Shown piece after piece: positions 1 through 64,000 of a stretch of 64,000 bases of DNA. This stretch comes from Hyphomicrobiales bacterium. Lineage in GTDB: Bacteria; Pseudomonadota; Alphaproteobacteria; Rhizobiales; Rhizobiaceae. The notes beneath the pieces were generated by a model. That model was not told the DNA's origin. It saw only the letters and a program-made list of their open reading frames with translations, and ran no database searches. A program made the translations under genes and the position numbers. How positions within the stretch are numbered: position 1 is the first letter of the stretch; each line of letters begins with the position of its first letter. The stretch is from NCBI GenBank assembly GCA_900471815.1, contig UICE01000003.1, positions 581,558 through 645,557 on the forward strand. Reading direction: 5' to 3'.

Positions 1-575
1 GCTCCGATAATCGTTGACTGACGCAGATAGTCATCAATTCCTGCCCGTTTAAACGCTGCGGTAACCGAACCGGTCGCACGATAATCCTCGATGATATTTG
101 GCACACGCGCAGCATCGAACCAGGATGTGGCGCAAGAGATGGGATTGTTATCTGCTGTGTGCATCGTATCAATTCTGATGACCATGCCGGAGTGCATTCC
201 AAGCGCAGAGGCAACTTCCGCTGTAGGCTCCTCCAGCGACGACCCAAGCAGCACACCCTTTGTCTCGCGAACCTGTGTTGAGAGAATTTCCGAAAACCTC
301 GTGCGTTCACCAATTCGATAGGTGAGCTTTTTGGCATTGGCGACGAATGTCCCGCGCCCTTGTTCAGCTCGAAGCACGCCTTCCTTCGTTAATGCGGCTA
401 TTGCGCTGCGGATTGTATGACGATTGACGGAAAACCGGGTTGCAAGCTCCACCTCAGGCGGCATGCGCACGCCACTGGCCATTTTGCCCGCTGAAATATC
501 GCCCCTGATCTGATCGGCAATCTGCCGCCAGACAGCAACGCCACTATTCCTGGTTATCAAATGGCTTGAACGCAT
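1..575 (-). CDS. phnF: PhnF, GntR/HutC-family repressor of phosphonate genes (3' end outside window)
   Basis: Transcription regulator predicted to control the divergent phn operon. About 191 residues are visible, and the reading frame runs off the left edge. The N-terminal third is a GntR winged helix-turn-helix (WRQIADQIR near residue 16, then VNRHTIRSAIAAL as the recognition-helix region). The rest reads as a UTRA ligand-binding domain typical of the HutC subfamily. The start is ATG at 575: the frame is closed by a stop just upstream, and AGGAG lies 11 bases before it on the minus strand. Divergence from phnG, with an inverted repeat between them, supports the PhnF assignment. The ligand is unknown from sequence. 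Confidence 0.9.
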   Translation of the reverse strand, partial: MRSSHLITRNSGVAVWRQIADQIRGDISAGKMASGVRMPPEVELATRFSVNRHTIRSAIAALTKEGVLRAEQGRGTFVANAKKLTYRIGERTRFSEILSTQVRETKGVLLGSSLEEPTAEVASALGMHSGMVIRIDTMHTADNNPISCATSWFDAARVPNIIEDYRATGSVTAAFKRAGIDDYLRQSTIIG

Positions 576-578
576 GCT

Positions 579-596
579 TTGTCATGCTCCTGTCAT
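579..596 (+). promoter_or_regulatory. Pho box (predicted PhoB site) for phnG operon
   Basis: TTGTCATGCTCCTGTCAT is two direct heptamers, TTGTCAT and CTGTCAT, separated by GCTC. That is 13 of 14 matches to the CTGTCAT-N4-CTGTCAT PhoB consensus used in rhizobia and Brucella relatives. A possible -10 element (TATTAT at 604-609) follows seven bases after the box, the arrangement expected when PhoB replaces -35 contacts. It predicts induction of phnG and downstream genes by phosphate limitation. No binding data are available. Confidence 0.8.
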
Positions 597-604
597 TGAC
601 GGGT

Positions 605-633
605 ATTATAACCACGCTTATTGTCTAGTTGTA
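605..633 (-). promoter_or_regulatory. Predicted phnF promoter (minus strand)
   Basis: On the minus strand a perfect TATAAT occurs at 610-605. A weak -35-like TACAAC lies at 633-628, with 17 bases between them. A start site near 598 would leave a short leader containing AGGAG before the phnF ATG at 575. The -35 region lies inside the inverted repeat 621-648, so repressor binding there would also give autoregulation. This is an inference from spacing and similarity only. Confidence 0.4.
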
Positions 634-648
634 TATATAAATAGACAA
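621..648. promoter_or_regulatory. Inverted repeat, predicted PhnF operator
   Basis: TTGTCTA at 621-627 is exactly inverted as TAGACAA at 642-648, with an AT-rich spacer of 14 bases. The GTCTA core fits the GTnTAnAC-type half sites known for HutC-subfamily regulators. It lies between divergent phnF and phnG, just downstream of the predicted Pho-box promoter start, where a repressor would block phnG transcription. It could be one wide palindrome or two degenerate compact sites. Confidence 0.65.
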
Positions 649-665
649 ATTGCTGTGAGGTGTCA

Positions 666-1160
666 ATGCGCAATGCAAATTTGAAAACGGGTAAGGAACC
701 CGATGTAACAGCTGAGATTGCAGATTCCAGCCGCAAAGCGGCTATGGCGCTTCTGGCGCAAGCAACCGTGCAGGAAATGCGGCAGTTCTGGGAGCGCTGG
801 GAAAACAAGCCAGCAGTGGAAACTCTGCGCGGTCCTGAAACCGGCCTGGTCATGGTGCGTGGACGCATCGGCGGTGGTGGCGCAGCTTTCAATCTGGGCG
901 AGGCGAGCGTGACGCGAGCGACCATAAGGCTCGATAATGGCGCGGTCGGTCATGCCTACGCGCTCGGGCGTTCAAGCGAGAAAGTAAAGCTCGCTGCAGT
1001 CTTTGATGCGATCTGGCAGGAGCCAGCCCATCGCCAAGCAGTTGAAGACAACGTGCTTGCTCCAATCGCGCAGCGTTTGAATGAAGGGCTTGAACTGAAG
1101 CGGGCTGAGACCGCTGCAACCAAGGTCGATTTTTTCACTATGGTGCGAGGAGATGATTGA
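666..1160 (+). CDS. phnG: C-P lyase subunit PhnG
   Basis: Core subunit of the PhnGHIJ carbon-phosphorus lyase complex. In the known pathway it works with PhnH, PhnI and PhnL to attach ribose 5-triphosphate to a phosphonate in the cytoplasm. The 164-residue product is close to the usual size (about 150) and contains the conserved ETGLVMVRGRIGGGGAAFNLGE region around residues 55-76. ATG at 666 is preferred to GTG at 660 because GAGG (657-660) sits five bases before it. First gene downstream of the Pho box and PhnF operator. Its stop overlaps the phnH start, indicating translational coupling. Confidence 0.95.
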   Translation: MRNANLKTGKEPDVTAEIADSSRKAAMALLAQATVQEMRQFWERWENKPAVETLRGPETGLVMVRGRIGGGGAAFNLGEASVTRATIRLDNGAVGHAYALGRSSEKVKLAAVFDAIWQEPAHRQAVEDNVLAPIAQRLNEGLELKRAETAATKVDFFTMVRGDD

Positions 1161-1771
1161 TGCGCGCAGCAACTCAGGTTTTTGAAGGCGGGTTCGCCGA
1201 CACGGTTTTAAACTCGCAGGAGATTTTTCGGGCATTGATGGACGCTATGGCCAATCCGGGCCGTGTCATTTCCGTCGGTGATCTGGCTCTTGCTCCATCG
1301 CCCTTATCGCCGGCGATAGCTTCGATTGCAGCCACGTTGTTGGATCATGATGCGGTCGTCTGGTGTGACAAGCCAGTGAAAGCATCGCAGGACGCTATCG
1401 GCTGGCTGAAGTTCCATACTGGCGTTGAGCTCACGAATGATCCTTCCCAGGCCGATTTTGCTTTGGTCAGCGACATCGAAAACATGCCGTCTTTTGATTC
1501 ATTTGCCAAAGGCACGTCTGAATATCCGGATCGTTCGACCACAATCATTTTGCAGGTGACCGGTTTTGATGGTTCGCAAGAATTGACCCTCGAAGGTCCT
1601 GGAATCAAGGATAATGCGGTCTTTGCGCCGAATGAGCTTCCTAGAATGTTTATTGAACAATGGGCAGCAAATCGTGGCGTCTTTCCGCGTGGTATCGACC
1701 TGATCTTTGCTGGCAATGGCGCGCTTGCCGCTTTGCCGCGAACCACCCGCATTTCGAAGAAGGAGGCTTAG
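1160..1771 (+). CDS. phnH: C-P lyase subunit PhnH
   Basis: Core subunit of the C-P lyase complex, 203 residues, normal for the family (about 190-200). Recognisable family features are the N-terminal FRALMDAMANPGRV segment and a C-terminal PRGIDLIF stretch. The ATG at 1160 shares its A with the phnG TGA stop, and AGGAG lies seven bases upstream, so a longer TTG start at 1157 is not needed. phnI begins three bases after the stop. The protein has a PLP-transferase-like fold in E. coli but no catalytic role of its own is established. Confidence 0.95.
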   Translation: MRAATQVFEGGFADTVLNSQEIFRALMDAMANPGRVISVGDLALAPSPLSPAIASIAATLLDHDAVVWCDKPVKASQDAIGWLKFHTGVELTNDPSQADFALVSDIENMPSFDSFAKGTSEYPDRSTTIILQVTGFDGSQELTLEGPGIKDNAVFAPNELPRMFIEQWAANRGVFPRGIDLIFAGNGALAALPRTTRISKKEA

Positions 1772-1774
1772 GCC

Positions 1775-2872
1775 ATGTATGTTGCTGTTAAAGGCGGCGA
1801 AGCCGCCATTCGCAATGCGCACAAGCTTCTGGCAGACCGCCGCCGTGGTGATCGCTCCGTTCCGGCTATCGGCCTCGATCAGATTGTTGAACAGCTGGCG
1901 CTCGCAGTTGATCGTGTGATGGCTGAAGGTTCGCTCTACGATACCGAGCTTGCTGCGCTCGCTGTGAAACAGGCTCGCGGCGATATGATTGAGGCGATTT
2001 TCCTCGTTCGGGCTTACCGGACGACCTTGCCGCGTTTCGGCTATACAAAGCCGGTCGAGACATCGCAGATGGCTATTGAACGCCGCATTTCCGCAACATT
2101 CAAGGATCTGCCAGGCGGTCAATTGCTGGGTCCGACCTTCGATTATACGCACCGCTTGCTCGATCCTGAACTTGCGGAAGATGGGTCAGTTGATCTGCCG
2201 GATCAACGCATCGAGGCCCATGAACATATGCCGCGTGTGACCGATATTCTCGGCCATGACGGCATGATCGAAGCTGATGGTGATATGCCTGAGGGAGCTC
2301 AAACGGGCGATTTGACCCGCGAGCCTTTGACCTTTCCGCTTGAGCGGGATTTGCGATTGCAGGCTCTGGCGCGCGGCGATGAGGGTTTTCTGCTGGGCTT
2401 GGCCTATTCCACCCAGCGCGGCTACGCGCGTAGCCATCCTTTTGCCGGTGAAATTCGCATTGGTGAGGTTGAAGTGGAACTCGAAGTCGCCGAACTTGAT
2501 TTTCCACTAACGCTTGGCCGCATTCGTCTTACCGAATGCCAGATGGTCAATCAGTTCAAAGGATCATCTAAGCAGCCGCCCCAATTCACGCGTGGCTACG
2601 GGCTTGTTTTCGGCCAAAGCGAGCGCAAGTCCATGTCCATGGCTCTTTGCGACCGCGCATTGCGGGCAAGAGAGCTGGGAGAGGACATTACCGCTGCGGC
2701 GCAGGACGAAGAATTCGTCATCTCACACAGCGATAATGTTCAGTCGACCGGCTTCGTCGAGCATCTGAAATTACCGCATTATGTGGATTTCCAAGCGGAA
2801 CTCGAGCTCGTGCGCCGTATGCGTAGTGGACATGAAAGCCAAAAGAACGAAATCAGTGAGGCTGCAGAATGA
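1775..2872 (+). CDS. phnI: C-P lyase subunit PhnI
   Basis: Catalytic subunit with nucleosidase activity that, with PhnG, PhnH and PhnL, displaces adenine from ATP by a phosphonate. The 365 residues match the usual length (about 350-370). The family region with PRVTDILGHDGMIE and FPLERDLRLQALARGDEG is present in the middle. GGAGG (1762-1766) precedes ATG at 1775. In most C-P lyase operons phnJ follows phnI at once; here the stop is followed by a 274-base gap holding a small antisense gene. GAGG at 2858-2861 and ATGA at 2869-2872 look like the ancestral phnJ translation signal. Confidence 0.95.
   Translation: MYVAVKGGEAAIRNAHKLLADRRRGDRSVPAIGLDQIVEQLALAVDRVMAEGSLYDTELAALAVKQARGDMIEAIFLVRAYRTTLPRFGYTKPVETSQMAIERRISATFKDLPGGQLLGPTFDYTHRLLDPELAEDGSVDLPDQRIEAHEHMPRVTDILGHDGMIEADGDMPEGAQTGDLTREPLTFPLERDLRLQALARGDEGFLLGLAYSTQRGYARSHPFAGEIRIGEVEVELEVAELDFPLTLGRIRLTECQMVNQFKGSSKQPPQFTRGYGLVFGQSERKSMSMALCDRALRARELGEDITAAAQDEEFVISHSDNVQSTGFVEHLKLPHYVDFQAELELVRRMRSGHESQKNEISEAAE
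2857..2872 (+). repeat. Left copy of short direct repeat bounding the phnI-phnJ insert
   Basis: TGAGGCT at 2857-2863, then AATGA at 2868-2872. The same two blocks recur in the same order at 3132-3138 and 3146-3150, with three more bases between them in the right copy. The left copy carries the phnI stop. The pair looks like a duplicated Shine-Dalgarno/stop-start junction left by insertion of about 278 bp. Chance resemblance of two translation signals is possible because both blocks are functional elements. Confidence 0.5.
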
Positions 2873-3150
2873 ACTTAGTCGCCACCGCCTCCATCACCTC
2901 CGCCATCGGAGTCGCCCCAGCTGTCGCTGCTGCCGGAAACACCAGTGTCGCCGCTATCGTTATTCAATTTTTTTCGGTTCTTGTTGCGCTGCTCGATTGC
3001 GGCAAGCGCTACGATGAAAACAAAAACACCAGTAAAAAGATAAAACTCAATATCTCCCGTCATGCATCCCTACGTTTTGCAGTTCAAACCAAAGGATCAA
3101 AATTCCGTGGTTTTGCGCAAACCAACTCCTTTGAGGCTATGACAAAATGA
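2869..3150 (+). CDS. Possible bridging ORF between phnI and phnJ (93 aa, doubtful)
   Basis: A sense-strand frame starts in ATGA overlapping the phnI stop, has GAGG seven bases upstream, and ends in TGA overlapping the phnJ ATG. Ribosomes could therefore pass from phnI to phnJ by two reinitiation steps. The product has an Ala/Val-rich hydrophobic half (about residues 5-42) and a basic C-terminal half, with no family I recognise. It is almost fully antisense to the 62-residue gene, which has the more protein-like composition. The frame may be kept open only to preserve coupling, or by chance. Confidence 0.25.
   Translation: MNLVATASITSAIGVAPAVAAAGNTSVAAIVIQFFSVLVALLDCGKRYDENKNTSKKIKLNISRHASLRFAVQTKGSKFRGFAQTNSFEAMTK
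2875..3063 (-). CDS. Small membrane protein with Gly/Asp/Ser-rich tail, antisense inside the phn operon
   Basis: 62-residue protein with one hydrophobic segment (about residues 6-22, FYLFTGVFVFIVALAAI), then a basic stretch (EQRNKNRKK), then a tail made almost only of Ser, Gly and Asp ending GDGGGGD. This architecture is seen in small uncharacterised proteins of rhizobia and relatives. AGGGA lies four bases before the ATG. I see no clear promoter or terminator. It is encoded opposite to phnI and phnJ in the gap between them. The opposite strand is also open (see the 2869-3150 entry). Function unknown; the low-complexity tail might bind metal or face the periplasm. Confidence 0.6.
   Translation of the reverse strand: MTGDIEFYLFTGVFVFIVALAAIEQRNKNRKKLNNDSGDTGVSGSSDSWGDSDGGGDGGGGD
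3132..3150 (+). repeat. Right copy of short direct repeat bounding the phnI-phnJ insert
   Basis: TGAGGCT at 3132-3138 followed by AATGA at 3146-3150, repeating the order seen at 2857-2872. The ATG inside this copy is the phnJ start and the GAGG is its ribosome binding site, ten bases away. Confidence 0.5.
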
Positions 3151-4028
3151 CCGAGCTTGCCACCTACAATTTTGCTTATCTTGATGAGCAGACCAAGCGG
3201 ATGATCCGCCGGGCTATTCTCAAAGCCATTGCCATACCTGGATATCAGGTGCCGTTTGCCAGCCGCGAAATGCCCATGCCCTATGGGTGGGGTACTGGCG
3301 GCGTACAGGTAACGGCTGCGATCATCGGCCCGAAGGACACGCTGAAAGTAATCGATCAAGGCGCTGATGACACAACGAATGCGGTTTCAATTCGTGCCTT
3401 TTTTCAAAAGGTTGCCAATGTTCCGGTGACCACGAAGACCACAGAAGCAACAATTATCCAGACGCGCCATCGCATTCCGGAGACTGCGCTAGCAGCAGGT
3501 CAGACGCTCGTCTATCAGGTGCCAATCCCAGAGCCGTTGCGCTTTCTTGAGCCGCGTGAAACCGAAACGCGCAAAATGCATGCGCTGGAGGAATATGGGC
3601 TCATGCATGTGAAGCTTTACGAAGATATCGCTCGCCACGGCCATATTGCGACCACCTATGCCTATCCGGTGAAGGTCGAGGGGCGTTATGTGATGGACCC
3701 ATCTCCGACACCCAAATTCGACAATCCCAAGATGCATAACTCGCCAGCCTTGCAGCTTTTCGGTGCAGGGCGGGAGAAGCGGATTTATGCAATTCCTCCC
3801 TATACGCAGGTCGTCAGTCTCGATTTCGAAGATCATCCTTTCGAGATTCAGAAGTTTTCGCAGCCATGCGCTCTTTGTGGTGCCAAGGGCAGCTATCTCG
3901 ATGAAGTCATTCTCGACGATAAAGGAGGCAGCATGTTCGTCTGTTCCGACACGGATTTTTGTGAAGAACGGCAGGCCGCAGGGCATCGCGGTGAATTATC
4001 GGCACCACAGGCGGAGGCAGCAGAATGA
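3147..4028 (+). CDS. phnJ: C-P lyase PhnJ, radical SAM carbon-phosphorus bond cleaving subunit
   Basis: Cleaves the C-P bond of 5-phosphoribosyl-1-phosphonate, releasing the alkane and 5-phosphoribosyl 1,2-cyclic phosphate. All key residues occupy the E. coli positions: Gly32 (IPGYQVPF, glycyl radical site), Cys241 and Cys244 (PCALC) and Cys266 binding the 4Fe-4S cluster, and Cys272 (SDTDFC) as the thiyl radical residue. Length 293, normal. GAGG at 3133-3136 precedes ATG 3147. The stop overlaps the phnK start (ATGA at 4025-4028). It is separated from phnI by an insert, which is unusual for this pair. Confidence 0.97.
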   Translation: MTELATYNFAYLDEQTKRMIRRAILKAIAIPGYQVPFASREMPMPYGWGTGGVQVTAAIIGPKDTLKVIDQGADDTTNAVSIRAFFQKVANVPVTTKTTEATIIQTRHRIPETALAAGQTLVYQVPIPEPLRFLEPRETETRKMHALEEYGLMHVKLYEDIARHGHIATTYAYPVKVEGRYVMDPSPTPKFDNPKMHNSPALQLFGAGREKRIYAIPPYTQVVSLDFEDHPFEIQKFSQPCALCGAKGSYLDEVILDDKGGSMFVCSDTDFCEERQAAGHRGELSAPQAEAAE

Positions 4029-4801
4029 GCGATATACCACTCTTGAAGGTTGGGGCATTATCGAAATTTTACGGAAGCCGTATCGGCTGCAAGAATGTTT
4101 CGTTTGAGCTTTTTCCTGGCGAAGTGCTGGCCGTCGTTGGCGAATCCGGGTCCGGTAAAACCACATTGCTCAATTGTCTGGCTACGAGACTTGCGCCTTC
4201 TGCCGGCACGGTCGAGTACCGCATGCGCGACGGGCATTTCCGTGACCTCTACCGCATGGGCGAGGCAGAGCGGCGCCTGTTGATGCGCACTGACTGGGGC
4301 TTTGTTCATCAAAACCCCGCTGATGGCCTGAGGATGACCGTATCGGCAGGAGCAAATGTTGGCGAAAGGCTGATGGCCATTGGCGACCGTCATTATGGCA
4401 ATATCCGCGCTACTGCCACTGATTGGCTAGGCCGAGTTGAGATTGCAGGGGATCGTATTGATGACCAGCCACGCGACTTTTCCGGCGGTATGCGCCAGCG
4501 CCTGCAGATTGCACGCAATCTTGTTACCAATCCGCGTCTCGTTTTCATGGATGAACCGACGGGCGGACTGGACGTTTCGGTGCAGGCAAGGCTTCTTGAT
4601 CTGCTCCGCGGTCTTGTCAGCGATCTTGGCCTGGCAGCGATTGTCGTGACCCATGATCTGGCCGTAGCTCGTCTTCTCTCACATCGTATGATGGTGATGA
4701 AGGACGGTCACGTCGTGGAAACGGGCCTTACCGACCGCGTTCTGGACGATCCGCAGGCGCCATACACGCAGCTTCTTGTCTCCTCCATTCTACAGGTTTG
4801 A
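4025..4801 (+). CDS. phnK: PhnK, ABC-type ATPase of the C-P lyase complex
   Basis: 258-residue ABC nucleotide-binding protein that docks on the PhnGHIJ core; it is not a transporter ATPase. Walker A GESGSGKTT at about residues 39-47, signature FSGGMRQRLQIARNL near residue 155, Walker B LVFMDEPTGG and the H-loop VVTHD follow in order. Start ATG 4025 overlaps the phnJ stop, and its own stop (4799-4801) lies two bases before the phnL ATG, so the genes are coupled. The assignment rests on position between phnJ and phnL and on resemblance to oligopeptide-type ATPases, which is typical of PhnK. Confidence 0.95.
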   Translation: MSDIPLLKVGALSKFYGSRIGCKNVSFELFPGEVLAVVGESGSGKTTLLNCLATRLAPSAGTVEYRMRDGHFRDLYRMGEAERRLLMRTDWGFVHQNPADGLRMTVSAGANVGERLMAIGDRHYGNIRATATDWLGRVEIAGDRIDDQPRDFSGGMRQRLQIARNLVTNPRLVFMDEPTGGLDVSVQARLLDLLRGLVSDLGLAAIVVTHDLAVARLLSHRMMVMKDGHVVETGLTDRVLDDPQAPYTQLLVSSILQV

Positions 4802-4803
4802 CC

Positions 4804-5514
4804 ATGCCGACACCTCTCGTTGTTTCCGATGTTGCCAAGAGCTTCACCATGCATTTGCGTGACGGCATTTGCTTGCCGGTTGTGGCCAATGTTTCCTTCT
4901 CCATTAAAGCAGGGGAATGCGCCGTGCTGGGTGGTCCTTCCGGTGCGGGTAAAAGCTCGATTCTCAAGATGATCTATGGCAATTATGCTGCCGATACCGG
5001 CCAAATCATTGTGCCTTACCGGGACAGGTTGGTTGATGTTGCGGCGGCAGACGCGCGCACAATGCTTGGCATTCGACGCGATCTGATTGGCTATGTAAGC
5101 CAGTTTCTGCGCACTGTGCCGCGCGTTTCTGCCCTTGATGTTGTAGCTGAGCCATTAGTGGCACGCGGCATTGATCGCGATGAAGCGCGCGAAAAGGCAG
5201 CCGCTCTTCTCGCGGGGCTTAATTTGCCGGAACGGTTGTGGTCATTGCCGCCGGCGACATTTTCGGGTGGTGAGCAGCAGCGCGTTAATATCGCTCGGGG
5301 CTTTATCACGGATCATCCCATTTTGTTGCTTGATGAGCCTACTGCGTCACTCGATGCCAGAAACCGCGATGTGGTGGTTTCAATGATCCGCGACAAGAAA
5401 AATGCGGGCGTTGCCATGCTTGGCATCTTCCACGATGACGATGTGCGCGAAGCAGTCGCTGACAGGATTATCGATGTCACGGCGTTTTCGGCTCAAACCG
5501 GAGCGGCCGCATGA
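4804..5514 (+). CDS. phnL: PhnL, ABC-type ATPase of the C-P lyase pathway
   Basis: 236-residue ABC ATPase needed with PhnG, PhnH and PhnI to form ribosyl triphosphonate. Walker A GGPSGAGKSS at about residues 43-52, signature FSGGEQQRVNIARGF near 156, Walker B ILLLDEPTASLD. No membrane partner is encoded beside it, consistent with an enzymatic rather than transport role. ATG 4804 is chosen over TTG 4798, which lies inside the phnK end. The stop overlaps the next start (ATGA at 5511-5514). Confidence 0.94.
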   Translation: MPTPLVVSDVAKSFTMHLRDGICLPVVANVSFSIKAGECAVLGGPSGAGKSSILKMIYGNYAADTGQIIVPYRDRLVDVAAADARTMLGIRRDLIGYVSQFLRTVPRVSALDVVAEPLVARGIDRDEAREKAAALLAGLNLPERLWSLPPATFSGGEQQRVNIARGFITDHPILLLDEPTASLDARNRDVVVSMIRDKKNAGVAMLGIFHDDDVREAVADRIIDVTAFSAQTGAAA

Positions 5515-6125
5515 GTCGTCTGTCTGAAATACCTTTGGTGCATGAAACCGCAACGGTTCAGGATTCCACGCTGGGCCGTTACACGGAAGTTTCCGAGCGT
5601 TGCCGCATAAGCGAAGCTACGCTCGGCGACTATTCCTACATTATGCAGGATGGCGCGGTCTGGTGTGCGAAGATTGGCAAATTCGCCAATATTGCGGCGA
5701 GCGTTCGTATCAACGCGACCAACCACCCGACATGGCGTCCGACACTGCATCATTTCACCTATCGTTCCGCCGAATATTGGGATGATGCGGGAGTCGACGA
5801 CGAGTTTTTTGAATGGCGTCGGTCAAATCTTGTCACCATTGGGCACGATGTGTGGATTGGTCACGGATCAACAATCCTGCCCGGAGTGACTGTTGGTGAC
5901 GGGGCGGTTATCGGTGCTGGAGCCGTCGTCTCGAAGGATGTTGCGCCCTACACAATTGTTGGGGGTGTTGCGGCCAAAAAAATCCGGGACCGATTTGATC
6001 CCCATACTGCGGAGCGTCTGCAAAGGTTGGCCTGGTGGGATTGGGATCACGCAAAATTACGTGCTGGGCTGGATGATTTCCGCACATTGGAGATCCAGGA
6101 ATTCCTGGAAAAACATCACGTTTAG
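5511..6125 (+). CDS. Hexapeptide-repeat acetyltransferase of the phosphonate locus
   Basis: 204-residue left-handed beta-helix protein of the DapH/LacA/chloramphenicol acetyltransferase type, in the subgroup regularly found in C-P lyase operons. Hexapeptide repeats occur at about residues 15-60 and again after residue 105 (IGHDVWIGHGSTILPGVTVG), with the active-site loop containing NHPTWRP between. It would acetylate an aminoalkylphosphonate or a pathway intermediate, by analogy with PhnO in E. coli, which belongs to an unrelated family; the substrate is inferred. Translationally coupled to phnL. A Pho-box promoter region separates it from phnC. Confidence 0.85.
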   Translation: MSRLSEIPLVHETATVQDSTLGRYTEVSERCRISEATLGDYSYIMQDGAVWCAKIGKFANIAASVRINATNHPTWRPTLHHFTYRSAEYWDDAGVDDEFFEWRRSNLVTIGHDVWIGHGSTILPGVTVGDGAVIGAGAVVSKDVAPYTIVGGVAAKKIRDRFDPHTAERLQRLAWWDWDHAKLRAGLDDFRTLEIQEFLEKHHV

Positions 6126-6138
6126 ATACAGCCCAAAG

Positions 6139-6167
6139 TTGTCACGAAACTGAGACAAAACTGCCAT
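6139..6167 (+). promoter_or_regulatory. Three-unit Pho box upstream of phnC
   Basis: Three heptamers spaced exactly 11 bases apart: TTGTCAC (6139-6145), CTGAGAC (6150-6156) and CTGCCAT (6161-6167), with GAAA and AAAA spacers. They resemble the PhoB unit CTGTCAT at 5, 4 and 6 of 7 positions. A -10-like CATAAA lies about ten bases downstream and phnC starts at 6221. This predicts a second phosphate-starvation promoter for the transport and phnM/phnN genes, separate from the one before phnG. Confidence 0.7.
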
Positions 6168-6220
6168 TGCAGGTTCACATAAACCCTCTACCACAGGCTG
6201 ACGCCAACAGAGGTTAATTG

Positions 6221-7054
6221 ATGCTGAAAATCGAAAACGTGACGCGGCGCTTTGGCAATAATATCGCCATAGACAACGTCAATGTAGAAATTCCGCAGGG
6301 TCAGATGGTTGGCATTATTGGCCGGTCGGGAGCGGGTAAATCAACGCTGCTGCGCATGATCAACCGGCTGATCGACCCGTCGGAAGGTGCCATCATTTTT
6401 GAAGGCACGGATGTTGCCAAATTGCGAGGCAGCAATCTGCGGAATTGGCAGCGCGATTGCGCAATGATTTTCCAGCAATTCAATCTTGTGCCTCGTCTTG
6501 ATGTTCTCACCAATGTCTTGCTTGGCCGTCTCAATCACCGTTCGACAATCAAAAGCCTTCTGGGTATTTTTTCGCGTGAAGAACGCGCCATGGCCATAGC
6601 CGCGCTTGAGCGGTTGGATATTGCAAAGACGGCCTTGCAGCGCGCCGGCACGCTTTCCGGCGGCCAGCAGCAGCGTGTCGCTATCGCCCGCGCCTTGATG
6701 CAGAATCCCAAAGTCATTCTGGCCGATGAGCCTATCGCCTCGCTGGACCCGCGCAATGCGCAAGTGGTTATGGAATCACTGCGTGATATCAATGAGCGCG
6801 AGGGCCTTACGGTCATAACCAATCTGCATACGCTCGATACGGCGCGTCATTTTTGCCAGCGGATCATCGGTATGCAAGGAGGCAAAATCGTATTCGACGG
6901 CGGGCCGGACGACCTGACGGAAATGGCTGCCCGCCGGATTTACGGTGCTGACGGCCTCAAGGACGCATTTTCAGAAGCTATTACATCGACCAGTATTTCG
7001 CGCGGCGCGCCAAAACCCATTCCCGAGCTTGAGGCTATTCTGGCCGCTCGCTGA
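6221..7054 (+). CDS. phnC: Phosphonate ABC transporter ATP-binding protein PhnC
   Basis: Energises phosphonate import by PhnD/PhnE at the inner membrane. 277 residues with Walker [10 protein letters not shown] at 34-42, the Q-loop in [16 protein letters not shown] (a PhnC hallmark), signature [15 protein letters not shown] near 147 and Walker [13 protein letters not shown]. The H-loop reads TNLH. ATG 6221 has AGAGG seven bases upstream; the frame would also allow TTG 6218. A Pho box lies in the 95-base gap before it, and phnD follows 75 bases after its stop. Confidence 0.96.
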
Positions 7055-7129
7055 GAGATCGTCTAGCCCACGTCACGGGCAACCATGAACAGATCACAAA
7101 CTCAAACAGACGTTTGACAGGAGAGACCA

Positions 7130-8044
7130 ATGTTGCTCAAAAAAGCCCTTCTTGGTGCGATCGCAATCGGCGCAATGCTTGCCGGTTCGATGGCTCGTGC
7201 AGAAAACCTCGAAACATTCCGCGTTGGCATTATCGGCGGTGAGAATGAAGCTGATCGCCTGCGCAATTATCAGTGCATTGTAGACCAGCTGCCAAAGGTA
7301 CTTGGCGTAAAGAACGTCAAACTATTTCCTGCTACGGACTATGATGGCGTTATCCAGGGCTTGCTCGGCGGTACGTTGGATTATGCAGAGCTTGGCGCAT
7401 CTGGTTTCGCAAAAATCTATCTCGCAAACCCGAAGGCTGTTGAACCAATCCTGACAACAGTCCAGACAGACGGCGCCACCGGCTATTATTCGATCATGGT
7501 TGCCCGCAAAGATAGCGGCATCAAGACGTTAGCCGACATGAAGGGTAAAAAGCTGGGTTTTGCTGATCCAGACTCAACCTCCGGTTATCTTGTTCCAGTT
7601 ACGGCTCTGCCAAAAGACATCAAGACCTCTGTGAAGGATTACTTCAGAGAAACCGGCTTTGGTGGCGGACACGAAAATCTTGTGCTTGCTGTCAAAGATG
7701 GCAAGTTTGATGCTGGTACGACTTTCGGTTCGGGTGTTGGCAAGTTCGATGAAGGCTATACCTCCGGCAATTTGCGCAAGATGGTCGATAAGGGCATTAT
7801 CGACATGAAGGATTTTGTGGAATTGTGGAAGTCACCATTGATTCCAAATGGCCCGATAGTCGTCCGTACTTCGCTAGACAGCGACATGAAGACAAAGTTT
7901 AAAAACTTCATGATGGAACTTCCAAAGTCAGATCCAGCCTGCTTTGCAGCAACGATGGGCGGCGATTTCAAAGGCTACACAGAGGTAAACACTGAATTCT
8001 ACCAACCCATCATTGACGCTCGTAAGGCGCAGATCGGCGGTTAA
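7130..8044 (+). CDS. phnD: Phosphonate ABC transporter substrate-binding protein PhnD
   Basis: Periplasmic receptor for phosphonates. 304 residues with a signal peptide (KK, then a hydrophobic core, likely cut after SMARA near residue 24). The family features FRVGIIGGENEADR, YDGVIQGLLGGTLDYAELG and FADPDSTSGYLVP are present. The last contains the loop that binds the phosphonate oxygens in PhnD-type receptors. GGAGAG precedes the ATG. A strong hairpin with a T tract follows the stop, probably raising PhnD over permease expression. Confidence 0.95.
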   Translation: MLLKKALLGAIAIGAMLAGSMARAENLETFRVGIIGGENEADRLRNYQCIVDQLPKVLGVKNVKLFPATDYDGVIQGLLGGTLDYAELGASGFAKIYLANPKAVEPILTTVQTDGATGYYSIMVARKDSGIKTLADMKGKKLGFADPDSTSGYLVPVTALPKDIKTSVKDYFRETGFGGGHENLVLAVKDGKFDAGTTFGSGVGKFDEGYTSGNLRKMVDKGIIDMKDFVELWKSPLIPNGPIVVRTSLDSDMKTKFKNFMMELPKSDPACFAATMGGDFKGYTEVNTEFYQPIIDARKAQIGG

Positions 8045-8057
8045 TTCAATCACCCTT

Positions 8058-8093
8058 TCACGGCCAGATCACTTGATCTGGCCGTGATTTTTT
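8058..8093 (+). terminator. Intercistronic hairpin between phnD and phnE1
   Basis: A perfect 13-bp stem, TCACGGCCAGATC (8058-8070) against GATCTGGCCGTGA (8075-8087), with loop ACTT, followed by six T residues (8088-8093). It has the form of a rho-independent terminator but lies inside an operon, 22 bases before the phnE1 start. Such elements after binding-protein genes usually act by partial termination or by protecting the upstream mRNA. Confidence 0.85.
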
Positions 8094-8114
8094 ATGCTCT
8101 GGAAGGATAAGCCC

Positions 8115-9083
8115 ATGAGCCGCGCCAATTCGACAGAACTAACGCCTGAAGGAATAGAGATCGAGCGTCATTGGCAAGAACTTGCCAGCCGTCGCCGTGC
8201 ATATTCCTGGTTGATCGGCATTGGCTTGCTCATTGCTGTTACGGGTTCGCTTTGGTTTGCAAATGATTCGAACGCTGGAAAGTTCTTTGACCGGCTGCCG
8301 CATTTCTTTGATTTTGCTGGCGATCTCGTACCGCGCGATGGGTGGGAAGTCTGGCGCGCCTTGTTCGATCTGCCATCACCCTATTTCGATGGAAGCTTGA
8401 AATTCGACTACCCGGAGGGCCGGGTTTACATTTTCAGTGGGCTCTACATTCCCGAATATTTTTACAAAATGCTGGAGACGCTCAATATCGCGATCATCTC
8501 GACATTGGTGGGAGCATTTTTCGGTTTCCTTCTTTGTTTTCTTGCGGCCAAAAACCTTGTGAAAAGCAAGCTGATAAGGTTTGCCGCGCGTCGCTATATG
8601 GAAATTTTGCGCGCCTTTCCCGAGATAGTCATCGCTGGGTTCTTCGCCGCAATTCTTTCGCTGGGGCCTATACCCGCTATGTTCGCCGTCGGAATTCACA
8701 CCATCGGTGCGCTTGGCAAGCTATTCTTCGAAGTTGTCGAGAATGCTGACATGAAGGCAGATGAAGGCCTGCGCGCAGCTGGTGCCAATTGGTTCGAGCG
8801 AGTTGGCTTTGGAATTGTCCCACAAGTCATGCCGAATTTCATGTCCTATGCTTTGTTGCGTCTGGAAATCAATGTGCGTGCCTCCACAATCATCGGTGCG
8901 GTTGGTGGCGGGGGCATTGGTGAAGAATTGCGCCTTTCCATCGGGCGTGGTCATCAAGCAAAGACACTGGCAATCATATTGCTGCTTTTGGCAACGATTA
9001 TCGCCGTCGATCAATTCTCTGCCTGGCTCCGGCGACGCCTTGTTGGCAATCAGGCTTTCGCTTTCGGAGGCAAACAGTCATGA
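8115..9083 (+). CDS. phnE1: Phosphonate ABC transporter permease PhnE (first copy)
   Basis: 322-residue inner membrane permease of the PhnE family. It has one N-terminal membrane segment (about 36-54), a periplasmic stretch to about 118, then the membrane core with the coupling motif in EGLRAAGANWFERVGFGIVP. ATG 8115 has a GGAAGG ribosome site and is preferred to ATG 8094, which lies in the terminator tail. The stop overlaps the second phnE (ATGA at 9080-9083). It is likely one half of a PhnE1-PhnE2 heterodimer. Confidence 0.94.
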   Translation: MSRANSTELTPEGIEIERHWQELASRRRAYSWLIGIGLLIAVTGSLWFANDSNAGKFFDRLPHFFDFAGDLVPRDGWEVWRALFDLPSPYFDGSLKFDYPEGRVYIFSGLYIPEYFYKMLETLNIAIISTLVGAFFGFLLCFLAAKNLVKSKLIRFAARRYMEILRAFPEIVIAGFFAAILSLGPIPAMFAVGIHTIGALGKLFFEVVENADMKADEGLRAAGANWFERVGFGIVPQVMPNFMSYALLRLEINVRASTIIGAVGGGGIGEELRLSIGRGHQAKTLAIILLLLATIIAVDQFSAWLRRRLVGNQAFAFGGKQS

Positions 9084-10411
9084 GCGCTATAACCTCCCTG
9101 AATGTTGCTGACTTCGAAGCCCGCTATCCCGATGTGTTCAACCCTTCGATTTTGAAGCGCTTCATGCCCTTGATTATAGGGGCTGGTGTGGTGCTTTATG
9201 TTATCTATTGCTGGTGGTTTTTTTCCATCGGCACGGTGCTTGCATCAGGCCAATGGCAGCGGGCTGAAATTTATGCTCGCGACTGGGTGTCTTATGCGAT
9301 CCGCACAACAGTCCGGATGGGCGCTGAGGGGACAACTATCAGCTATCCGCGCTTTTCCGAGCTTGGTGACAATCCGAAGTCGGATTGGGCGATCAAGCAA
9401 GGCAATGATGTCACGATAACATTCGGCACGGGTAAGTCGCTTCAGATCACCCCGACACAGGTTATCGCTACGCGCGGCAGTGAGAAACTCCTCGTGCTCA
9501 TTGAGCCCGATGGTGCCAAACCTCAGGGAGCTTTGCCTGATTGGGCATCGCTCAAGGAAGATCAGGTCACGGTCAATTTCGGCTTTGCCGGGACAGCCGA
9601 TATTATTCCTGAGCGGGTCGTTGTCAGCCGACGTTTCTTCGGCTGGGCGAATTTTGTCTTCGATACTGCTTCGCCCTTCTGGAACAAATCCCTTGGCGAA
9701 GTCGCATCCATGATTGTCAGCGGCGAGCGTATAAAGCCGGAAATGTCCAATGCCGAGCTGGCATTCGACAATATCTGGTACAACTCCTCCTGGCAGCATG
9801 GCGATGTCTGGACCAAGCTCCTGCAGACCATTGTCATGGCATTTGTCGGGACCTTGCTTGCAACGCTTGTGTCGTTCCCGTTGGCCTTCATAGCCGCACG
9901 CAATATCATGCCGAACTTCTTTGCAAATCAGATCACAAAGCGGTTTTTCGATTTTCTCCGTTCGGTCGATATGCTGATCTGGGCATTGTTCTTTACGCGC
10001 GCCTTTGGTCCGGGACCGCTTGCCGGTATTTCCGCTATCTTTTTCACCGATACGGGTACGCTCGGAAAAGTTTATTCCGAAACGCTGGAAAACATTGATG
10101 ACAAGCAGCGCGAAGGCGTCAAATCTGTTGGGGCGGCGCCCGTAAATGTTCAGCGGTATGGCGTCTTACCGCAGGTATTGCCGGTTTTCGCCAGCCAAGC
10201 GCTTTATTTCTGGGAGTCAAACACACGGTCGGCCACCATTATCGGTGCGGTTGGCGCAGGTGGTATCGGACTGAAACTTTGGGAGGCGATGCGCACCAAT
10301 ACCAATTGGCATAATGTTGCCTATATGGTCGTGCTTATTCTCGCGGTGATCTTTATCTTTGATAGCATTTCCAATGCACTGCGCTCCCGCCTGATGGGAA
10401 AGCAACAATGA
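9080..10411 (+). CDS. phnE2: Phosphonate ABC transporter permease PhnE (second copy, with large periplasmic domain)
   Basis: 443-residue permease. A first membrane segment (about 29-52) is followed by some 190 soluble residues (about 55-245) before the BPD transporter core, whose coupling motif is REGVKSVGAAPVNVQRYGVLP. E. coli PhnE is under 280 residues, so the extra segment explains the length. It contains beta-rich alternating stretches (NVTITFGTG-like, then VTVNFGFAG), suggesting a folded periplasmic domain that may dock PhnD. Similar long PhnE2 proteins occur in other alphaproteobacteria. Start overlaps the phnE1 stop. Confidence 0.92.
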   Translation: MSAITSLNVADFEARYPDVFNPSILKRFMPLIIGAGVVLYVIYCWWFFSIGTVLASGQWQRAEIYARDWVSYAIRTTVRMGAEGTTISYPRFSELGDNPKSDWAIKQGNDVTITFGTGKSLQITPTQVIATRGSEKLLVLIEPDGAKPQGALPDWASLKEDQVTVNFGFAGTADIIPERVVVSRRFFGWANFVFDTASPFWNKSLGEVASMIVSGERIKPEMSNAELAFDNIWYNSSWQHGDVWTKLLQTIVMAFVGTLLATLVSFPLAFIAARNIMPNFFANQITKRFFDFLRSVDMLIWALFFTRAFGPGPLAGISAIFFTDTGTLGKVYSETLENIDDKQREGVKSVGAAPVNVQRYGVLPQVLPVFASQALYFWESNTRSATIIGAVGAGGIGLKLWEAMRTNTNWHNVAYMVVLILAVIFIFDSISNALRSRLMGKQQ

Positions 10412-10477
10412 AATTGGCGACGTTCAAAGGCTTGTCATAATCGGAGCGTAACGCGACACTGCTCCGGAGGAATCAAA

Positions 10478-11185
10478 ATGCGCTATGCGATTTATTTTAC
10501 ACCGCCTTCCAGCGATCCATTGTTGAAAGTGGCGGCTAACTGGCTTGGCCGGAATGCCTTTACCGGGCAGCCGGTGCGTCCGCCACAAATTCGCAACCTG
10601 GCGCATGAGGAAGTAACGAAGCTTACGGAATCCGCCCGGCGTTATGGGTTCCATGCAACGCTCAAGGCACCCTTTCATCTGGCCGAAGGGGTGGAGGAAC
10701 GGGAGCTTCTGTCCGCCTTGATGCATTTTGCGTCCTCCATGCGACCGGTAGAGATTCCCAAGCTGAAGATCGCAAATCTTGACGGTTTCTTTGCTCTGGT
10801 TCCTGAAGAACCCGTGGCGAAGCTAAACCAGTTGGCCAATGATATTGTTGTTGCATTTGATCGTTTTCGCGCGCCGCCCAGCGTGGCGGAAATCGCAAGG
10901 CGAAATCCTGAGAAAATGAGTGTTTCGGAGCGGCGTAATCTTGAACAGTGGGGGTATCCTTATGTGTTCGATGATTTCCGTTTTCACATGACGCTTACCA
11001 ATCCCGTTGCGGAGCAAGACCGGGAAAAGATCGCTCAAATGCTGAGCGAATTTCTGGAGCCTGTTCTCGAAGAGCCTGTTGAGATCAACAATATCGCATT
11101 GTTTATCGAGGCGGAGCCCGGTGCCCCATTCGAAGTACATTCCCTGCATCCCTTGGCAGGAACGAACATAAGAAAGACCGCTTGA
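10478..11185 (+). CDS. DUF1045 phosphonate-locus protein with two HxTL motifs (2H phosphoesterase-like)
   Basis: 235-residue protein of the family that accompanies C-P lyase genes in many alphaproteobacteria. Two motifs, GFHATLKAPFHL at about residues 54-65 and RFHMTLTNPV near 169-178, give the pair of H-x-T-L sites of the 2H phosphoesterase superfamily. This suggests hydrolysis of a cyclic phosphate. The C-P lyase product is 5-phosphoribosyl 1,2-cyclic phosphate, opened in E. coli by PhnP; no phnP is found in this window, so replacement is plausible but inferred. GGAGG precedes the ATG, partly inside a small stem (10442-10466). phnM starts one base after its stop. Confidence 0.88.
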   Translation: MRYAIYFTPPSSDPLLKVAANWLGRNAFTGQPVRPPQIRNLAHEEVTKLTESARRYGFHATLKAPFHLAEGVEERELLSALMHFASSMRPVEIPKLKIANLDGFFALVPEEPVAKLNQLANDIVVAFDRFRAPPSVAEIARRNPEKMSVSERRNLEQWGYPYVFDDFRFHMTLTNPVAEQDREKIAQMLSEFLEPVLEEPVEINNIALFIEAEPGAPFEVHSLHPLAGTNIRKTA

Positions 11186-11186
11186 A

Positions 11187-12326
11187 ATGTCCGCCGAACT
11201 TGTATTGAACAACGCCAAAATCGTTCTGGAGAATGAAGTAATTCCCGGTTCCGTCCTTATCCGCGACGGTAAAATCGCCGATATTTCGAACATCTCCGCA
11301 TCGGGCGGGGAAGATTTCGAAGGCGACTATCTTATTCCTGGGTTGATTGAGCTGCACACGGACCATCTTGAAGGCCATTACATGCCGCGCCCCAAGGTCC
11401 GCTGGAATCCTATTGCTTCCGTTCTAGCCCATGATGCGCAGATTGCCACATCGGGTATCACCACCGTGCTCGATGCCTTGCGTGTCGGTATGGATGAAGA
11501 TGCCGAAATGACGCCGCAGGAAATCCGTAAGCTGGCGGATGCAATAGAAGACAGTGTGCAGCAAGATCGCCTGCGCGCTGATCACTATTTTCATCTGCGC
11601 TGCGAGGTGTCGGCGGCTGACTGCCTGGATGGATTTGCATTTTTCGAAAATGACAACCGGGTTCGTCTCGCATCGCTCATGGATCACGCACCGGGTCAGA
11701 GGCAGTTTGTCAATCTTGAGACCTACGCAACCTACTACCAGCGTAAGCTGAAATTATCCGATGTTGAGTTTAATGCATTCTGCGAAAAGCGGATGGCGCA
11801 ATCTGCGACGAATTCCGGTCCTAACCGCAAAGCTATTTCAGATTTTTGCCGTGACCACGGTATCGTTCTTGCCAGTCATGACGATGCGACGGGCGCGCAT
11901 GTTGATGAGGCGGTCGAGCAGGGTATTCAGGTTGCCGAGTTTCCAACGACTCTTGAAGCCGCAGCTGCATCCAAACAGGCGGGTCTTTCAGTGCTGATGG
12001 GCGCGCCGAATGTTGTTCGCGGCGGTTCGCATTCGGGCAATGTTTCGGCGCGAGAGCTTGCCGAGCATGGATATCTGGATATCCTCTCGTCGGATTACAT
12101 TCCGTTCAGCCTTATCCAATCGACATTCTTCATGAGCGAGACTGTCGATAATATTACGCTTCCCGAGGCTATCCAGCTTGTGACCAGAAATCCGGCCAAG
12201 GCTGTAGGGTTCGAAGATCGTGGTGTCATCGAGATTGGCAAGCGCGCGGATCTTGTTCGCGTTCGCGTCGATGAGCACATTCCGGTGGTGCGTACAGTAT
12301 GGCGCGAAGGCCGAAGAGTGGTGTGA
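11187..12326 (+). CDS. phnM: PhnM, ribosyl triphosphonate diphosphohydrolase
   Basis: Amidohydrolase-superfamily enzyme that removes pyrophosphate from ribosyl-1-phosphonate 5-triphosphate before C-P cleavage. 379 residues. The metal-binding signature reads GLIELHTDHLEGH, with His57 and His60, which in PhnM replaces the usual HxH. SHDDAT (about residue 231) and the C-terminal SSDYIP motif supply further ligands. The stop overlaps the phnN start (TGATG at 12324-12328). Confidence 0.96.
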   Translation: MSAELVLNNAKIVLENEVIPGSVLIRDGKIADISNISASGGEDFEGDYLIPGLIELHTDHLEGHYMPRPKVRWNPIASVLAHDAQIATSGITTVLDALRVGMDEDAEMTPQEIRKLADAIEDSVQQDRLRADHYFHLRCEVSAADCLDGFAFFENDNRVRLASLMDHAPGQRQFVNLETYATYYQRKLKLSDVEFNAFCEKRMAQSATNSGPNRKAISDFCRDHGIVLASHDDATGAHVDEAVEQGIQVAEFPTTLEAAAASKQAGLSVLMGAPNVVRGGSHSGNVSARELAEHGYLDILSSDYIPFSLIQSTFFMSETVDNITLPEAIQLVTRNPAKAVGFEDRGVIEIGKRADLVRVRVDEHIPVVRTVWREGRRVV

Positions 12327-12955
12327 TGAAAGCTTCTGCTTCAATAGAGCGCTTGCTTGACCCTGCAGCTGACTACGTTCGAAATGGCGTATTTGTTGCG
12401 GTCGTCGGTCCAAGTGGTGCCGGTAAGGATACCATTATCGACTATGCTCGAATGGTGTTAAAAGATGAGCCGGGATTTCATTTTGTACGCCGCGTGGTAA
12501 CTCGCCCATCGTCCGTCGATGCGGAGGATCATGATACGTTGAGTGAGGCGGAGTTCTCGAAGGCGTTGCAATCGGGTGTTTTTTCGCATCAGTGGGAAGC
12601 GCATGGCCTATGCTATGGTTTGCCTAAATCCGTCCATGATGAAATCCGGCTGGGAGCTGTCGCAATAGCAAATGTTTCGCGCGGTATCGTTCCGAAGCTT
12701 CGTGCGACCTACGCAAATTTTGCCGTAGTCCACATTACGGCTTCGCACGAGGTATTGGCTAAGCGGCTCGCGGCGCGAGGCAGGGAAAGTGCCGACGAAA
12801 TTCAACGTCGCTTGATGCGGGCTGGTGCAAATCCTTGCGATCCTTTGGACGCCATCATGATTGACAATTCCGCGGACGTGGCAAAAGCCGGAGGCGAATT
12901 CGTTGCGCTGCTGAGAAAGATGGCGGTGAAAGCGGCAATCTCCGAACAGGTTTGA
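12326..12955 (+). CDS. phnN: PhnN, ribose 1,5-bisphosphate phosphokinase
   Basis: Phosphorylates ribose 1,5-bisphosphate to PRPP, the last step that feeds the C-P lyase product into metabolism. 209 residues with a guanylate-kinase-like fold: P-loop GPSGAGKDT at about 28-36 and a RRVVTRPSS segment like the GMP-binding region of guanylate kinases. ATG 12326 shares its A with the phnM TGA. Last gene of the phn locus; no clear terminator follows in the 86 bases before dusA. Confidence 0.94.
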   Translation: MKASASIERLLDPAADYVRNGVFVAVVGPSGAGKDTIIDYARMVLKDEPGFHFVRRVVTRPSSVDAEDHDTLSEAEFSKALQSGVFSHQWEAHGLCYGLPKSVHDEIRLGAVAIANVSRGIVPKLRATYANFAVVHITASHEVLAKRLAARGRESADEIQRRLMRAGANPCDPLDAIMIDNSADVAKAGGEFVALLRKMAVKAAISEQV

Positions 12956-13041
12956 GCCACACAGCTGCTGGAGTGGACAATTGTGCCTCAGGATATTATG
13001 TGAAGGCATAACAACATATCCGAAACCAGACAGCGAAAAAA

Positions 13042-14046
13042 ATGCCAGTTAGCAGTGCTTATGGCGCCAACCGCTTCGCGGTAGCGCCGATGATCGACTG
13101 GACAGACAGGCATTGCCGGACTCTGCATCGCCAGTTCACGCGCTATTCTCTGCTTTATACCGAGATGATCGTTGCCGATGCTGCCATCCACGGAGATCGG
13201 GAGCGAATACTGGGTTTTGCGAATGAGGAACAGCCGGTTGCGTTGCAACTGGGTGGCTCTGACGCTGCCAAGCTGGCGGAAGCTGCTCGCATTGGCGAAG
13301 CAATGGGATATGTGGAAATCAACCTGAACGTAGGCTGCCCTTCAGACCGGGTTCAATCGGGAACATTTGGCGCTTGCCTTATGAAAACGCCGGAGATCGT
13401 TGCGCAGGCCGTTCTTGCCATGAAGCGGGCGGTCGATGTCCCGGTTACCGTTAAGTGCCGCATTGGTGTCGATGATCAGGATACAGAGATAGCGTTGAAC
13501 AATTTGGCGAAAGCCGTGTTCGACGCTGGTGCCGATGCTCTGTGGGTTCATGCCCGCAAGGCTTGGTTGAAGGGGCTTTCACCAAAGGAAAACCGCGATA
13601 TTCCGCCATTGGACTATGATCGCGTCTACCGGCTTAAGCAGCAATATGTGAATCAATTCATTGGGATAAACGGCGGTATTCAGACCATCAGCGAAGGCCT
13701 TCAGCATTTGAATCATGTTGATGGCGTGATGCTCGGCCGGGCTGTCTATCATAACCCGATGATGCTCGCTGAAGTTGATACTGCCATTTACGGCAATGAG
13801 AACGGCCTGGCGTCGATCGATGCCATTATTGATTATATGTGCCATTATGCGGATAGGCATATAGCGGCTGGCGGGCGATTGTCTCACATAGCGCGCCATA
13901 TGGTCGGGCTGTTTCATGGCGCTGCCGGTGCGCGGCGCTGGCGGCAAATCTTGTCAACAGAAGCCAATCAGACAGGTGCGACCAGCAATGTCATACGCCG
14001 CGCCTATGCGGCTGTTCAGAATGCTGCCATCGAAAAAGCGGCCTAA
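13042..14046 (+). CDS. dusA: tRNA-dihydrouridine(20/20a) synthase DusA
   Basis: Flavoenzyme that reduces uridine in the tRNA D-loop. 334 residues, normal for DusA. N-terminal FAVAPMIDWTDRHCR and the catalytic NVGCPSDRVQSG motif, with Cys99 as proton donor, are followed by the GACLM segment characteristic of DusA rather than DusB/C. INGGI near residue 210 belongs to the FMN phosphate site. It converges on the aspartic protease gene, whose stop overlaps its end by four bases. Confidence 0.95.
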   Translation: MPVSSAYGANRFAVAPMIDWTDRHCRTLHRQFTRYSLLYTEMIVADAAIHGDRERILGFANEEQPVALQLGGSDAAKLAEAARIGEAMGYVEINLNVGCPSDRVQSGTFGACLMKTPEIVAQAVLAMKRAVDVPVTVKCRIGVDDQDTEIALNNLAKAVFDAGADALWVHARKAWLKGLSPKENRDIPPLDYDRVYRLKQQYVNQFIGINGGIQTISEGLQHLNHVDGVMLGRAVYHNPMMLAEVDTAIYGNENGLASIDAIIDYMCHYADRHIAAGGRLSHIARHMVGLFHGAAGARRWRQILSTEANQTGATSNVIRRAYAAVQNAAIEKAA

Positions 14047-14744
14047 TCAGTCAGGACCAGCCGGTCCCCCCGAACTGAAAAACCACTGAGTGTGTTAAGA
14101 AAGTTCATGCCAAGCAAGCTGCCGTCCATACGGCCATCTTGCGTTACCATGGCGCGCATATTCCGCCGCTCGATATCGCCAATTTTTATACTGTCGATTG
14201 TGATGTTTGCAGCATTTGCAAGGCCGTTAGCCGTCATAACGGGCGTGCTGTAGTTAAGTTTATCCGGATCGATACCCGCTCTGCGTGCATCATCTGCCGA
14301 AAGCACGATGGACGACGCGCCGGTGTCAATCATGAAGGGTACGGTTTCGCCATTAACCTGTCCGCGCACTTCGAAGTGCCCGTTTTCTGCCTTGGCCAGC
14401 GTTACAGAAACCAGCCCATCTCCATCCCGCATGGAAATCGGGCTGCCGGGTATCAGGCCCGCGGTAATACGATGGCCAACATCCTGCAATTCATAGCGAT
14501 ATTGGTATCCGGTCACGAGGGTGAGAATAATAACGATCCATACGGCGAGGTTGCGCAAGGAATGGCTGAGCGGAATTCCCGAACCCAATAGCGCAGACCC
14601 GACAACAACGCCCAATATGCCAAAATAGGCGAGGCGCGCGAATGAATCATTGGCAATGCCGAATGTCGAGCCCGCATCATTGTTTGTTACCAGTAGCAAC
14701 AGGACAATGCCGATAAGAGCGATGGCGATCCAAAACACACGCAT
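14043..14744 (-). CDS. TIGR02281-type retropepsin-like aspartic protease, membrane anchored
   Basis: 233-residue protein with about three hydrophobic segments in the first 85 residues and a C-terminal retropepsin-like domain. The catalytic motif MIDTGASSIVLS places the aspartate near residue 140. A single-aspartate monomer implies action as a homodimer. The substrate is unknown. It is the third gene of a minus-strand run cobS - DUF1289 - protease, with only one base between it and the DUF1289 gene. Four bases at its end overlap dusA on the other strand. Confidence 0.85.
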   Translation of the reverse strand: MRVFWIAIALIGIVLLLLVTNNDAGSTFGIANDSFARLAYFGILGVVVGSALLGSGIPLSHSLRNLAVWIVIILTLVTGYQYRYELQDVGHRITAGLIPGSPISMRDGDGLVSVTLAKAENGHFEVRGQVNGETVPFMIDTGASSIVLSADDARRAGIDPDKLNYSTPVMTANGLANAANITIDSIKIGDIERRNMRAMVTQDGRMDGSLLGMNFLNTLSGFSVRGDRLVLTD

Positions 14745-14745
14745 T

Positions 14746-14973
14746 CTATTGCTCCTGCCTTTCCCGCGCCATGCGAGTGCGACGGGTTTCCCGGCGCGGG
14801 CGCCGTTCCAGCGTCGCGAGTCGGGCAGGGAGCGTGGCCATGATGGAGTGGCGATTATCCGCAGACATCATCATCCATCCGGCGATTTCATCGCGCGTAC
14901 GTCCACAACCGAAACAATAGCCGGTCTTTATGTCGATCGCGCATACGAGAATGCAGGGTGACTCAATATTCAT
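14746..14973 (-). CDS. DUF1289 small Cys-rich protein
   Basis: 75 residues with the full DUF1289 pattern near the N-terminus: SPCILVC, then [17 protein letters not shown]. Four cysteines in two CxxxC/CxxC-like pairs suggest binding of zinc or an Fe-S cluster. The C-terminal half is very basic (many Arg), which may bind nucleic acid or the partner protein. Translated between cobS (18-base gap) and the aspartic protease. No biochemical role is established for the family. Confidence 0.85.
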
Positions 14974-14991
14974 ACAGCAAATCTGGTGTGA

Positions 14992-15765
14992 TTAGAGGGC
15001 AATGACAAGCCCAAGCTGCAGCGTAATTGCGGTCAATTGCTGTATGGCTCCCAGCGTATCGCCAGTTTGCCCGCCAATTTTATCCCGGCACAATCTGCTG
15101 AACCCGAAAAATGCCAGAGTAGTTAAAGCGGCAGCAAGGATAATCGCCAAAAGCCCGCCAGCAATACCGAATGTGATGACCCCGATAAGGCTGGCAGAAA
15201 TGAGTGCGAAATTGGCTGCTGATGCATCGGGTATTCCGGCTCTGTCAGCAACGCCACCATTTCGCGCCGAGGGCAGGATTTGCCAGAATTTTACCAATAA
15301 TCCGCGGCTGGCAGCTTCCGTTCCGATCACGATAAGAACGACTTGAAACAGACTGACTTCATCAATGATGGTTGCCAGTAGCGCTATCCGCAGCAAGATC
15401 GTCAGAATCAGTGCCAATGTGCCATAGGAACCGTTGCTGGAGTCTTTCATGATCTCCAGGCGGCGTTCCGCCGTCGCGCCGCCAAAAAAGCCATCAGCCA
15501 CATCTGCCAAGCCGTCTTCATGCAGTGCGCCGGTGGTCACGATCAGCGCCGTAACAGCAAGGATTGCGCTAATACTCTCTGGAAGGTCAAAGGCATTGCA
15601 AATCAGAATGATTATTACGGCAGGCAAAGACAGAACGACTCCAGCCAAGGGAAACCCGCGCACACTGTCTGCCAGCTTCCCGCTAAATCTATCGAACCAG
15701 CTTGACGCGACGCTTATGCGAGAAAGAAATGCCAGCGAGCGCATCATATCTGTGATCAGGTCCAT
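14992..15765 (-). CDS. cobS: Adenosylcobinamide-GDP ribazoletransferase CobS
   Basis: Integral membrane enzyme joining adenosylcobinamide-GDP and alpha-ribazole in the last steps of cobalamin synthesis. 257 residues; the conserved HEDGLADVADGFFGG motif (about residues 78-92) holds the metal-binding acidic residues, with EIMKDSSNGSYG after it, then several membrane segments. ATG 15765 is chosen over GTG 15774 because AAGG lies at a reasonable distance before it. Divergent from cobT, which makes the partner substrate, with 125 bases between the two starts. Confidence 0.93.
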   Translation of the reverse strand: MDLITDMMRSLAFLSRISVASSWFDRFSGKLADSVRGFPLAGVVLSLPAVIIILICNAFDLPESISAILAVTALIVTTGALHEDGLADVADGFFGGATAERRLEIMKDSSNGSYGTLALILTILLRIALLATIIDEVSLFQVVLIVIGTEAASRGLLVKFWQILPSARNGGVADRAGIPDASAANFALISASLIGVITFGIAGGLLAIILAAALTTLAFFGFSRLCRDKIGGQTGDTLGAIQQLTAITLQLGLVIAL

Positions 15766-15890
15766 GTTGCACACCTTGGTTGACAGGTCGCGACACTCTG
15801 CGCCGAACGTTGACCTTTGCGTTTTCCCATACAGCGCTTATAGGACGGGTAAATCTGATTTGCCATGAAGAGTTGACCGCAAGGAACATC

Positions 15891-16907
15891 ATGACCACTG
15901 GCCTGCCATTTGACGACTTCCGCACCCTTATCGAAACTTTGCCTGGCCCGGATGACGCGGCTGTTGCAGTCGTTCGCAAACGCGACTCCATGTTGACCAA
16001 ACCGCCGGGCGCGCTGGGGCGTCTTGAAGAAATTGTTGAGTGGCTTGCAGCATGGACAGGAAGGTCGCAGCCGCAGGTGACGCGGCCATTGGTTGCTGTT
16101 TTTGCCGGAAATCACGGTGTTACCGCAAAAGGCGTTTCACCATATCCATCGTCTGTAACGGCCCAAATGGTTGAAAATTTTGCTGCTGGCGGCGCTGCTA
16201 TCAACCAGATTTGCATTGCCAATGATCTCGGCTTGAAAATCTTTGATCTAGCGCTGGAATATCCAACCGCCGATATCACTGAAGATGCCGCGATGGACGA
16301 AAAGACCTGCGCCGCAACCATGGCATTCGGCATGGAATCGATTGCAGGCGGTACTGATCTGCTTTGCATTGGCGAAATGGGAATTGGTAATACTACAATC
16401 GCTGCCGCGATTTTCCATGCGCTTTATGGCGGGGCGGCGGAAGATTGGGTTGGTCCGGGCACCGGGTCCGACAGGGAGGGAATGAAGCGCAAAGCCGATG
16501 CCGTACGTGCTGCGGTCGCTTTGCATGGATCGCATCTCAAGGATCCGCTGGAGGTGTTGCGCCGTCTTGGCGGTCGTGAAGTGGCGGCCATGGTGGGCGC
16601 GATCCTGGCGACGCGCGTTGAGAAAATACCGGTCATTATTGATGGCTATGTAGCCACCGCTGCGGCTGCAATTCTACATACTGCCAATCCCGAGGCGATT
16701 GATCATTGCCTGATCGGCCATGTGTCGGCCGAGCCTGGCCATCACAAGGTGCTTGAGCGGCTTGGGAAGAAGCCGCTTCTCGATCTGGGCATGAGATTGG
16801 GTGAGGGCACAGGTGCTGCGCTTGCGGCAGGGATCGTTAAGGCTGCAGCGCTTTGCCATAGTGGCATGGCGACATTTGAGCAGGCAGGCATCAGCAATCG
16901 CGATTAA
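15891..16907 (+). CDS. cobT: Nicotinate-nucleotide--dimethylbenzimidazole phosphoribosyltransferase CobT
   Basis: Makes alpha-ribazole phosphate for the lower ligand of cobalamin. 338 residues (family about 340-355). It shows LTKPPGALGRLE near residue 40, FAGNHGV, CIGEMGIGNTT in the middle and the C-terminal GEGTGAALA carrying the catalytic glutamate. The frame is open to 15780, but ATG 15891 with AAGGA five bases upstream fits the family start. Divergent from cobS. A bidirectional terminator follows nine bases after the stop. Confidence 0.94.
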   Translation: MTTGLPFDDFRTLIETLPGPDDAAVAVVRKRDSMLTKPPGALGRLEEIVEWLAAWTGRSQPQVTRPLVAVFAGNHGVTAKGVSPYPSSVTAQMVENFAAGGAAINQICIANDLGLKIFDLALEYPTADITEDAAMDEKTCAATMAFGMESIAGGTDLLCIGEMGIGNTTIAAAIFHALYGGAAEDWVGPGTGSDREGMKRKADAVRAAVALHGSHLKDPLEVLRRLGGREVAAMVGAILATRVEKIPVIIDGYVATAAAAILHTANPEAIDHCLIGHVSAEPGHHKVLERLGKKPLLDLGMRLGEGTGAALAAGIVKAAALCHSGMATFEQAGISNRD

Positions 16908-16915
16908 TTGATGGA

Positions 16916-16939
16916 AAAGGCCCGCCGAAACGGGCCTTT
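16916..16939. terminator. Bidirectional terminator between cobT and doxX-like gene
   Basis: AAAGGCCCG (16916-16924) pairs with CGGGCCTTT (16931-16939) around loop CCGAAA. A/T runs flank both sides, so it can end transcription of cobT on the plus strand and of the DoxX gene on the minus strand. Confidence 0.85.
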
Positions 16940-16942
16940 CAA

Positions 16943-17383
16943 TCAGAACTCTTTGCCGATCTTGGCGTCGACCGAATGAGCATTGGCGCCACGGAAGAGG
17001 AAAAACAACAGGACGAATGTCCAGAGAATGGATTTTTCCGCGCCAAAGAATCCTTGCCCGGCAGTAACCCAATGGAAATAGACGGTTACGATCAAAACGA
17101 TGGTCGTTGCAAAAGCTGCCGGACGGGTAAACAAGCCGAGAACCAGCAGAATACCGCCGAAAAATTCCGTTATCGCCAAGAGCGGCGACCAGAAGACACC
17201 GGGATAAAAGCCGAGGCTTTCGACCATTTCGACAGAGCCGAATGGAGCGGCGATCTTGCCTGAGCCGTGAACGACGAGCAAAGCGCCAGCCGTTACACGC
17301 AACAGCGTTTCGGCGAGCGTGCCGAAATTTGAATAGATTGAGCCTAGCGCTGGTATGAAAAGTGGGCGGTTATTGACGGCCAT
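16943..17383 (-). CDS. DoxX family membrane protein
   Basis: 146-residue inner membrane protein with four predicted hydrophobic segments. The family pattern LLRVTAGALLVVHGSGKI, then the paired FFGGILLVLGLFTRPAA segment, identifies DoxX. ATG 17383 gives the usual length; the frame also extends to a TTG at 17422 without support. Members act in thiosulfate oxidation in archaea or redox homeostasis in mycobacteria; the role here is unknown. Confidence 0.85.
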   Translation of the reverse strand: MAVNNRPLFIPALGSIYSNFGTLAETLLRVTAGALLVVHGSGKIAAPFGSVEMVESLGFYPGVFWSPLLAITEFFGGILLVLGLFTRPAAFATTIVLIVTVYFHWVTAGQGFFGAEKSILWTFVLLFFLFRGANAHSVDAKIGKEF

Positions 17384-17473
17384 TAATTTCGGGTCCCCGA
17401 ATTGTTGCAATGCAGCAAGCAATGCAGGCCCGCTAACCCACTATCAAATAACAATAAGTTGAAGTGGAGTCTT

Positions 17474-19006
17474 CTAGGCAGCTTTTTGGGACTGTGACGA
17501 AGACTTGTTCTTCCCGGTAGATGTGGCGATGCGGCTTCGTGGAAAAGTTGCGAGCGCTTCGGTTCCCTCGCGAAGCTTGGAGAAGAGATGGAACTCGCCA
17601 TCATGAACGTGAACCAACGCTTGAACGATGGGTAGTCCAAGGCCTGTTCCCTGCTCGGCAGTCTTTATGGCAATCGATCCCTGCCCAAAAGCGGACAAGA
17701 CAATGGGAATTTCATCGGCGGGTATGCCCGGCCCGGTGTCGCGAACTGAAAGATATTGACCGCCGCCGGCGGTCCAGCCGATCTTCACGTAGACCTTTCC
17801 TTTTGACGGCGTAAACTTGACTGCGTTAGCCATGAGATTGAGCAGTATTTGCCGCAAGGAGCGTTCGTCGCCCATCATGGGGAGCATGCCGGATTCGAAT
17901 TGTGCAATGAGCGTAATTTCCTTGTTACGCGCTTTCAAAGACATCATGCGAATGCACTCATCGGCAATTTCTGTCAGCATTACCGCATCTTCACTGAGTG
18001 TGTGACGACCTGCTTCAACGCGGCTTAAATCCAAAATCTCATTGATAAGATTGAGAAGGTGTTCACCTGAAGCGTGAATATCGCTGGCATATTCCCGGTA
18101 TGTGGCGTTTTCGATCGGTCCCAATACTTCCCTGACCATGACTTCCGAAAAGCCAAGTATTGCATTAAGCGGCGTGCGGAGTTCGTGACTCATTGAGGCA
18201 AGGAAGCGTGATTTTGCAAGATTTGCCTCCTCTGCGCGCCGTCTTCCTTCGTCAGACATGGCATTGGCAGTTTCAAGTTCGGCGATCAGTGCATCTTTTT
18301 CCGCCTGAAGTGCCAAAGTGAGAACAACTGAATAATTGAGGCGCGTGGCAACGAGATAGAAAAACGTCAGGCCCGCCAGCAGCATTACAACCATTGTCGC
18401 CTGAGCAGGATCGCCAAGACTATCCGATACGGCGCTTATATAGGCGAGGATAGGGAGGGTAAATGCAATCGGTACAGCCAAGCGCAGAGCGGAAGAAAAC
18501 ACGGCGGTAATCGCCATTGCAAGAATGAGAACCACCGCTTTGATAATCGAAAACTGGCTGATGCCGCAGACTTCGCATTGGAGGAATATGAAATATGTCC
18601 AGCCAATGCCCGTCACAAAGTGACCAAGCAGATAGACAAGATGCCATTGGTGAATGTGACCGTCGCTAATGCTGGTTCTATTGATCTGGCGTGCAAGCAA
18701 GCCGAGCAGGGCGTAAAGGCAAATGCTGAAGCACGCCCAGATAATCATTTGCTGGCCGAACCCGGCAAAAATGCTGGTTACGGTGACGATGGCGATAAGC
18801 AAGGGAATAGTGGCGGCGTTGATGATCAACGCGCGCGTGTGCATGAACAGCAATTCCCGCTCGAAATGCTCGGTTTTTGGCCGCTGCATGAGGCGTTCCC
18901 GGGCACTGCGAACAACCACAGACATATCGCGGTTGCGCGGCTGCTTGCGCCGGTCAACTATGTTCTTGTCTGCATGGCTCGCGTCTAGTAGTGCCATAAG
19001 CCTCAT
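17474..19006 (-). CDS. Membrane sensor histidine kinase, PdhS/PleC/DivJ-like
   Basis: About 510 residues: a basic N-terminal tail, roughly six hydrophobic segments between about residues 55 and 215, a short coiled linker (QAEKDALIAELETA), then a HisKA domain with the H-box FLASMSHELRTPLNAILGFSE (phosphorylated His near 274) and an ATPase domain with NAVKFTP, DTGPGIP and GTGLGLPI. The H-box is of the type found in the PdhS/PleC/DivJ kinases that phosphorylate DivK in this order. No PAS domain and no adjacent response regulator are seen. Start could be ATG 19006 or 18997; neither has a clear ribosome site. Partner inferred only. Confidence 0.85.
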   Translation of the reverse strand: MRLMALLDASHADKNIVDRRKQPRNRDMSVVVRSARERLMQRPKTEHFERELLFMHTRALIINAATIPLLIAIVTVTSIFAGFGQQMIIWACFSICLYALLGLLARQINRTSISDGHIHQWHLVYLLGHFVTGIGWTYFIFLQCEVCGISQFSIIKAVVLILAMAITAVFSSALRLAVPIAFTLPILAYISAVSDSLGDPAQATMVVMLLAGLTFFYLVATRLNYSVVLTLALQAEKDALIAELETANAMSDEGRRRAEEANLAKSRFLASMSHELRTPLNAILGFSEVMVREVLGPIENATYREYASDIHASGEHLLNLINEILDLSRVEAGRHTLSEDAVMLTEIADECIRMMSLKARNKEITLIAQFESGMLPMMGDERSLRQILLNLMANAVKFTPSKGKVYVKIGWTAGGGQYLSVRDTGPGIPADEIPIVLSAFGQGSIAIKTAEQGTGLGLPIVQALVHVHDGEFHLFSKLREGTEALATFPRSRIATSTGKNKSSSQSQKAA

Positions 19007-19147
19007 TCCGGGTGAAACCGACCATTGGCTGCATTGCACCGCAAGCCCGTTCATAAATGATTAAAACGGGCTAGATTGCGGTAATAAAGCGAATCTATTC
19101 TTGGCGATAAAGGTAAATATGAAACAACTTTATCAAGCGGGCAGACC

Positions 19148-19795
19148 GTGAGGGGCCGCTTTCGCAGCTCTCGAAGATGGTCGGCAAACCGACCCACACC
19201 ACGCTCGGCCCTTCGCAAGTTATTCGATATCTGCTTGACGCTTATTTTCTTCGGATTGGTAGCGTTGCTCATAGCGCGCATTGATCAAAGACCACGGGCC
19301 ATTGACCTTTCCGGTAACGCCTACGTGATTGACGGAGATACGCTGATAATCTCGAAACAGCATATTCGGCTAAAGGGTATCGACGCTCCGGAGCTTGATC
19401 AAACCTGCGGCAGGCAGCCATCGCTACGCAATTGCGGGCAGATCGCCCGGCAAGCTCTGCAAAAGCTCGTTGCCAGGACGGACGTGCGTTGTGAGGGACA
19501 GGGGCGCGACAAGTTTGATCGCTTTCTGGCAACCTGTTTTGCTGGCCAAATTAACGTCAACCGTATTATGGTCGAAACGGGCCAGGCTATAGCCTATGGC
19601 GATTATCGCGATGCGGAATTGCTCGCCCGTGGACGCAGGGTTGGCATATGGGTCGACGCATTTGAAACACCACAGGATTGGCGCAGAACGCATGATGGTG
19701 TTACCGAAACATCACCACCTGAGCGAAACGTAGTCGCCGAAGCGATTGATACGGTCGTCGCGTGGGTTGTTGGATTATTGGGAGGTATCTGGTGA
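19148..19795 (+). CDS. Thermonuclease (SNase-like) family protein with membrane anchor
   Basis: 215 residues: basic N-terminus, one membrane segment (about 27-45), then an SNase OB-fold domain. YVIDGDTL at 59-66, RLKGIDAPELDQ at 74-85 and GRDKFDRFLATC near 118-129 carry the staphylococcal nuclease-like calcium-binding and catalytic positions. It would be an anchored periplasmic nuclease. The start is GTG 19148 with no strong ribosome site; a later start would remove the anchor. Its stop overlaps the GTG of the following glutathione transferase. Confidence 0.8.
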   Translation: MRGRFRSSRRWSANRPTPRSALRKLFDICLTLIFFGLVALLIARIDQRPRAIDLSGNAYVIDGDTLIISKQHIRLKGIDAPELDQTCGRQPSLRNCGQIARQALQKLVARTDVRCEGQGRDKFDRFLATCFAGQINVNRIMVETGQAIAYGDYRDAELLARGRRVGIWVDAFETPQDWRRTHDGVTETSPPERNVVAEAIDTVVAWVVGLLGGIW

Positions 19796-20403
19796 AATTA
19801 TATGATGGAGGTCGCGCGCCCAACCCGAGACGCACGCGCATATTTCTGGCCGAAAAAGGACTGAATATACCGCTTGTGCCGATCGATATGGGAGCATTGG
19901 GGCATCGTTCGAATGAAATAGAATCGCTCAACCCTTTGCAAAGGTTGCCAATTCTCGAACTTGATAACGGCACCGTCATCACCGAATCCGTTGCGATCTG
20001 CCGGTATTTTGAAGAATTGCACCCGGAACCGCCCCTGTTTGGCGAAGGCGCACTCGGCAAAGCACGTGTCGAAATGTGGAATCGCCGCGTTGAACTGAAT
20101 TTTTTTGGGCCAGTCTCGGCGGCCTTCCGGCACACGCACCCGGCCATGGCGGAATGGGAAGTCCCGCAAGTTCCGGAATGGGGTGAGGCAAACCGGCCCA
20201 AAGCCGTGAAGTTCATGGCTTTGCTGGATGAGCAATTGGCAACCAATACATTTATCGCCGGAGAACATTTTTCAATTGCCGATATAACATTGCTTGTCAG
20301 TGTCGACTTTCTGAAACCCGCCAAGATAACCATGCCTGACGAGTTCCAGAACTTGAAACGCTGGCATGAGGCGGTTTCCAGCCGTCCGAGCGCCAAGGCC
20401 TGA
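19792..20403 (+). CDS. Glutathione S-transferase family protein
   Basis: 203 residues. The N-terminal thioredoxin-like domain begins KLYDGGRAPNPRRTRIFLAE, with ITESVAICRYFEE as the cis-Pro/glutathione gamma-glutamyl site. The helical C-terminal domain ends with FSIADITLLVSVDFL, the N-capping box region. GTG 19792 is chosen because GGAGG lies six bases upstream and the frame upstream is inside the nuclease gene. Coupled to the nuclease by a GTGA overlap. Substrate unknown. Confidence 0.88.
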   Translation: MKLYDGGRAPNPRRTRIFLAEKGLNIPLVPIDMGALGHRSNEIESLNPLQRLPILELDNGTVITESVAICRYFEELHPEPPLFGEGALGKARVEMWNRRVELNFFGPVSAAFRHTHPAMAEWEVPQVPEWGEANRPKAVKFMALLDEQLATNTFIAGEHFSIADITLLVSVDFLKPAKITMPDEFQNLKRWHEAVSSRPSAKA

Positions 20404-20409
20404 TATTGG

Positions 20410-21039
20410 ATGCTCGCGGTGGGTTCCATTGGTTTGGATGATCTGAGTGTGGCGATAAAGGCTTGCCGGATTTGCCGCGACAATCCGCAATATGGTTTGC
20501 CTTTGCCGCATGAACCAAACCCGGTTTGCGTGCCGTCGCCCGTCGCGCGCATTATTATCTGCGGGCAGGCTCCCGGTATTCGTGTTCATAATACCGGTGT
20601 TCCATTCAACGACCCATCCGGCGTGCGGTTACGTCAGTGGCTGGGCGTTGACGCTGAAACTTTTTATGACCCGCATAAATTTGCCATTGTTCCGATGGGA
20701 TTTTGCTTTCCCGGCTACGATGCGCAGGGCGGGGATTTGCCTCCCCGGCGGGAATGCCGCCAAGTCTGGCACGACCGGCTTTTTGCAGCCATGCCGCAAG
20801 TGAAATTGATCCTCACCATTGGACAATATGCGCAGGCCTATCATCTCGGTTCACGCCGCAAATCCAGCATGACCGATACGGTGCGCAATTGGCGCGAATA
20901 TTTTAACGACCACACAGCTCCTGCAATCCTGCCTCTGCCTCATCCATCATGGCGTAACAGTGGTTGGTTGAAAAAGAATCCCTGGTTCGCACAAGATGTT
21001 CTGCCCGTGCTTCAGCAGACGGTTCAGAATCTAATTTGA
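20410..21039 (+). CDS. Uracil-DNA glycosylase family protein
   Basis: 209 residues with the UDG superfamily fold motifs: IICGQAPG near residue 49-56 followed by GVPFNDPSG (motif A region), the GQYAQAYHLG segment, and LPHPSWRN near the C-terminus, equivalent to the DNA-intercalating HPSPL/HPSWRN loop. The N-terminal CRIC could be half of an iron-sulfur site, but the second pair found in family 4 enzymes is not evident, so it belongs to the YcfH-like/uncharacterised UDG branch. Substrate specificity cannot be read. Six bases downstream of the GST gene, likely co-transcribed. Confidence 0.85.
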   Translation: MLAVGSIGLDDLSVAIKACRICRDNPQYGLPLPHEPNPVCVPSPVARIIICGQAPGIRVHNTGVPFNDPSGVRLRQWLGVDAETFYDPHKFAIVPMGFCFPGYDAQGGDLPPRRECRQVWHDRLFAAMPQVKLILTIGQYAQAYHLGSRRKSSMTDTVRNWREYFNDHTAPAILPLPHPSWRNSGWLKKNPWFAQDVLPVLQQTVQNLI

Positions 21040-21148
21040 TCCATTTTCGGATGAAATTTTTTTACAATTGAAAAAGATTGGAATAATTTTCTTGTACGAC
21101 GGCCGTTAATCAGCTCATAAAGTATCCCATTCCAAGGGGTAAGCAAAC

Positions 21149-21643
21149 ATGGACAGACTCGATAGAAAAATACTTCGCCTTCTTCAGGAGGATGCCACGC
21201 TGGCAGTGGCGGATGTTGCCAAGAAAGTTGGACTATCGACGACACCTTGCTGGCGGCGTATCCAGAAGCTTGAAGAAGATGGCGTGATCCAGCGCCGGGT
21301 CGCTATTCTTGATCCGGTCCGGGTGAACACGCGGGTGACGGTATTCGTTTCCATCCGTACAGGCGCGCACAATAATGAATGGCTCAAGCGCTTTTCAGAA
21401 GTGGTGCAGGAGTTTCCCGAGGTGGTCGAATTCTATCGCATGAGCGGCGATGTCGACTATCTGCTGCGTGTAGTGGTGCCGGACATTGCGGCCTATGATG
21501 CCGTCTATAAGCGCCTGATCAGCAAGATCGACATTCGGGATGTATCGTCTGCCTTCGCCATGGAGCAGATCAAATACACCACCGAATTGCCGCTGGACTA
21601 TATGAGGATCGAAGGCCTCAACGAAAACCGGGAAGGAATTTAG
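21149..21643 (+). CDS. Lrp/AsnC family transcriptional regulator
   Basis: 164 residues: N-terminal winged helix-turn-helix (MDRLDRKILRLLQEDATL, then VGLSTTPCWRRIQKLEEDGVI) and a C-terminal RAM domain (SGDVDYLLRVVVPDIAAYD). AAGGGG precedes the ATG. The upstream 109 bases are AT-rich and probably hold its promoter. Neighbours give no obvious amino acid target; the convergent dehydrogenase gene ends 54 bases after it. Confidence 0.93.
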   Translation: MDRLDRKILRLLQEDATLAVADVAKKVGLSTTPCWRRIQKLEEDGVIQRRVAILDPVRVNTRVTVFVSIRTGAHNNEWLKRFSEVVQEFPEVVEFYRMSGDVDYLLRVVVPDIAAYDAVYKRLISKIDIRDVSSAFAMEQIKYTTELPLDYMRIEGLNENREGI

Positions 21644-21697
21644 AGCGGTTGCCGGCCATACTGGACCCAAAACCGATCCAACCCAAGCGCGGCTGGC

Positions 21698-22567
21698 TTA
21701 CTTTTCCAGTCGCGCGAGCAGGGATGACGTGTCCCAGCGATTTCCGCCCATCACCTGAACATCCTTGTAAAATTGATCGACAAGCGCCGTAACCGGTAAT
21801 TTCGCCTGGTTGCGGTCCGCCTCTGCAAGGCAGATGCCCAAGTCTTTGCGCATCCAATCAACGGCAAAGCCAAAATCATATTTACCGGCATTCATGGTCT
21901 TGTGCCGGTTTTCCATCTGCCAGGAGCCTGCGGCACCCTTGGAAATGACTTCGATGACTTTTTCGATATCAAGTCCTGCCTTCTTGCCAAAGTGGATACC
22001 CTCGGCCAGTCCCTGAACTAAACCGGCAATGCAAATCTGGTTGATCATCTTGGTCAATTGGCCCGCACCGGCATCGCCCATCAATCCGACCATTTTCGCG
22101 TAAGATTCGATGACTGGCTTGGCTTTTTCAAAAGCTGCCGCTTCGCCGCCTACCATGACGGTAAGCGCGCCGTTTTCGGCACCCGCCTGTCCTCCCGAAA
22201 CGGGCGCATCCAGAAAATGGAACCCGCGCTTTATCGCTTCTGCGCTGAGCTCGCGCGCAACTTCCGCTGATGCCGTGGTGTTATCAATAAAAATCGCGCC
22301 CTTTTTCATGGAGTGAAAAGCGCCATTCTCGCCAGTCGTTACCGAGCGCAGATCATCATCGTTTCCGACACAGCAAAAGACAAAATCCTTGCCCTCTGCC
22401 GCCTTTTGAGGCGTGTCGGCATGTGATCCGGAAAATTGTTCCGCCCACTTTGCGGCCTTTTCCCCAGAGCGATTGAAGACTGTCACGTCATGACCACCCC
22501 GCGTCTTCAAATGCCCCGCCATCGGGTAACCCATGACGCCCAGACCAATAAATGCAACACTTGCCAT
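21698..22567 (-). CDS. NAD(P)-dependent beta-hydroxyacid dehydrogenase (3-hydroxyisobutyrate dehydrogenase-like)
   Basis: 289 residues. The Rossmann motif GLGVMGYPMAGHL starts at residue 8, DAPVSGGQAGAENG is the substrate-binding signature and GAGQLTKMINQ holds the catalytic lysine of the family. Candidates are 3-hydroxyisobutyrate, tartronate semialdehyde or glyoxylate/succinic semialdehyde reduction; no neighbouring valine or glycerate genes decide this. GGAA precedes the ATG. It diverges from the penicillin acylase gene with 58 bases between starts. Confidence 0.9.
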   Translation of the reverse strand: MASVAFIGLGVMGYPMAGHLKTRGGHDVTVFNRSGEKAAKWAEQFSGSHADTPQKAAEGKDFVFCCVGNDDDLRSVTTGENGAFHSMKKGAIFIDNTTASAEVARELSAEAIKRGFHFLDAPVSGGQAGAENGALTVMVGGEAAAFEKAKPVIESYAKMVGLMGDAGAGQLTKMINQICIAGLVQGLAEGIHFGKKAGLDIEKVIEVISKGAAGSWQMENRHKTMNAGKYDFGFAVDWMRKDLGICLAEADRNQAKLPVTALVDQFYKDVQVMGGNRWDTSSLLARLEK

Positions 22568-22625
22568 TCAGTAATTTCCTCTGTCTTATGGCCTTCAATC
22601 AGGTCGATTTGCGGAGGTTAGAATA

Positions 22626-25079
22626 TTGCGGCGCATCATCAAAGGCCTGCTTTGGATTGTTTTTTCACTTATACCTCTCGCTCTTCTCGCTTTTATCTTC
22701 GCTTATGCCTGGCTCGCAGGTTCGGTAGCACCGGCAACCGGTGAAACAAGCATTGCGGGACTGTCCGGTCCCGTCACCATCACCCGCGATAAACATGCTG
22801 TGCCCCATATCACCGGCTCCTCGGTTGAGGACGTTTTCAGCGCGCTCGGGTTTGTGCATGCGCAGGAGCGCCTATGGCAAATGGACGTCACCCGCATGGC
22901 AGGGCGAGGCCGCCTGTCAGAGCTTTTCGGGGATAAGACCATTGCGACGGACGTCTTCATTCGCACACTTGGTCTTTATGAAGCCGCGCAAAGCTCGGCG
23001 GATTCACTGGCACCCGCCGATCGCGCGAAGGTGGACGCTTATGTGCGCGGTATCAATGCATTCATAGATAGTTCAGGGCCTTCTTTCGGGTCGAAATATT
23101 CGCCGGAATTCGTCATCCTCCAGCATTTCCCTGAACAATGGACAGCCGCAGATGTCATTGTAACGCTGAAACTGATGTCGGTTACGCTTGCGGCCAATAT
23201 TGATGACGAGGTGCTGCGACTGAAATTTGCCCGTCTCGGAATGAATGAGCAAGAAATTGTGGATCTCTTGCCTCCTGTCGAAGGGGATACGCCGCCTCCA
23301 TTGCCAAATTTGCAGCAATTGCTTGGTCTGCCTACAGGAACGATCAAGACGGGCGCGATTGAGGCGGAGAAACAATTTGCTGCGCTGAGCGATATCATGT
23401 CCACCGGAGCATCCAACAATTGGGTGGTTGGCGGAGCACGTACTGCCACTGGCAAGCCAATCCTAGCCAATGATCCGCATCTTGGTTTGACCGCACCCGC
23501 GATCTGGTATCTCGCGCATCTTCAGGTGAAGCAGCCGGATGGAACAGCGAAAAATCTTGTTGGTGTCACGCTTCCCGGCGCGCCGCTGGTTCTGCTTGGC
23601 CGTAACGACAAGGTTGCCTGGGGTTTCACCAATACAGGATCGGACGTTCAGGATATTTTCATCGAAAAGATCAATCCAGCCAATCCGGATCAATATCAGG
23701 CTCCCGAAGGTTTTCGACCATTTGAGAAGAAGAGGGTGGAGATTCGCGTTAAAGGCAGTGAAACCGTCAGTTTCGATCGCCGTAGCACACGCCACGGGCC
23801 AGTTCTTCCGCCGGAATATCGCGGCCTTCAACACTATCTGGATGAGGGAACGGTTGCATCGCTTTCATGGACTGTGCTTGCGGGGGACGATAAAACAATC
23901 GCTGCCGGATTGAAGCTTTGGGATTTCGCAAGCGTATCGGATTTCCAAAATGGCATGGCTGATTATGTTACGCCTATGCAGTCGATGGTCATCGCCGATG
24001 TTGACGGCAATATCGGTATGATCGCGCCGGGCAGAATTCCTGTCCGCGACCCTGCTAACCAGATTATGGGGCGTGCGCCGTCTCCCGGTTGGGATGCCGT
24101 TTACGACTGGAAAGGGTATATTCCCTATGAGGAATTGCCGCGCGCCTATAATCCAGCGGATAATGTTCTGGCCACTGCCAATACCAAGATGGTTGATGCC
24201 AACTATCCGCACTTCCTGACCTTTGACTGGGATGAACCATGGCGCTTGGAGCGGATCAAATCATTGATCTATAACGCCAATCAACAAACGCTGGAAACAA
24301 ACCGGATAGTGCAGGGCGATGTCTATGCAGGCGCCTATGCTGTTCTGACTCCTGCCATGCTCAAACTTGTTGAAGGCCGCGATGATGTTGATCTGACGGC
24401 GATAAAACAATTGAAAGAATGGGACTTCATCGAGGATCGTGCGCGCACCGAGCCGCTACTGTTCAATGCGTGGCTGCGGTTTGCGACGAAACGCATCCTT
24501 GAGGACGATCTGGGCGACGCTTTCCCGTCCTATTGGCAGGGCCGCGTCGATGCCATGATGCGTTGGCTTGGACAAAATCCGGGACGTGATTGGTGTGACA
24601 ATGGACGCACGCCCGAGAAAGAGAGTTGCGGCGACGTGCTGGCGCTTTCACTTGGCGACGCGCTGAAGGATATTGAAACGCGGCTTGGCAGTGATCGTGC
24701 AAAATGGAACTGGGGTGCATTGCATTATGCCTATAGTGCCCACCGCCCCTTTGCTCAGGTCAGTCCACTCGACAAATTATTCAATGTTACCGTGCCTGCT
24801 TCAGGGGGCGCTTATACGTTGGATCGGGGCAAATCGACGTTCACCGACGAGAGCAATCCTTACCGCGCGACCCATGGGTCGAGTTATCGCGGATTATTCG
24901 ACCTTTCGGATCTCAACCAGTCCACCTATATCCAGACTACTGGTCAATCGGGCAATGTTTTCTCGTCCAACTATCGTGATTTTGCGGAGAAATGGTCGAA
25001 TATCGAAGCAATTACGATTTCGACGGATGAAGCCGTTTATCAGGATGGTTTGCAGGGGATCTGGCGTTTGAACCCGTAA
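22626..25079 (+). CDS. Penicillin acylase family protein (Ntn hydrolase)
   Basis: 817-residue precursor with an N-terminal membrane segment or signal anchor (about 5-32), so exported. An alpha-chain region is followed by the autocleavage site TGASNNW, whose Ser263 would become the N-terminal nucleophile of the beta chain; GKPILANDPHLGL follows, as in penicillin G and acyl-homoserine lactone acylases. The start is TTG 22626, nine bases after GGAGG. The acyl substrate cannot be told from sequence; penicillin side chains and quorum-sensing lactones are both known in the family. It converges on a GST gene through a shared hairpin. Confidence 0.9.
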   Translation: MRRIIKGLLWIVFSLIPLALLAFIFAYAWLAGSVAPATGETSIAGLSGPVTITRDKHAVPHITGSSVEDVFSALGFVHAQERLWQMDVTRMAGRGRLSELFGDKTIATDVFIRTLGLYEAAQSSADSLAPADRAKVDAYVRGINAFIDSSGPSFGSKYSPEFVILQHFPEQWTAADVIVTLKLMSVTLAANIDDEVLRLKFARLGMNEQEIVDLLPPVEGDTPPPLPNLQQLLGLPTGTIKTGAIEAEKQFAALSDIMSTGASNNWVVGGARTATGKPILANDPHLGLTAPAIWYLAHLQVKQPDGTAKNLVGVTLPGAPLVLLGRNDKVAWGFTNTGSDVQDIFIEKINPANPDQYQAPEGFRPFEKKRVEIRVKGSETVSFDRRSTRHGPVLPPEYRGLQHYLDEGTVASLSWTVLAGDDKTIAAGLKLWDFASVSDFQNGMADYVTPMQSMVIADVDGNIGMIAPGRIPVRDPANQIMGRAPSPGWDAVYDWKGYIPYEELPRAYNPADNVLATANTKMVDANYPHFLTFDWDEPWRLERIKSLIYNANQQTLETNRIVQGDVYAGAYAVLTPAMLKLVEGRDDVDLTAIKQLKEWDFIEDRARTEPLLFNAWLRFATKRILEDDLGDAFPSYWQGRVDAMMRWLGQNPGRDWCDNGRTPEKESCGDVLALSLGDALKDIETRLGSDRAKWNWGALHYAYSAHRPFAQVSPLDKLFNVTVPASGGAYTLDRGKSTFTDESNPYRATHGSSYRGLFDLSDLNQSTYIQTTGQSGNVFSSNYRDFAEKWSNIEAITISTDEAVYQDGLQGIWRLNP

Positions 25080-25109
25080 TGACGCTCCTCAAGTGAGGGG
25101 AGTCATTAC
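25076..25109. terminator. Bidirectional terminator containing both stop codons
   Basis: GTAATGAC (25076-25083) pairs with GTCATTAC (25102-25109); after one mismatch, CTCCTC (25085-25090) pairs with GAGGGG (25095-25100) with one G-T pair, around AAGT. The stem holds the TAA of the acylase gene and the TGA of the convergent GST gene. There is no long T run on either side. Confidence 0.65.
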
Positions 25110-25709
25110 CGATTTCTGATAGGCGGGGCGGGTTTTCAGCCGCTCATACCAACTCTTCAGATGTGGCAGTTCTGGACGATCAATCGGCATTTCAAACCAG
25201 GCATAGGCGAAGCAGCCGAGCGGAATATCGCCGATGCCGAACTTTGAGCCCGACAGATAGGGTTGTGATGCCAGAGCATCATCGACCATCGCAAATAATT
25301 TGCTACAGTTTTGAAAACCGGTTTCCTTGGCCGCAAGATCCTGCTTGTCTGGCGCCAAGCGTACGACATTCCAGAACAGATCACGGAACGGAAGCGCAAG
25401 CGAGGATGTTGTCCAATCCATCCAGCGTTCTGCTTTTGCGCGTTGTCCCGCATCGGCAATAAAAAGCTCCGAAACGCCATATTGAGCGGCCAGATAACGG
25501 ACAATCGTATTGCTTTCCCAAAGGATCAGGTCGCCATCCTCTAGTGTCGGCACAAGTCCATTCGGATTTTTGGCACGATATTCCGGATCACTGACTATGC
25601 CAAATGCGCCGCCAGCAGCGATATTTTCATAGGGAGCGCCTGCTTCTTCGGCAGCCCACAGGACTTTTTTGACGTTGGTCGAATTTGTTCGACCCCAGAT
25701 TTTGAGCAT
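25089..25709 (-). CDS. Glutathione S-transferase family protein
   Basis: 206 residues, beginning MLKIWGRTNSTNVKKVLWAA, with the catalytic-region serine in the first loop (TNS), the glutathione site in LVPTLEDGDLILWESNTIVRYLA, and the C-terminal FGIGDIPLGCFAYAW capping box. ATG 25709 has AGAG upstream; the longer frame would run into the permease gene. It lies 23 bases downstream of the amino acid permease and may be expressed with that transporter. Distinct from the GST at 19792 (low similarity by eye). Confidence 0.9.
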   Translation of the reverse strand: MLKIWGRTNSTNVKKVLWAAEEAGAPYENIAAGGAFGIVSDPEYRAKNPNGLVPTLEDGDLILWESNTIVRYLAAQYGVSELFIADAGQRAKAERWMDWTTSSLALPFRDLFWNVVRLAPDKQDLAAKETGFQNCSKLFAMVDDALASQPYLSGSKFGIGDIPLGCFAYAWFEMPIDRPELPHLKSWYERLKTRPAYQKSVMTPLT

Positions 25710-25732
25710 GAGATTCTCTTTGTGATCGGGTT

Positions 25733-26569
25733 TTAGCGAGTCAAATGGCGGGTGATGCGGCGTTCCATCCAGTCCCATAAATGGCGCAAAGCTTCAACCA
25801 GCAATAGATATATGATTGCAGTCCAGAGATAGGTCTGGAAGTCAAAGGTGCGTGAATAGGCCAGTTTGGTATAGCCCATAAGATCATAGACTGAAATCAG
25901 CGCCACAATAGCTGAGCCTTTGATCATCAGGATCAATTCATTGCCGTAGGGCCGCAAAGCCACGATCAATGCCTGAGGCAAGATGACTTTGCGGAATGTC
26001 ACAAACTTGGAAATACCCAAGGAGGCTGCGCCTTCCCATTGCCCCGGTGCAACGCTGCGAACAGCGCCGCGCAGGATTTCCGCCTGATAGGCGGCGGTGT
26101 TTAGTGCAAAGGATAGCAATGCGCAGTACCAGGCTTCGCGAAAGAACCCCCAAAGCCCGATCGCCTGAAGTTCTTTGCTGAACGATCCAAGGCCGTAATA
26201 GATCAGGAAAACCTGAGCGATCAGCGGCGTTCCGCGGAAAAAGTAGACATAGAAATAGGCTATGGAGGATATGACCCGATTTTTACTCATCCGGCCAAGC
26301 GCAATCGGAACAGAAAGCACTGCACCGATAATCACTGATGCGAGGACAAGGGTTATTGTGGTCCAAAGCCCGGACAGGTAAGTCGGAGCATATTTATCGA
26401 TAAGTTCTCTGTCCCAGGCGACAAAGAGAAAATATATCAGACCGACGATCAGAGCCGTCCAAAGGCCCACCAGCACATGGCCGATAATGCGTGTTTTCGT
26501 CCATGGCTTGGGCGGCGATGGTGGTCGGCGCACTGCTGCTGCAGAGGGGGCGATTGCATTATCGGTCAT
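25733..26569 (-). CDS. Polar amino acid ABC transporter permease (HisM/GlnP type)
   Basis: 278-residue inner membrane protein. A Pro-rich cytoplasmic N-terminus of about 25 residues precedes five or six membrane segments. The HisM/Q-type coupling loop is AAYQAEILRGAVRSVAPGQWEGAASLG, followed by ILPQALIVALRPYGNEL. Its ATG overlaps the stop of the upstream permease (26566-26569). It pairs with that permease and the binding protein at 27383; the ATPase is not encoded here. Confidence 0.92.
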   Translation of the reverse strand: MTDNAIAPSAAAVRRPPSPPKPWTKTRIIGHVLVGLWTALIVGLIYFLFVAWDRELIDKYAPTYLSGLWTTITLVLASVIIGAVLSVPIALGRMSKNRVISSIAYFYVYFFRGTPLIAQVFLIYYGLGSFSKELQAIGLWGFFREAWYCALLSFALNTAAYQAEILRGAVRSVAPGQWEGAASLGISKFVTFRKVILPQALIVALRPYGNELILMIKGSAIVALISVYDLMGYTKLAYSRTFDFQTYLWTAIIYLLLVEALRHLWDWMERRITRHLTR

Positions 26570-27279
26570 CTTTTTGCCCCGCTCTTGGCCGCCCAGCGAT
26601 CAATACCGTTAATGACGAATGATGAAAGGATGCCGAGTATAAGGAAAATGAGACAGGCGGTTCCGTAGAACAGGAAGGCTTGCTTCGTTACACGTGCCGC
26701 CACTGCAGTCTGGCGCAAAATATCCGCAAGGCCGATGGCCGACACAAGCGCCGTATCTTTCAGCAATATCAGCCAGAGATTACCTAGACCGGGCAGGGCG
26801 ATACGGATCAATTGCGGCAGGATAATCTTGCGCATGGTTTGCCCATAGGAAAGACCAATCGCATAGCCACCTTCATATTGCCCTTTGGGAATAACACGAA
26901 ATGCGGAGAGAAAAACTTCACTTGCATAGGATGAGAAGACCGTGCCCAAGGCGAACATGCCCGCGATAAAGGAGTTTATCTCTATGGCGCCGGTATAACC
27001 GAGCAATTGACCGATTTTTTGAACGCCGATCTGTCCGCCATAATAGACCAGAAACAGCGTCAACAGCTCGGGCAAGCCACGAAATATCGTCGTGTACATG
27101 TTGGCGGCGAGTTTGACCGAAGGTTCTTCTGACTGTTTACCGAGGGCGACGAAAAATCCGATCGCCAATCCCAAAGGGAGGGTGGCAAGCGCCAGCGTCA
27201 CAGTGACAAGAATTCCGCTGGCTATGCTCAGGCCCCATCCGCCTTCGCCAAAACCCAAGAGTGCTATTGAGCCTTCCAT
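26566..27279 (-). CDS. Polar amino acid ABC transporter permease (HisQ type)
   Basis: 237 residues. Membrane segments begin near residue 15 (GLSIASGILVTVTLALATLPLG). The coupling loop reads SEVFLSAFRVIPKGQYEGGYAIGLS and is followed by KIILPQLIRIALPGLGNLW. ATG 27279 is chosen over TTG 27285. Overlaps the following permease by four bases. With HisM-like and the binding protein it forms an importer for basic or polar amino acids, the exact ligand being inferred only. Confidence 0.92.
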   Translation of the reverse strand: MEGSIALLGFGEGGWGLSIASGILVTVTLALATLPLGLAIGFFVALGKQSEEPSVKLAANMYTTIFRGLPELLTLFLVYYGGQIGVQKIGQLLGYTGAIEINSFIAGMFALGTVFSSYASEVFLSAFRVIPKGQYEGGYAIGLSYGQTMRKIILPQLIRIALPGLGNLWLILLKDTALVSAIGLADILRQTAVAARVTKQAFLFYGTACLIFLILGILSSFVINGIDRWAAKSGAKR

Positions 27280-27382
27280 AGGCAACTTTCATATCTCGCG
27301 GGCAATTCCCCAACCCGTCATTTTTGTAAGTTCGCAGATGGCAGTTTTATCCGCCATCTGCCTGTCAGATCAACTTTTTATC

Positions 27383-28174
27383 TTAGTTTTCTGCACCATA
27401 TACGTCGAACTTGAAGTACTTATCGTTGATTTCCTTGTACTTTCCGTTCTTACGGATCGCGGCAATCGCTTCGCTGAACTTGTCTGCCAGAGCAGTATTG
27501 CCCTTTTTGACAGTCACACCAGCACCTGGGCCGTGAATCGCGATATCAGGGGTAATTGTACCGAGGATCTTGCAGCAAGAACCGGCATCACTGTCCACCC
27601 ACTGGCTAAGTACAACTACGTCATCCATAACCGCGTCGATACGGCCGTTTGAAACGTCGAGCTTATACTCGTCGGCAGTCGGATACATTTTGATGTCAGA
27701 GCCGCTATATTTGGCTTCAGCAAAGTTGGAGTGGCTTGTCGAACCTTGAACGCCAAGGGATTTGCCCTTCAGCGATTCCGGTGAGACATCCTTGATATCG
27801 GAATCTTTCGGTACAGCGATTGCTGGCGGCGTGTTGTAGTATTTCTTGGAGAAGTCGACCTGCTTCAGACGTTCCGGGGTGATCGACATGGAAGCGATAA
27901 CAGCATCGAATTTGTCAGCCTGAAGTGCTGGGATCATTCCATCCCAATCCTGCGTGACGAAAGTGCAATCTGCCTTCATCTCTTCGCACAGCGCCTTGCC
28001 AATATCGATGTCGAAACCTTCAAGCTTGCCGTCCGAGGTCAGATTGTTGAAAGGAGGGTAAGCTCCCTCGGAAGCGATTTTGATCTTCAGCGCATCCTGT
28101 GCATGGGCTGCGCCCATGGTTAAGGCGAGGGCTGCAGCAGAAATCGCGATTGTGAGACGCTTGGTTGTACGCAT
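27383..28174 (-). CDS. Periplasmic amino acid-binding protein (lysine/arginine/ornithine type)
   Basis: 263 residues with a signal peptide (basic start, hydrophobic core, likely cut after AHA near residue 25). The mature part starts LKIKIASEGAYPPFN and contains GFDIDIGKALCEEM and MSITPERLKQVDFSKKY, the SBP_bac_3 signatures of ArgT/HisJ-like receptors. A CC pair near residue 210 is unusual in the family. First gene of the operon running to 25733, with 103 bases before the HisQ-type permease. Confidence 0.92.
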   Translation of the reverse strand: MRTTKRLTIAISAAALALTMGAAHAQDALKIKIASEGAYPPFNNLTSDGKLEGFDIDIGKALCEEMKADCTFVTQDWDGMIPALQADKFDAVIASMSITPERLKQVDFSKKYYNTPPAIAVPKDSDIKDVSPESLKGKSLGVQGSTSHSNFAEAKYSGSDIKMYPTADEYKLDVSNGRIDAVMDDVVVLSQWVDSDAGSCCKILGTITPDIAIHGPGAGVTVKKGNTALADKFSEAIAAIRKNGKYKEINDKYFKFDVYGAEN

Positions 28175-28410
28175 TTATTTGAACCTCTCTTTTATAAGCC
28201 CGGCTGTTCCCCTGTTTTTTCTGGACAGCCTTCCGAGCAAAGTCGCAGTTTACGTCACTGCTCCTGACACCGATATTCCCACTAGTTTTCAAGGAAAAGC
28301 AACCGGGAATCGTGTGCCGTTTAACGAATCCGACCGTAAAAATTCCCGATATTTGAGGCCTCTATATTTTTATTTCACACATACGGGATGAAAAGACACA
28401 TTCAAACACA

Positions 28411-28920
28411 TCAAACGCGAAGTCCCGTTTCACGCTCGATCATATCGGCGAGCCCATTAACGTCATCAAGTTCAAAAACCGGCACGGTTTCATCATTTAA
28501 GGCGTGGTCACTGGCAACAGCGACGATTGTCGGATCGCCTGCCGTCAGGGGCTCGCCGGAGCGGCCTTCCTGACGCCGTGTCTCGATCTTCTTGTGTCCC
28601 TCGCGTTTATATCCCTCAATCAATATGAGGTCGCAGGGTGAGAGTCGCTCCACGATGGTGGCCAGCGACGGCTCAGCCTCATTCGTCAATTCGTGCATCA
28701 CCGCCCAACGGCGACCGGAGACAATCGCAACTTCGCCAGCCCCGGCTTTGCGGTGGCGATAAGAGTCTGTGCCTTCCTTATCGATGTCGAAATCGTGATG
28801 CGCATGCTTGATCGTCGACACTTTCCAGCCCCGCCGCGTCAGTTCTGTAACCAGCTTGACTGTCAGCGTGGTTTTCCCAGAATTTTTCCAGCCAGTTATG
28901 CCGAACAGGCGAGTCGTCAT
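28411..28920 (-). CDS. mobB: Molybdopterin-guanine dinucleotide biosynthesis adaptor MobB
   Basis: 169 residues. P-loop GWKNSGKTT at about residues 10-18, then IKHAHHDFDIDKEGTDSYRHRKAGA, the conserved MobB segment, and LILIEGYKRE. It is thought to deliver GTP to MobA in molybdenum cofactor synthesis. The ATG (28920) overlaps the mobA TGA on the same strand, so the two are translated together. Confidence 0.93.
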   Translation of the reverse strand: MTTRLFGITGWKNSGKTTLTVKLVTELTRRGWKVSTIKHAHHDFDIDKEGTDSYRHRKAGAGEVAIVSGRRWAVMHELTNEAEPSLATIVERLSPCDLILIEGYKREGHKKIETRRQEGRSGEPLTAGDPTIVAVASDHALNDETVPVFELDDVNGLADMIERETGLRV

Positions 28921-29546
28921 GTTGAAGGCGTCCATCGCTTTTGCGCTTCGAGAATATCTTCCTGCGTATTTATGTTGAAGAAGGGGTCGATGGGCTGGTC
29001 TGTTTGCGTCGTTGTCAACGGAAACTCAAAGCTCTTGTGTGGGTGCGCAGCGATCCAGCTCATCACTCGGCGGTTTTCGTCATCAGCCAGCCATGCACGG
29101 AGTTCACCACGTGATGAAATCGGCCATATGCCAAAAACAGGGTGAATCCGCTCGGCCGACGATGCAATTACTATCCTATCTGGTGCATCGGCGATTTGCT
29201 GACTCAGTTTTTCACAAAGATTATCCGGGAAGAAAGGCGTATCGGTCGCAACCGTCAAGATATGCGAAAAACCATCGCTTTGGGTTGAGGCCCATTCCAT
29301 TCCCGCCAGTATCCCGGCCAAGGGACCGGCGTAACCGGCAATTTCATCCGGGATAATCGGAATGCCAAGATCGCGAAAATGTGCAGGATCATTATTGGTG
29401 TTGAGAGCTAGAACCGGTAGCTGGCGTGCCAGACGCTGGTGAATATGGTCGATCAGTCTGCCCGTGCCGAAGGGTAGAAGAGCCTTGTCAGACCCATTCA
29501 TGCGGCGCGATTGTCCGCCCGCCAGAATGATACCCGCTGTTTTCAA
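28917..29546 (-). CDS. mobA: Molybdenum cofactor guanylyltransferase MobA
   Basis: Transfers GMP to molybdopterin to give the guanine dinucleotide cofactor. 209 residues with ILAGGQSRRMNGSDKALLPFG at the N-terminus (GTP-binding GGxSxRMxxxK) and TVATDTPFFP as the metal site. Start is TTG 29546, with GGAG upstream. It follows the EamA transporter gene after two bases and overlaps mobB. Confidence 0.93.
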   Translation of the reverse strand: MKTAGIILAGGQSRRMNGSDKALLPFGTGRLIDHIHQRLARQLPVLALNTNNDPAHFRDLGIPIIPDEIAGYAGPLAGILAGMEWASTQSDGFSHILTVATDTPFFPDNLCEKLSQQIADAPDRIVIASSAERIHPVFGIWPISSRGELRAWLADDENRRVMSWIAAHPHKSFEFPLTTTQTDQPIDPFFNINTQEDILEAQKRWTPST

Positions 29547-29548
29547 GA

Positions 29549-30463
29549 TCAGACTCCGTCGGGTGAAGACGCTGCCGCAGTGGCTGCTGGCTTTGCGCGG
29601 CTCACCATCTGCTCACGATAAAGCGTATATAGACCGCTGCCAATAACTATGATCGAGCCGATTATCATTGGCATATCGGGCAAATCACCGAAAAACAGGA
29701 AGCCAAGAAGGATTGCCCATAGAAGGCTCGTATAACGAAACGGCGCAACGAACGAAATTTCACCTTCGCGCATTGCAAGAATGAGAAAATGATACGCTGC
29801 CATCACGCAACAGGCAGCAAGAATCAACAGAAACGTATTTGTGGTCGACATGGGTGTCCAGCCACCCAGCGGTACAATCATCGCGGCACCGGCGACGCCA
29901 ACGCCGACCGATGTCAAAGCGGATATCATCAGCACGGGTATGGTTTTGGGAACTCTGCGGGTTGCAAGGTCTCGTAACGACGCAAAAATCACCGTAACCA
30001 CAATCAGCAGAACATAGGGGCTCATTCCTTCCTGGCCGGGACGAACAATTATCAGAACGCCAGCAAGGCCTATGATGATGGCGACCCATCGACGCCAACC
30101 CACGGGTTCTCCGAAAAACAAAGCCGCACCGAGTGTGACCAGAAGCGGTAATGATTGAAGAATGGCGGATGTTAGCGCCAGCGGAATGTGAACGAGCGCG
30201 ATAAGGAAGGTGATTGTCCCAACGACTTCTCCAATAACGCGCAATATCGTCATCTTATGAAGCGCCTGCCGGATCGGGATCAGCATCCCCTGATACCAGG
30301 CCAGAGCCACGATTAACACTGTCGCTATGGTGCTGCGAACCAGCATGACCTGGCCCATGTTCATTTCTTCGGCGACAAACTTCACTGTCGCGTCATTGAA
30401 AGTGAAGCACGCCATGCCGATAGCCATGTGCAGACTTCCGCGCAAATTGGGAGATAGCGCCAA
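29549..30463 (-). CDS. EamA/DMT family transporter
   Basis: 304-residue inner membrane protein with about ten hydrophobic segments in two EamA repeats; the first starts MAIGMACFTFNDATVKF, the second around the middle (YVLLIVVTVIFASLRDLATRR). Substrate unknown; drug or metabolite export is usual. The TTG start at 30463 is adopted from frame length. It lies between moaA and mobA on the same strand, two bases from mobA, so it is probably co-expressed with cofactor genes. Confidence 0.87.
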   Translation of the reverse strand: MALSPNLRGSLHMAIGMACFTFNDATVKFVAEEMNMGQVMLVRSTIATVLIVALAWYQGMLIPIRQALHKMTILRVIGEVVGTITFLIALVHIPLALTSAILQSLPLLVTLGAALFFGEPVGWRRWVAIIIGLAGVLIIVRPGQEGMSPYVLLIVVTVIFASLRDLATRRVPKTIPVLMISALTSVGVGVAGAAMIVPLGGWTPMSTTNTFLLILAACCVMAAYHFLILAMREGEISFVAPFRYTSLLWAILLGFLFFGDLPDMPMIIGSIIVIGSGLYTLYREQMVSRAKPAATAAASSPDGV

Positions 30464-30561
30464 GATTTTTTACTTCCGCTGGGCAGGACGATTCTCCTCC
30501 AGAATCGCTGTCATTGATATATCAACGAAAGCAATATTGTGCATGCGGAATCTTTGGAATT

Positions 30562-31596
30562 TTAGCCGCCGGTCACGCTCATATGGCGGGAAACTGCCGG
30601 GCGATTATGGCGGCGGTCAATAATGAAGTCATGGCCCTTCGGTTTGCGGCCGATAGCTTCGTCAATAGCGTTGCTTAGGAGCTCGTTGCCTTCGGATGCC
30701 CGCAAGGGAGCACGCAAATCTGCTGCATCCTCCTGGCCCAGGCACATATAAAGTGTCCCGGTACAAGTCAGGCGAACACGATTGCAGCTTTCGCAGAAAT
30801 TATGCGTCATCGGCGTGATGAAGCCGACGCGACCACCCGTTTCCGGAATTTCGACATAACGGGCAGGGCCACCCGTCTTGTAAGGAATATCGTTCAGCGT
30901 GAATTCTTCCCGCAGCCTTGTTCTGAGCAGCGACAAGGGAAGATATTGGTCCGTTCGGTCGAGATCAATTTCGCCCATTGGCATGGTTTCGATAAGTGTC
31001 AAGTCCATGCCGCGTCCATGTGCCCAGCGGATCATGTGCGGAATTTCGATATCGTTGAAATCTTTGAGCGCGACAGCATTCAGCTTGACCTTGATTCCAG
31101 CGTCCTGCGCAGCATCAATGCCCTCCATCACTCGGCCAAGATCACCCCAACGTGTGATGGCCTTGAACTTTGCAGCGTCAAGCGTATCCAGCGATACATT
31201 GATGCGTTTTACCCCAAGGTCCGCCAGTTCATGCGCAAACCGCGCGAGCTGTGAGCCATTTGTTGTCAGCGTCAGTTCATCCAAAGCGCCTGAACGCAAA
31301 TGTCGGGAGATCTCGCTGATAAGATGCATGATATTCTTGCGCACCAATGGCTCACCACCCGTGAGCCTTAGCCGTTTCACGCCTTTTTCGATAAAGGCAG
31401 TGCACAGACGATCCAGTTCTTCGAGCGTCAGAAGTTCTTTCTTCGGTAGGAATGTCATATGTTCCGACATGCAATAGGTGCAGCGGAAATCACAGCGATC
31501 CGTTACCGACACGCGCAGATAATTGATCGTCCGCCCGAAAGGGTCGATCATGCTTGTCTGCGTTGGCGTCTGGTCGAATGTTGCCAAATGGTTCAA
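30562..31596 (-). CDS. moaA: GTP 3',8-cyclase MoaA
   Basis: Radical SAM enzyme for the first step of molybdenum cofactor synthesis. 344 residues; N-terminal cluster motif CDFRCTYC (Cys35, 39, 42), GGEP SAM-binding segment, and C-terminal cluster cysteines in [14 protein letters not shown] with the third in YMC. It ends in GG, as active MoaA requires. The start is taken as TTG 31596 because a strong GAGGAGG lies six bases before it; ATG 31551 (MIDPFGRT) is a weaker alternative. Divergent from DUF971. Confidence 0.94.
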
Positions 31597-31788
31597 GAGC
31601 TTCCTCCTCACCCAGAGATAGTGCGGCGTCAAGGACTTGTCCAGTTATTGCGAATGGCGTCTATGCCTTATAGCTGAGACGTTTTCGCACATTTGCTTAT
31701 AAGGATCGGCGGAATTAAGAGGCGCCGTCTTGGCGCTTGCAGCAATCAACGACAACGCCTACACCAAATAAAAACAGGGATATCAGTA

Positions 31789-32166
31789 ATGACCGATGCT
31801 TGGCCAAAGGAACTACGCGTCAGCAAGGATCGAAAGTCGCTGGTCGTTACATTCGATAATGGCGAGCGTTATGATTTAAGCGCTGAATTGCTGCGCGTGG
31901 CATCGCCATCTGCGGAGGTGCAGGGGCATTCTCCCGAACAGCGCGTGACCGTCCCCGGTAAGATCAATGTCGAGATTGCCAAGATGGAGCCTATTGGCAA
32001 TTACGCAGTGCGAATCACGTTTGACGACATGCATGACACCGGCCTATTCAGCTGGGACTATCTGATCGATCTTGGCCGGAATAAGGACACACGCTGGCAG
32101 GCATATCTCGACGAGTTAACGCAAAAAGGCCTTAGCCGCGAGCCGGTCAGCCGGAAACACTCATAA
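31789..32166 (+). CDS. DUF971 (GBBH-like N-terminal domain) protein
   Basis: 125 residues, the full length of single-domain DUF971 proteins: WPKELRVSKDRKSLVVTFDNGERYDLSAELLRV, then the turn with VTVPGKINVEIAKMEPIGNYAVRITFDD and GLFSWDYL. The fold resembles the N-terminal domain of gamma-butyrobetaine hydroxylase and is linked to Fe-S carriers in other bacteria, but no activity is shown. ATG 31789 has AGGG upstream. The 192 bases to moaA carry both promoters; no riboswitch recognised. Confidence 0.88.
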   Translation: MTDAWPKELRVSKDRKSLVVTFDNGERYDLSAELLRVASPSAEVQGHSPEQRVTVPGKINVEIAKMEPIGNYAVRITFDDMHDTGLFSWDYLIDLGRNKDTRWQAYLDELTQKGLSREPVSRKHS

Positions 32167-32167
32167 G

Positions 32168-32779
32168 CTACCGCAGAACGACGACACGCGTGCCGACACC
32201 GACATTGGCATAGAGATGTTTCACGTCATCATTCGCCATTCTTATGCAGCCCGATGACATGGCGTGACCAATCGTCCACGGCTGGTTGGTTCCGTGAATG
32301 CGATAGATTGTCGAACCAATATACAGGGCTCTTGCGCCGAGAGGATTGTTCGGCCCTCCGGGCATATAAGCGGGAAGGATGCGTCCCTTCTTTGCTTCGC
32401 GGGCGCGCATGCGCGCTGGCGGCGTCCAGCCCGGCCATTCGGCCTTGCGCGAAATTTTGTTGCTTCCACTCCAGGTGAAGCCGGTCTTGCCGACACCGAT
32501 TCCATAAGCCAATGCGCGGCCTTCTGCTGTCACATGATAAAGTCGCCGTTCGCCGGTTCGTATGACTATGGTTCCGGCTGAATATTTGGAAGGAAAAGCA
32601 ACACTTTTCCGTGCAATTGGCGAAAAATCAGATTTAAATTTTGTCGACTGAATTTGATATCCGTTGTTTGGGTGTTTTCTTTTCCCAAGGTTACTATCCA
32701 TTGATTTTGCTGTTGCGCCGAAGCAACTTAGACAAAAAACGCCAAGACATACTAAAAATACGCGATAAACTCCAATCAT
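32168..32779 (-). CDS. L,D-transpeptidase (YkuD domain), small secreted form
   Basis: 203 residues with an N-terminal signal (YRVFLVCLGVFCLSCFG) and a C-terminal YkuD domain: YGIGVGKTGFTWSG, PGGPNNPLGARALYIG, IHGTNQ and the catalytic SSGCIRM with the active Cys. It would form 3-3 crosslinks in peptidoglycan or attach outer membrane proteins to it, as known for this family in Brucella relatives. GGGGGAT precedes the ATG. Convergent with DUF971, one base apart. Confidence 0.92.
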   Translation of the reverse strand: MIGVYRVFLVCLGVFCLSCFGATAKSMDSNLGKRKHPNNGYQIQSTKFKSDFSPIARKSVAFPSKYSAGTIVIRTGERRLYHVTAEGRALAYGIGVGKTGFTWSGSNKISRKAEWPGWTPPARMRAREAKKGRILPAYMPGGPNNPLGARALYIGSTIYRIHGTNQPWTIGHAMSSGCIRMANDDVKHLYANVGVGTRVVVLR

Positions 32780-33068
32780 CGTATCCCCCAATTCGATGTT
32801 TCGACCGCTTGTACTGTGACATTATTGCATGTTTGGGAAAAGAATGCCTATGATCAACTCGTCGTGTAGTGAATCAAAATGAAATTCGATGTGAATCGCG
32901 TTAATCTTTGAGTCGGGGTGAGTGCCGAAAATGCGTCGCCTGAGAATTATCTGCCGGCGGCGGAGCATTGTTAAAACATTCTAAACAAGATGCGCCGAAA
33001 CTGGAACGACACCAAATTGATAGCCCGCTTTTGACTGCGGGCGAGACTGTTCCAGCTGGGCGAGCACC

Positions 33069-34985
33069 ATGACTTCTTTCTCAAAAAAACGAGCACTCTT
33101 TCTGGCCGCAATGTTGTCGGCAACGGCGAGTGCTGTGCCGCAAGCTTCGGCAGCCAATAATCTGATGGAGCTTCTGTTCCCCGGTCGCCGGGTTCAATCC
33201 CAGCCTGTCATGCCGCCAGAACCAAGGGTCAACGTAGACCAGAATTCTGCGCCCGCGTCACGCGCGCCAATCAAGCGTGTAACGGTCACTGCGCCCAAGA
33301 ATTATGACTACAAAGCGGATGCGCTGGTTCAGATCGATTTGACGAAGATTGACCCGCAACTGACAGCTTCCGCACATGTCGGCACCGGTGTTGCGCCATC
33401 CATGGAGATGGACCAGTTCGGTTTGAAGATCGATCATCTTCGCGAAGCGCATGTGAAAGCGGAGAAGGACATTGCTGATGCAATTGTCGCTTATTATGCA
33501 TCCGGCAAGAACCCGATATGGACTGTATCCTATGATGTTTCGCCGAAAGCCAAAGCCGTTATTGCATTGTTCGCAAAGGCTGCGGAAAGCGGGCTTGATC
33601 CTCAGGACTATGCCGTAAAAGTACCCGGAGATGATTATGAGCGGAGCGATATTCCTGCTCGATTGAAGGAGCTTGCCGAGTTCGAACTTTCACTGTCCGC
33701 CCGCGCCCTTCGTTATGCGATGGATCAGGGGGATGGCCGCATCAATCCTAATCGCCTGAGCGGATTTCACGATCTGAATACGGACAATGTAAAGCCGCGC
33801 AACGTTATCGATCAGCTTGCGTCGGCTGGCGATGCGAGCGCCGTCTTAGCGGGATTTGAACCGCAAAACAAATGGTACACCGAGCTTAAGCAGAATTTGC
33901 ATGCCATAGCTGACACTGCTGGCCCTTCTATTCATATCGCGCCCGGCACATTGATCCGTCCTGGCGAAAGCAATGCCGAGTTGAAGAATGTGGTTGCTCT
34001 CATCAGGGCAAAAGCACCCAAGGATTATCTTCTTCAGCATGATGCGGTTCTGCAGGCGAATGAAACTGCTGAAACCTATGATGTAAGTCTTGTCGAGGCG
34101 GTTAAGGACTATCAAAAATCGCAGGGACGACAGGCGGACGGCGTTATCGGCAATGCCACGATAAAAACTCTTCAGGGCGAGAGCAGCGCGTCCAAGCGCG
34201 ACCGGATTCTCTATTCGATGGAGCGTTTGCGCTGGATGCCTCGTGATTTTGGCAGTCGCTATGTCTTCATTAATCAGCCAGCATATCGCGCACAATATTT
34301 CAACGATAATGCTGAGAAATTGGCGATGAATGTTGTTGTCGGGTCTGCGAAGAACCAGACCTATTTCTTCAATGATACGATTGAAACGGTGGTTTTTAAC
34401 CCGTCTTGGGGGGTGCCGCGCTCCATCATTCTCAATGAGATGATGCCAAAAATCCTGAACAATCCATCCTATCTCGAAAATAGTGGCTATGAAGTCTACG
34501 ACAAGTCCGGCCGGGTGGTTCCATCAAGTTCAGTCAATTGGGGGCAGGTTGCATCAAACGGCGGCGGCGTTGGCATCCGACAGAAGCCAAGCCTGGACAA
34601 TGCTCTTGGTGAGTTGAAGATATTGTTCCCCAACAGCCATGACATCTACATGCATGACACGCCTGCAAAGTCATATTTTAAGAAGGATATGCGCGCTTTG
34701 AGCCATGGTTGCATCCGTTTGGAGCGTCCACGCGATATGGCAGCTGCAGTGCTTGAAATGCCTGTGGAGGAGTTAAACCAGTATTTCGGCAAGAACGAGC
34801 GTAACGTGAAGGTGAAATCACAGCTTCCGGTTTACGTCTCCTACTTCACAGCTTGGCCGGATGCGGCGACTGGGCAAATTCATTATTACGATGACGTCTA
34901 TGAGCGCGACGCCTATCTTCAAAAGGCTATTCTCAAGACACAGGCCGTCCGTCAGGCTGACACCATTCAAACAGCAAATCTCTGA
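33069..34985 (+). CDS. L,D-transpeptidase of the YcbB/LdtD type with peptidoglycan-binding domain
   Basis: 638-residue secreted protein with signal peptide (cleavage near ASAAN, residue 29). Then a linker, a scaffold region (about 120-300), a PG_binding_1 segment (EAVKDYQKSQGRQADGVIGNATI, about 340-365) and a YkuD domain with HDTPAK and SHGCIRLERP, catalytic Cys548. This domain order matches LdtD/YcbB of E. coli. The 5' untranslated region has a small stem (33023-33042). A second L,D-transpeptidase lies divergently 289 bases upstream. Confidence 0.92.
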   Translation: MTSFSKKRALFLAAMLSATASAVPQASAANNLMELLFPGRRVQSQPVMPPEPRVNVDQNSAPASRAPIKRVTVTAPKNYDYKADALVQIDLTKIDPQLTASAHVGTGVAPSMEMDQFGLKIDHLREAHVKAEKDIADAIVAYYASGKNPIWTVSYDVSPKAKAVIALFAKAAESGLDPQDYAVKVPGDDYERSDIPARLKELAEFELSLSARALRYAMDQGDGRINPNRLSGFHDLNTDNVKPRNVIDQLASAGDASAVLAGFEPQNKWYTELKQNLHAIADTAGPSIHIAPGTLIRPGESNAELKNVVALIRAKAPKDYLLQHDAVLQANETAETYDVSLVEAVKDYQKSQGRQADGVIGNATIKTLQGESSASKRDRILYSMERLRWMPRDFGSRYVFINQPAYRAQYFNDNAEKLAMNVVVGSAKNQTYFFNDTIETVVFNPSWGVPRSIILNEMMPKILNNPSYLENSGYEVYDKSGRVVPSSSVNWGQVASNGGGVGIRQKPSLDNALGELKILFPNSHDIYMHDTPAKSYFKKDMRALSHGCIRLERPRDMAAAVLEMPVEELNQYFGKNERNVKVKSQLPVYVSYFTAWPDAATGQIHYYDDVYERDAYLQKAILKTQAVRQADTIQTANL

Positions 34986-34991
34986 GCGAAT

Positions 34992-35732
34992 TTAATCGCG
35001 CGATTTGATTTCAAAGGGCGGCAGGCTCTGGAACGCAAGTTTCAAAGCCTGCGACCAGCCTTCCGAGACGATCTCGTAATAGGGATCATTGCGCTCGATA
35101 CGCTTCTCAAACCCGAGACGGAAACTGTCTGATTCGTAAAATTGCAGATCGAGCGGCAGTCCAACCGACAGATTCGATTTCAACGTAGAATCAAATGAAA
35201 CCAGCAATAGCTTTGTCGCTTCCTCGAAAGTCATCGCGGGATCGTAAGACCGCACGATGATCGGCTTACCATATTTATGTTCGCCAATTTGGAAGAAGGG
35301 CGTGTCCTGCGTCGATTCAATAAAGTTTCCCTCAGGATAAATAAGGAAAAGCCGAGGGTCGCCGCCCTTTATCTGACCACCAAGAATAATCGAAGCTCCG
35401 AAGGAATCGGCCCGCTGACCGCCACTATCCACTTGGTGGATCACATCGCGAATCGTGTCTCCGACCAGCCTTGCTGTCTGAAACATCGAAGGCATCTCGT
35501 AAATTGAAGGCGAGCGTTCAGAGGGCGTTTTCGTCCGCTCGTTGAGAATGCTGATAACGGCCTGCGTGGTTGCTAGATTGCCGGCCGATAAAAGGGTAAT
35601 CACCCGGTCGCCCGTTTTGGCCCAAGTGTACATTTTCTTGAATGTCGAAATGTTGTCGACGCCCGCATTGGTTCTTGTGTCAGACATAAACACAAGCCCA
35701 CGGTCCAGTTTGAGCCCGACGCAATAAGTCAT
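34992..35732 (-). CDS. Anbu, ancestral beta-subunit proteasome-like protein
   Basis: 246 residues. After Met removal the chain starts with Thr (MTYCVGLKLDRGLVFMSDTR), as required for an N-terminal nucleophile hydrolase of the proteasome beta type; VFMSDTRTNAG is the lysine/aspartate region of the fold. An alternative start at 35744 would bury the Thr and is rejected. Last gene of the ATP-grasp - alpha-E - transglutaminase - Anbu cluster, 30 bases after the transglutaminase gene. Anbu forms open-ring or helical assemblies in other bacteria; the substrate is unknown. Confidence 0.92.
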   Translation of the reverse strand: MTYCVGLKLDRGLVFMSDTRTNAGVDNISTFKKMYTWAKTGDRVITLLSAGNLATTQAVISILNERTKTPSERSPSIYEMPSMFQTARLVGDTIRDVIHQVDSGGQRADSFGASIILGGQIKGGDPRLFLIYPEGNFIESTQDTPFFQIGEHKYGKPIIVRSYDPAMTFEEATKLLLVSFDSTLKSNLSVGLPLDLQFYESDSFRLGFEKRIERNDPYYEIVSEGWSQALKLAFQSLPPFEIKSRD

Positions 35733-35762
35733 AGCGAATCCCAAGTTCGAAATATAAAGCGA

Positions 35763-36560
35763 TTACTGCTCTACATTGACCTCGACGGCAAGTGATTCAA
35801 TTGATGGTCCAAAGCGTATTCCGGAAACAGGCGCTGCTTCCCGATAATCTAGCCCGCAGGCGATGCGGACATAGGTCTCGTTCGGACAAAGGTCGTTAGC
35901 GGCGTCGAAGCCTACCCATCCCAGCCCATCTATATGTGCTTCCGCCCAAGCATGGCTGGCGGTCTGTTCAATCGTATTGTTCATCATAAGATAGCCGGAG
36001 ACATAGCGGGCAGGTATACCCAAAAGTCTGGCAGCTGACAAAAATACATGGGTATGATCCTGGCAGACCCCGGTCCCAAGTCGAAGCGCCTCTTCGGCGG
36101 TTGTGTTGATGGTGGTTGAGTTGGGCGTATAAACCAGCTTGCGGTTCAACGCTCCCATCAACTCATGCAATATTTCCAGCCTGTCCGATTTTGCCGGCAA
36201 TCCTGCTGCCAGATCCTTGATCGCCTCACCAGCCGCCGTCAGTTCGGTTTCGCGCTCATAGAGCCAGGTCGGCATGAAATTATAGACCTTGCCGAGAACG
36301 CCGCTCCTGTCTTCTGTTTCAACATGTCCTGCGGCGCGGATCACGAGTTCTTCTGTTCCCCGGTCAACACTGATCAACATGGTCCGGTTGCCATAGCCGT
36401 CGCGGTAATTTGCTTCCTGGGTTGCGCCGTCCACGGTTACTGTCCAGTCGATGACTTTCTGACCCGGAGAGCTTTGCGGATGAAGGCGCAACCGCTGAAT
36501 GGCATAGTGAACGGGCGCATCGTAGCGGTAGTGGGAATTATGCTGGATGTTCAGAAGCAT
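35763..36560 (-). CDS. Transglutaminase-like protein of the Anbu cluster
   Basis: 265 residues. N-terminal beta domain (HYRYDAPVHYAIQRLRLHPQS) and a transglutaminase-like core with LGTGVCQDHTHVFLSAARLLG, which holds the catalytic Cys, SHAWAEAHIDGLGWVGFDA with the His, and NDLCPNETYVRIACGLDYRE with the Asp region. Probably a cysteine protease or amide ligase rather than a crosslinker. ATG 36560 is taken; a TTG at 36569 would overlap the alpha-E stop. Confidence 0.92.
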   Translation of the reverse strand: MLLNIQHNSHYRYDAPVHYAIQRLRLHPQSSPGQKVIDWTVTVDGATQEANYRDGYGNRTMLISVDRGTEELVIRAAGHVETEDRSGVLGKVYNFMPTWLYERETELTAAGEAIKDLAAGLPAKSDRLEILHELMGALNRKLVYTPNSTTINTTAEEALRLGTGVCQDHTHVFLSAARLLGIPARYVSGYLMMNNTIEQTASHAWAEAHIDGLGWVGFDAANDLCPNETYVRIACGLDYREAAPVSGIRFGPSIESLAVEVNVEQ

Positions 36561-36565
36561 GGGTT

Positions 36566-37507
36566 TCAATCAAAATTGTAGGCTTTGGCAATTTTACTGC
36601 TCAAGCCAGTTGTTTGATAGATGAGATCGCTCAGGAATTCATGCAATCCATTGTCGAAGATCGTGCGGATATCATTGTTCTCAAGGCGCGTCATGATGCC
36701 CTCTGCCATATCGTGGCATTCGTGCCGGGCACCGTAATCAATCGCCAGATGTTTAAGATTGTCGACTATATTGGAATAGCAGAAATTCAGCGAACGGGGC
36801 ATTCGTGAATTAAGGATCAGATAATCAGCAATATTCACAGGGCTATATTCGATATCATAGACCCAGCGATAGGAGCGATGGGCGGAAACCGACCGCAAAA
36901 TGGACTCCCACTGAAAATTGTCCAGCGTTGTACCGACATAGGAAATCGATGGCAGAAGCACATAATATTTTACGTCGAGAATTCGCGCTGTATTGTCGGC
37001 CCGCTCAATAAAGGTGCCGATCCGAGCGAAATTGAAAATCTCGTTGCGCAGCATCGTGCCATGAAAAGCGCCGCGAATGATTGCTGTTTCACGTTTGATC
37101 TGGTCGAGAACGCGTGGCAAGTCTGTTTCGGGAACTGCTAAGGCCAAGGTCGACTTCAACACCATCCAGGTTTCATTGACGCTTTCCCAGGCTTCGCGGG
37201 TCAAAGCGGTACGCACCATGCGCGCATTTGAGCGGGCTGTTTCGACGCAGGACATGACACTTGAGGGATTGCTCGGATCACGCAGGAGAAAATCCGAAAC
37301 GAGGCTGGCGTTATATTCCTTGTACTTGTTGTCGTAACCGATCTTCACACCGGCGCTCATCAATACGGATGACCATTCTTCGGGTGCATCGGATGTTTTG
37401 GTCAGCGCCATGCGCAACCCGGCATCGATCAACCGAGCCATGTTTTCTGCCCGCTCTATATAGCGAAACATCCAGTAAAGACCGTTTGCGGTGCGCCCAA
37501 GTAGCAT
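36566..37507 (-). CDS. Alpha-E (DUF403) protein of the Anbu cluster
   Basis: 313-residue all-helical protein beginning MLLGRTANGLYWMFRYIERAEN, the alpha-E family signature. It is always found with the circularly permuted ATP-grasp and transglutaminase in related genomes and is thought to take part in making a peptide-like tag or product. GGGA precedes the ATG. It follows the ATP-grasp gene by 81 bases. Confidence 0.93.
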   Translation of the reverse strand: MLLGRTANGLYWMFRYIERAENMARLIDAGLRMALTKTSDAPEEWSSVLMSAGVKIGYDNKYKEYNASLVSDFLLRDPSNPSSVMSCVETARSNARMVRTALTREAWESVNETWMVLKSTLALAVPETDLPRVLDQIKRETAIIRGAFHGTMLRNEIFNFARIGTFIERADNTARILDVKYYVLLPSISYVGTTLDNFQWESILRSVSAHRSYRWVYDIEYSPVNIADYLILNSRMPRSLNFCYSNIVDNLKHLAIDYGARHECHDMAEGIMTRLENNDIRTIFDNGLHEFLSDLIYQTTGLSSKIAKAYNFD

Positions 37508-37588
37508 TTTCTAATAAAATCCCTCTTTTATTCATCGGGGGCCTTATGGATGACCCTTATTTCCGCAATTATCGGCAGTCGATTGAAC

Positions 37589-39001
37589 CTAATCGTCCAA
37601 CACCCATGTGTCCTTTGTGCCGCCTCCCTGACTTGAGTTGACCACCAGCGAGCCTTCCTTCAACGCCACGCGTGTCAACCCACCGGGTGTGATGCGGATA
37701 CGGTCCGAAACGAGCACGAAAGGCCGCAAATCCACGTGGCGTGGCGCGAGACCTTTTTCCGTCATGATCGGTGTGGTCGATAGCGCCAATGTTGGCTGGG
37801 CGATGTAATTTTTGGGGTTGGCCTTCAATTTGAGTGCAAAATCCTCGCACTCTTTTTTGGAGGCAGCCGGTCCGACCAGCATTCCATAGCCGCCGGAACC
37901 ATGCACTTCCTTGACCACAAGTTCGCTGAGATTTTCGAGGACATATTTCAGCGTGTCCGGTTCGGAACAACGATGGGTCGGGACGTTTTCCAGTATTGCC
38001 TTTCGCCCGGTGTAGAATTCGACGATTTCCGGCATGTAGGAATAAAGCGCCTTGTCGTCAGCAATCCCGGTTCCCGGCGCATTGGCTATGGTGATGTTGC
38101 CTGACCGATACACATCCATGATACCGGCAACGCCAAGCGCCGAGTCGCGGCGGAAGGTGAGGGGGTCGAGATAGGAATCATCCACGCGGCGATACAATAC
38201 GTCGATGGCGCGGTTGCCTTCGGTCGTGCGCATGACGACCTTGCCATTTTCGACCTTCAGGTCGCCGCCCTCGACTAGTTCCACACCCATCTGATCGGCC
38301 AGGAACGCGTGTTCGAAATAGGCGGAATTATAGATGCCGGGTGTCAGAACCGCGATTGTCGGTGTGCCGTTGCATCCGGGCGGTGCCACAGCCGCCAGGG
38401 ACTGCCGCAGCATTTTCGGATAGGTCTCTACCGGACGAACCTTGATCTGCTGAAACAGTTCCGGAAAGAGCTGCATCATTGTTTCGCGATTTTCCAGCAT
38501 GTATGACACGCCGGAAGGGGTTCGCGCGTTGTCTTCAAGCACATAGAACTGGTTTTCGGCCGTGCGGACGATATCGACGCCAATAATATGGGTATAGACA
38601 TTGCCCGGCGGGCGGAATCCGACCATTTCCGGCAGATAAGCATCATTATGTGTAAACAATTCGCGGGGTATGCGCCCGGCGCGGATGATTTCCTGACGGT
38701 GATAAATGTCATCAAGAAAGGCGTTAAGAGCCATCACGCGCTGTTCGATACCTTGGGAAAGGCGTCGCCATTCATTGCCTGTTATAATGCGCGGGATAAT
38801 GTCGAAAGGAATAAGCCGCTCGGCAGCCTCTTCGTCGCCATAGACGGCGAAAGTAATACCGGTTTTACGAAAAACATTCTCAGCGTCGAGTGCTTTTTGC
38901 GCCAGTCGGCCTGGATTTTGCGTATCGAGCCAGCTTTTCAGCTGGTCATATGGCGGACGGACCTCGTCGCCGGTCTTGATCATCTCGTCAAATGGCTTCA
39001 C
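37589..39001 (-). CDS. Circularly permuted ATP-grasp protein of the Anbu cluster
   Basis: 470 residues of the DUF404/DUF407 family: FDIIPRIITGNEWRRLSQGIEQR, the HNDAYLPEMVGF segment, FYVLEDNARTPSGVSYMLENR (ATP-grasp metal site region) and the C-terminal VVKEVHGSGGYGMLVGPAAS. An ATP-dependent ligase activity forming an amide bond is expected from the fold. The start is GTG 39001 with GGGGAT before it. First gene of the four-gene cluster; the 230 bases upstream hold no other gene. Confidence 0.93.
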   Translation of the reverse strand: MKPFDEMIKTGDEVRPPYDQLKSWLDTQNPGRLAQKALDAENVFRKTGITFAVYGDEEAAERLIPFDIIPRIITGNEWRRLSQGIEQRVMALNAFLDDIYHRQEIIRAGRIPRELFTHNDAYLPEMVGFRPPGNVYTHIIGVDIVRTAENQFYVLEDNARTPSGVSYMLENRETMMQLFPELFQQIKVRPVETYPKMLRQSLAAVAPPGCNGTPTIAVLTPGIYNSAYFEHAFLADQMGVELVEGGDLKVENGKVVMRTTEGNRAIDVLYRRVDDSYLDPLTFRRDSALGVAGIMDVYRSGNITIANAPGTGIADDKALYSYMPEIVEFYTGRKAILENVPTHRCSEPDTLKYVLENLSELVVKEVHGSGGYGMLVGPAASKKECEDFALKLKANPKNYIAQPTLALSTTPIMTEKGLAPRHVDLRPFVLVSDRIRITPGGLTRVALKEGSLVVNSSQGGGTKDTWVLDD

Positions 39002-39187
39002 TCAAATCCCCTTTTATACAACTGACATTCAAGCGCGTTCGGGGAAAAATGCAAGCACATTCCTCCGTTAACATCCGCCACGGATAAGAGGGGCTAAAAA
39101 CTAGGCAGCTATGATATCTTATGGGCAAGAGCAAAAAGCCTTCGTCTAATATGAAGGCATTTCATTGATGTCGGCTAACTAGAAATG

Positions 39188-39210
39188 GGCCCGGCTGTGA
39201 TAGCCGGGCC
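39188..39210 (-). terminator. Terminator-like hairpin after BA14K gene
   Basis: GGCCCGGCT (39188-39196) pairs with AGCCGGGCC (39202-39210) around GTGAT. It lies 21 bases beyond the stop of the minus-strand BA14K gene. Downstream on that strand the sequence is CATTTCT, so the T run is weak. Confidence 0.65.
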
Positions 39211-39231
39211 AAAGAATCGAGTCACACCACC

Positions 39232-39741
39232 TTAATAGGGTGAGTTGCACTGGCGGCGCGGACCGTAATTGGGCTGATATGTGTTGTCCGACGCACGATA
39301 TGAACGATATCGGTCATAGCACCATTGAGTATGCGAACGGACGCCACGATATGCCGGGCGATTAACAGTGCTGCCAACAATCACGCCCGTGCCAAAGGCG
39401 GCCAGCGGGAACCATGCGCCGTCATAATAACGATATCCCGGACGATGATGACGCCAACCGCGATGGCCGCGCCAATATCTGTCGCCTCTCCAGCCGCGAT
39501 CTCCTCGCCAGCCACGATCGCCGCGCCAATGCCTGTCGCCGCGCCAGCGATCACCACGGCTCATATATTGTTGATGCTTGTTGTAAAAAATGGTTCTGCG
39601 ATCACGCACGGTTTGCACATTCGCATTGCTGGTTTCGATAGCGACAGGCGCAAGCGGTGCGGAAATTGCCGGAACGGCACCCGCCGATAGCATACCGACA
39701 GACATGGCCATTGCTGTCAGAATTGAAGTGAGCTTTTTCAT
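39232..39741 (-). CDS. BA14K family protein with Trp/Arg/Gly/Asp repeats
   Basis: 169 residues. Signal peptide ([18 protein letters not shown], likely cut after AISA), then a segment of tandem WRGDRx hexamers (residues 62-97), a short hydrophobic helix ([11 protein letters not shown]) and the C-terminal BA14K motif [21 protein letters not shown] with a GPRRQC end. BA14K proteins of Brucella are immunoreactive with lectin-like activity, and an effect on smooth LPS is reported. GGAGGA precedes ATG 39741. The repeat number is likely to vary between strains. Confidence 0.9.
39451..39558 (-). repeat. Tandem hexapeptide-coding repeat in the BA14K gene
   Basis: About six 18-base units coding for WRGDRx (x is H, G, G, Y), with the flanking units degenerate (RGDR at one end, WRGHRGW at the other). 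Synonymous codons differ between units, so the array is not a recent perfect duplication. Confidence 0.8.
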
Positions 39742-39856
39742 CGTTCCTCCAGAGTTTCCCGAAGTATCAAACACTTCGTTCTAATGACGAACCAATTTTG
39801 TCGGCATCATTCTACAACAGAAACGCGCATCGCGATGCTTTGTTCCTTCCTCTGGC

Positions 39857-40540
39857 CTATGCGTTCACGGCAGCAATCAAATTCCCGGTCATCTCGACGC
39901 TCAACTCGCGATAATGTGAAATGACGCGGCTGGGATCGTAAGTCGCAACCGGCATATCGGAATAGCCGAAATCAACTGCGATCACCGGAATTCCGGCTGC
40001 TTTGGCTGTGTTGATGTCCGTATGACTGTCGCCCACCATCACGGCTCTGTCGACGTCTCCGCCTGCCAGCCGGATTGTCTCAATGAGATGCCGTGGATCG
40101 GGTTTTCTGAAGGCAAACGTATCACCACCGGTAATGGCGGCGAAACGGGATGTCTCTCCAAGGTGGCCCAGCAGCGATACGGCCAAACCTTCAAACTTAT
40201 TCGTGCAGATAGCAAGGAGGTAACCGGCATTGGCAAGCTCGTCCATTGCCTGTGCAACGCCTTCATAAAGCGCGGAGTGTCCTGGCATATTTGCACTATA
40301 ATGCTCGATAAAAAGACCGAGAAGCCAGTCGAGTTGTTCCGGGCTCAAGAGTTTTTGCTGTGCCTCAAAAGCACGCTCGATCATGACGCGGCCGCCTTGA
40401 CCGACATAGCGACGCAGCGCCACCGGGTCGACTTTTTGCATTCCTGCTGCATTCAGACAATGATTGAGACTGTCGAGAAGATCAGGAGCTGTATCTACCA
40501 GCGTTCCATCAAGGTCGAATACTATAATGGGTTGAGACAT
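39857..40540 (-). CDS. gph: Phosphoglycolate phosphatase (HAD superfamily)
   Basis: 227 residues. HAD motif [16 protein letters not shown] at residues 8-22, motif [10 protein letters not shown], motif [16 protein letters not shown] and [16 protein letters not shown]. Removes phosphate from 2-phosphoglycolate formed during DNA repair, the usual role of Gph; other small phosphoesters are possible. AGGA precedes the ATG. Divergent from rpiA across a 183-base region. Confidence 0.9.
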
Positions 40541-40723
40541 CTTATTCCTGCAATCGCTTTGTGGGTGTCAAACCGGCCAAAATCAAAAGGCCAGCGGTCT
40601 GATTCAAACATTCGCATCCCTTTTCGATCACCACTGGTCTTGACCCTTTTGACTGACGTGTTAGGGAGCCCAATGTCAATGCAAAAAGATGGCATGTCAA
40701 AGCTGCAAGAGGACGCATCACCC

Positions 40724-41443
40724 ATGGATCCGAGAACACTGAAGATCGAAGCTGCCGCTGCGGCATTGACCTACGTCGAGGATGGCATGCGTCTTGGTAT
40801 TGGCACGGGATCGACGGCAGAAGAGTTTGTTCGCCTTTTGGCAAAAAAAGTCGAGGAGGGAATATCTGTCATTGGCGTGCCCACCTCGGAACGGACAGCA
40901 GCGCTTTGCCGCGAGCTTTCTGTGCCCTTGTCAACGCTTGAAGAAACGCCGCAGCTTGACCTTACCATTGATGGTGCCGACGAGATTGATGCACAGCTCA
41001 GCCTTATCAAAGGTGGCGGAGGGGCGCTGCTGCGTGAAAAGATCGTTGCCGCAGCTTCAAGCCGGATGATCGTAATTGCCGATGCTTCAAAGTTCGTCGA
41101 TGTGCTCGGCGCTTTTCCGCTGCCCATCGAAATCAATCGCTTCGGACTGGCCGCGACAAAGCTGGCGATCGAGCGGGCGGCTGCGGGGTTGGGTCTGTCG
41201 GGCACCCTTACATTAAGGGTGACGGGAGGCGATGCATTTGTTACAGAGCCATTTGTAACGGACGGTGGACATTTGATCCTGGATGCATCTTTTGGCCGCA
41301 TTCCGGATACAAGAGCGTTGTCCAATGCTTTGCATGCCATTCCCGGCGTGGTGGAGCATGGATTGTTTCTGAATCTGGCGCATACAGCCATATTGGCCGG
41401 TGCTGACGGTATTCAAACATTGCAGCGTGCCCCATCTGCCTAG
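40724..41443 (+). CDS. rpiA: Ribose-5-phosphate isomerase A
   Basis: Interconverts ribose 5-phosphate and ribulose 5-phosphate. 239 residues with [24 protein letters not shown] and [12 protein letters not shown], holding the catalytic Asp, Glu and Lys of Rpi[12 protein letters not shown] follows. ATG 40724 ([11 protein letters not shown]) fits relatives and has AGAGGA ten bases upstream. Starts at 40694 and 40673 (AGGGAG four bases upstream) would add 10 or 17 residues and cannot be excluded. The open frame far upstream lies inside gph on the other strand and is not coding. Confidence 0.92.
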
Positions 41444-41535
41444 GCGCGCAGTAATATTAGAATTGGTTGTTTCATCTGCAAGCTTGGAGATGTTTCGGGT
41501 GAGACGCGTACAACGAAAAACGGAGCGATAAATTC

Positions 41536-42081
41536 ATGAACCGAGCAACTGGCTTTCGCCGCTTGATTGCACCCTTGTCCATCGCAATCATGCTGGGCGG
41601 TGTTTATTCTGCACAAGCGCAGGAGATCACTCCATCACATCTGGCTGCTGCACGCGCCGCTGTTACGGCTATCAAGACCACCGATCAATTCGATACAATT
41701 TTGCCAATGGTTGCCCAGCAGCTGAAGTCGGAGCTGATCCAGAAAGACCCGAACCTGGAATCGATCATCAGCACCACTGTCGATGAACAGGCTTTGGTTT
41801 TGGCTTCGCGTCGCGGTGATCTCGAAAACGAAGCAGCCCGTGCATATGCTGTTTCTTTCACTGAAGAAGACCTGAATGCCATCACTGGTTTTTACAATTC
41901 TCCAGCTGGAAAAAAGCTCCTTTCGGAAGGCCCGATTGTTACGCGTGAAGTTCTGAAGGCCGCCGGCATCTGGCAGCGCGGTATAGCCCGCGATCTGGCT
42001 CAGGCTGTTGCCGAAAAGGTTGTTGCAGCAGCGGCGGCAACATCGCCTGCTCCCGCAGCACCGGAAGCCCCCAAGCCGTGA
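41536..42081 (+). CDS. DUF2059 secreted protein
   Basis: 181 residues with a signal peptide (cut after AQA near residue 29). Helical DUF2059 domain ends in FTEEDLNAITGFYNSPAGKKLLSEGP, the family hallmark, and an Ala/Pro-rich tail. Probably periplasmic. Function unknown. A strong terminator follows 24 bases after the stop. Confidence 0.88.
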   Translation: MNRATGFRRLIAPLSIAIMLGGVYSAQAQEITPSHLAAARAAVTAIKTTDQFDTILPMVAQQLKSELIQKDPNLESIISTTVDEQALVLASRRGDLENEAARAYAVSFTEEDLNAITGFYNSPAGKKLLSEGPIVTREVLKAAGIWQRGIARDLAQAVAEKVVAAAAATSPAPAAPEAPKP

Positions 42082-42105
42082 GCTAACTCTACGGTAACTT
42101 GATTT

Positions 42106-42137
42106 CAAAGCCCGGTTCAAGCCGGGCTTTGTGCTTT
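42106..42137 (+). terminator. Rho-independent terminator after DUF2059 gene
   Basis: CAAAGCCCGG (42106-42115) pairs with CCGGGCTTTG (42122-42131) around TTCAAG, followed by TGCTTTT. Confidence 0.85.
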
Positions 42138-42195
42138 TAAATCGTTTGGATAAGTCCCATATAGTTGCTCAGGCAAAGATTCGGAGTGCTCCCCC

Positions 42196-43587
42196 ATGAC
42201 ATCATATGACTACGACCTTTTTGTTATCGGGGGAGGGTCCGGGGGTGTTCGCGCTGGCAGGCTTGCGGGCGCAATGGGCAAAAAGGTCGGCCTTGCCGAA
42301 GAGTTTCGCATGGGCGGAACTTGTGTCATACGCGGCTGCGTTCCCAAAAAACTGTTTGTTTATGCCTCGCAGTTTCCAGAGCATTTTGAAGCAGCCGCTG
42401 GTTATGGCTGGACGGTTGGACCTGTCAGCTTTGACTGGGCCACGCTGGTTGCCAACAAGGATCGTGAGATTGCGCGGCTGGAAGGGCTGTATCGCAAGGG
42501 GCTGGATAATTCGCATGTCGAGATATTTGACAGCCGAGCAGTGCTGATCGACGCTCACACAATTGAAATCCTCAAAACCGGTAAGCGCATTACGGCTGAT
42601 CAGATATTGATCGCTGTTGGTGGGCACCCAAACCCGCATGCCGCATTGCCGGGCTACGAGTTTTGCATAAGCTCCAACGAGGCATTTCATCTGGAACAGC
42701 TGCCGAAGGCCATTATAATCGCCGGTGGGGGTTATATAGCTGTCGAGTTTGCAAATATCTTCCACGGCCTGGGTGTCGACGTCACCCTTGTCTATCGTGG
42801 CAAGGAGATACTTTCGCGGTTCGACCATGATCTGCGGCATCTTTTGCACGAGGCGATGGAAGCCAAAGGCATAAAAATCCGCTGTGGCGAAATATTGAAA
42901 GAGGTCAAGCGTAATACTGACGGTCGCCTCGACGTGCATTTATCGTCAGATGACGAACTTGTTGCAGATCAGGTCATGTTGGCAATTGGGCGTGTGCCGA
43001 ACACAAAAAAGCTCGGTCTGGAGCAGGTCGGCGTCGAAGTTGATGAGATTGGCGCCATTAAGGTTGACGACTATTCACGCACGACTGTGGGAAATATCTG
43101 GGCGGTTGGCGATGTAACAAATCGCGTACAGCTAACCCCGGTGGCCATTCATGAAGCTATGTGTTTTCTTGAAACGGTATTCAAGGATAATCCCACCAAG
43201 CCTGACCACAATGATATCGCGACGGCGGTGTTTTCGCAGCCCGAGATCGGTACGGTGGGTCTCTCGGAAGAGGAAGCCGCCAAGAAGTTCGACGAGGTTG
43301 AAGTCTACAGGGCCTTGTTCCGCCCGATGCGCAATACGCTCTCCGGGTCAACAGAAAGGATGCTGACCAAGCTCATTGTCGATGCGGCGAGCCGCAAAGT
43401 GGTGGGTGCCCATATCCTTGGGCCGGATGCTGGCGAAATGGCGCAGCTTTTGGGCATTCCGATCAAAGCGGGCTGCACCAAAGACGATTTTGACCGGACA
43501 ATGGCGGTTCACCCGACCGCTTCGGAGGAGCTTGTTACAATGTACAAGCCTAGCTATCGCCTTATCAAAGGCGAACGCGTCGACTGA
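42196..43587 (+). CDS. gor: Glutathione-disulfide reductase
   Basis: 463-residue FAD enzyme reducing oxidised glutathione with NADPH. N-terminal VIGGGSGG binds FAD, GGTCVIRGCVPKKL gives redox cysteines 43 and 48, GGGYIAVEFA with a later R is the NADP site, and MAVHPTASEELVTM near the C-terminus has the catalytic His-Glu pair. GCVPKK and HPTASEE are the forms typical of glutathione rather than dihydrolipoamide enzymes. No strong ribosome site precedes the ATG. Confidence 0.94.
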   Translation: MTSYDYDLFVIGGGSGGVRAGRLAGAMGKKVGLAEEFRMGGTCVIRGCVPKKLFVYASQFPEHFEAAAGYGWTVGPVSFDWATLVANKDREIARLEGLYRKGLDNSHVEIFDSRAVLIDAHTIEILKTGKRITADQILIAVGGHPNPHAALPGYEFCISSNEAFHLEQLPKAIIIAGGGYIAVEFANIFHGLGVDVTLVYRGKEILSRFDHDLRHLLHEAMEAKGIKIRCGEILKEVKRNTDGRLDVHLSSDDELVADQVMLAIGRVPNTKKLGLEQVGVEVDEIGAIKVDDYSRTTVGNIWAVGDVTNRVQLTPVAIHEAMCFLETVFKDNPTKPDHNDIATAVFSQPEIGTVGLSEEEAAKKFDEVEVYRALFRPMRNTLSGSTERMLTKLIVDAASRKVVGAHILGPDAGEMAQLLGIPIKAGCTKDDFDRTMAVHPTASEELVTMYKPSYRLIKGERVD

Positions 43588-43599
43588 ATTTGATGGAAA

Positions 43600-43896
43600 T
43601 TAGACTTTTGCTTGCCGGAGCACTTCGTTAATCCTGGACTGCCAGCCCTTGCCCGTCGCTTTGAACTTGGCAATCACGTCAGGATCGAGGCGTATCGTTA
43701 CCGGCTGTTTGGTCGTGGCAGAAAGCGGGCGGCCACGTTTGGCGATTTCCTCATCGATTTTTTTCGCCAGTTCGGGGAAGACTTCGCGAAATGGGCGCGC
43801 ATTCTTCAGTTCTTCCTCCGTCCACTCAGGATTATCTGGATCATTTGCAATGCCAGCCTGAATTTTTGCCTCTTCCTCGTCGCTAAGGGGGCTCAC
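43600..43896 (-). CDS. Orphan BrnA-family antitoxin
   Basis: 98 residues. N-terminal PLSDEEEAKIQAGIANDPDNPEW and the C-terminal ribbon-helix-helix-like VTIRLDPDVIAKFKATGKGWQSRIN are typical of BrnA, the DNA-binding antitoxin of the BrnTA module. BrnA normally follows brnT in one operon; here only 84 bases separate the start from the next gene and none codes for BrnT. The likely start is GTG 43896, with AGG three bases before it; the frame has no ATG, so the 5' end may have been lost with the toxin. Confidence 0.8.
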   Translation of the reverse strand: MSPLSDEEEAKIQAGIANDPDNPEWTEEELKNARPFREVFPELAKKIDEEIAKRGRPLSATTKQPVTIRLDPDVIAKFKATGKGWQSRINEVLRQAKV

Positions 43897-43980
43897 ACGC
43901 CTACGTACAATAAATAAGAGAAATCAAAATAAGAAACGACAATAGGGAATATTGTCTCCGTTTAAAGCACGACCTTGGTC

Positions 43981-44862
43981 TTATGCTGCACGAGCGCCAA
44001 CGCGTTTTATGGCGTTTGCGGGCAGCGTCCCGTTCAGCAACCAGCCCATCACGTCTGGCCAGAGAGTTTCAGCGCGGGTTTTGCGGAAATAACCAAGATG
44101 GCCGATCTGATCGGCGCGGTTTTCCGGTGATAACCAAAGCTCGTGAACATCTGCATTCACCAGCCTTTCGAGGAATAATCGAACAGCCCTTGGCGTTCCC
44201 CAAGGGTCGTCATTTATGCCAATGCCCAGAACCGGTATCTCCACTGCTGAAAAATGCCGTGCTTCAGGAACTTTTGGGTCTTCGAATAAGAAGTTCCGAT
44301 TGCGGCACCAACGCGCCCAGTCACGGAAAATGCTGCCGGGAAGGGCTTCGCCTATTCCGCTCCATTTGGGCAATCGTCCAAGCGGATATGTGAGCGGCAC
44401 GCCCAGGAGGTTCATTCTGGCAAAGACGGCAATGGGCTCGGCAGTGTTGCGATAGTAACCCGACAGCGAGGCGAGGGTGGTATATCGCTCAAAATCAACT
44501 GAACGGTTGCATAGGCCGAGCGCGACCCCGCCAAAGGAATGGCCAATACCGACAATTGGTTTGTTACCGGATGCATTCTTCAGCTCGTCCAGCGCCGCAG
44601 GCATGTCCAGAACTGCCCAATCCTTCATGTGGAGGCGGGGCTTCCAGCCTTTGGGAACTTGTGATTTCGCTACTCCGCGATAATCGTAAGTGAGTACGTG
44701 AGAAGCGCCGAGCTCAAGCAATCTGTTGGCAAAATGCCGATAAAAACTGTCAGGAACCGCGGCAGCAGAAGAGATCAGAACCGCTGGCTTTTGCCCCGGC
44801 CCGCTGAACAGAGTGCCGCGCAAGGGAAACCCATCTTCAGCCTTAAAAGCAATCTCCTGCAT
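43981..44862 (-). CDS. Alpha/beta hydrolase
   Basis: 293 residues of the alpha/beta hydrolase fold. The nucleophile elbow GIGHSFGG has Ser109; the oxyanion strand is LISSAAAVPDSFY; GLRH-type C-terminal His lies in DQIGHLGYF. Pattern resembles YheT/lysophospholipase-like esterases. GGGAGG precedes the ATG at 44862. Substrate unknown. Divergent from the DAHP synthase gene. Confidence 0.88.
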   Translation of the reverse strand: MQEIAFKAEDGFPLRGTLFSGPGQKPAVLISSAAAVPDSFYRHFANRLLELGASHVLTYDYRGVAKSQVPKGWKPRLHMKDWAVLDMPAALDELKNASGNKPIVGIGHSFGGVALGLCNRSVDFERYTTLASLSGYYRNTAEPIAVFARMNLLGVPLTYPLGRLPKWSGIGEALPGSIFRDWARWCRNRNFLFEDPKVPEARHFSAVEIPVLGIGINDDPWGTPRAVRLFLERLVNADVHELWLSPENRADQIGHLGYFRKTRAETLWPDVMGWLLNGTLPANAIKRVGARAA

Positions 44863-45058
44863 CGCAGCCTCCCACACTTACTTTTACGTTAAGGTAATAT
44901 AGATGGGCACTTCTCACAATGACCAAAAGAGATGAGCGGGGTAATTGTTAACGGGACTGGTATCACAGGCGTAATTGGACTATATGAGCGCCTTCCGGCA
45001 TGACCGGAAAAATTCAAACAAACGCTACCAAAGTGGAAAGCAAGTAACAGGTGCAATA

Positions 45059-46438
45059 ATGACCAAGAACTGGACACCGACTTCCTGGAGAGGCAAACCG
45101 ATCAAGCAGGTGCCTTTTTATCCGGACGCTCAGGCTCTGAGCGATGTCGAGGCCCGTCTTCGGACATATCCACCGCTGGTTTTTGCAGGTGAGGCACGCA
45201 AGCTGAAGAAGCAGCTCGCCGCTGTCTCGCGTGGTGAAAGCTTCCTGCTGCAGGGTGGTGATTGCGCCGAAAGCTTCGCCGAACACGGCGCCGACAATAT
45301 TCGCGACTTTTTCCGCGTGTTCCTACAAATGGCAGTTGTTCTGACCTTCGGTGCCTCGCAGCCCATCGTCAAGGTTGGCCGTATTGCGGGCCAGTTCGCC
45401 AAGCCGCGTTCTTCGGACACGGAAACAAAGAACGGCATTGAACTGCCAATCTATCGCGGTGATATCATCAATGGCACCGAGTTCACCGAGCAATCGCGTA
45501 TTCCGGATCCCGCACGTCAGGAAATGGCATACCGTCAGTCCGCAGCAACGCTCAATCTTTTGCGTGCCTTCGCGCAAGGCGGCTATGCCAATCTGGAGAA
45601 CGTCAACCAGTGGATGCTTGGCTTCGTGGCCGACAGTCCGCAAGGCGAGCGCTATGGCATGCTTGCACGCCGTATCGCCGATACGGTCGACTTCATGCGC
45701 GCTGTTGGCATTACTGCTGAAACAAACGCGCAATTGCGTGAGACAGACTTCTACACAAGCCATGAAGCGCTGCTGCTTGGCTATGAAGAAGCTTTGACTC
45801 GCGTGGATTCCACGTCCGGCGATTGGTACGGCACGTCAGGTCACATGATCTGGATCGGCGATCGTACCCGTCAGGCTGATCACGCGCATATTGAATATTG
45901 CCGTGGCATCAAGAACCCGCTTGGCCTCAAGTGCGGACCAAGCTTGGAGCCCGACGATCTTTTGCGTCTGATTGATCTGCTCAATCCTGCAAACGAGGCT
46001 GGTCGCCTGACATTGATTGCCCGCTTCGGTCACGACAAGGTTGGAGATCATTTGCCAAAGCTGATCCGCGCCGTGCAAAAGGAAGGCCGCAATGTCGTCT
46101 GGTCCTGTGATCCGATGCATGGCAATACCATCACTGCCAATGGCTACAAGACACGTCCATTCGACCGCATCCTTAAGGAGGTTGAGGGCTTTTTTGCAGT
46201 TCATCATGCCGAGGGAACATATCCAGGCGGCATCCACATTGAGATGACAGGCAATAATGTGACGGAGTGCACGGGTGGTGCGCGCGCTATCTCTGCTGAA
46301 GATCTGCAGGATCGCTACCACACCCATTGTGATCCGCGCCTTAATGCCGATCAGGCTTTGGAGCTTGCTTTTCTGGTTGCCGAGCTTCTCAAGAAGGAAC
46401 GTGACAGCCAGCCACAGAAAATGGCTGCAAACGGCTGA
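45059..46438 (+). CDS. 3-deoxy-7-phosphoheptulonate synthase, class II
   Basis: First enzyme of the shikimate pathway, condensing phosphoenolpyruvate and erythrose 4-phosphate. 459 residues, plant/Mycobacterium-type class [11 protein letters not shown] near residue 70 (metal Cys), [20 protein letters not shown] and [29 protein letters not shown]. No separate regulatory domain is seen. ATG 45059 fits relatives; the frame opens from 44975. A strong terminator follows. Confidence 0.94.
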
Positions 46439-46457
46439 TCAAGCTAACTTAAAATTT

Positions 46458-46489
46458 AATGGCGGCCTACGTGGCCGCCATTATTGTTT
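46458..46489 (+). terminator. Rho-independent terminator after DAHP synthase gene
   Basis: AATGGCGGCC (46458-46467) pairs with GGCCGCCATT (46473-46482) around TACGT, followed by ATTGTTTT. Confidence 0.85.
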
Positions 46490-46518
46490 TAGGGATAAGG
46501 TACAGCGCAGGAGGTGCC

Positions 46519-46950
46519 ATGGACAAGAATATCAACGAAATCGATGGCGCCTGCCATTGCGGCACTGTTCGGTTCCATGTGCGACTGAAGAATGGCTTGC
46601 ACAGTGCTCGCAGATGCACCTGCTCCTACTGTCGGATGCGTGGTGCGGTTGCCGTGAGCGCCAATATTAGTGACATCACAATATTGCAAGGCGAAGACGC
46701 GCTGACACTTTATCAATTCAATACGAATACAGCCAAGCATTATTTCTGTTCAAAATGCGGGATCTATACGCATCACCAGCGCCGCTCAAATCCACAGGAA
46801 TACGGCGTTAATGCTGCATGTCTTGCGGGTATCAGCCCCTTTGATTTTGAAGAACTGCCTGTAAATGACGGCACCAGTCATCCTTCCGACAGGGGAAAGG
46901 ATGCAAGTTCGGAACTAGCCGGAATTTTGAGGTTCTATCCGCGACAGTGA
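46519..46950 (+). CDS. GFA family (CENP-V/GFA) zinc protein, first copy
   Basis: 143 residues. Zinc ligands occur as CHCG (residues 12-15), CTCSYC near residue 36 and CSKCG near residue 80, the pattern of the GFA family named after a proposed glutathione-dependent formaldehyde-activating enzyme. Enzymatic activity is uncertain for most members. AGGAGG precedes the ATG. A second family member lies beyond nhaA. Confidence 0.88.
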   Translation: MDKNINEIDGACHCGTVRFHVRLKNGLHSARRCTCSYCRMRGAVAVSANISDITILQGEDALTLYQFNTNTAKHYFCSKCGIYTHHQRRSNPQEYGVNAACLAGISPFDFEELPVNDGTSHPSDRGKDASSELAGILRFYPRQ

Positions 46951-47046
46951 CGTCCTTATAAACGCAGAAAACTCTATTCTCACAATCATGTCATTACAAA
47001 CCACTTTGGGGTGGAGTTTTCTTACTTCGAATACTATCAAAGCGGG

Positions 47047-48222
47047 ATGAACACGAAAACGCCCCGCCGAGTCCGTCTATCAGCATCCTTCCGTTCATTC
47101 ATGGCAAGCGAGGCCGCTGGCGGCATCATTCTCATGGTGGTTGCTGCGCTGGCGTTGATCATCGCCAATTCTCCGCTCAGCCAGACATATTTTGATTTGC
47201 TTCATCGGTATGTTGGCGGATTAAGCGTCCTGCATTGGGTAAATGACGCGCTGATGGCAGTGTTTTTCCTGCTGGTCGGCCTTGAGATCAAACGTGAGAT
47301 GATCAGCGGACAATTGTCAAACTGGTCGCGGCGAGCACTTCCCGGCTTTGCTGCCGTTGGCGGGATGGTCGTTCCAGCTCTGATTTTCGTTGCCTTCAAT
47401 GAAGGCGATACCATCCGGGGCTGGGCTATACCATCGGCCACAGACATTGCTTTCTCGCTCGGCGTGCTTTCGCTGCTCGGGTCACGCGTTCCAATGTCGT
47501 TGAAAGTATTTCTGACGGCGCTTGCCATTATCGATGATCTGGGTGCGGTCATAATTATCGCGCTGTTCTATTCGCAAGGCTTGAACATACCGGCCCTCGC
47601 CGGTGTAGCCGTCGTTTTTGCTCTCCTTATGGCGATAAATTTCATGGGCATGGTCAGGCTCTGGGCCTATGTCGTGCTCGGTGTAATTCTTTGGATACTG
47701 GTTTTCAAATCCGGCATTCATGCGACGATTGCAGGTGTGCTTCTTGCTTTGACCATCCCCATGAAAGGCGAAAAGGGTGAGGCAGATTCGCCGCTTCTCA
47801 AGCTCGAGCATGCCATCCAGCCATGGGTCGCTTTTGCAATTGTGCCGATATTCGGATTTGCCAATGCAGGCGTTTCGTTCAGCGGCGTCTCGCTCTCCAA
47901 TCTGGCCGATCCGGTGCCGCTTGGTGTTGCAGCCGGCCTGTTTGTAGGCAAACAGCTTGGCGTGTTTTCCTTTGCATGGCTTGCCATCAAAATGCGGCTG
48001 GCTGAGCGTCCCGCCGGCGCAAATTGGATGCAAGTGTATGGCGTCTCTACCCTTTGCGGCATTGGCTTTACGATGAGCCTGTTTATCGGGTTGCTCGCTT
48101 ACGCCAATTCGCCCTTGCTTCAGGATGAAACGAAGCTTGGCGTTCTGCTTGGTTCTTTGCTGTCGGCTCTGCTTGGTGCGCTCCTGCTGGTGCTGTCGTC
48201 AAAACGATCAGCCAAGGCGTGA
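47047..48222 (+). CDS. nhaA: Na+/H+ antiporter NhaA
   Basis: 391-residue antiporter with about twelve membrane segments. The conserved motifs [16 protein letters not shown] and [18 protein letters not shown] give the paired aspartates of the ion site, and [21 protein letters not shown] starts the first segment. It expels sodium in exchange for protons. ATG 47047 gives the standard length; a GTG at 47011 is possible but adds 12 non-conserved residues. Sits between two GFA genes. Confidence 0.94.
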
Positions 48223-48282
48223 ATGTAAAAGCAGGCGGGCTTGCGCACGGCTATTCTCCAGTCCTGCAAGGAGGACCATTTG

Positions 48283-48717
48283 ATGACGGAATTGCATAAA
48301 GGCTCGTGCCTTTGCGGAAAAGTGCACTTTGAAACGCGCGGTCCCCTTCGTGGCATAGTCTACTGCCATTGCTCGCAATGCCGTAAACAGTCCGGCCATC
48401 ATTACGCAGCGACGAACGTGCAGGATGACTGCATTGATATATCCGGAAAAGAAAATATCAGTTGGTATGCCGCCAGTGAGTTTGCCCGGCGCGGCTTCTG
48501 CAAACATTGCGGCTCTGTCCTGTTCTGGAAGCACAATGAGCTTGACTACATCTCAGTTATGGCTGGAGCCTTCGATAGTCCCACAAGTCTTGAGGGTGAA
48601 GTCCATATTTTCGTTGCTGACAAAGGCGATTACTACGAAATTGCCGATGGCCTGCCGCAGTACGAAAAAAGCAGCAGCGGTGTTGTAGTGGCCCGCCAAA
48701 GCATTGATGCGGGTTGA
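48283..48717 (+). CDS. GFA family (CENP-V/GFA) zinc protein, second copy
   Basis: 144 residues. Zinc ligands: CLCG near residue 9, CHCSQCRK near residue 33 and CKHCG near 73. It shares the pattern but not close identity with the GFA protein at 46519. GGAGG lies upstream of ATG 48283, which is preferred to the longer frame. It follows nhaA after 60 bases and may be co-transcribed. Confidence 0.88.
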   Translation: MTELHKGSCLCGKVHFETRGPLRGIVYCHCSQCRKQSGHHYAATNVQDDCIDISGKENISWYAASEFARRGFCKHCGSVLFWKHNELDYISVMAGAFDSPTSLEGEVHIFVADKGDYYEIADGLPQYEKSSSGVVVARQSIDAG

Positions 48718-48814
48718 CGAATCGCCACATTGCGCTTGTCACGTTATTCGGCGATCTGGAATATTTCCGCGATTCCGTTTAACTGAAATTCTCTAGAATA
48801 TTCAGGGGCAGGGC

Positions 48815-49165
48815 ATGCACCGGCTTGTTATGGCATTTATCAATTCTATGCGGGCACTCAAGCATCTTGCCGCGCATGAAAAGGCAGTGCAACAGGAACT
48901 CGTCCTGTTTTTCCTGTCCATTCCCATTGCCGCTTTTATAGCCCCCTCTGTACTCGTTTTCCTGCTTCTAACCGGCTCGTTGCTCTTCCTGATTATGGTG
49001 GAAGTTTTAAACACGGGCATTGAGGCGGCTTGCGATGCAGTTTCGCGCGACTTTCACAAGGAAATCCAGATCGCTAAAGATTGCGGTTCGCTCGCGGTGC
49101 TGATCTCGGTTATCCTTGTTGCCATCGTCTGGCTCTATTTGCTCTGGCACGTATTTTTCCTGTGA
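48815..49165 (+). CDS. dgkA: Diacylglycerol kinase
   Basis: 116-residue inner membrane enzyme phosphorylating diacylglycerol to phosphatidate, recycling diacylglycerol from glucan or LPS modification. Three membrane segments and the DgkA signature EVLNTGIEAACDAVS with catalytic Glu; the earlier AHEKAVQQEL region supplies the ATP-side residues. GGGGCAGGGC precedes the ATG. Confidence 0.92.
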   Translation: MHRLVMAFINSMRALKHLAAHEKAVQQELVLFFLSIPIAAFIAPSVLVFLLLTGSLLFLIMVEVLNTGIEAACDAVSRDFHKEIQIAKDCGSLAVLISVILVAIVWLYLLWHVFFL

Positions 49166-49217
49166 TACGCTTCATGGCAACATTGTTTTTCCATCAACGA
49201 AACGATATATGTTCATA

Positions 49218-50891
49218 ATGAGCAAAAATCCTGATATCCTCCGTATCGCCATTGCCCAACTCAATCCGGTTCTGGGTGACATCAAGGGCAATCTTGCCAA
49301 AGCGCGCGAAGCCAGAGCCGATGCTGCGCGGCAGGGCGCTGATCTTGTGCTGTTCACGGAACTGTTCATTTCCGGCTACCCGCCAGAGGATCTGGTGCTG
49401 AAAAAGGCCTTTATCGCGGCTTGCGAGAAGGCAGTTCAGGATTTTGCCGAGGATACCGGTGATGGTGGTCCAGGTGTCATTATTGGTGTGCCGCTGCGGC
49501 GCGAAACAGGTCTGCACAATTCTGTCATGGTTCTGGATGGCGGCAAGGTTATTGCCGAGCGTTTCAAAGTTGATCTGCCAAACTATGGCGAATTCGATGA
49601 GAAGCGTGTGTTCCAGCCGGGGCCGATGCCGGGTCCCGTCAATTTCAGGGGCATCCGCATCGGCATACCGATTTGTGAAGATATATGGGGCGAGCTGGGC
49701 GTTTGCGAAACACTGGCCGAAAGCGGCGCGGAAATACTTTGCGTGCCAAATGGCTCTCCCTACTATCGCGGTAAGGTCGATGTGCGCCATCAGGTGGCAT
49801 TGCGTCAGGTCATTGAAACCGGACTGCCGCTGATTTTTGCGAACCAGCTTGGCGGGCAGGATGATTTGATTTTTGACGGCGCTTCATTTGCCTTCAATGC
49901 CGACAAGAATCTCGCGTTCCAAATGTCGCAATTTGAGGAACAGCTGATTGTCACCACATGGCGTCGTGGCAAAGATGGCTGGAGCTGTGGCGAAGGCCCG
50001 ATGTCACGTATCCCGGAGGGGGAGGAGGCGAACTACCGCGCCTGCATGCTCGGCCTGCGCGATTACGTCAACAAGAATGGCTTCAAGGACGTGGTGCTGG
50101 GACTTTCCGGCGGTATCGATTCAGCGATCTGCGCCGCTCTGGCCGTTGATGCGCTGGGTGAAGAGCGGCTTCGCGCTGTTATGATGCCCTACACCTACAC
50201 ATCCAAGGATTCGCTGAAAGACGCCGAGGATTGCGCAAGATTGCTCGGATGCCGCTATGACATAGTGCCGATCTTCGAGCCGGTGGAAGGTTTTCTCAGG
50301 GCGTTGGGGCCGACATTCGAAGGTACCAAGGAAGGAATTACTGAAGAAAATCTGCAAAGCCGCGCCCGCGGTACAATCTTGATGGCTATTTCCAATAAGT
50401 TTGGCTCCATGGTTGTGACGACCGGCAACAAGTCAGAAATGTCCGTCGGTTATGCCACGCTTTATGGCGATATGAATGGCGGCTATAATCCCATTAAAGA
50501 TCTGTACAAAATGCAGGTCTATTCCATGTCCGAATGGCGCAACAAGAATGTGCCTGCCGGTGGTCTTGGCCCCTCAGGAGAAGTGATCCCCGTCAATATC
50601 ATCAGCAAGGCGCCCTCGGCGGAGCTGCGCGAAAACCAGACGGACCAGGATTCTTTGCCGCCTTACCCGGTTCTCGATGACATCCTCGAATGCCTGGTCG
50701 AAAACGAGATGGGGGTGGATGAAATCGTTGCGCGCGGGCACGAGCGGGCCACGGTCGAGCGTATCGAGCATCTGCTCTACATTGCCGAATATAAGCGTCG
50801 CCAGTCGGCTCCGGGTGTGAAGGTCACGAAGAAAAATTTCGGTCGTGACCGCCGTTATCCGATCACCAACAGGTTCCGTGACAGGCAGTAA
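49218..50891 (+). CDS. nadE: NAD+ synthase, glutamine-dependent
   Basis: 557 residues. N-terminal nitrilase-like glutaminase domain with the Glu in FTELFISGYPPEDL, the Lys in GEFDEKRVF and the Cys in IPICEDIWGE. The C-terminal synthetase domain has the PP-loop LGLSGGIDSAI near residue 295 and VVTTGNKSEMSVGYATLYGD. It converts deamido-NAD to NAD with ammonia from glutamine. Start at ATG 49218 is chosen; ATG 49209 is three codons earlier. Confidence 0.94.
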   Translation: MSKNPDILRIAIAQLNPVLGDIKGNLAKAREARADAARQGADLVLFTELFISGYPPEDLVLKKAFIAACEKAVQDFAEDTGDGGPGVIIGVPLRRETGLHNSVMVLDGGKVIAERFKVDLPNYGEFDEKRVFQPGPMPGPVNFRGIRIGIPICEDIWGELGVCETLAESGAEILCVPNGSPYYRGKVDVRHQVALRQVIETGLPLIFANQLGGQDDLIFDGASFAFNADKNLAFQMSQFEEQLIVTTWRRGKDGWSCGEGPMSRIPEGEEANYRACMLGLRDYVNKNGFKDVVLGLSGGIDSAICAALAVDALGEERLRAVMMPYTYTSKDSLKDAEDCARLLGCRYDIVPIFEPVEGFLRALGPTFEGTKEGITEENLQSRARGTILMAISNKFGSMVVTTGNKSEMSVGYATLYGDMNGGYNPIKDLYKMQVYSMSEWRNKNVPAGGLGPSGEVIPVNIISKAPSAELRENQTDQDSLPPYPVLDDILECLVENEMGVDEIVARGHERATVERIEHLLYIAEYKRRQSAPGVKVTKKNFGRDRRYPITNRFRDRQ

Positions 50892-51233
50892 GCGAACTGT
50901 TGCAATCTGGCCGCACCAGCCAATCAAAGCCATTTGCCCAAAAAATAGGCGCTTGGCGACGCAAAGCGATTCATCTATAAGCCAATCTCCGGCAATTTCG
51001 ACCGGGAGGTTTAAGAATGGCAGCTTTCATCATGTCCCCACGGGGCGGCGCCAGTTTCTGATATGTGACGGCGAAAAGCCTTCTGGCTTTTCTATTGGCT
51101 TCACAAGTCAAGAACTCATCGCCGACATTGGCCTTGTCCGTATTCGGTCAAGTCGCCAGACCACAATGCCGTACTGATTCACTTTCCTACTCGCGGCATC
51201 TTTCTTCTACAATTCCTATTGAGGCCGGTGCTT
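50892..51233. other. 342-base gene-poor stretch between nadE and ABC exporter
   Basis: It holds a 14-codon ORF with a strong ribosome site (separate entry) and a small hairpin, AAAAGCC (51074-51080) with GGCTTTT (51085-51091), loop TTCT. Longer frames in the region show no family likeness. No clear promoter is identified, but one for the exporter must lie here. Confidence 0.6.
51017..51061 (+). CDS. Possible 14-residue leader peptide or small protein
   Basis: ATG 51017 follows GGGAGG (51004-51009) at an ideal seven-base distance and reads MAAFIMSPRGGASF before TGA. It lies 172 bases before the ABC exporter start, with a hairpin 13 bases after its stop. It could be a regulatory upstream ORF, a tiny protein or an accident. 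No similar sequence is known to me. Confidence 0.35.
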   Translation: MAAFIMSPRGGASF

Positions 51234-53066
51234 ATGTACCGGACAATTGTCATGGCTTTTTTTCGACTCGCCATCCGGGGCGGAGCTTTCCGCAGCGTTC
51301 TCGGATTCACCTGGAAACATTGGCAGGCACAACCTTTGCGCCTGTCGCTAACGCTTGTCGCAGTGTTGCTGTCGACATTGGCCGATGTGTTGACCCCGCT
51401 TTATTCGGGGCGGCTCGTTGACGCCATCGTCAAAGGCAGTCCGCAGGACGAACTGGCATGGAATGCCGCAATAGCAGCCTTTTCAACGCTGATTGCCCTG
51501 TCGTTCGGGGCGATTGTCTTGCGGCACATCATTTTCCTGACGGTGGTCAAGCTGACATTGAAAATGATGTCCGATATTGCTGCAAATGCCTTCTACCGTA
51601 TTCAGCGTTTCTCGACCGACTGGCATGCCAATAGCTTTGCCGGCTCTACGGTTCGCAAGGTCACGCGGGGCATGTGGGCGCTTGATCTGTTGAACGATAC
51701 GCTGTTGTTGGCGCTGTTTCCGTCCATCATCATGCTTATCGGCTCTACAGTGCTTATGGCCTGGTATTGGCCTGTCATGGGCATCATTGTCGGTCTTGGT
51801 TCACTGCTGTTCGTTGTCGTTACAGTGCTGATGTCACTTGGCTTTGTTGCTCCAATGGCAAGTCTTGCCAATCGTTGGGACACAAAGCTTGGCGGTGCAT
51901 TGGCCGATGCGGTTAGCTGCAATATGGTTGTCAAAGGTTTTGGTGCTGAGGCGCGCGAAGATGCACGTCTTGCCAAGGTCGTTGCAAAATGGCGTGACCG
52001 TACGGCGCGTACCTGGCGGCGCGGAACGATCAACGGCACAACACAGGGCTCGATGCTTCTTGTATTGAGAGCTTCAATGATCGGCTCGGCCTTGCTTCTA
52101 TGGTCCAAAGGCCATGCAAGTGCGGGTGACATTACCTTTGTGCTCACCTCGTTCTTCATCTTGCAGGGCTATTTGCGCGAAGTTGGCATGGACATTCGCA
52201 ATTTGCAGCGTTCTGTCAATGACATGGAAGAGCTGGTTGATATTCAGAGTCAACCACTCGGCATTGATGATCGACCCGGCGCAAAGCCGATACAGATCAC
52301 CAATGGCAAGATCGAGTTCGACAATGTGACGTTCCATTATGGCGCGCACAGACTGCCGCTCTATGACCGGTTTTCGGTAACGATCCGGGCAGGCGAGCGG
52401 GTTGGTCTGGTCGGGCATTCGGGCTCGGGCAAATCCACATTCGTCAAGCTGATCCAGCGTCTGCATGATGTGCAGTCCGGTCAGATCCGCATTGACGGTC
52501 AGGACATTGCCGATGTCAGACAGGCATCTTTACGCCAGCAAATTGCCATCGTGCAGCAGGAGCCGATCCTGTTTCACCGGACGCTGGCGGAAAACATTGC
52601 CTATGCAAGGCCGGGAGCAACGCAGGCCGAGGTGGAGGAAGCTGCGCGACAGGCAAGTGCGCATGAGTTCATCACCAATCTGCCGAAAGGCTACAGCACG
52701 CTCGTTGGCGAGCGCGGTGTGAAGCTTTCCGGTGGTGAGCGCCAGCGTGTTGCCATTGCCCGTGCTTTCCTTGCGGATGCACCGATTCTTATTCTGGACG
52801 AGGCTACTTCCAGTCTCGATTCAGAATCGGAAATGCTGATCCAGCAGGCAATGGAACGGCTGATGCTTGGCCGGACGACTTTGGTGATCGCTCACCGTCT
52901 GTCGACCGTGCGCTCTCTCGACCGGCTTCTGGTTTTCGACCATGGCCGCATCGCAGAAGAGGGTAACCATGAAGCGCTGATCGGGCTCAAGGGCGGTATC
53001 TATCGCGGTCTGTTCGAATTGCAGGCGATGGAACTGACCAAGGGCCTCATGCTTCAGGACAGCTAA
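51234..53066 (+). CDS. ABC exporter, fused membrane and ATPase domains (MsbA-like)
   Basis: 610-residue half-transporter. Six membrane helices lie at about residues 30-330 (ABC_membrane). The ATPase domain has Walker A GHSGSGKSTFVKL near residue 390, Q-loop IVQQEPILFHRTLAENI, signature [15 protein letters not shown], Walker B ILILDEATSSLD and H-loop IAHRLST. Lipid or peptide/drug export is possible; substrate unknown. GAGG precedes ATG 51234. A strong hairpin follows at once. Confidence 0.93.
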   Translation: MYRTIVMAFFRLAIRGGAFRSVLGFTWKHWQAQPLRLSLTLVAVLLSTLADVLTPLYSGRLVDAIVKGSPQDELAWNAAIAAFSTLIALSFGAIVLRHIIFLTVVKLTLKMMSDIAANAFYRIQRFSTDWHANSFAGSTVRKVTRGMWALDLLNDTLLLALFPSIIMLIGSTVLMAWYWPVMGIIVGLGSLLFVVVTVLMSLGFVAPMASLANRWDTKLGGALADAVSCNMVVKGFGAEAREDARLAKVVAKWRDRTARTWRRGTINGTTQGSMLLVLRASMIGSALLLWSKGHASAGDITFVLTSFFILQGYLREVGMDIRNLQRSVNDMEELVDIQSQPLGIDDRPGAKPIQITNGKIEFDNVTFHYGAHRLPLYDRFSVTIRAGERVGLVGHSGSGKSTFVKLIQRLHDVQSGQIRIDGQDIADVRQASLRQQIAIVQQEPILFHRTLAENIAYARPGATQAEVEEAARQASAHEFITNLPKGYSTLVGERGVKLSGGERQRVAIARAFLADAPILILDEATSSLDSESEMLIQQAMERLMLGRTTLVIAHRLSTVRSLDRLLVFDHGRIAEEGNHEALIGLKGGIYRGLFELQAMELTKGLMLQDS

Positions 53067-53100
53067 CAATATGGGCCGCGTGAAAACGCGGCCCATATTG
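53067..53100 (+). terminator. Perfect 15-bp hairpin with GAAA loop after ABC exporter
   Basis: CAATATGGGCCGCGT (53067-53081) is exactly complementary to ACGCGGCCCATATTG (53086-53100) around the tetraloop GAAA. It begins right after the exporter stop and ends 32 bases before gltX. No T run follows, so a role as an mRNA stabiliser or attenuator is as likely as termination. Confidence 0.7.
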
Positions 53101-53132
53101 CCATTCATCGCCGCATCCGATATGCCCCGATC

Positions 53133-54506
53133 ATGACCCCAATCGTACGTTTTGCACCATCGCCTACGGGCTATATCCATATTGGCAATACACGCACTGC
53201 CTTGTTCAACTGGCTGTTTGCGCTGAAAAATGGCGGACAAATGGTCCTGCGTTTCGACGATACGGACGTCGAGCGCTCCAAGACCGAATATGTCGAAGCC
53301 ATTGCCGAAGATGTCGAATGGCTGGGTATCAAACCTTTTCGCGTCGAATATCAGTCGAAGCGGTTTGCTGAATATGCGGCAGCAGCCGAAAGATTGAAGG
53401 CCGCTGGTCTTCTGTATCCCTGCTATGAAACTGCCGAAGAACTTGATTTGAAACGCAAGCTGCGGCTCGCGCGACGTCTGCCGCCAGTCTATGGCCGCGA
53501 CGCGCTGAAGCTGTCGGACGAAGACAAAGCCAAGCTTGAGGCGGAAGGAAAGCGCCCGCATTGGCGTTTCCTTCTTCCGAATTTCAAGGACGACCCTTTC
53601 GCCCCGGTACGTACAGAAGTGCATTGGGACGATCTGGTGCGCGGTCCGGAAACCGTCGATCTGGCATCTCTGTCAGATCCTGTGCTGATCCGTGAAGATG
53701 GTACCTATCTTTATACATTCACCTCTGTTGTCGACGATATCGACATGAACATCACGCATATTATTCGGGGCGATGATCATGTTACCAATAGCGGTGTGCA
53801 GATTTCCATTTTTGAGGCGATGGGCGCAAAGTCACCGCAGCTCGGCCATCACAATCTGCTGACGACTGCTACGGGCGAGGGCTTGTCTAAGCGTACTGGC
53901 GCTTTGTCGGTGGGCAGTCTGCGCCGCGCCGGCTATGAACCGATGGCGGTTGCGAGCCTTGCCGTGCTCACGGGCACTTCGGAAAATGTTGTCGCCATGC
54001 CCGATATGAATGCGTTGGCGGCGATATTTGATCCGGCTTCCACCTCGAAATCATCTTCCAAGTTTGATCCTGCCGACCTCGATGCGCTAAACCGGGCGCT
54101 GATCCACGCCATGCCCTTTAGCGATGCCAAAGACAGGCTTGCTGCGCTTGGTATTCAAGGTGATAATGCAGAGGCGTTCTGGCTGGCTGTGCGCAGCAAT
54201 CTTACCTTCGTATCCGATGCCGCGCAGTGGTGGGCAATTGTCAAAAATGGCCCTTCGAGCGACGAACCTCTTGCCGACGAGGATCGTGAATTTGCACGCG
54301 CTGCCTTCGATGTTCTGCCATCCGAGCCTTGGAACCATGAGACTTGGAAATCATGGACCGATGCTGTGAAGGTACAGAGCGGGCGTAAAGGCAAAGGCTT
54401 GTTCATGCCTTTGCGTATTGCGCTTACGGGGCGATCTTCCGGTCCTGAGCTTGCGGATCTTTTGCCCCTCCTTGGTCGGGAAGGAACGTTGGCCCGACGA
54501 CCCTGA
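53133..54506 (+). CDS. gltX: Glutamate--tRNA ligase
   Basis: 457 residues, class I aminoacyl-tRNA synthetase. The HIGH-type motif is [18 protein letters not shown] at the N-terminus and the KMSKS-type motif is GEGLSKRTG near residue 250. Brucella-group genomes carry two GltX enzymes; which one this is cannot be decided here. The last 83 bases overlap the DUF2865 gene on the other strand. Both ends look genuine: GltX proteins finish with a [14 protein letters not shown] segment. Confidence 0.94.
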
Positions 54507-55473
54507 CCTTGCGGTTCGGATCGATTGGCTTGTCCACGCTCAACGGTTTGGGCAATGGCGCTTCGTTGGGCGCCGCTGCGGGCTTGCCCAATTCAATGAT
54601 GGATGATGGCTTTTCAACTGGCTTTGTTGGAAGGGTCGAAGGTTCAATCTTGGTCTGAACCGGCGGTTGTTCATTGGGCTTTGCAGGTTCCGTCAATGCC
54701 GGTTTTGCGGGCGGTGTCGCAGCGGGAAGCGGCTCCTGCTTTGTCACTGTTGGTTGTTGCGGATGCGCTGGCGCAATCGGCGGAGTTTGTGGTGCGGGCC
54801 GCGCGACTGGCGGCGAAGCTGGTTTTGGCGGTTGTTTCGCCAGTTCACGCGGATTGCCCATGGTCGAAAAATTGCCGGCTGTTTTCTGGCATGTGCATTG
54901 CGGCGTGGCATTAGCACCAGCCTTGCGAAATTTAAAAGCATTCGGCATATCCCGGTAAGCCTGACCACCCAGAGAAATCATGGCTTCCGGCCGCTCTTCG
55001 CCTGTTGGCTTGAAGAACAATTGCGCGCCGGGGCATTGTGCCTGGCATTGCGCCTGATCGCGCGCAAAATTCTCCGCTCCGGTTTCATAGGTCAGCGGAA
55101 AATAATAACCGTCACACGTGCGAACGCACATAGTCTGGTATTGACCGCCTTCGATGGGGACCGGGATTGATCCAGGCCCTACAGGTTGCGGTTCGCGGCC
55201 TCCATAAATCTCGTAGGATCCCGGCTCTTCCTCATCCAGCCGCGGCAGATCGCGATACTGATAATTGTTTACAGGGCAATTATTGGCATCCAGCGCTGCC
55301 TCGATACGATCCCGGCGCAGATTGAACTCGTAATCATCCAGCGTTGGGTCACTGTTCAGCCTGTCGAGACGCTCTTGCATGCGCACGCATGTATCGCTTT
55401 GCGCATGGGAGAAATCAGTCGCAGCCAGTACAGCGCCAAATGCGGCAACGATGATAAAAGATGTCCGGAGCAT
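54424..55473 (-). CDS. DUF2865 secreted protein with Pro-rich tail
   Basis: 349 residues. Signal peptide ([21 protein letters not shown]), a DUF2865 domain (about 75-215) with Cys-rich segments [25 protein letters not shown] and the CTC pair near residue 195, and a long Pro/Ala/Lys-rich tail (about 215-320) ending in [11 protein letters not shown]. Probably periplasmic or outer surface. AAGAAGAG precedes ATG 55473. Function unknown. Confidence 0.85.
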
Positions 55474-55540
55474 GGATGGTCTCTTCTTGGAGTATAGGCG
55501 AAACCATCCATGTTGATGCGGCAGCAATAAGACGAAAGTT

Positions 55541-57838
55541 TTACTCAATCCGCTGTGAAGCTTCCACAACTGCCAGCGCCGTCATGTTGACAATACCGCG
55601 CGATGTCACTGAAGGCGTCAGAATATGCGCGGGCTTGGCAGCACCCAGCAGGATCGGGCCGACATGCAGGGCATCTGTTACCGACTTGACGACATTTAGC
55701 GTGATATTGGCTGCATCAAGATTGGGGAAAACCAAGAGATTTGCCTCGTCCGTCAAGCGGGAATGGGGCAGTACGCGCTCCCGTAGAATTTGTGAAAGCG
55801 CGCTATCGCCGTGCATTTCGCCGTCCTGCTCAAGTTCCGGAGCCTTTACGCGCAGGATTTCTGAAGCGTTGCGCATTTTTGCTGCGCTTTCAGAATCGCG
55901 TGAGCCGAAGTTCGAATGTGAGAGCAATGCAGCTTTGGGCTCAATGCCAAAGCGTCGGATTTCGTTCGCAGCAAGGACGGTTTTTTCCGCAATCTCTTCC
56001 GCAGTCGGATCGATACTCACATAGGTGTCGGTAAGGAAGAGCACGCCGCGCTGTGAGATGAGCAGGCTGAGGGCGGAGAAATTACGGATGCCTTCTGACT
56101 TGCCGATAATGAGCTCGACATTGCGCAAGTGCCGCTCAAAGCGACCTTCAAGACCACAGATCATGGCATCGGCTTCGCCCCGCACGATGGCAAGCGCTGC
56201 AATAACGGTGCCGCTGGCGCGAACCATTGTGCGAGCAACCTCCGGTGTCGTGCCGCGTCGCCCTGTCAGGCTAACGAGCAGATCAACATAGTCGCGATAG
56301 CGGGGATCGTCTTCCGGATCGATAATATCGAAATCCTGTCCAATCTTGATTTTCAAGCCGTAGCGTTGAAGGCGCGTTTCGATGACCTGGGGACGACCGA
56401 TAAGTGTTGGAATGGCGATACCTTCTTCCAGCACCACCTGAGCTGCGCGCAATACGCGCTCATCCTCACCATCCGCATAGATGACGCGCTTCTTCTCGGC
56501 GGTTTTTGCCGCAGTGAAGATTGGCTTCATGATAAGGCCGGAGCGGAACACGAAGCGGTTCAGCCGGTCGAGATAAGCGTCGAAATCTTCAATAGGACGT
56601 TCAGCAACGCCAGTTTCCATCGCTGCCTTTGCCACCGCTGGCGCAATGCGCAGAATAAGACGCGGATCGAACGGCGAAGGAATCAGGTAGTTGGGGCCGA
56701 ATGTCGGTGTTTCGCCAGAATAGGCGCGGGCTGCAACATCCGATGGCTCTTCACGGGCAAGGGCGGCGATGGCCTGAACTGCCGCCATTTTCATTTCTTC
56801 GTTGATCGCACTTGCGCCGCAGTCGAGCGCGCCACGGAAAATATAGGGGAAGCAAAGAACGTTGTTGACCTGATTTGGGAAGTCCGAACGGCCCGTGCAG
56901 ATCATGGCATCAGCACGTGCTGCGCGGGCCACTTCCGGCATGATTTCCGGATTTGGATTGGCAAGCGCCATAATCAACGGATTGGGTGCCATCTGCTTGA
57001 GAAGTTCAGGTTTCAACACGCCCGCTGCCGACAGACCAAGAAACACATCAGCACCACCGATAACGTCGGCAAGAACGCGCGCATCGGTCTTTTGCACATA
57101 GACAGACTTCCAACGGTCCATCAGCGTGTTACGGCCCTCATAGACCACACCATCCAGATCGCAGACCCAGATATTCTTGCGGTCCGCCCCAAGCTTGACG
57201 AGAAGATTGAGGCAGGCAAGCGCTGCGGCACCGGCACCGGAAGCCACGATTTTGACCTTGGAAAGATCTTTGCCGGCAAGCTCCATGCCGTTGATGATCG
57301 CAGCGGCAACAATGATCGCCGTGCCGTGCTGATCGTCATGAAATACCGGAATATTCATCTTCTCACGAAGCTGCTCTTCAACTTCGAAACACTCCGGTGC
57401 TTTGATATCTTCGAGGTTTATGCCGCCGAAAGTGGGTTCCAAGGCAGCAACAACGTCAACAATTTTGTTGATTTCCTGCGCGTCAATCTCAATGTCGAAT
57501 ACGTCGATATTCGCAAATTTCTTGAACAGGACGGCCTTGCCCTCCATCACTGGTTTGGAGGCCAGCGGTCCGATATTGCCAAGGCCAAGCACCGCGGTGC
57601 CGTTGGAAATAACGGCAACCAGATTGGCGCGGCTTGTGTAATCGGCAGCGGTAGACGGGTTGGCGTGAATGGCAAGGCAGGGCGCGGCAACGCCGGGAGA
57701 ATAGGCAAGGGCAAGATCACGCTGGTTGCCAAGCGGCTTTGTCGCCTGAATTTCCAGCTTACCCGGCGTGGGAAAGCGGTGATAAAACAGCGCGCTTTCG
57801 TCAAGTTCTGAATTGCCGGGCGTATTGTCCTGGGCCAT
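55541..57838 (-). CDS. maeB: NADP-dependent malic enzyme with phosphotransacetylase domain
   Basis: 765 residues. The malic enzyme part (about 1-430) has [33 protein letters not shown] and [17 protein letters not shown] as the NADP site. The C-terminal 330 residues form a PTA_PTB domain ([27 protein letters not shown]) that regulates the enzyme by acetyl-CoA rather than catalysing in relatives. Makes pyruvate and NADPH from malate. GGAAGGAAG precedes the ATG. Confidence 0.95.
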
Positions 57839-58033
57839 GAATTGCTTCCTTCCGGAGTATCGGTCTGGGTCGTCGTCTGATATCTATCTTGAGGCATAAA
57901 TGAACATAGATTTGATACAAGTCTTTATCGTTCAAATCTGCATTTTTCCTTGCCGTCATAAGACTGTGACATGAATCGGGTTTGTGTCGCGCAGAAGACG
58001 CGTTTGCGTCAGCGCGATACGGAGATCCGCATC

Positions 58034-58855
58034 ATGGTCGAGGCCGAGCCTAAAAAGTTCCGCACGCTGTTTCTGTCCGATATCCATCTTGGCTCAAAAG
58101 GCGCTAAGGCTAGCTTTTTGCTGGACTTTTTGAAGCACCATGATGCCGAAACCATTTATCTTGTCGGTGATATTGTCGATGGTTGGCGTCTTCGCCGGTC
58201 ATGGCACTGGCCTCAGGAACACAATGATATTGTGCAGAAACTCCTGCGCAAAAGCCGCAAAGGTGCGACAATTCATTATGTCGCCGGCAATCATGATGAA
58301 TTTCTGCGTGACTTCCAGGGCACGCATTTCGGCGGCATTGAAGTCACCGACCGCCTGATGCACGAAACGGCTGATGGCCGTAAGTTTCTGGTGATTCATG
58401 GCGACCAGTTCGATGTGGTTGTGCGCAATGCCCGCCACATCGCCTATCTGGGTGACTGGGCCTATGATGCAGCGCTTGCTATCAATACCGTGATGAACAA
58501 GGTGCGCCGCCGTCTTGGTCTGCGCTATTGGTCCTTCTCCGCATGGGCCAAATTCCGCGTCAAGAAAGCGGTCAATTTCATCGGTTCGTTCCAGACAGTT
58601 GTTTCCGACGAGGCGCGGCGTATCGGTGCCGATGGTGTTATCTGTGGACACATTCACCATGCGACCATCGAACAGATAGACGGTATCGAATATATCAACA
58701 CGGGCGACTGGGTGGAAAGCTGTACGGCCATCGTGGAACATTTTGACGGAAGGATGGAACTTCTATCCTGGACACATCTCATCAGCGAGCATGCAGGCTT
58801 CGCGCCAGTGATCCAGATTGCCGATAAACGACCAAAGGCGGCGAATGCAGCGTGA
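58034..58855 (+). CDS. LpxH-like UDP-2,3-diacylglucosamine diphosphatase family metallophosphoesterase
   Basis: 273 residues with the calcineurin-like ligands in order: FLSDIHLGSKG, VGDIVDGW, AGNHDEFLRDF, HGDQFD and CGHIHHATI. It resembles the LpxH branch, but in Hyphomicrobiales the lipid A step is usually done by LpxI, so a role in lipid or envelope phosphate hydrolysis is the safe call. ATG 58034 fits relatives; the frame runs up to 57971. Overlaps the following glycosyltransferase gene by 11 bases, suggesting one operon. Confidence 0.85.
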   Translation: MVEAEPKKFRTLFLSDIHLGSKGAKASFLLDFLKHHDAETIYLVGDIVDGWRLRRSWHWPQEHNDIVQKLLRKSRKGATIHYVAGNHDEFLRDFQGTHFGGIEVTDRLMHETADGRKFLVIHGDQFDVVVRNARHIAYLGDWAYDAALAINTVMNKVRRRLGLRYWSFSAWAKFRVKKAVNFIGSFQTVVSDEARRIGADGVICGHIHHATIEQIDGIEYINTGDWVESCTAIVEHFDGRMELLSWTHLISEHAGFAPVIQIADKRPKAANAA

Positions 58856-59918
58856 CGAGATTAAACGGCTCGTCATTGTTTCGGATGCTTGGCATCCGCA
58901 GGTCAATGGTGTCGTGCGAACCCTGACGAAAGTACGCGAGCAGATGGAGGCGCGGGGCTTTGAGGTGACGATCATCTCCCCGGCCGACTATCATTCTGTG
59001 CCTTGCCCGACCTATCCGGAAATCCGGCTTGCGTTGACACTGCCATCGGCGGTCAAGGCACGGATTGAAGCCATACAACCGGCCTATGTCCATATCGCGA
59101 CGGAAGGTCCGCTGGGCATGATGGCGCGCCGCACGTGCATCAAGAATAACTGGCGTTTTACCACAAGCTTTCATACCCGTTTTCCTGAATATCTGCGCAA
59201 GCGCTTGCCGGTCCCGCTGTCATGGTCCTATGGCTGGCTGCGGCGCTTCCACAATGCTGCTGAATCCTGTCTTGTACCAACGCAGTCAATCCATGATGAG
59301 CTGATTGTGCGGGGATTTGAAACCCTGAAGGTGTGGACGCGGGGCGTAGACCGGGAATTGTTCCGGCCGCAACCAGACGTTGATCTGCACTTGCAACGAC
59401 CGGTTTTCATCTGTGTGGGGCGGGTCGCTATCGAGAAGAATCTCGAAGCTTTCCTGTCGCTGGATTTGCCGGGCACGAAGCTGATCGTCGGTAATGGTCC
59501 CGACCTCGAAAATCTGAAACGCAAATATCCAAAGGCCGTCTTTGCCGGCAAGCATGAAGGTGAGGCGCTGGCACGCTTCTATGCGGGGGCGGATGTCTTC
59601 GTCTTTCCAAGCCGAACCGACACGTTCGGGCTGGTGCTACTTGAGGCTATAGCCTCCGGTCTGCCGGTCGCGGCCTATCCTGTGCCGGGATCTAAGGATG
59701 TCATCAACGCAACCGGCGCTGGGGTTCTCTCCGAGGACTTGGGAGAGGCGGCTCTGGCTGCTCTTGCGATGGGCCGCGTCGACCCCGAAGCGACGTTGCA
59801 GGGATTCAGCTGGGAAGCCTGCGCCGATATTTTCGAAAGTATCCTGACAAGGATCGGCGTCTCGCGCGAAGTGCCCGGTCATACGGTCAAATCCCGCCAG
59901 ACTATTTCGGCGCGGTAG
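58845..59918 (+). CDS. Glycosyltransferase family 4 (GT-B), lipid-type
   Basis: 357 residues. N-terminal VIVSDAWHPQVNGVVRTL, acceptor region HIATEGPLG and SFHTRFPEYL, then the donor domain with CVGRVAIEKNLEAFL and SRTDTFGLVLLEAIASGLPVAAYP. This pattern matches GT4 enzymes using UDP- or GDP-sugars to make glycolipids, including SqdX/PimB-like forms. The acceptor may be a diacylglycerol lipid, inferred from coupling with the phosphoesterase gene. Ends overlap the RDD gene by 17 bases. Confidence 0.88.
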   Translation: MQRDEIKRLVIVSDAWHPQVNGVVRTLTKVREQMEARGFEVTIISPADYHSVPCPTYPEIRLALTLPSAVKARIEAIQPAYVHIATEGPLGMMARRTCIKNNWRFTTSFHTRFPEYLRKRLPVPLSWSYGWLRRFHNAAESCLVPTQSIHDELIVRGFETLKVWTRGVDRELFRPQPDVDLHLQRPVFICVGRVAIEKNLEAFLSLDLPGTKLIVGNGPDLENLKRKYPKAVFAGKHEGEALARFYAGADVFVFPSRTDTFGLVLLEAIASGLPVAAYPVPGSKDVINATGAGVLSEDLGEAALAALAMGRVDPEATLQGFSWEACADIFESILTRIGVSREVPGHTVKSRQTISAR

Positions 59919-60675
59919 TTTCTATGGTTAAAATCTGGTTGGTTATAACCGCTGTTCCAGCCAATTGATCATAGATCGGGTCCCGTCTTTCAACGATCGA
60001 TATTATGATCCAGAGGTACCAAGCCAGCATCAGAAGTAATGACACGATTATGGGTGTCATCGTAAGTGAGATGAAAAGCATGGATAGCAGAGCTGGTAGC
60101 AGCGGCAGCATCATAACGACCAACATCGCAAGTTGGCGGAAAACAGCTTTTTTCAACGGGATGCCTACTCTTTCGGGCACATCAACATCTATCGTTCGAA
60201 TGCTAACGATGTATTTTCCCAAGGTTTGTCCAAATCGATATTCCAGTATAATCAAGTAAGCCAACGAAAGAACCCAATAAAATCCGTCAATAATGAAAGC
60301 GTCGTTGGGGCGCCCATCGGGGCCGAGAGTGTACTTTGTGGAAGAACTGGTATTGACGGTGCCGTCTTGTGAAACACTGTCCAAGACCAAAGTATGAGCT
60401 GTATCAAAACCTAAAAATGATGTGCGGCATTCACGCGTAGAGTTAAATCCGGGCGGAGGAACTACACTAACCGCTACACAGCGGGTGGTGGTAAATCCAG
60501 CAGAACCTTGCACATGACCATTTGTGACGAGAAAAAGTATAACGACCAAAATTTGTAATGGTAATGCAACAGTAAAGCCATCAATCACAGCTGCGATCAA
60601 CCGATGCCAAAAACCAGCACGTTGCCACGTCTCTGCAGAACTGATTGGCGCTATGATTTCATTGCCGTCTGCCAT
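59902..60675 (-). CDS. RDD family membrane protein
   Basis: 257 residues. RDD hallmark in GFWHRLIAAVIDGFTVALPLQI at the N-terminus, then an extra periplasmic insert of about 85 residues (from about 45 to 130, with TTRCVAVSVV, STRECRTSFLG), then FIIDGFYWVLSLAYLIILEYRFGQTLGKYI and two further membrane segments. Role unknown. Base composition is more AT-rich than neighbouring genes by eye. ATG 60675 is used. Overlaps the glycosyltransferase end on the other strand. Confidence 0.82.
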   Translation of the reverse strand: MADGNEIIAPISSAETWQRAGFWHRLIAAVIDGFTVALPLQILVVILFLVTNGHVQGSAGFTTTRCVAVSVVPPPGFNSTRECRTSFLGFDTAHTLVLDSVSQDGTVNTSSSTKYTLGPDGRPNDAFIIDGFYWVLSLAYLIILEYRFGQTLGKYIVSIRTIDVDVPERVGIPLKKAVFRQLAMLVVMMLPLLPALLSMLFISLTMTPIIVSLLLMLAWYLWIIISIVERRDPIYDQLAGTAVITNQILTIETTAPK

Positions 60676-60886
60676 GCATTGAGACCCCAATGGTGTGCCT
60701 AAAGCACTGTCATCGATTCTCTTAGAAATGCAATGCGACGAAAGATTTGTATTCTGTTGAGTTGCACCAGCAAAACTTGTCCAATTCTATGAACTCTTTG
60801 AATTTCATGATAATGGCCAAGCTCAAGGCAACGCATGGTTGTGATTCTGCCTGAACAGCTTCGTATTTTTCCGAAAGTCCCACCGA

Positions 60887-62089
60887 ATGACAGCCGCCGT
60901 TGCGGATTTAAGCCAAGGGAAACCGTCTCGCTTTGAGTTGCGGATTGCGTTGACCTATTTCGCTATTTTCATGTCGAACGGGTTGCATCTGCCCTATTTT
61001 CCGCTCTGGCTTGAATATCGGTCGCTGACTCCGACAGAAATTTCCATCGTATTGTCGATGCCCCTTTTCGTCCGGGTCATCGCGGCACCTCTGGTTTCGA
61101 TGCTGGCAGACCGCTCCAACGACCGGGCGCATATTCTGACCTTGTGCACTATATTGGCGGTAGCCGTCGCGGCGTTCTACTTCGTACCCTTCGGCTTTGT
61201 CGGTATTCTCGCTGTGTCGTTGCTGCTTTCGCCGCCATGGACTTCACAGGTACCCGTTGCAGATACGATTGCCCTTTCGGGCGTTCGCCGTTACGGCGCC
61301 GATTTTGCCAAGATGCGGGTTTGGGGCTCAATTTCTTTCCTGCTCACTTCGTTTGTGGCAGGCATCTTCATCCAGCGTTTGGGCGAGCACATTATCCCTT
61401 GGGCTTTGCTCGGCGCGCTGGTGCTGGCATGCGGCATGAGCTTTATCGTACCCAGAATCGGCAAACCACGCAGGCTTTCCCCACTTTCCGATGTCGATAT
61501 AGCAAATGCGGGCAGGGCGCTGCGCCGTCCGGCCTTTGTAACATTTCTCATCGCGACAGGCATCACACAGGCGAGTCACGCCTATGGCTACAGTTTCTCG
61601 GCGATTTACTGGAAGTCGATCGGCATAGAAGAAACCGTAATCGGGGCATTCTGGTCGATCTCTGTCGTTGCGGAAGTGATCATGTTCACCTGTTTCCGCC
61701 GCATATTCGGCAACCTCCATCCCGCCAAGGTGCTGATGATCGGGTCTGCCGTGGCAATGTTCCGCTGGGCCGCCTTTCCTTTGATCGAACCCGCCGGACT
61801 TGGCGTTGCTGGTTTTCTGGTCGTCCAGTGCCTGCACTGCTTCTCATTTGCCCTGTCATTTCTCGGCATGCAAAAAATGATCGTCCTTACCATTCCCGAA
61901 GAGCGCGGCGGCACGGCGCAGGGGCTTTCAACTTTTTTCATCGGCACGTCATTGGCCATTGCCACGATGGCGTCAGGGCCGCTCTACTCGGCCACCGGCA
62001 TTTACGGCTTTTACGCGATGGTGGCCCTTGCAGCTATCGGTCTGTTCCTCGCCGTTGTGTCTCTGAGGCTTGAGCAACGCGAGACCTAG
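60887..62089 (+). CDS. MFS transporter, HcaT/MFS_1-like
   Basis: 400 residues with about twelve membrane segments. N-terminal FAIFMSNGLHLPYFPLWLEYRSLTPTEISIVLSMP and the PVADTIAL and RVWGSISFLLTS segments resemble the 3-phenylpropionate/nucleoside-like MFS_1 branch. Substrate unknown. The 196 bases upstream have no gene. It ends ten bases before the convergent epimerase. Confidence 0.88.
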   Translation: MTAAVADLSQGKPSRFELRIALTYFAIFMSNGLHLPYFPLWLEYRSLTPTEISIVLSMPLFVRVIAAPLVSMLADRSNDRAHILTLCTILAVAVAAFYFVPFGFVGILAVSLLLSPPWTSQVPVADTIALSGVRRYGADFAKMRVWGSISFLLTSFVAGIFIQRLGEHIIPWALLGALVLACGMSFIVPRIGKPRRLSPLSDVDIANAGRALRRPAFVTFLIATGITQASHAYGYSFSAIYWKSIGIEETVIGAFWSISVVAEVIMFTCFRRIFGNLHPAKVLMIGSAVAMFRWAAFPLIEPAGLGVAGFLVVQCLHCFSFALSFLGMQKMIVLTIPEERGGTAQGLSTFFIGTSLAIATMASGPLYSATGIYGFYAMVALAAIGLFLAVVSLRLEQRET

Positions 62090-62099
62090 AAAATTTGGT

Positions 62100-63083
62100 C
62101 TAGCCCCATAATTCCAATTTAGGCGGCGAAACCCGGCTTCCGTTAAATTCGAGTCCCGGCGTCCGGTCCTGCTTGAGGATCAAGGGACCGTCCAGATCGA
62201 CAAAATCGGCATCTTGAGCCACGATAACAGCCGGAGCCATGGCCAGGGATGTGCCAACCATGCAACCGACCATGATCCCAAAGCCAAGTTCGCGTGCGCG
62301 ATTATGCATGCGCAGCGCTTCGGTTAGTCCGCCGGTCTTGTCCAGCTTGATATTGATGCTGTCATAGCGCCCCAGCAATTTGTGCAGATCATCCGTGCCG
62401 TGGGCGCTTTCGTCAGCACAAATGGGCACAGGGTGCGGAATTTCAGCGAGGATGGCATCATTTCCGGCGGGCAGTGGCTGCTCGATCAGCGCAATACCGG
62501 CCCGCGCGCAGGCAAGCATGTTTTCCAGAATATTGGCATTGGTCCAGCCTTCATTCGCGTCAATGATAATGCGGCTTGAGGGCGCGGCCAGTGCTACGGC
62601 TCTTATCCGCTCTGCATCATTCTCGCCGCCAACCTTGACCTTGATCAAGGGTCTGTCGGCAAAGCCGCTCGCTGCCTTTGCCATTGTTGCAGCATCACCG
62701 AACGAAACAGTCACGGCGGTGGTCAAATCGTGCAATTCTGGCAGGCCCAGTAGAGAGGTCACGCTTGTGCCTTGGCGCTTGGCTTCGAGATCCCACAAGG
62801 CGCAATCTACGGCGTTGCGTGCCGCGCCTGCATGAATGAGCCCCGGCAGATCGTTGCGTGTCGCGCCCTTGCTCAAAGCATCGCGCAGACCTTCAATCTC
62901 GGCACAAACCGAGTCCATGCTCTCACCATATCGCGCATAGGGCACGCATTCACCGCGCCCGCTGTGCACGCCGTCACTTAACGAGCACACGACAATTGCG
63001 GCTTCAGTCTTGGAACCACGGGAGATCGTAAACGTTCCGGCAATGGGCCATCGTTCTACCGCTATATCCAAGCTAATTATCAT
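62100..63083 (-). CDS. Dipeptide epimerase / muconate-lactonizing-like enolase superfamily enzyme
   Basis: 327 residues. Enolase-superfamily ligands and bases: RPLIKVKVGG (KxK with general base Lys), IIIDANEGW, LIEQPLP, PICADES and INIKLDKTGG with the second Lys. This matches L-Ala-D/L-Glu epimerases that recycle peptidoglycan peptides. ATG 63083 fits; the frame is open further upstream without likeness. Divergent from the mlaE-type permease gene. Confidence 0.9.
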   Translation of the reverse strand: MIISLDIAVERWPIAGTFTISRGSKTEAAIVVCSLSDGVHSGRGECVPYARYGESMDSVCAEIEGLRDALSKGATRNDLPGLIHAGAARNAVDCALWDLEAKRQGTSVTSLLGLPELHDLTTAVTVSFGDAATMAKAASGFADRPLIKVKVGGENDAERIRAVALAAPSSRIIIDANEGWTNANILENMLACARAGIALIEQPLPAGNDAILAEIPHPVPICADESAHGTDDLHKLLGRYDSINIKLDKTGGLTEALRMHNRARELGFGIMVGCMVGTSLAMAPAVIVAQDADFVDLDGPLILKQDRTPGLEFNGSRVSPPKLELWG

Positions 63084-63142
63084 AATCTGCGCCTTAATTG
63101 TTCCAGTGACATCGGTCGGGAGACTCGATATGTGTGTTGTTG

Positions 63143-64000
63143 ATGTTGACCGATAGAGCAAACAATTCAAGTGCTTCTACTGCCGCGCCTCCGCATGTTG
63201 AGTTCAACAAGGACGGGGATCGCGCTACAGTTACACTTACTGGGGCATGGACCACACGCAATGTTCGCCGCGTGGACGAAACCATGCGCGATATCGAAGT
63301 TGATAACGGGTTTTCTAGCGCCGTTATTGATCTGTCCGGCGTGGAATTGCTGGATACTGCGGGAACCTGGCTGGTCGAGCGTCTGCGCACCGCGCTGGAA
63401 AAATCCGGCAAAACAGTTTCCATTGAAGGACAGTCCGAAAGCTGGGGTGCTCTGTTTGAGGCCGTTGGCGATATTGCGGCTGCTCCTCCGGAAGTCATTC
63501 ATATTGACCGCCCGTCCTTGATAACGCGATTCTTTGAATCGATTGGTCGCATGGTCTATGCCTTTGGCGATGATTTCATCAAGGCGATGCACATTCTCGG
63601 CGCAACCGTTCGCGGCGCGCAGATGAAGGGCAGCAGCAGAAGCAGTATTCGCCCGGCGGCAATTATTCATCAAATAGACAGTATGGGCATCGGCGCGGTG
63701 CCGGTGGTTGTGCTTATGTCGACCATTATTGGTGCAATTATCGCGCAGCAGGGCGCTTTCCAGTTGCGCTACTTCGGTGCCGAAATATTCGTTGTCGATC
63801 TTGTTGGCATTTTGGTGCTGCGTGAAATCGGTGTGCTTTTGACGGCAATCATGATTGCAGGCCGCTCGGGTAGCGCGATCACCGCCGAAATCGGCTCAAT
63901 GAAAATGCGCGAAGAAACCGATGCACTGACTGTTATTGGTCTCAATCCCGTCGGTGTTCTGGTTTTCCCGCGTCTCGTTGCATTGGTGATCTCGCTGCCA
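63143..64000 (+). CDS. MlaE-type lipid ABC transporter permease with N-terminal STAS-like domain (3' end outside window)
   Basis: 286 residues visible. A STAS-like domain occupies about 20-110 (ATVTLTGAWTTRNV, VIDLSGVELLDTAGTWLVERLR). The MlaE/YrbE permease domain starts near 170 (IIHQIDSMGIGAVPVVVLMSTIIGAII) and includes LREIGVLLTAIMIAGRSGSAITAEIGSMKM, the conserved family segment. It acts in maintaining outer membrane lipid asymmetry by moving phospholipids. Partners (ATPase, MCE protein) would follow beyond the edge. ATG 63143 is the best start. Confidence 0.88.
   Translation, partial: MLTDRANNSSASTAAPPHVEFNKDGDRATVTLTGAWTTRNVRRVDETMRDIEVDNGFSSAVIDLSGVELLDTAGTWLVERLRTALEKSGKTVSIEGQSESWGALFEAVGDIAAAPPEVIHIDRPSLITRFFESIGRMVYAFGDDFIKAMHILGATVRGAQMKGSSRSSIRPAAIIHQIDSMGIGAVPVVVLMSTIIGAIIAQQGAFQLRYFGAEIFVVDLVGILVLREIGVLLTAIMIAGRSGSAITAEIGSMKMREETDALTVIGLNPVGVLVFPRLVALVISLP

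Follow-up and report, generated by a model that had tools for sequence, protein, structure and literature searches.

A small antisense gene between phnI and phnJ in Phyllobacterium and the open sense frame that may relay ribosomes across it

The spacer that separates phnI from phnJ in the window, the 64,000-nt stretch of DNA analysed here, is probably a small antisense gene accommodated between two operon genes whose translation is coupled; the sense frame facing it, here called the relay ORF, would matter mainly by its openness. The genus of the window is Phyllobacterium, the Brucellaceae placement of the initial annotation being wrong, and the inserts found repeatedly at this junction among Rhizobiaceae and closely related bacteria comprise small antisense membrane genes, antisense toxin-antitoxin-like pairs and repeats.

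Architecture of the phnI-phnJ junction

PhnI and PhnJ are partners in one complex. Their genes lie at positions 1775-2872 (plus strand; PF05861, E 2.5e-164) and 3147-4028 (plus strand; PF06007, E 8.7e-150) of the window, and phnG (660-1160), phnH (1157-1771), phnK (4025-4801) and phnL (4798-5514) were named by gene order in comparison with an annotated Shinella record. Each of these phn genes overlaps its neighbours or lies within a few bases of them, with the sole exception of phnI-phnJ, where the ATG-to-ATG distance across the spacer is 278 and the pair is 278 bp wider than in its uninterrupted form. The TGA stop of phnI falls within a left ATGA (2869-2872) that also starts the relay ORF (2869-3150, plus strand; 93 codons plus stop), which runs from ATGA to ATGA and ends within the right ATGA (3147-3150) that starts phnJ. 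A GAGG box precedes both in a TGAGGCT...AATGA context, the left copy being TGAGGCTGCAGAATGA (2857-2872, plus strand) and the right copy TGAGGCTATGACAAAATGA (3132-3150, plus strand). Both translation junctions are thus kept, each as a 4-nt overlap and within the spacing usual for termination-reinitiation (overlap or about 20 nt or less), in agreement with the two-step coupling first proposed for this frame.

The small gene previously noticed on the other strand was recovered as a 62-aa minus-strand ORF (2875-3063), codon-aligned antisense to the relay, with an AGGGA box (3067-3071, minus strand) just upstream of its start codon. Its product carries a hydrophobic segment, a basic stretch and a Gly/Asp/Ser tail. 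Like the PF25184 YxzE-like putative bacteriocins, it is small, with a hydrophobic segment and a Gly-rich tail, but unlike members of that family it scores under the curated cut-off (35.6 bits, E 2e-8, against 40); of nine small minus-strand proteins of relatives, two match the same profile (23.6 and 15.1 bits), and composition is biased. A scan of positions 2700-3400 of the window returned no terminator-like or promoter-like site. In shuffles of the window locus alone, an open relay ending near the phnJ start arose with P = 0.068, and openness of the relay is significant only across relatives, not at this locus by itself.

Three known arrangements resemble this junction. In the available text of PMC10666635, a 4-nt overlap is the commonest coupled spacing and complex partners are over-represented among close pairs; both relay ends are such overlaps, although, unlike a single termination-reinitiation pair, two steps in series would cross the spacer. 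A sense FosX-like gene occupies the same junction in Shinella and Mesorhizobium and, in the annotated Shinella record, overlaps each of its neighbours by 4 nt, but that insert, unlike the relay, is a recognisable enzyme gene. Finally, an opposite-strand gene between genes of one operon, the operon being deduced here from gene order, is the arrangement of a noncontiguous operon, as in menE-menC-MW1733-ytkD of Staphylococcus aureus, where the mRNA facing the opposite-strand gene is called untranslated (PMC7154746, available sections). It is possible, if rather doubtful, that the phn spacer is regulatory in this manner, its antisense transcript pairing with phn mRNA to tune phnJ relative to phnI and the open frame being secondary. 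The architecture fits the definition published there, whereas the region facing the antisense gene at phnI-phnJ is, judged by sequence, an open and phase-locked frame, and inserts in which no gene is evident show the same behaviour at this junction.

Relay frames across related junctions

Junctions were surveyed from 248 loci (26 from a search of the genus, the best 80 from a genome collection, 22 more from a family search and the remaining 120 regions from the matches listed in the family search). After removal of one locus without both genes and 19 duplicates, 228 were kept, mostly from Rhizobiaceae, of which 175 had a gap of at most 60 nt and 53 a longer one, including two from Devosia (L120, L122). 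From each start codon overlapping the upstream stop, the frame was followed and scored as a pass when its stop ended -15 to +25 nt of the phnJ start, a range set after the first cases had been seen. A relay was present in 49 of the 53 spacers longer than 60 nt, against 12.1 expected from dinucleotide shuffles, with stops at +4 (27 spacers), +8 (6), -5 (5), -6 (3), +11 (3), +1 (3) and -1 (2). The misses (L215, L119, L153 and L053) had stops at -17, -23, -30 and -80, in no particular order. The spacers of L119, L215 and L250 are related and contain a tiny minus-strand membrane ORF; two of them have no relay, and these are possibly decaying cases. By tblastn, a sense FosX-like gene lies between phnI and phnJ in 28 of the 228 junctions (for example L387:1385-1804); at these loci the test begins at the stop of the FosX-like gene, and 5 of the 28 have a further spacer longer than 60 nt.

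Spacers of relatives reach about 800 nt and their contents are diverse. Antisense HicA/HicB-like pairs were found in the spacers of L261, L232, L259 and L142 and a ParE/HTH pair in L192; both L192 proteins score above the cut-off, and those of L261, the only HicA/HicB-like ones scored, reach 24.3 bits (HicA) and 26.5 bits (HicB) against a cut-off of 27 each. In all five loci both genes are codon-aligned and the relay spans them in 244-260 codons. Tandem small minus-strand genes (two in L228 and L125, three in L203) are likewise all codon-aligned and spanned by one relay, and the inserts of L120, L122 and L009/L011 look like repeats and contain no evident gene. Among Ensifer adhaerens plasmid records, five keep the relay, one of them with a spacer 27 nt shorter. 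The layout of the window also appears in the record of Casida A-T305, a derivative of the E. adhaerens laboratory strain Casida A, and in E. canadensis T173 an alignment shows phnI running into phnJ with a bare overlap.

A second set, mostly from other families, was assembled from a gene-order search (12 home-family loci excluded, 18 kept) and 80 of the places that this search listed without a locus, fetched in order of similarity with some passed over. Of its 98 loci 97 were usable, and 7 of the 12 spacers longer than 60 nt carried a relay (2.1 expected). Among the five misses, L313 is closed, and the frames of L339, L321, L320 and L302 continue into phnJ, so that the insert would be read as an N-terminal extension of PhnJ; these four are scored as misses in this strict figure. 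The second-set translations, which covered the sense strand, gave no sign of a small antisense membrane gene.

A different account of the open frames would make them a by-product, given that GC-rich DNA often leaves an antisense frame open when the two are codon-aligned, and that spacers of common descent may have inherited one phase. The chance of passing in shuffles is indeed up to 0.59 for a GC-rich spacer of ordinary length and up to 0.90 for the shortest, and when the 65 spacers of both sets were grouped by similarity into 17 clusters, the largest held 31, linked partly by Gly/Asp tails. Reduction to one spacer per cluster nevertheless left 13 of 17 passing when the lowest identifier was taken (4.87 expected, P 1.4e-7) and 15 of 17 with the highest. 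Clusters represented from the first set passed in 11 of 12 cases (4.38 expected, P 1.9e-6) and those from the second in 2 of 5 (0.47 expected, P 0.04, a weak result). Against a by-product stands also that the repeat-like inserts without a gene (L009, L011, L120 and L122) pass.

Position relative to the relay bears on the same question. In 40 spacers shorter than 600 nt with a hydrophobic minus-strand ORF, picked by hydrophobicity and tail and not by phase, the minus-strand gene was codon-aligned with the relay in 37, the other phases accounting for 2 and 1. Its left offsets vary, yet nearly all are multiples of three (6, 9, 12, 15, 21, 24, 27, 30, 36, 39 and 270 when aligned; 8 and 73 out of phase). 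To the right of the gene, flanks of at least 30 nt were open in the relay frame in 34 of 37 spacers (24.9 expected, P 1e-4 if independent) and in 52 of 74 cases in the other two frames. Minus-strand codons that would close the relay (TTA, CTA and TCA) numbered 2 among 521 Leu and Ser codons of 42 codon-aligned regions, where 18.2 were expected from phnI/phnJ usage, not the cargo's own; on the same basis, TTA or CTA made up 1 of 303 Leu codons (4.6 expected) and TCA 1 of 218 Ser codons (13.6 expected). This count left out L059, L119, L229 and L259 for phase, in L259 because another ORF was chosen there. The flanks beyond the gene and the scarcity of TCA, together with the varied offsets, make a by-product unlikely.

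Controls were drawn from crude ORF calls. Among 147 other co-directional ORF pairs lying 61-420 nt apart, 54 had an overlapping start and 9 of these passed, two of the nine being themselves phn junctions (phnJ-phnK of L055 and phnH-phnI of L070). In (+,-,+) triplets, 67 with an overlapping start fell into phases 0, 1 and 2 in 26, 15 and 26 cases and 5 of 159 were open through, a weak control, since antisense shadows of real genes were in some cases called as ORFs. Elsewhere in the phn operon, 7 of 8 phnJ-phnK spacers among 80 loci passed and the eighth (L117) reads in frame into phnK; at phnK-phnL, 25 spacers were found in 80 loci, with an overlapping start in 6, of which 4 keep the relay, and none in the other 19. 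As a separate observation, the phnJ-phnK inserts of L055, L056, L060, L080, L120, L122 and L123 have a frame open to the phnK start or just inside it, and several share repeat-like peptide motifs.

Distribution and mobility of the spacer

Within Phyllobacterium, 16 of 20 genomes (that of the window being one of the 20) have a bare 4-nt phnI-phnJ overlap, 15 as ATGA and one, L021, as GTGA, and these include L004, the nearest by PhnJ (97%). The uninterrupted junction in close relatives that the initial annotation had named as support for insertion is thus present, and the reading of the 278 bp as an insert is upheld; copies away from this junction, which it had named alongside, did not appear in the searches reported below. 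The remaining four genomes carry a minus-strand small gene (the window and L022) or a repeat (L009 and L011). A tree built from phnI and phnJ joins the window species with spacer-less L004 as its sister (support 100/100) and places L022 beside two other spacer-less species (93/91). Spacers thus come and go, and with ATGA at both ends a deletion could restore the bare overlap exactly. One Phyllobacterium genome, G008 (L017, L023, L025-L028), gave six PhnJ matches.

A recent arrival of mobile small-gene cargo that duplicated its target site, an origin raised in the initial annotation, might account for the spacer-less sister species, for inserts scattered on the tree and for the ATGA at both ends. 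The window gene, however, has a single copy in its own genome, where no second was found, and at E 0.01 its protein matched nothing in 19 other Phyllobacterium genomes or, by tblastn, in plasmids. Across 394 family genomes at E 0.001 it matched itself and two others, G097 (E 9.3e-5) and G399 (E 3.5e-4), both lying antisense just upstream of phnJ in spacers of another genus (L171 and L168). The small gene of L022, in the same genus, was missed by the window protein, so the search overlooks diverged members. Named Rhizobium, Ensifer and Mesorhizobium loci have similarly built minus-strand genes at this junction, so that either an old spacer has been lost time and again or spacers have been gained on several occasions. 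As for the repeats, the whole window contains two instances of TGAGGCT followed by 3 to 15 nt and ATGA, a number reached or exceeded in 13 of 100 shuffles and therefore within chance, and the right end of the L022 spacer reads GAGGTT, not TGAGGCT, leaving ATGA at both ends as the only element common with the window. A long target duplication was accordingly rejected on the shuffle counts and the right ends in relatives, and with detectable homologues confined to one junction a recent mobile insertion seems quite unlikely.

A repetitive origin applies to a different insert. The L009/L011 spacers are a palindromic element of about 275 bp that also provides a new phnJ start; it gave 42, 43, 45 and 19 matches in four genomes and 3 in that of the window (five searched), counts that include fragments and hits between the two arms, so that three Phyllobacterium genomes hold 42-45 matches each. 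This bears comparison with the mycobacterial MIRUs, which, in the available sections of PMC12548453, insert at start codons and contain an internal ORF coupled at -4 nt to the gene downstream. The window insert likewise occupies a stop/start junction and contains an ORF spaced at -4 nt from the gene that follows, but MIRUs are short, dispersed, multi-copy repeats, and the window insert is an antisense gene present as one copy in its own genome; among the spacers, only the L009/L011 element has that dispersed character. MIRUs, as far as that text describes them, appear to do with short repeats what the relay would do here.

Coding strand and the proposed relay

Substitutions in the minus-gene region, compared over 26 related and non-independent pairs, fell at sense codon positions 1, 2 and 3 in 693, 285 and 377 cases (1754 codons each). 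Most change thus falls at sense position 1, the wobble position of the minus strand, from which it is very likely that the minus-strand gene is real and coding; the same pattern indicates no conservation of the relay peptide at the protein level. In the right flank the counts were 60, 42 and 46 (310 each), with no sign of sense constraint. It is very improbable that the sense frame instead encodes a genuine small phn protein, with the minus-strand ORF as its shadow: the sense frames are of considerable length, open at overlapping starts and in many cases share Ala/Val-rich beginnings, but 693 of 1355 substitutions sit at the minus-strand wobble, the window sense protein has no Pfam match at E 0.01, the repeat-like inserts of L009, L120 and L122 yield unrelated sense peptides and some minus-strand cargoes are recognisable toxin-antitoxin-like genes. 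The substitution pattern and the absent Pfam match likewise led us to disfavour the sense ORF as a protein gene.

We infer instead that the antisense gene is bridged by translation. A ribosome finishing phnI would reinitiate at the overlapping ATGA, translate a throw-away peptide of 93 residues across the antisense gene, terminate within the phnJ ATGA and reinitiate on phnJ, keeping PhnJ made in step with PhnI. In the tested Escherichia coli and Haloferax volcanii pairs described in the available text of PMC10666635, reinitiation drops steeply with distance and is nearly gone by 20-38 nt, 38 nt (almost) abolishing it in E. coli. Because of this distance dependence, direct reinitiation over 278 nt is unlikely, and two 4-nt relay steps would solve the problem. 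Untranslated mRNA loads Rho (PMC12548453, available sections), so the relay may also prevent polarity, its translation covering the mRNA and limiting Rho-dependent termination. Opposite-strand cargo would then survive at the junction mostly in the phase whose antisense frame is without stops. Open-licence literature, in the text available, yielded no report joining MIRU-type coupling with a noncontiguous operon or describing the phnI-phnJ junction, and the words phn, antisense and relay do not occur in the available sections of PMC6728339.

Implications

The bridging of an antisense gene by a translated frame would suggest how such a gene can sit within an operon without cutting off the genes downstream. 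A broader rule, whose chances we judge to be about even, would be that antisense genes, including toxin-antitoxin pairs, persist in a coupled operon only in the phase that leaves a relay, with antisense Leu and Ser codons that close it purged, and that the relay serves to carry ribosomes across and to prevent polarity, not to encode a protein. Such a rule predicts the allowed phase of antisense genes nested in operons and cautions against annotating every long open frame as a protein gene, since some may be bridges. Ultimately, the junctions of these bacteria provide naturally replicated tests of a question for which reporters are the usual tool, namely how strongly selection favours continuous translation along an operon.
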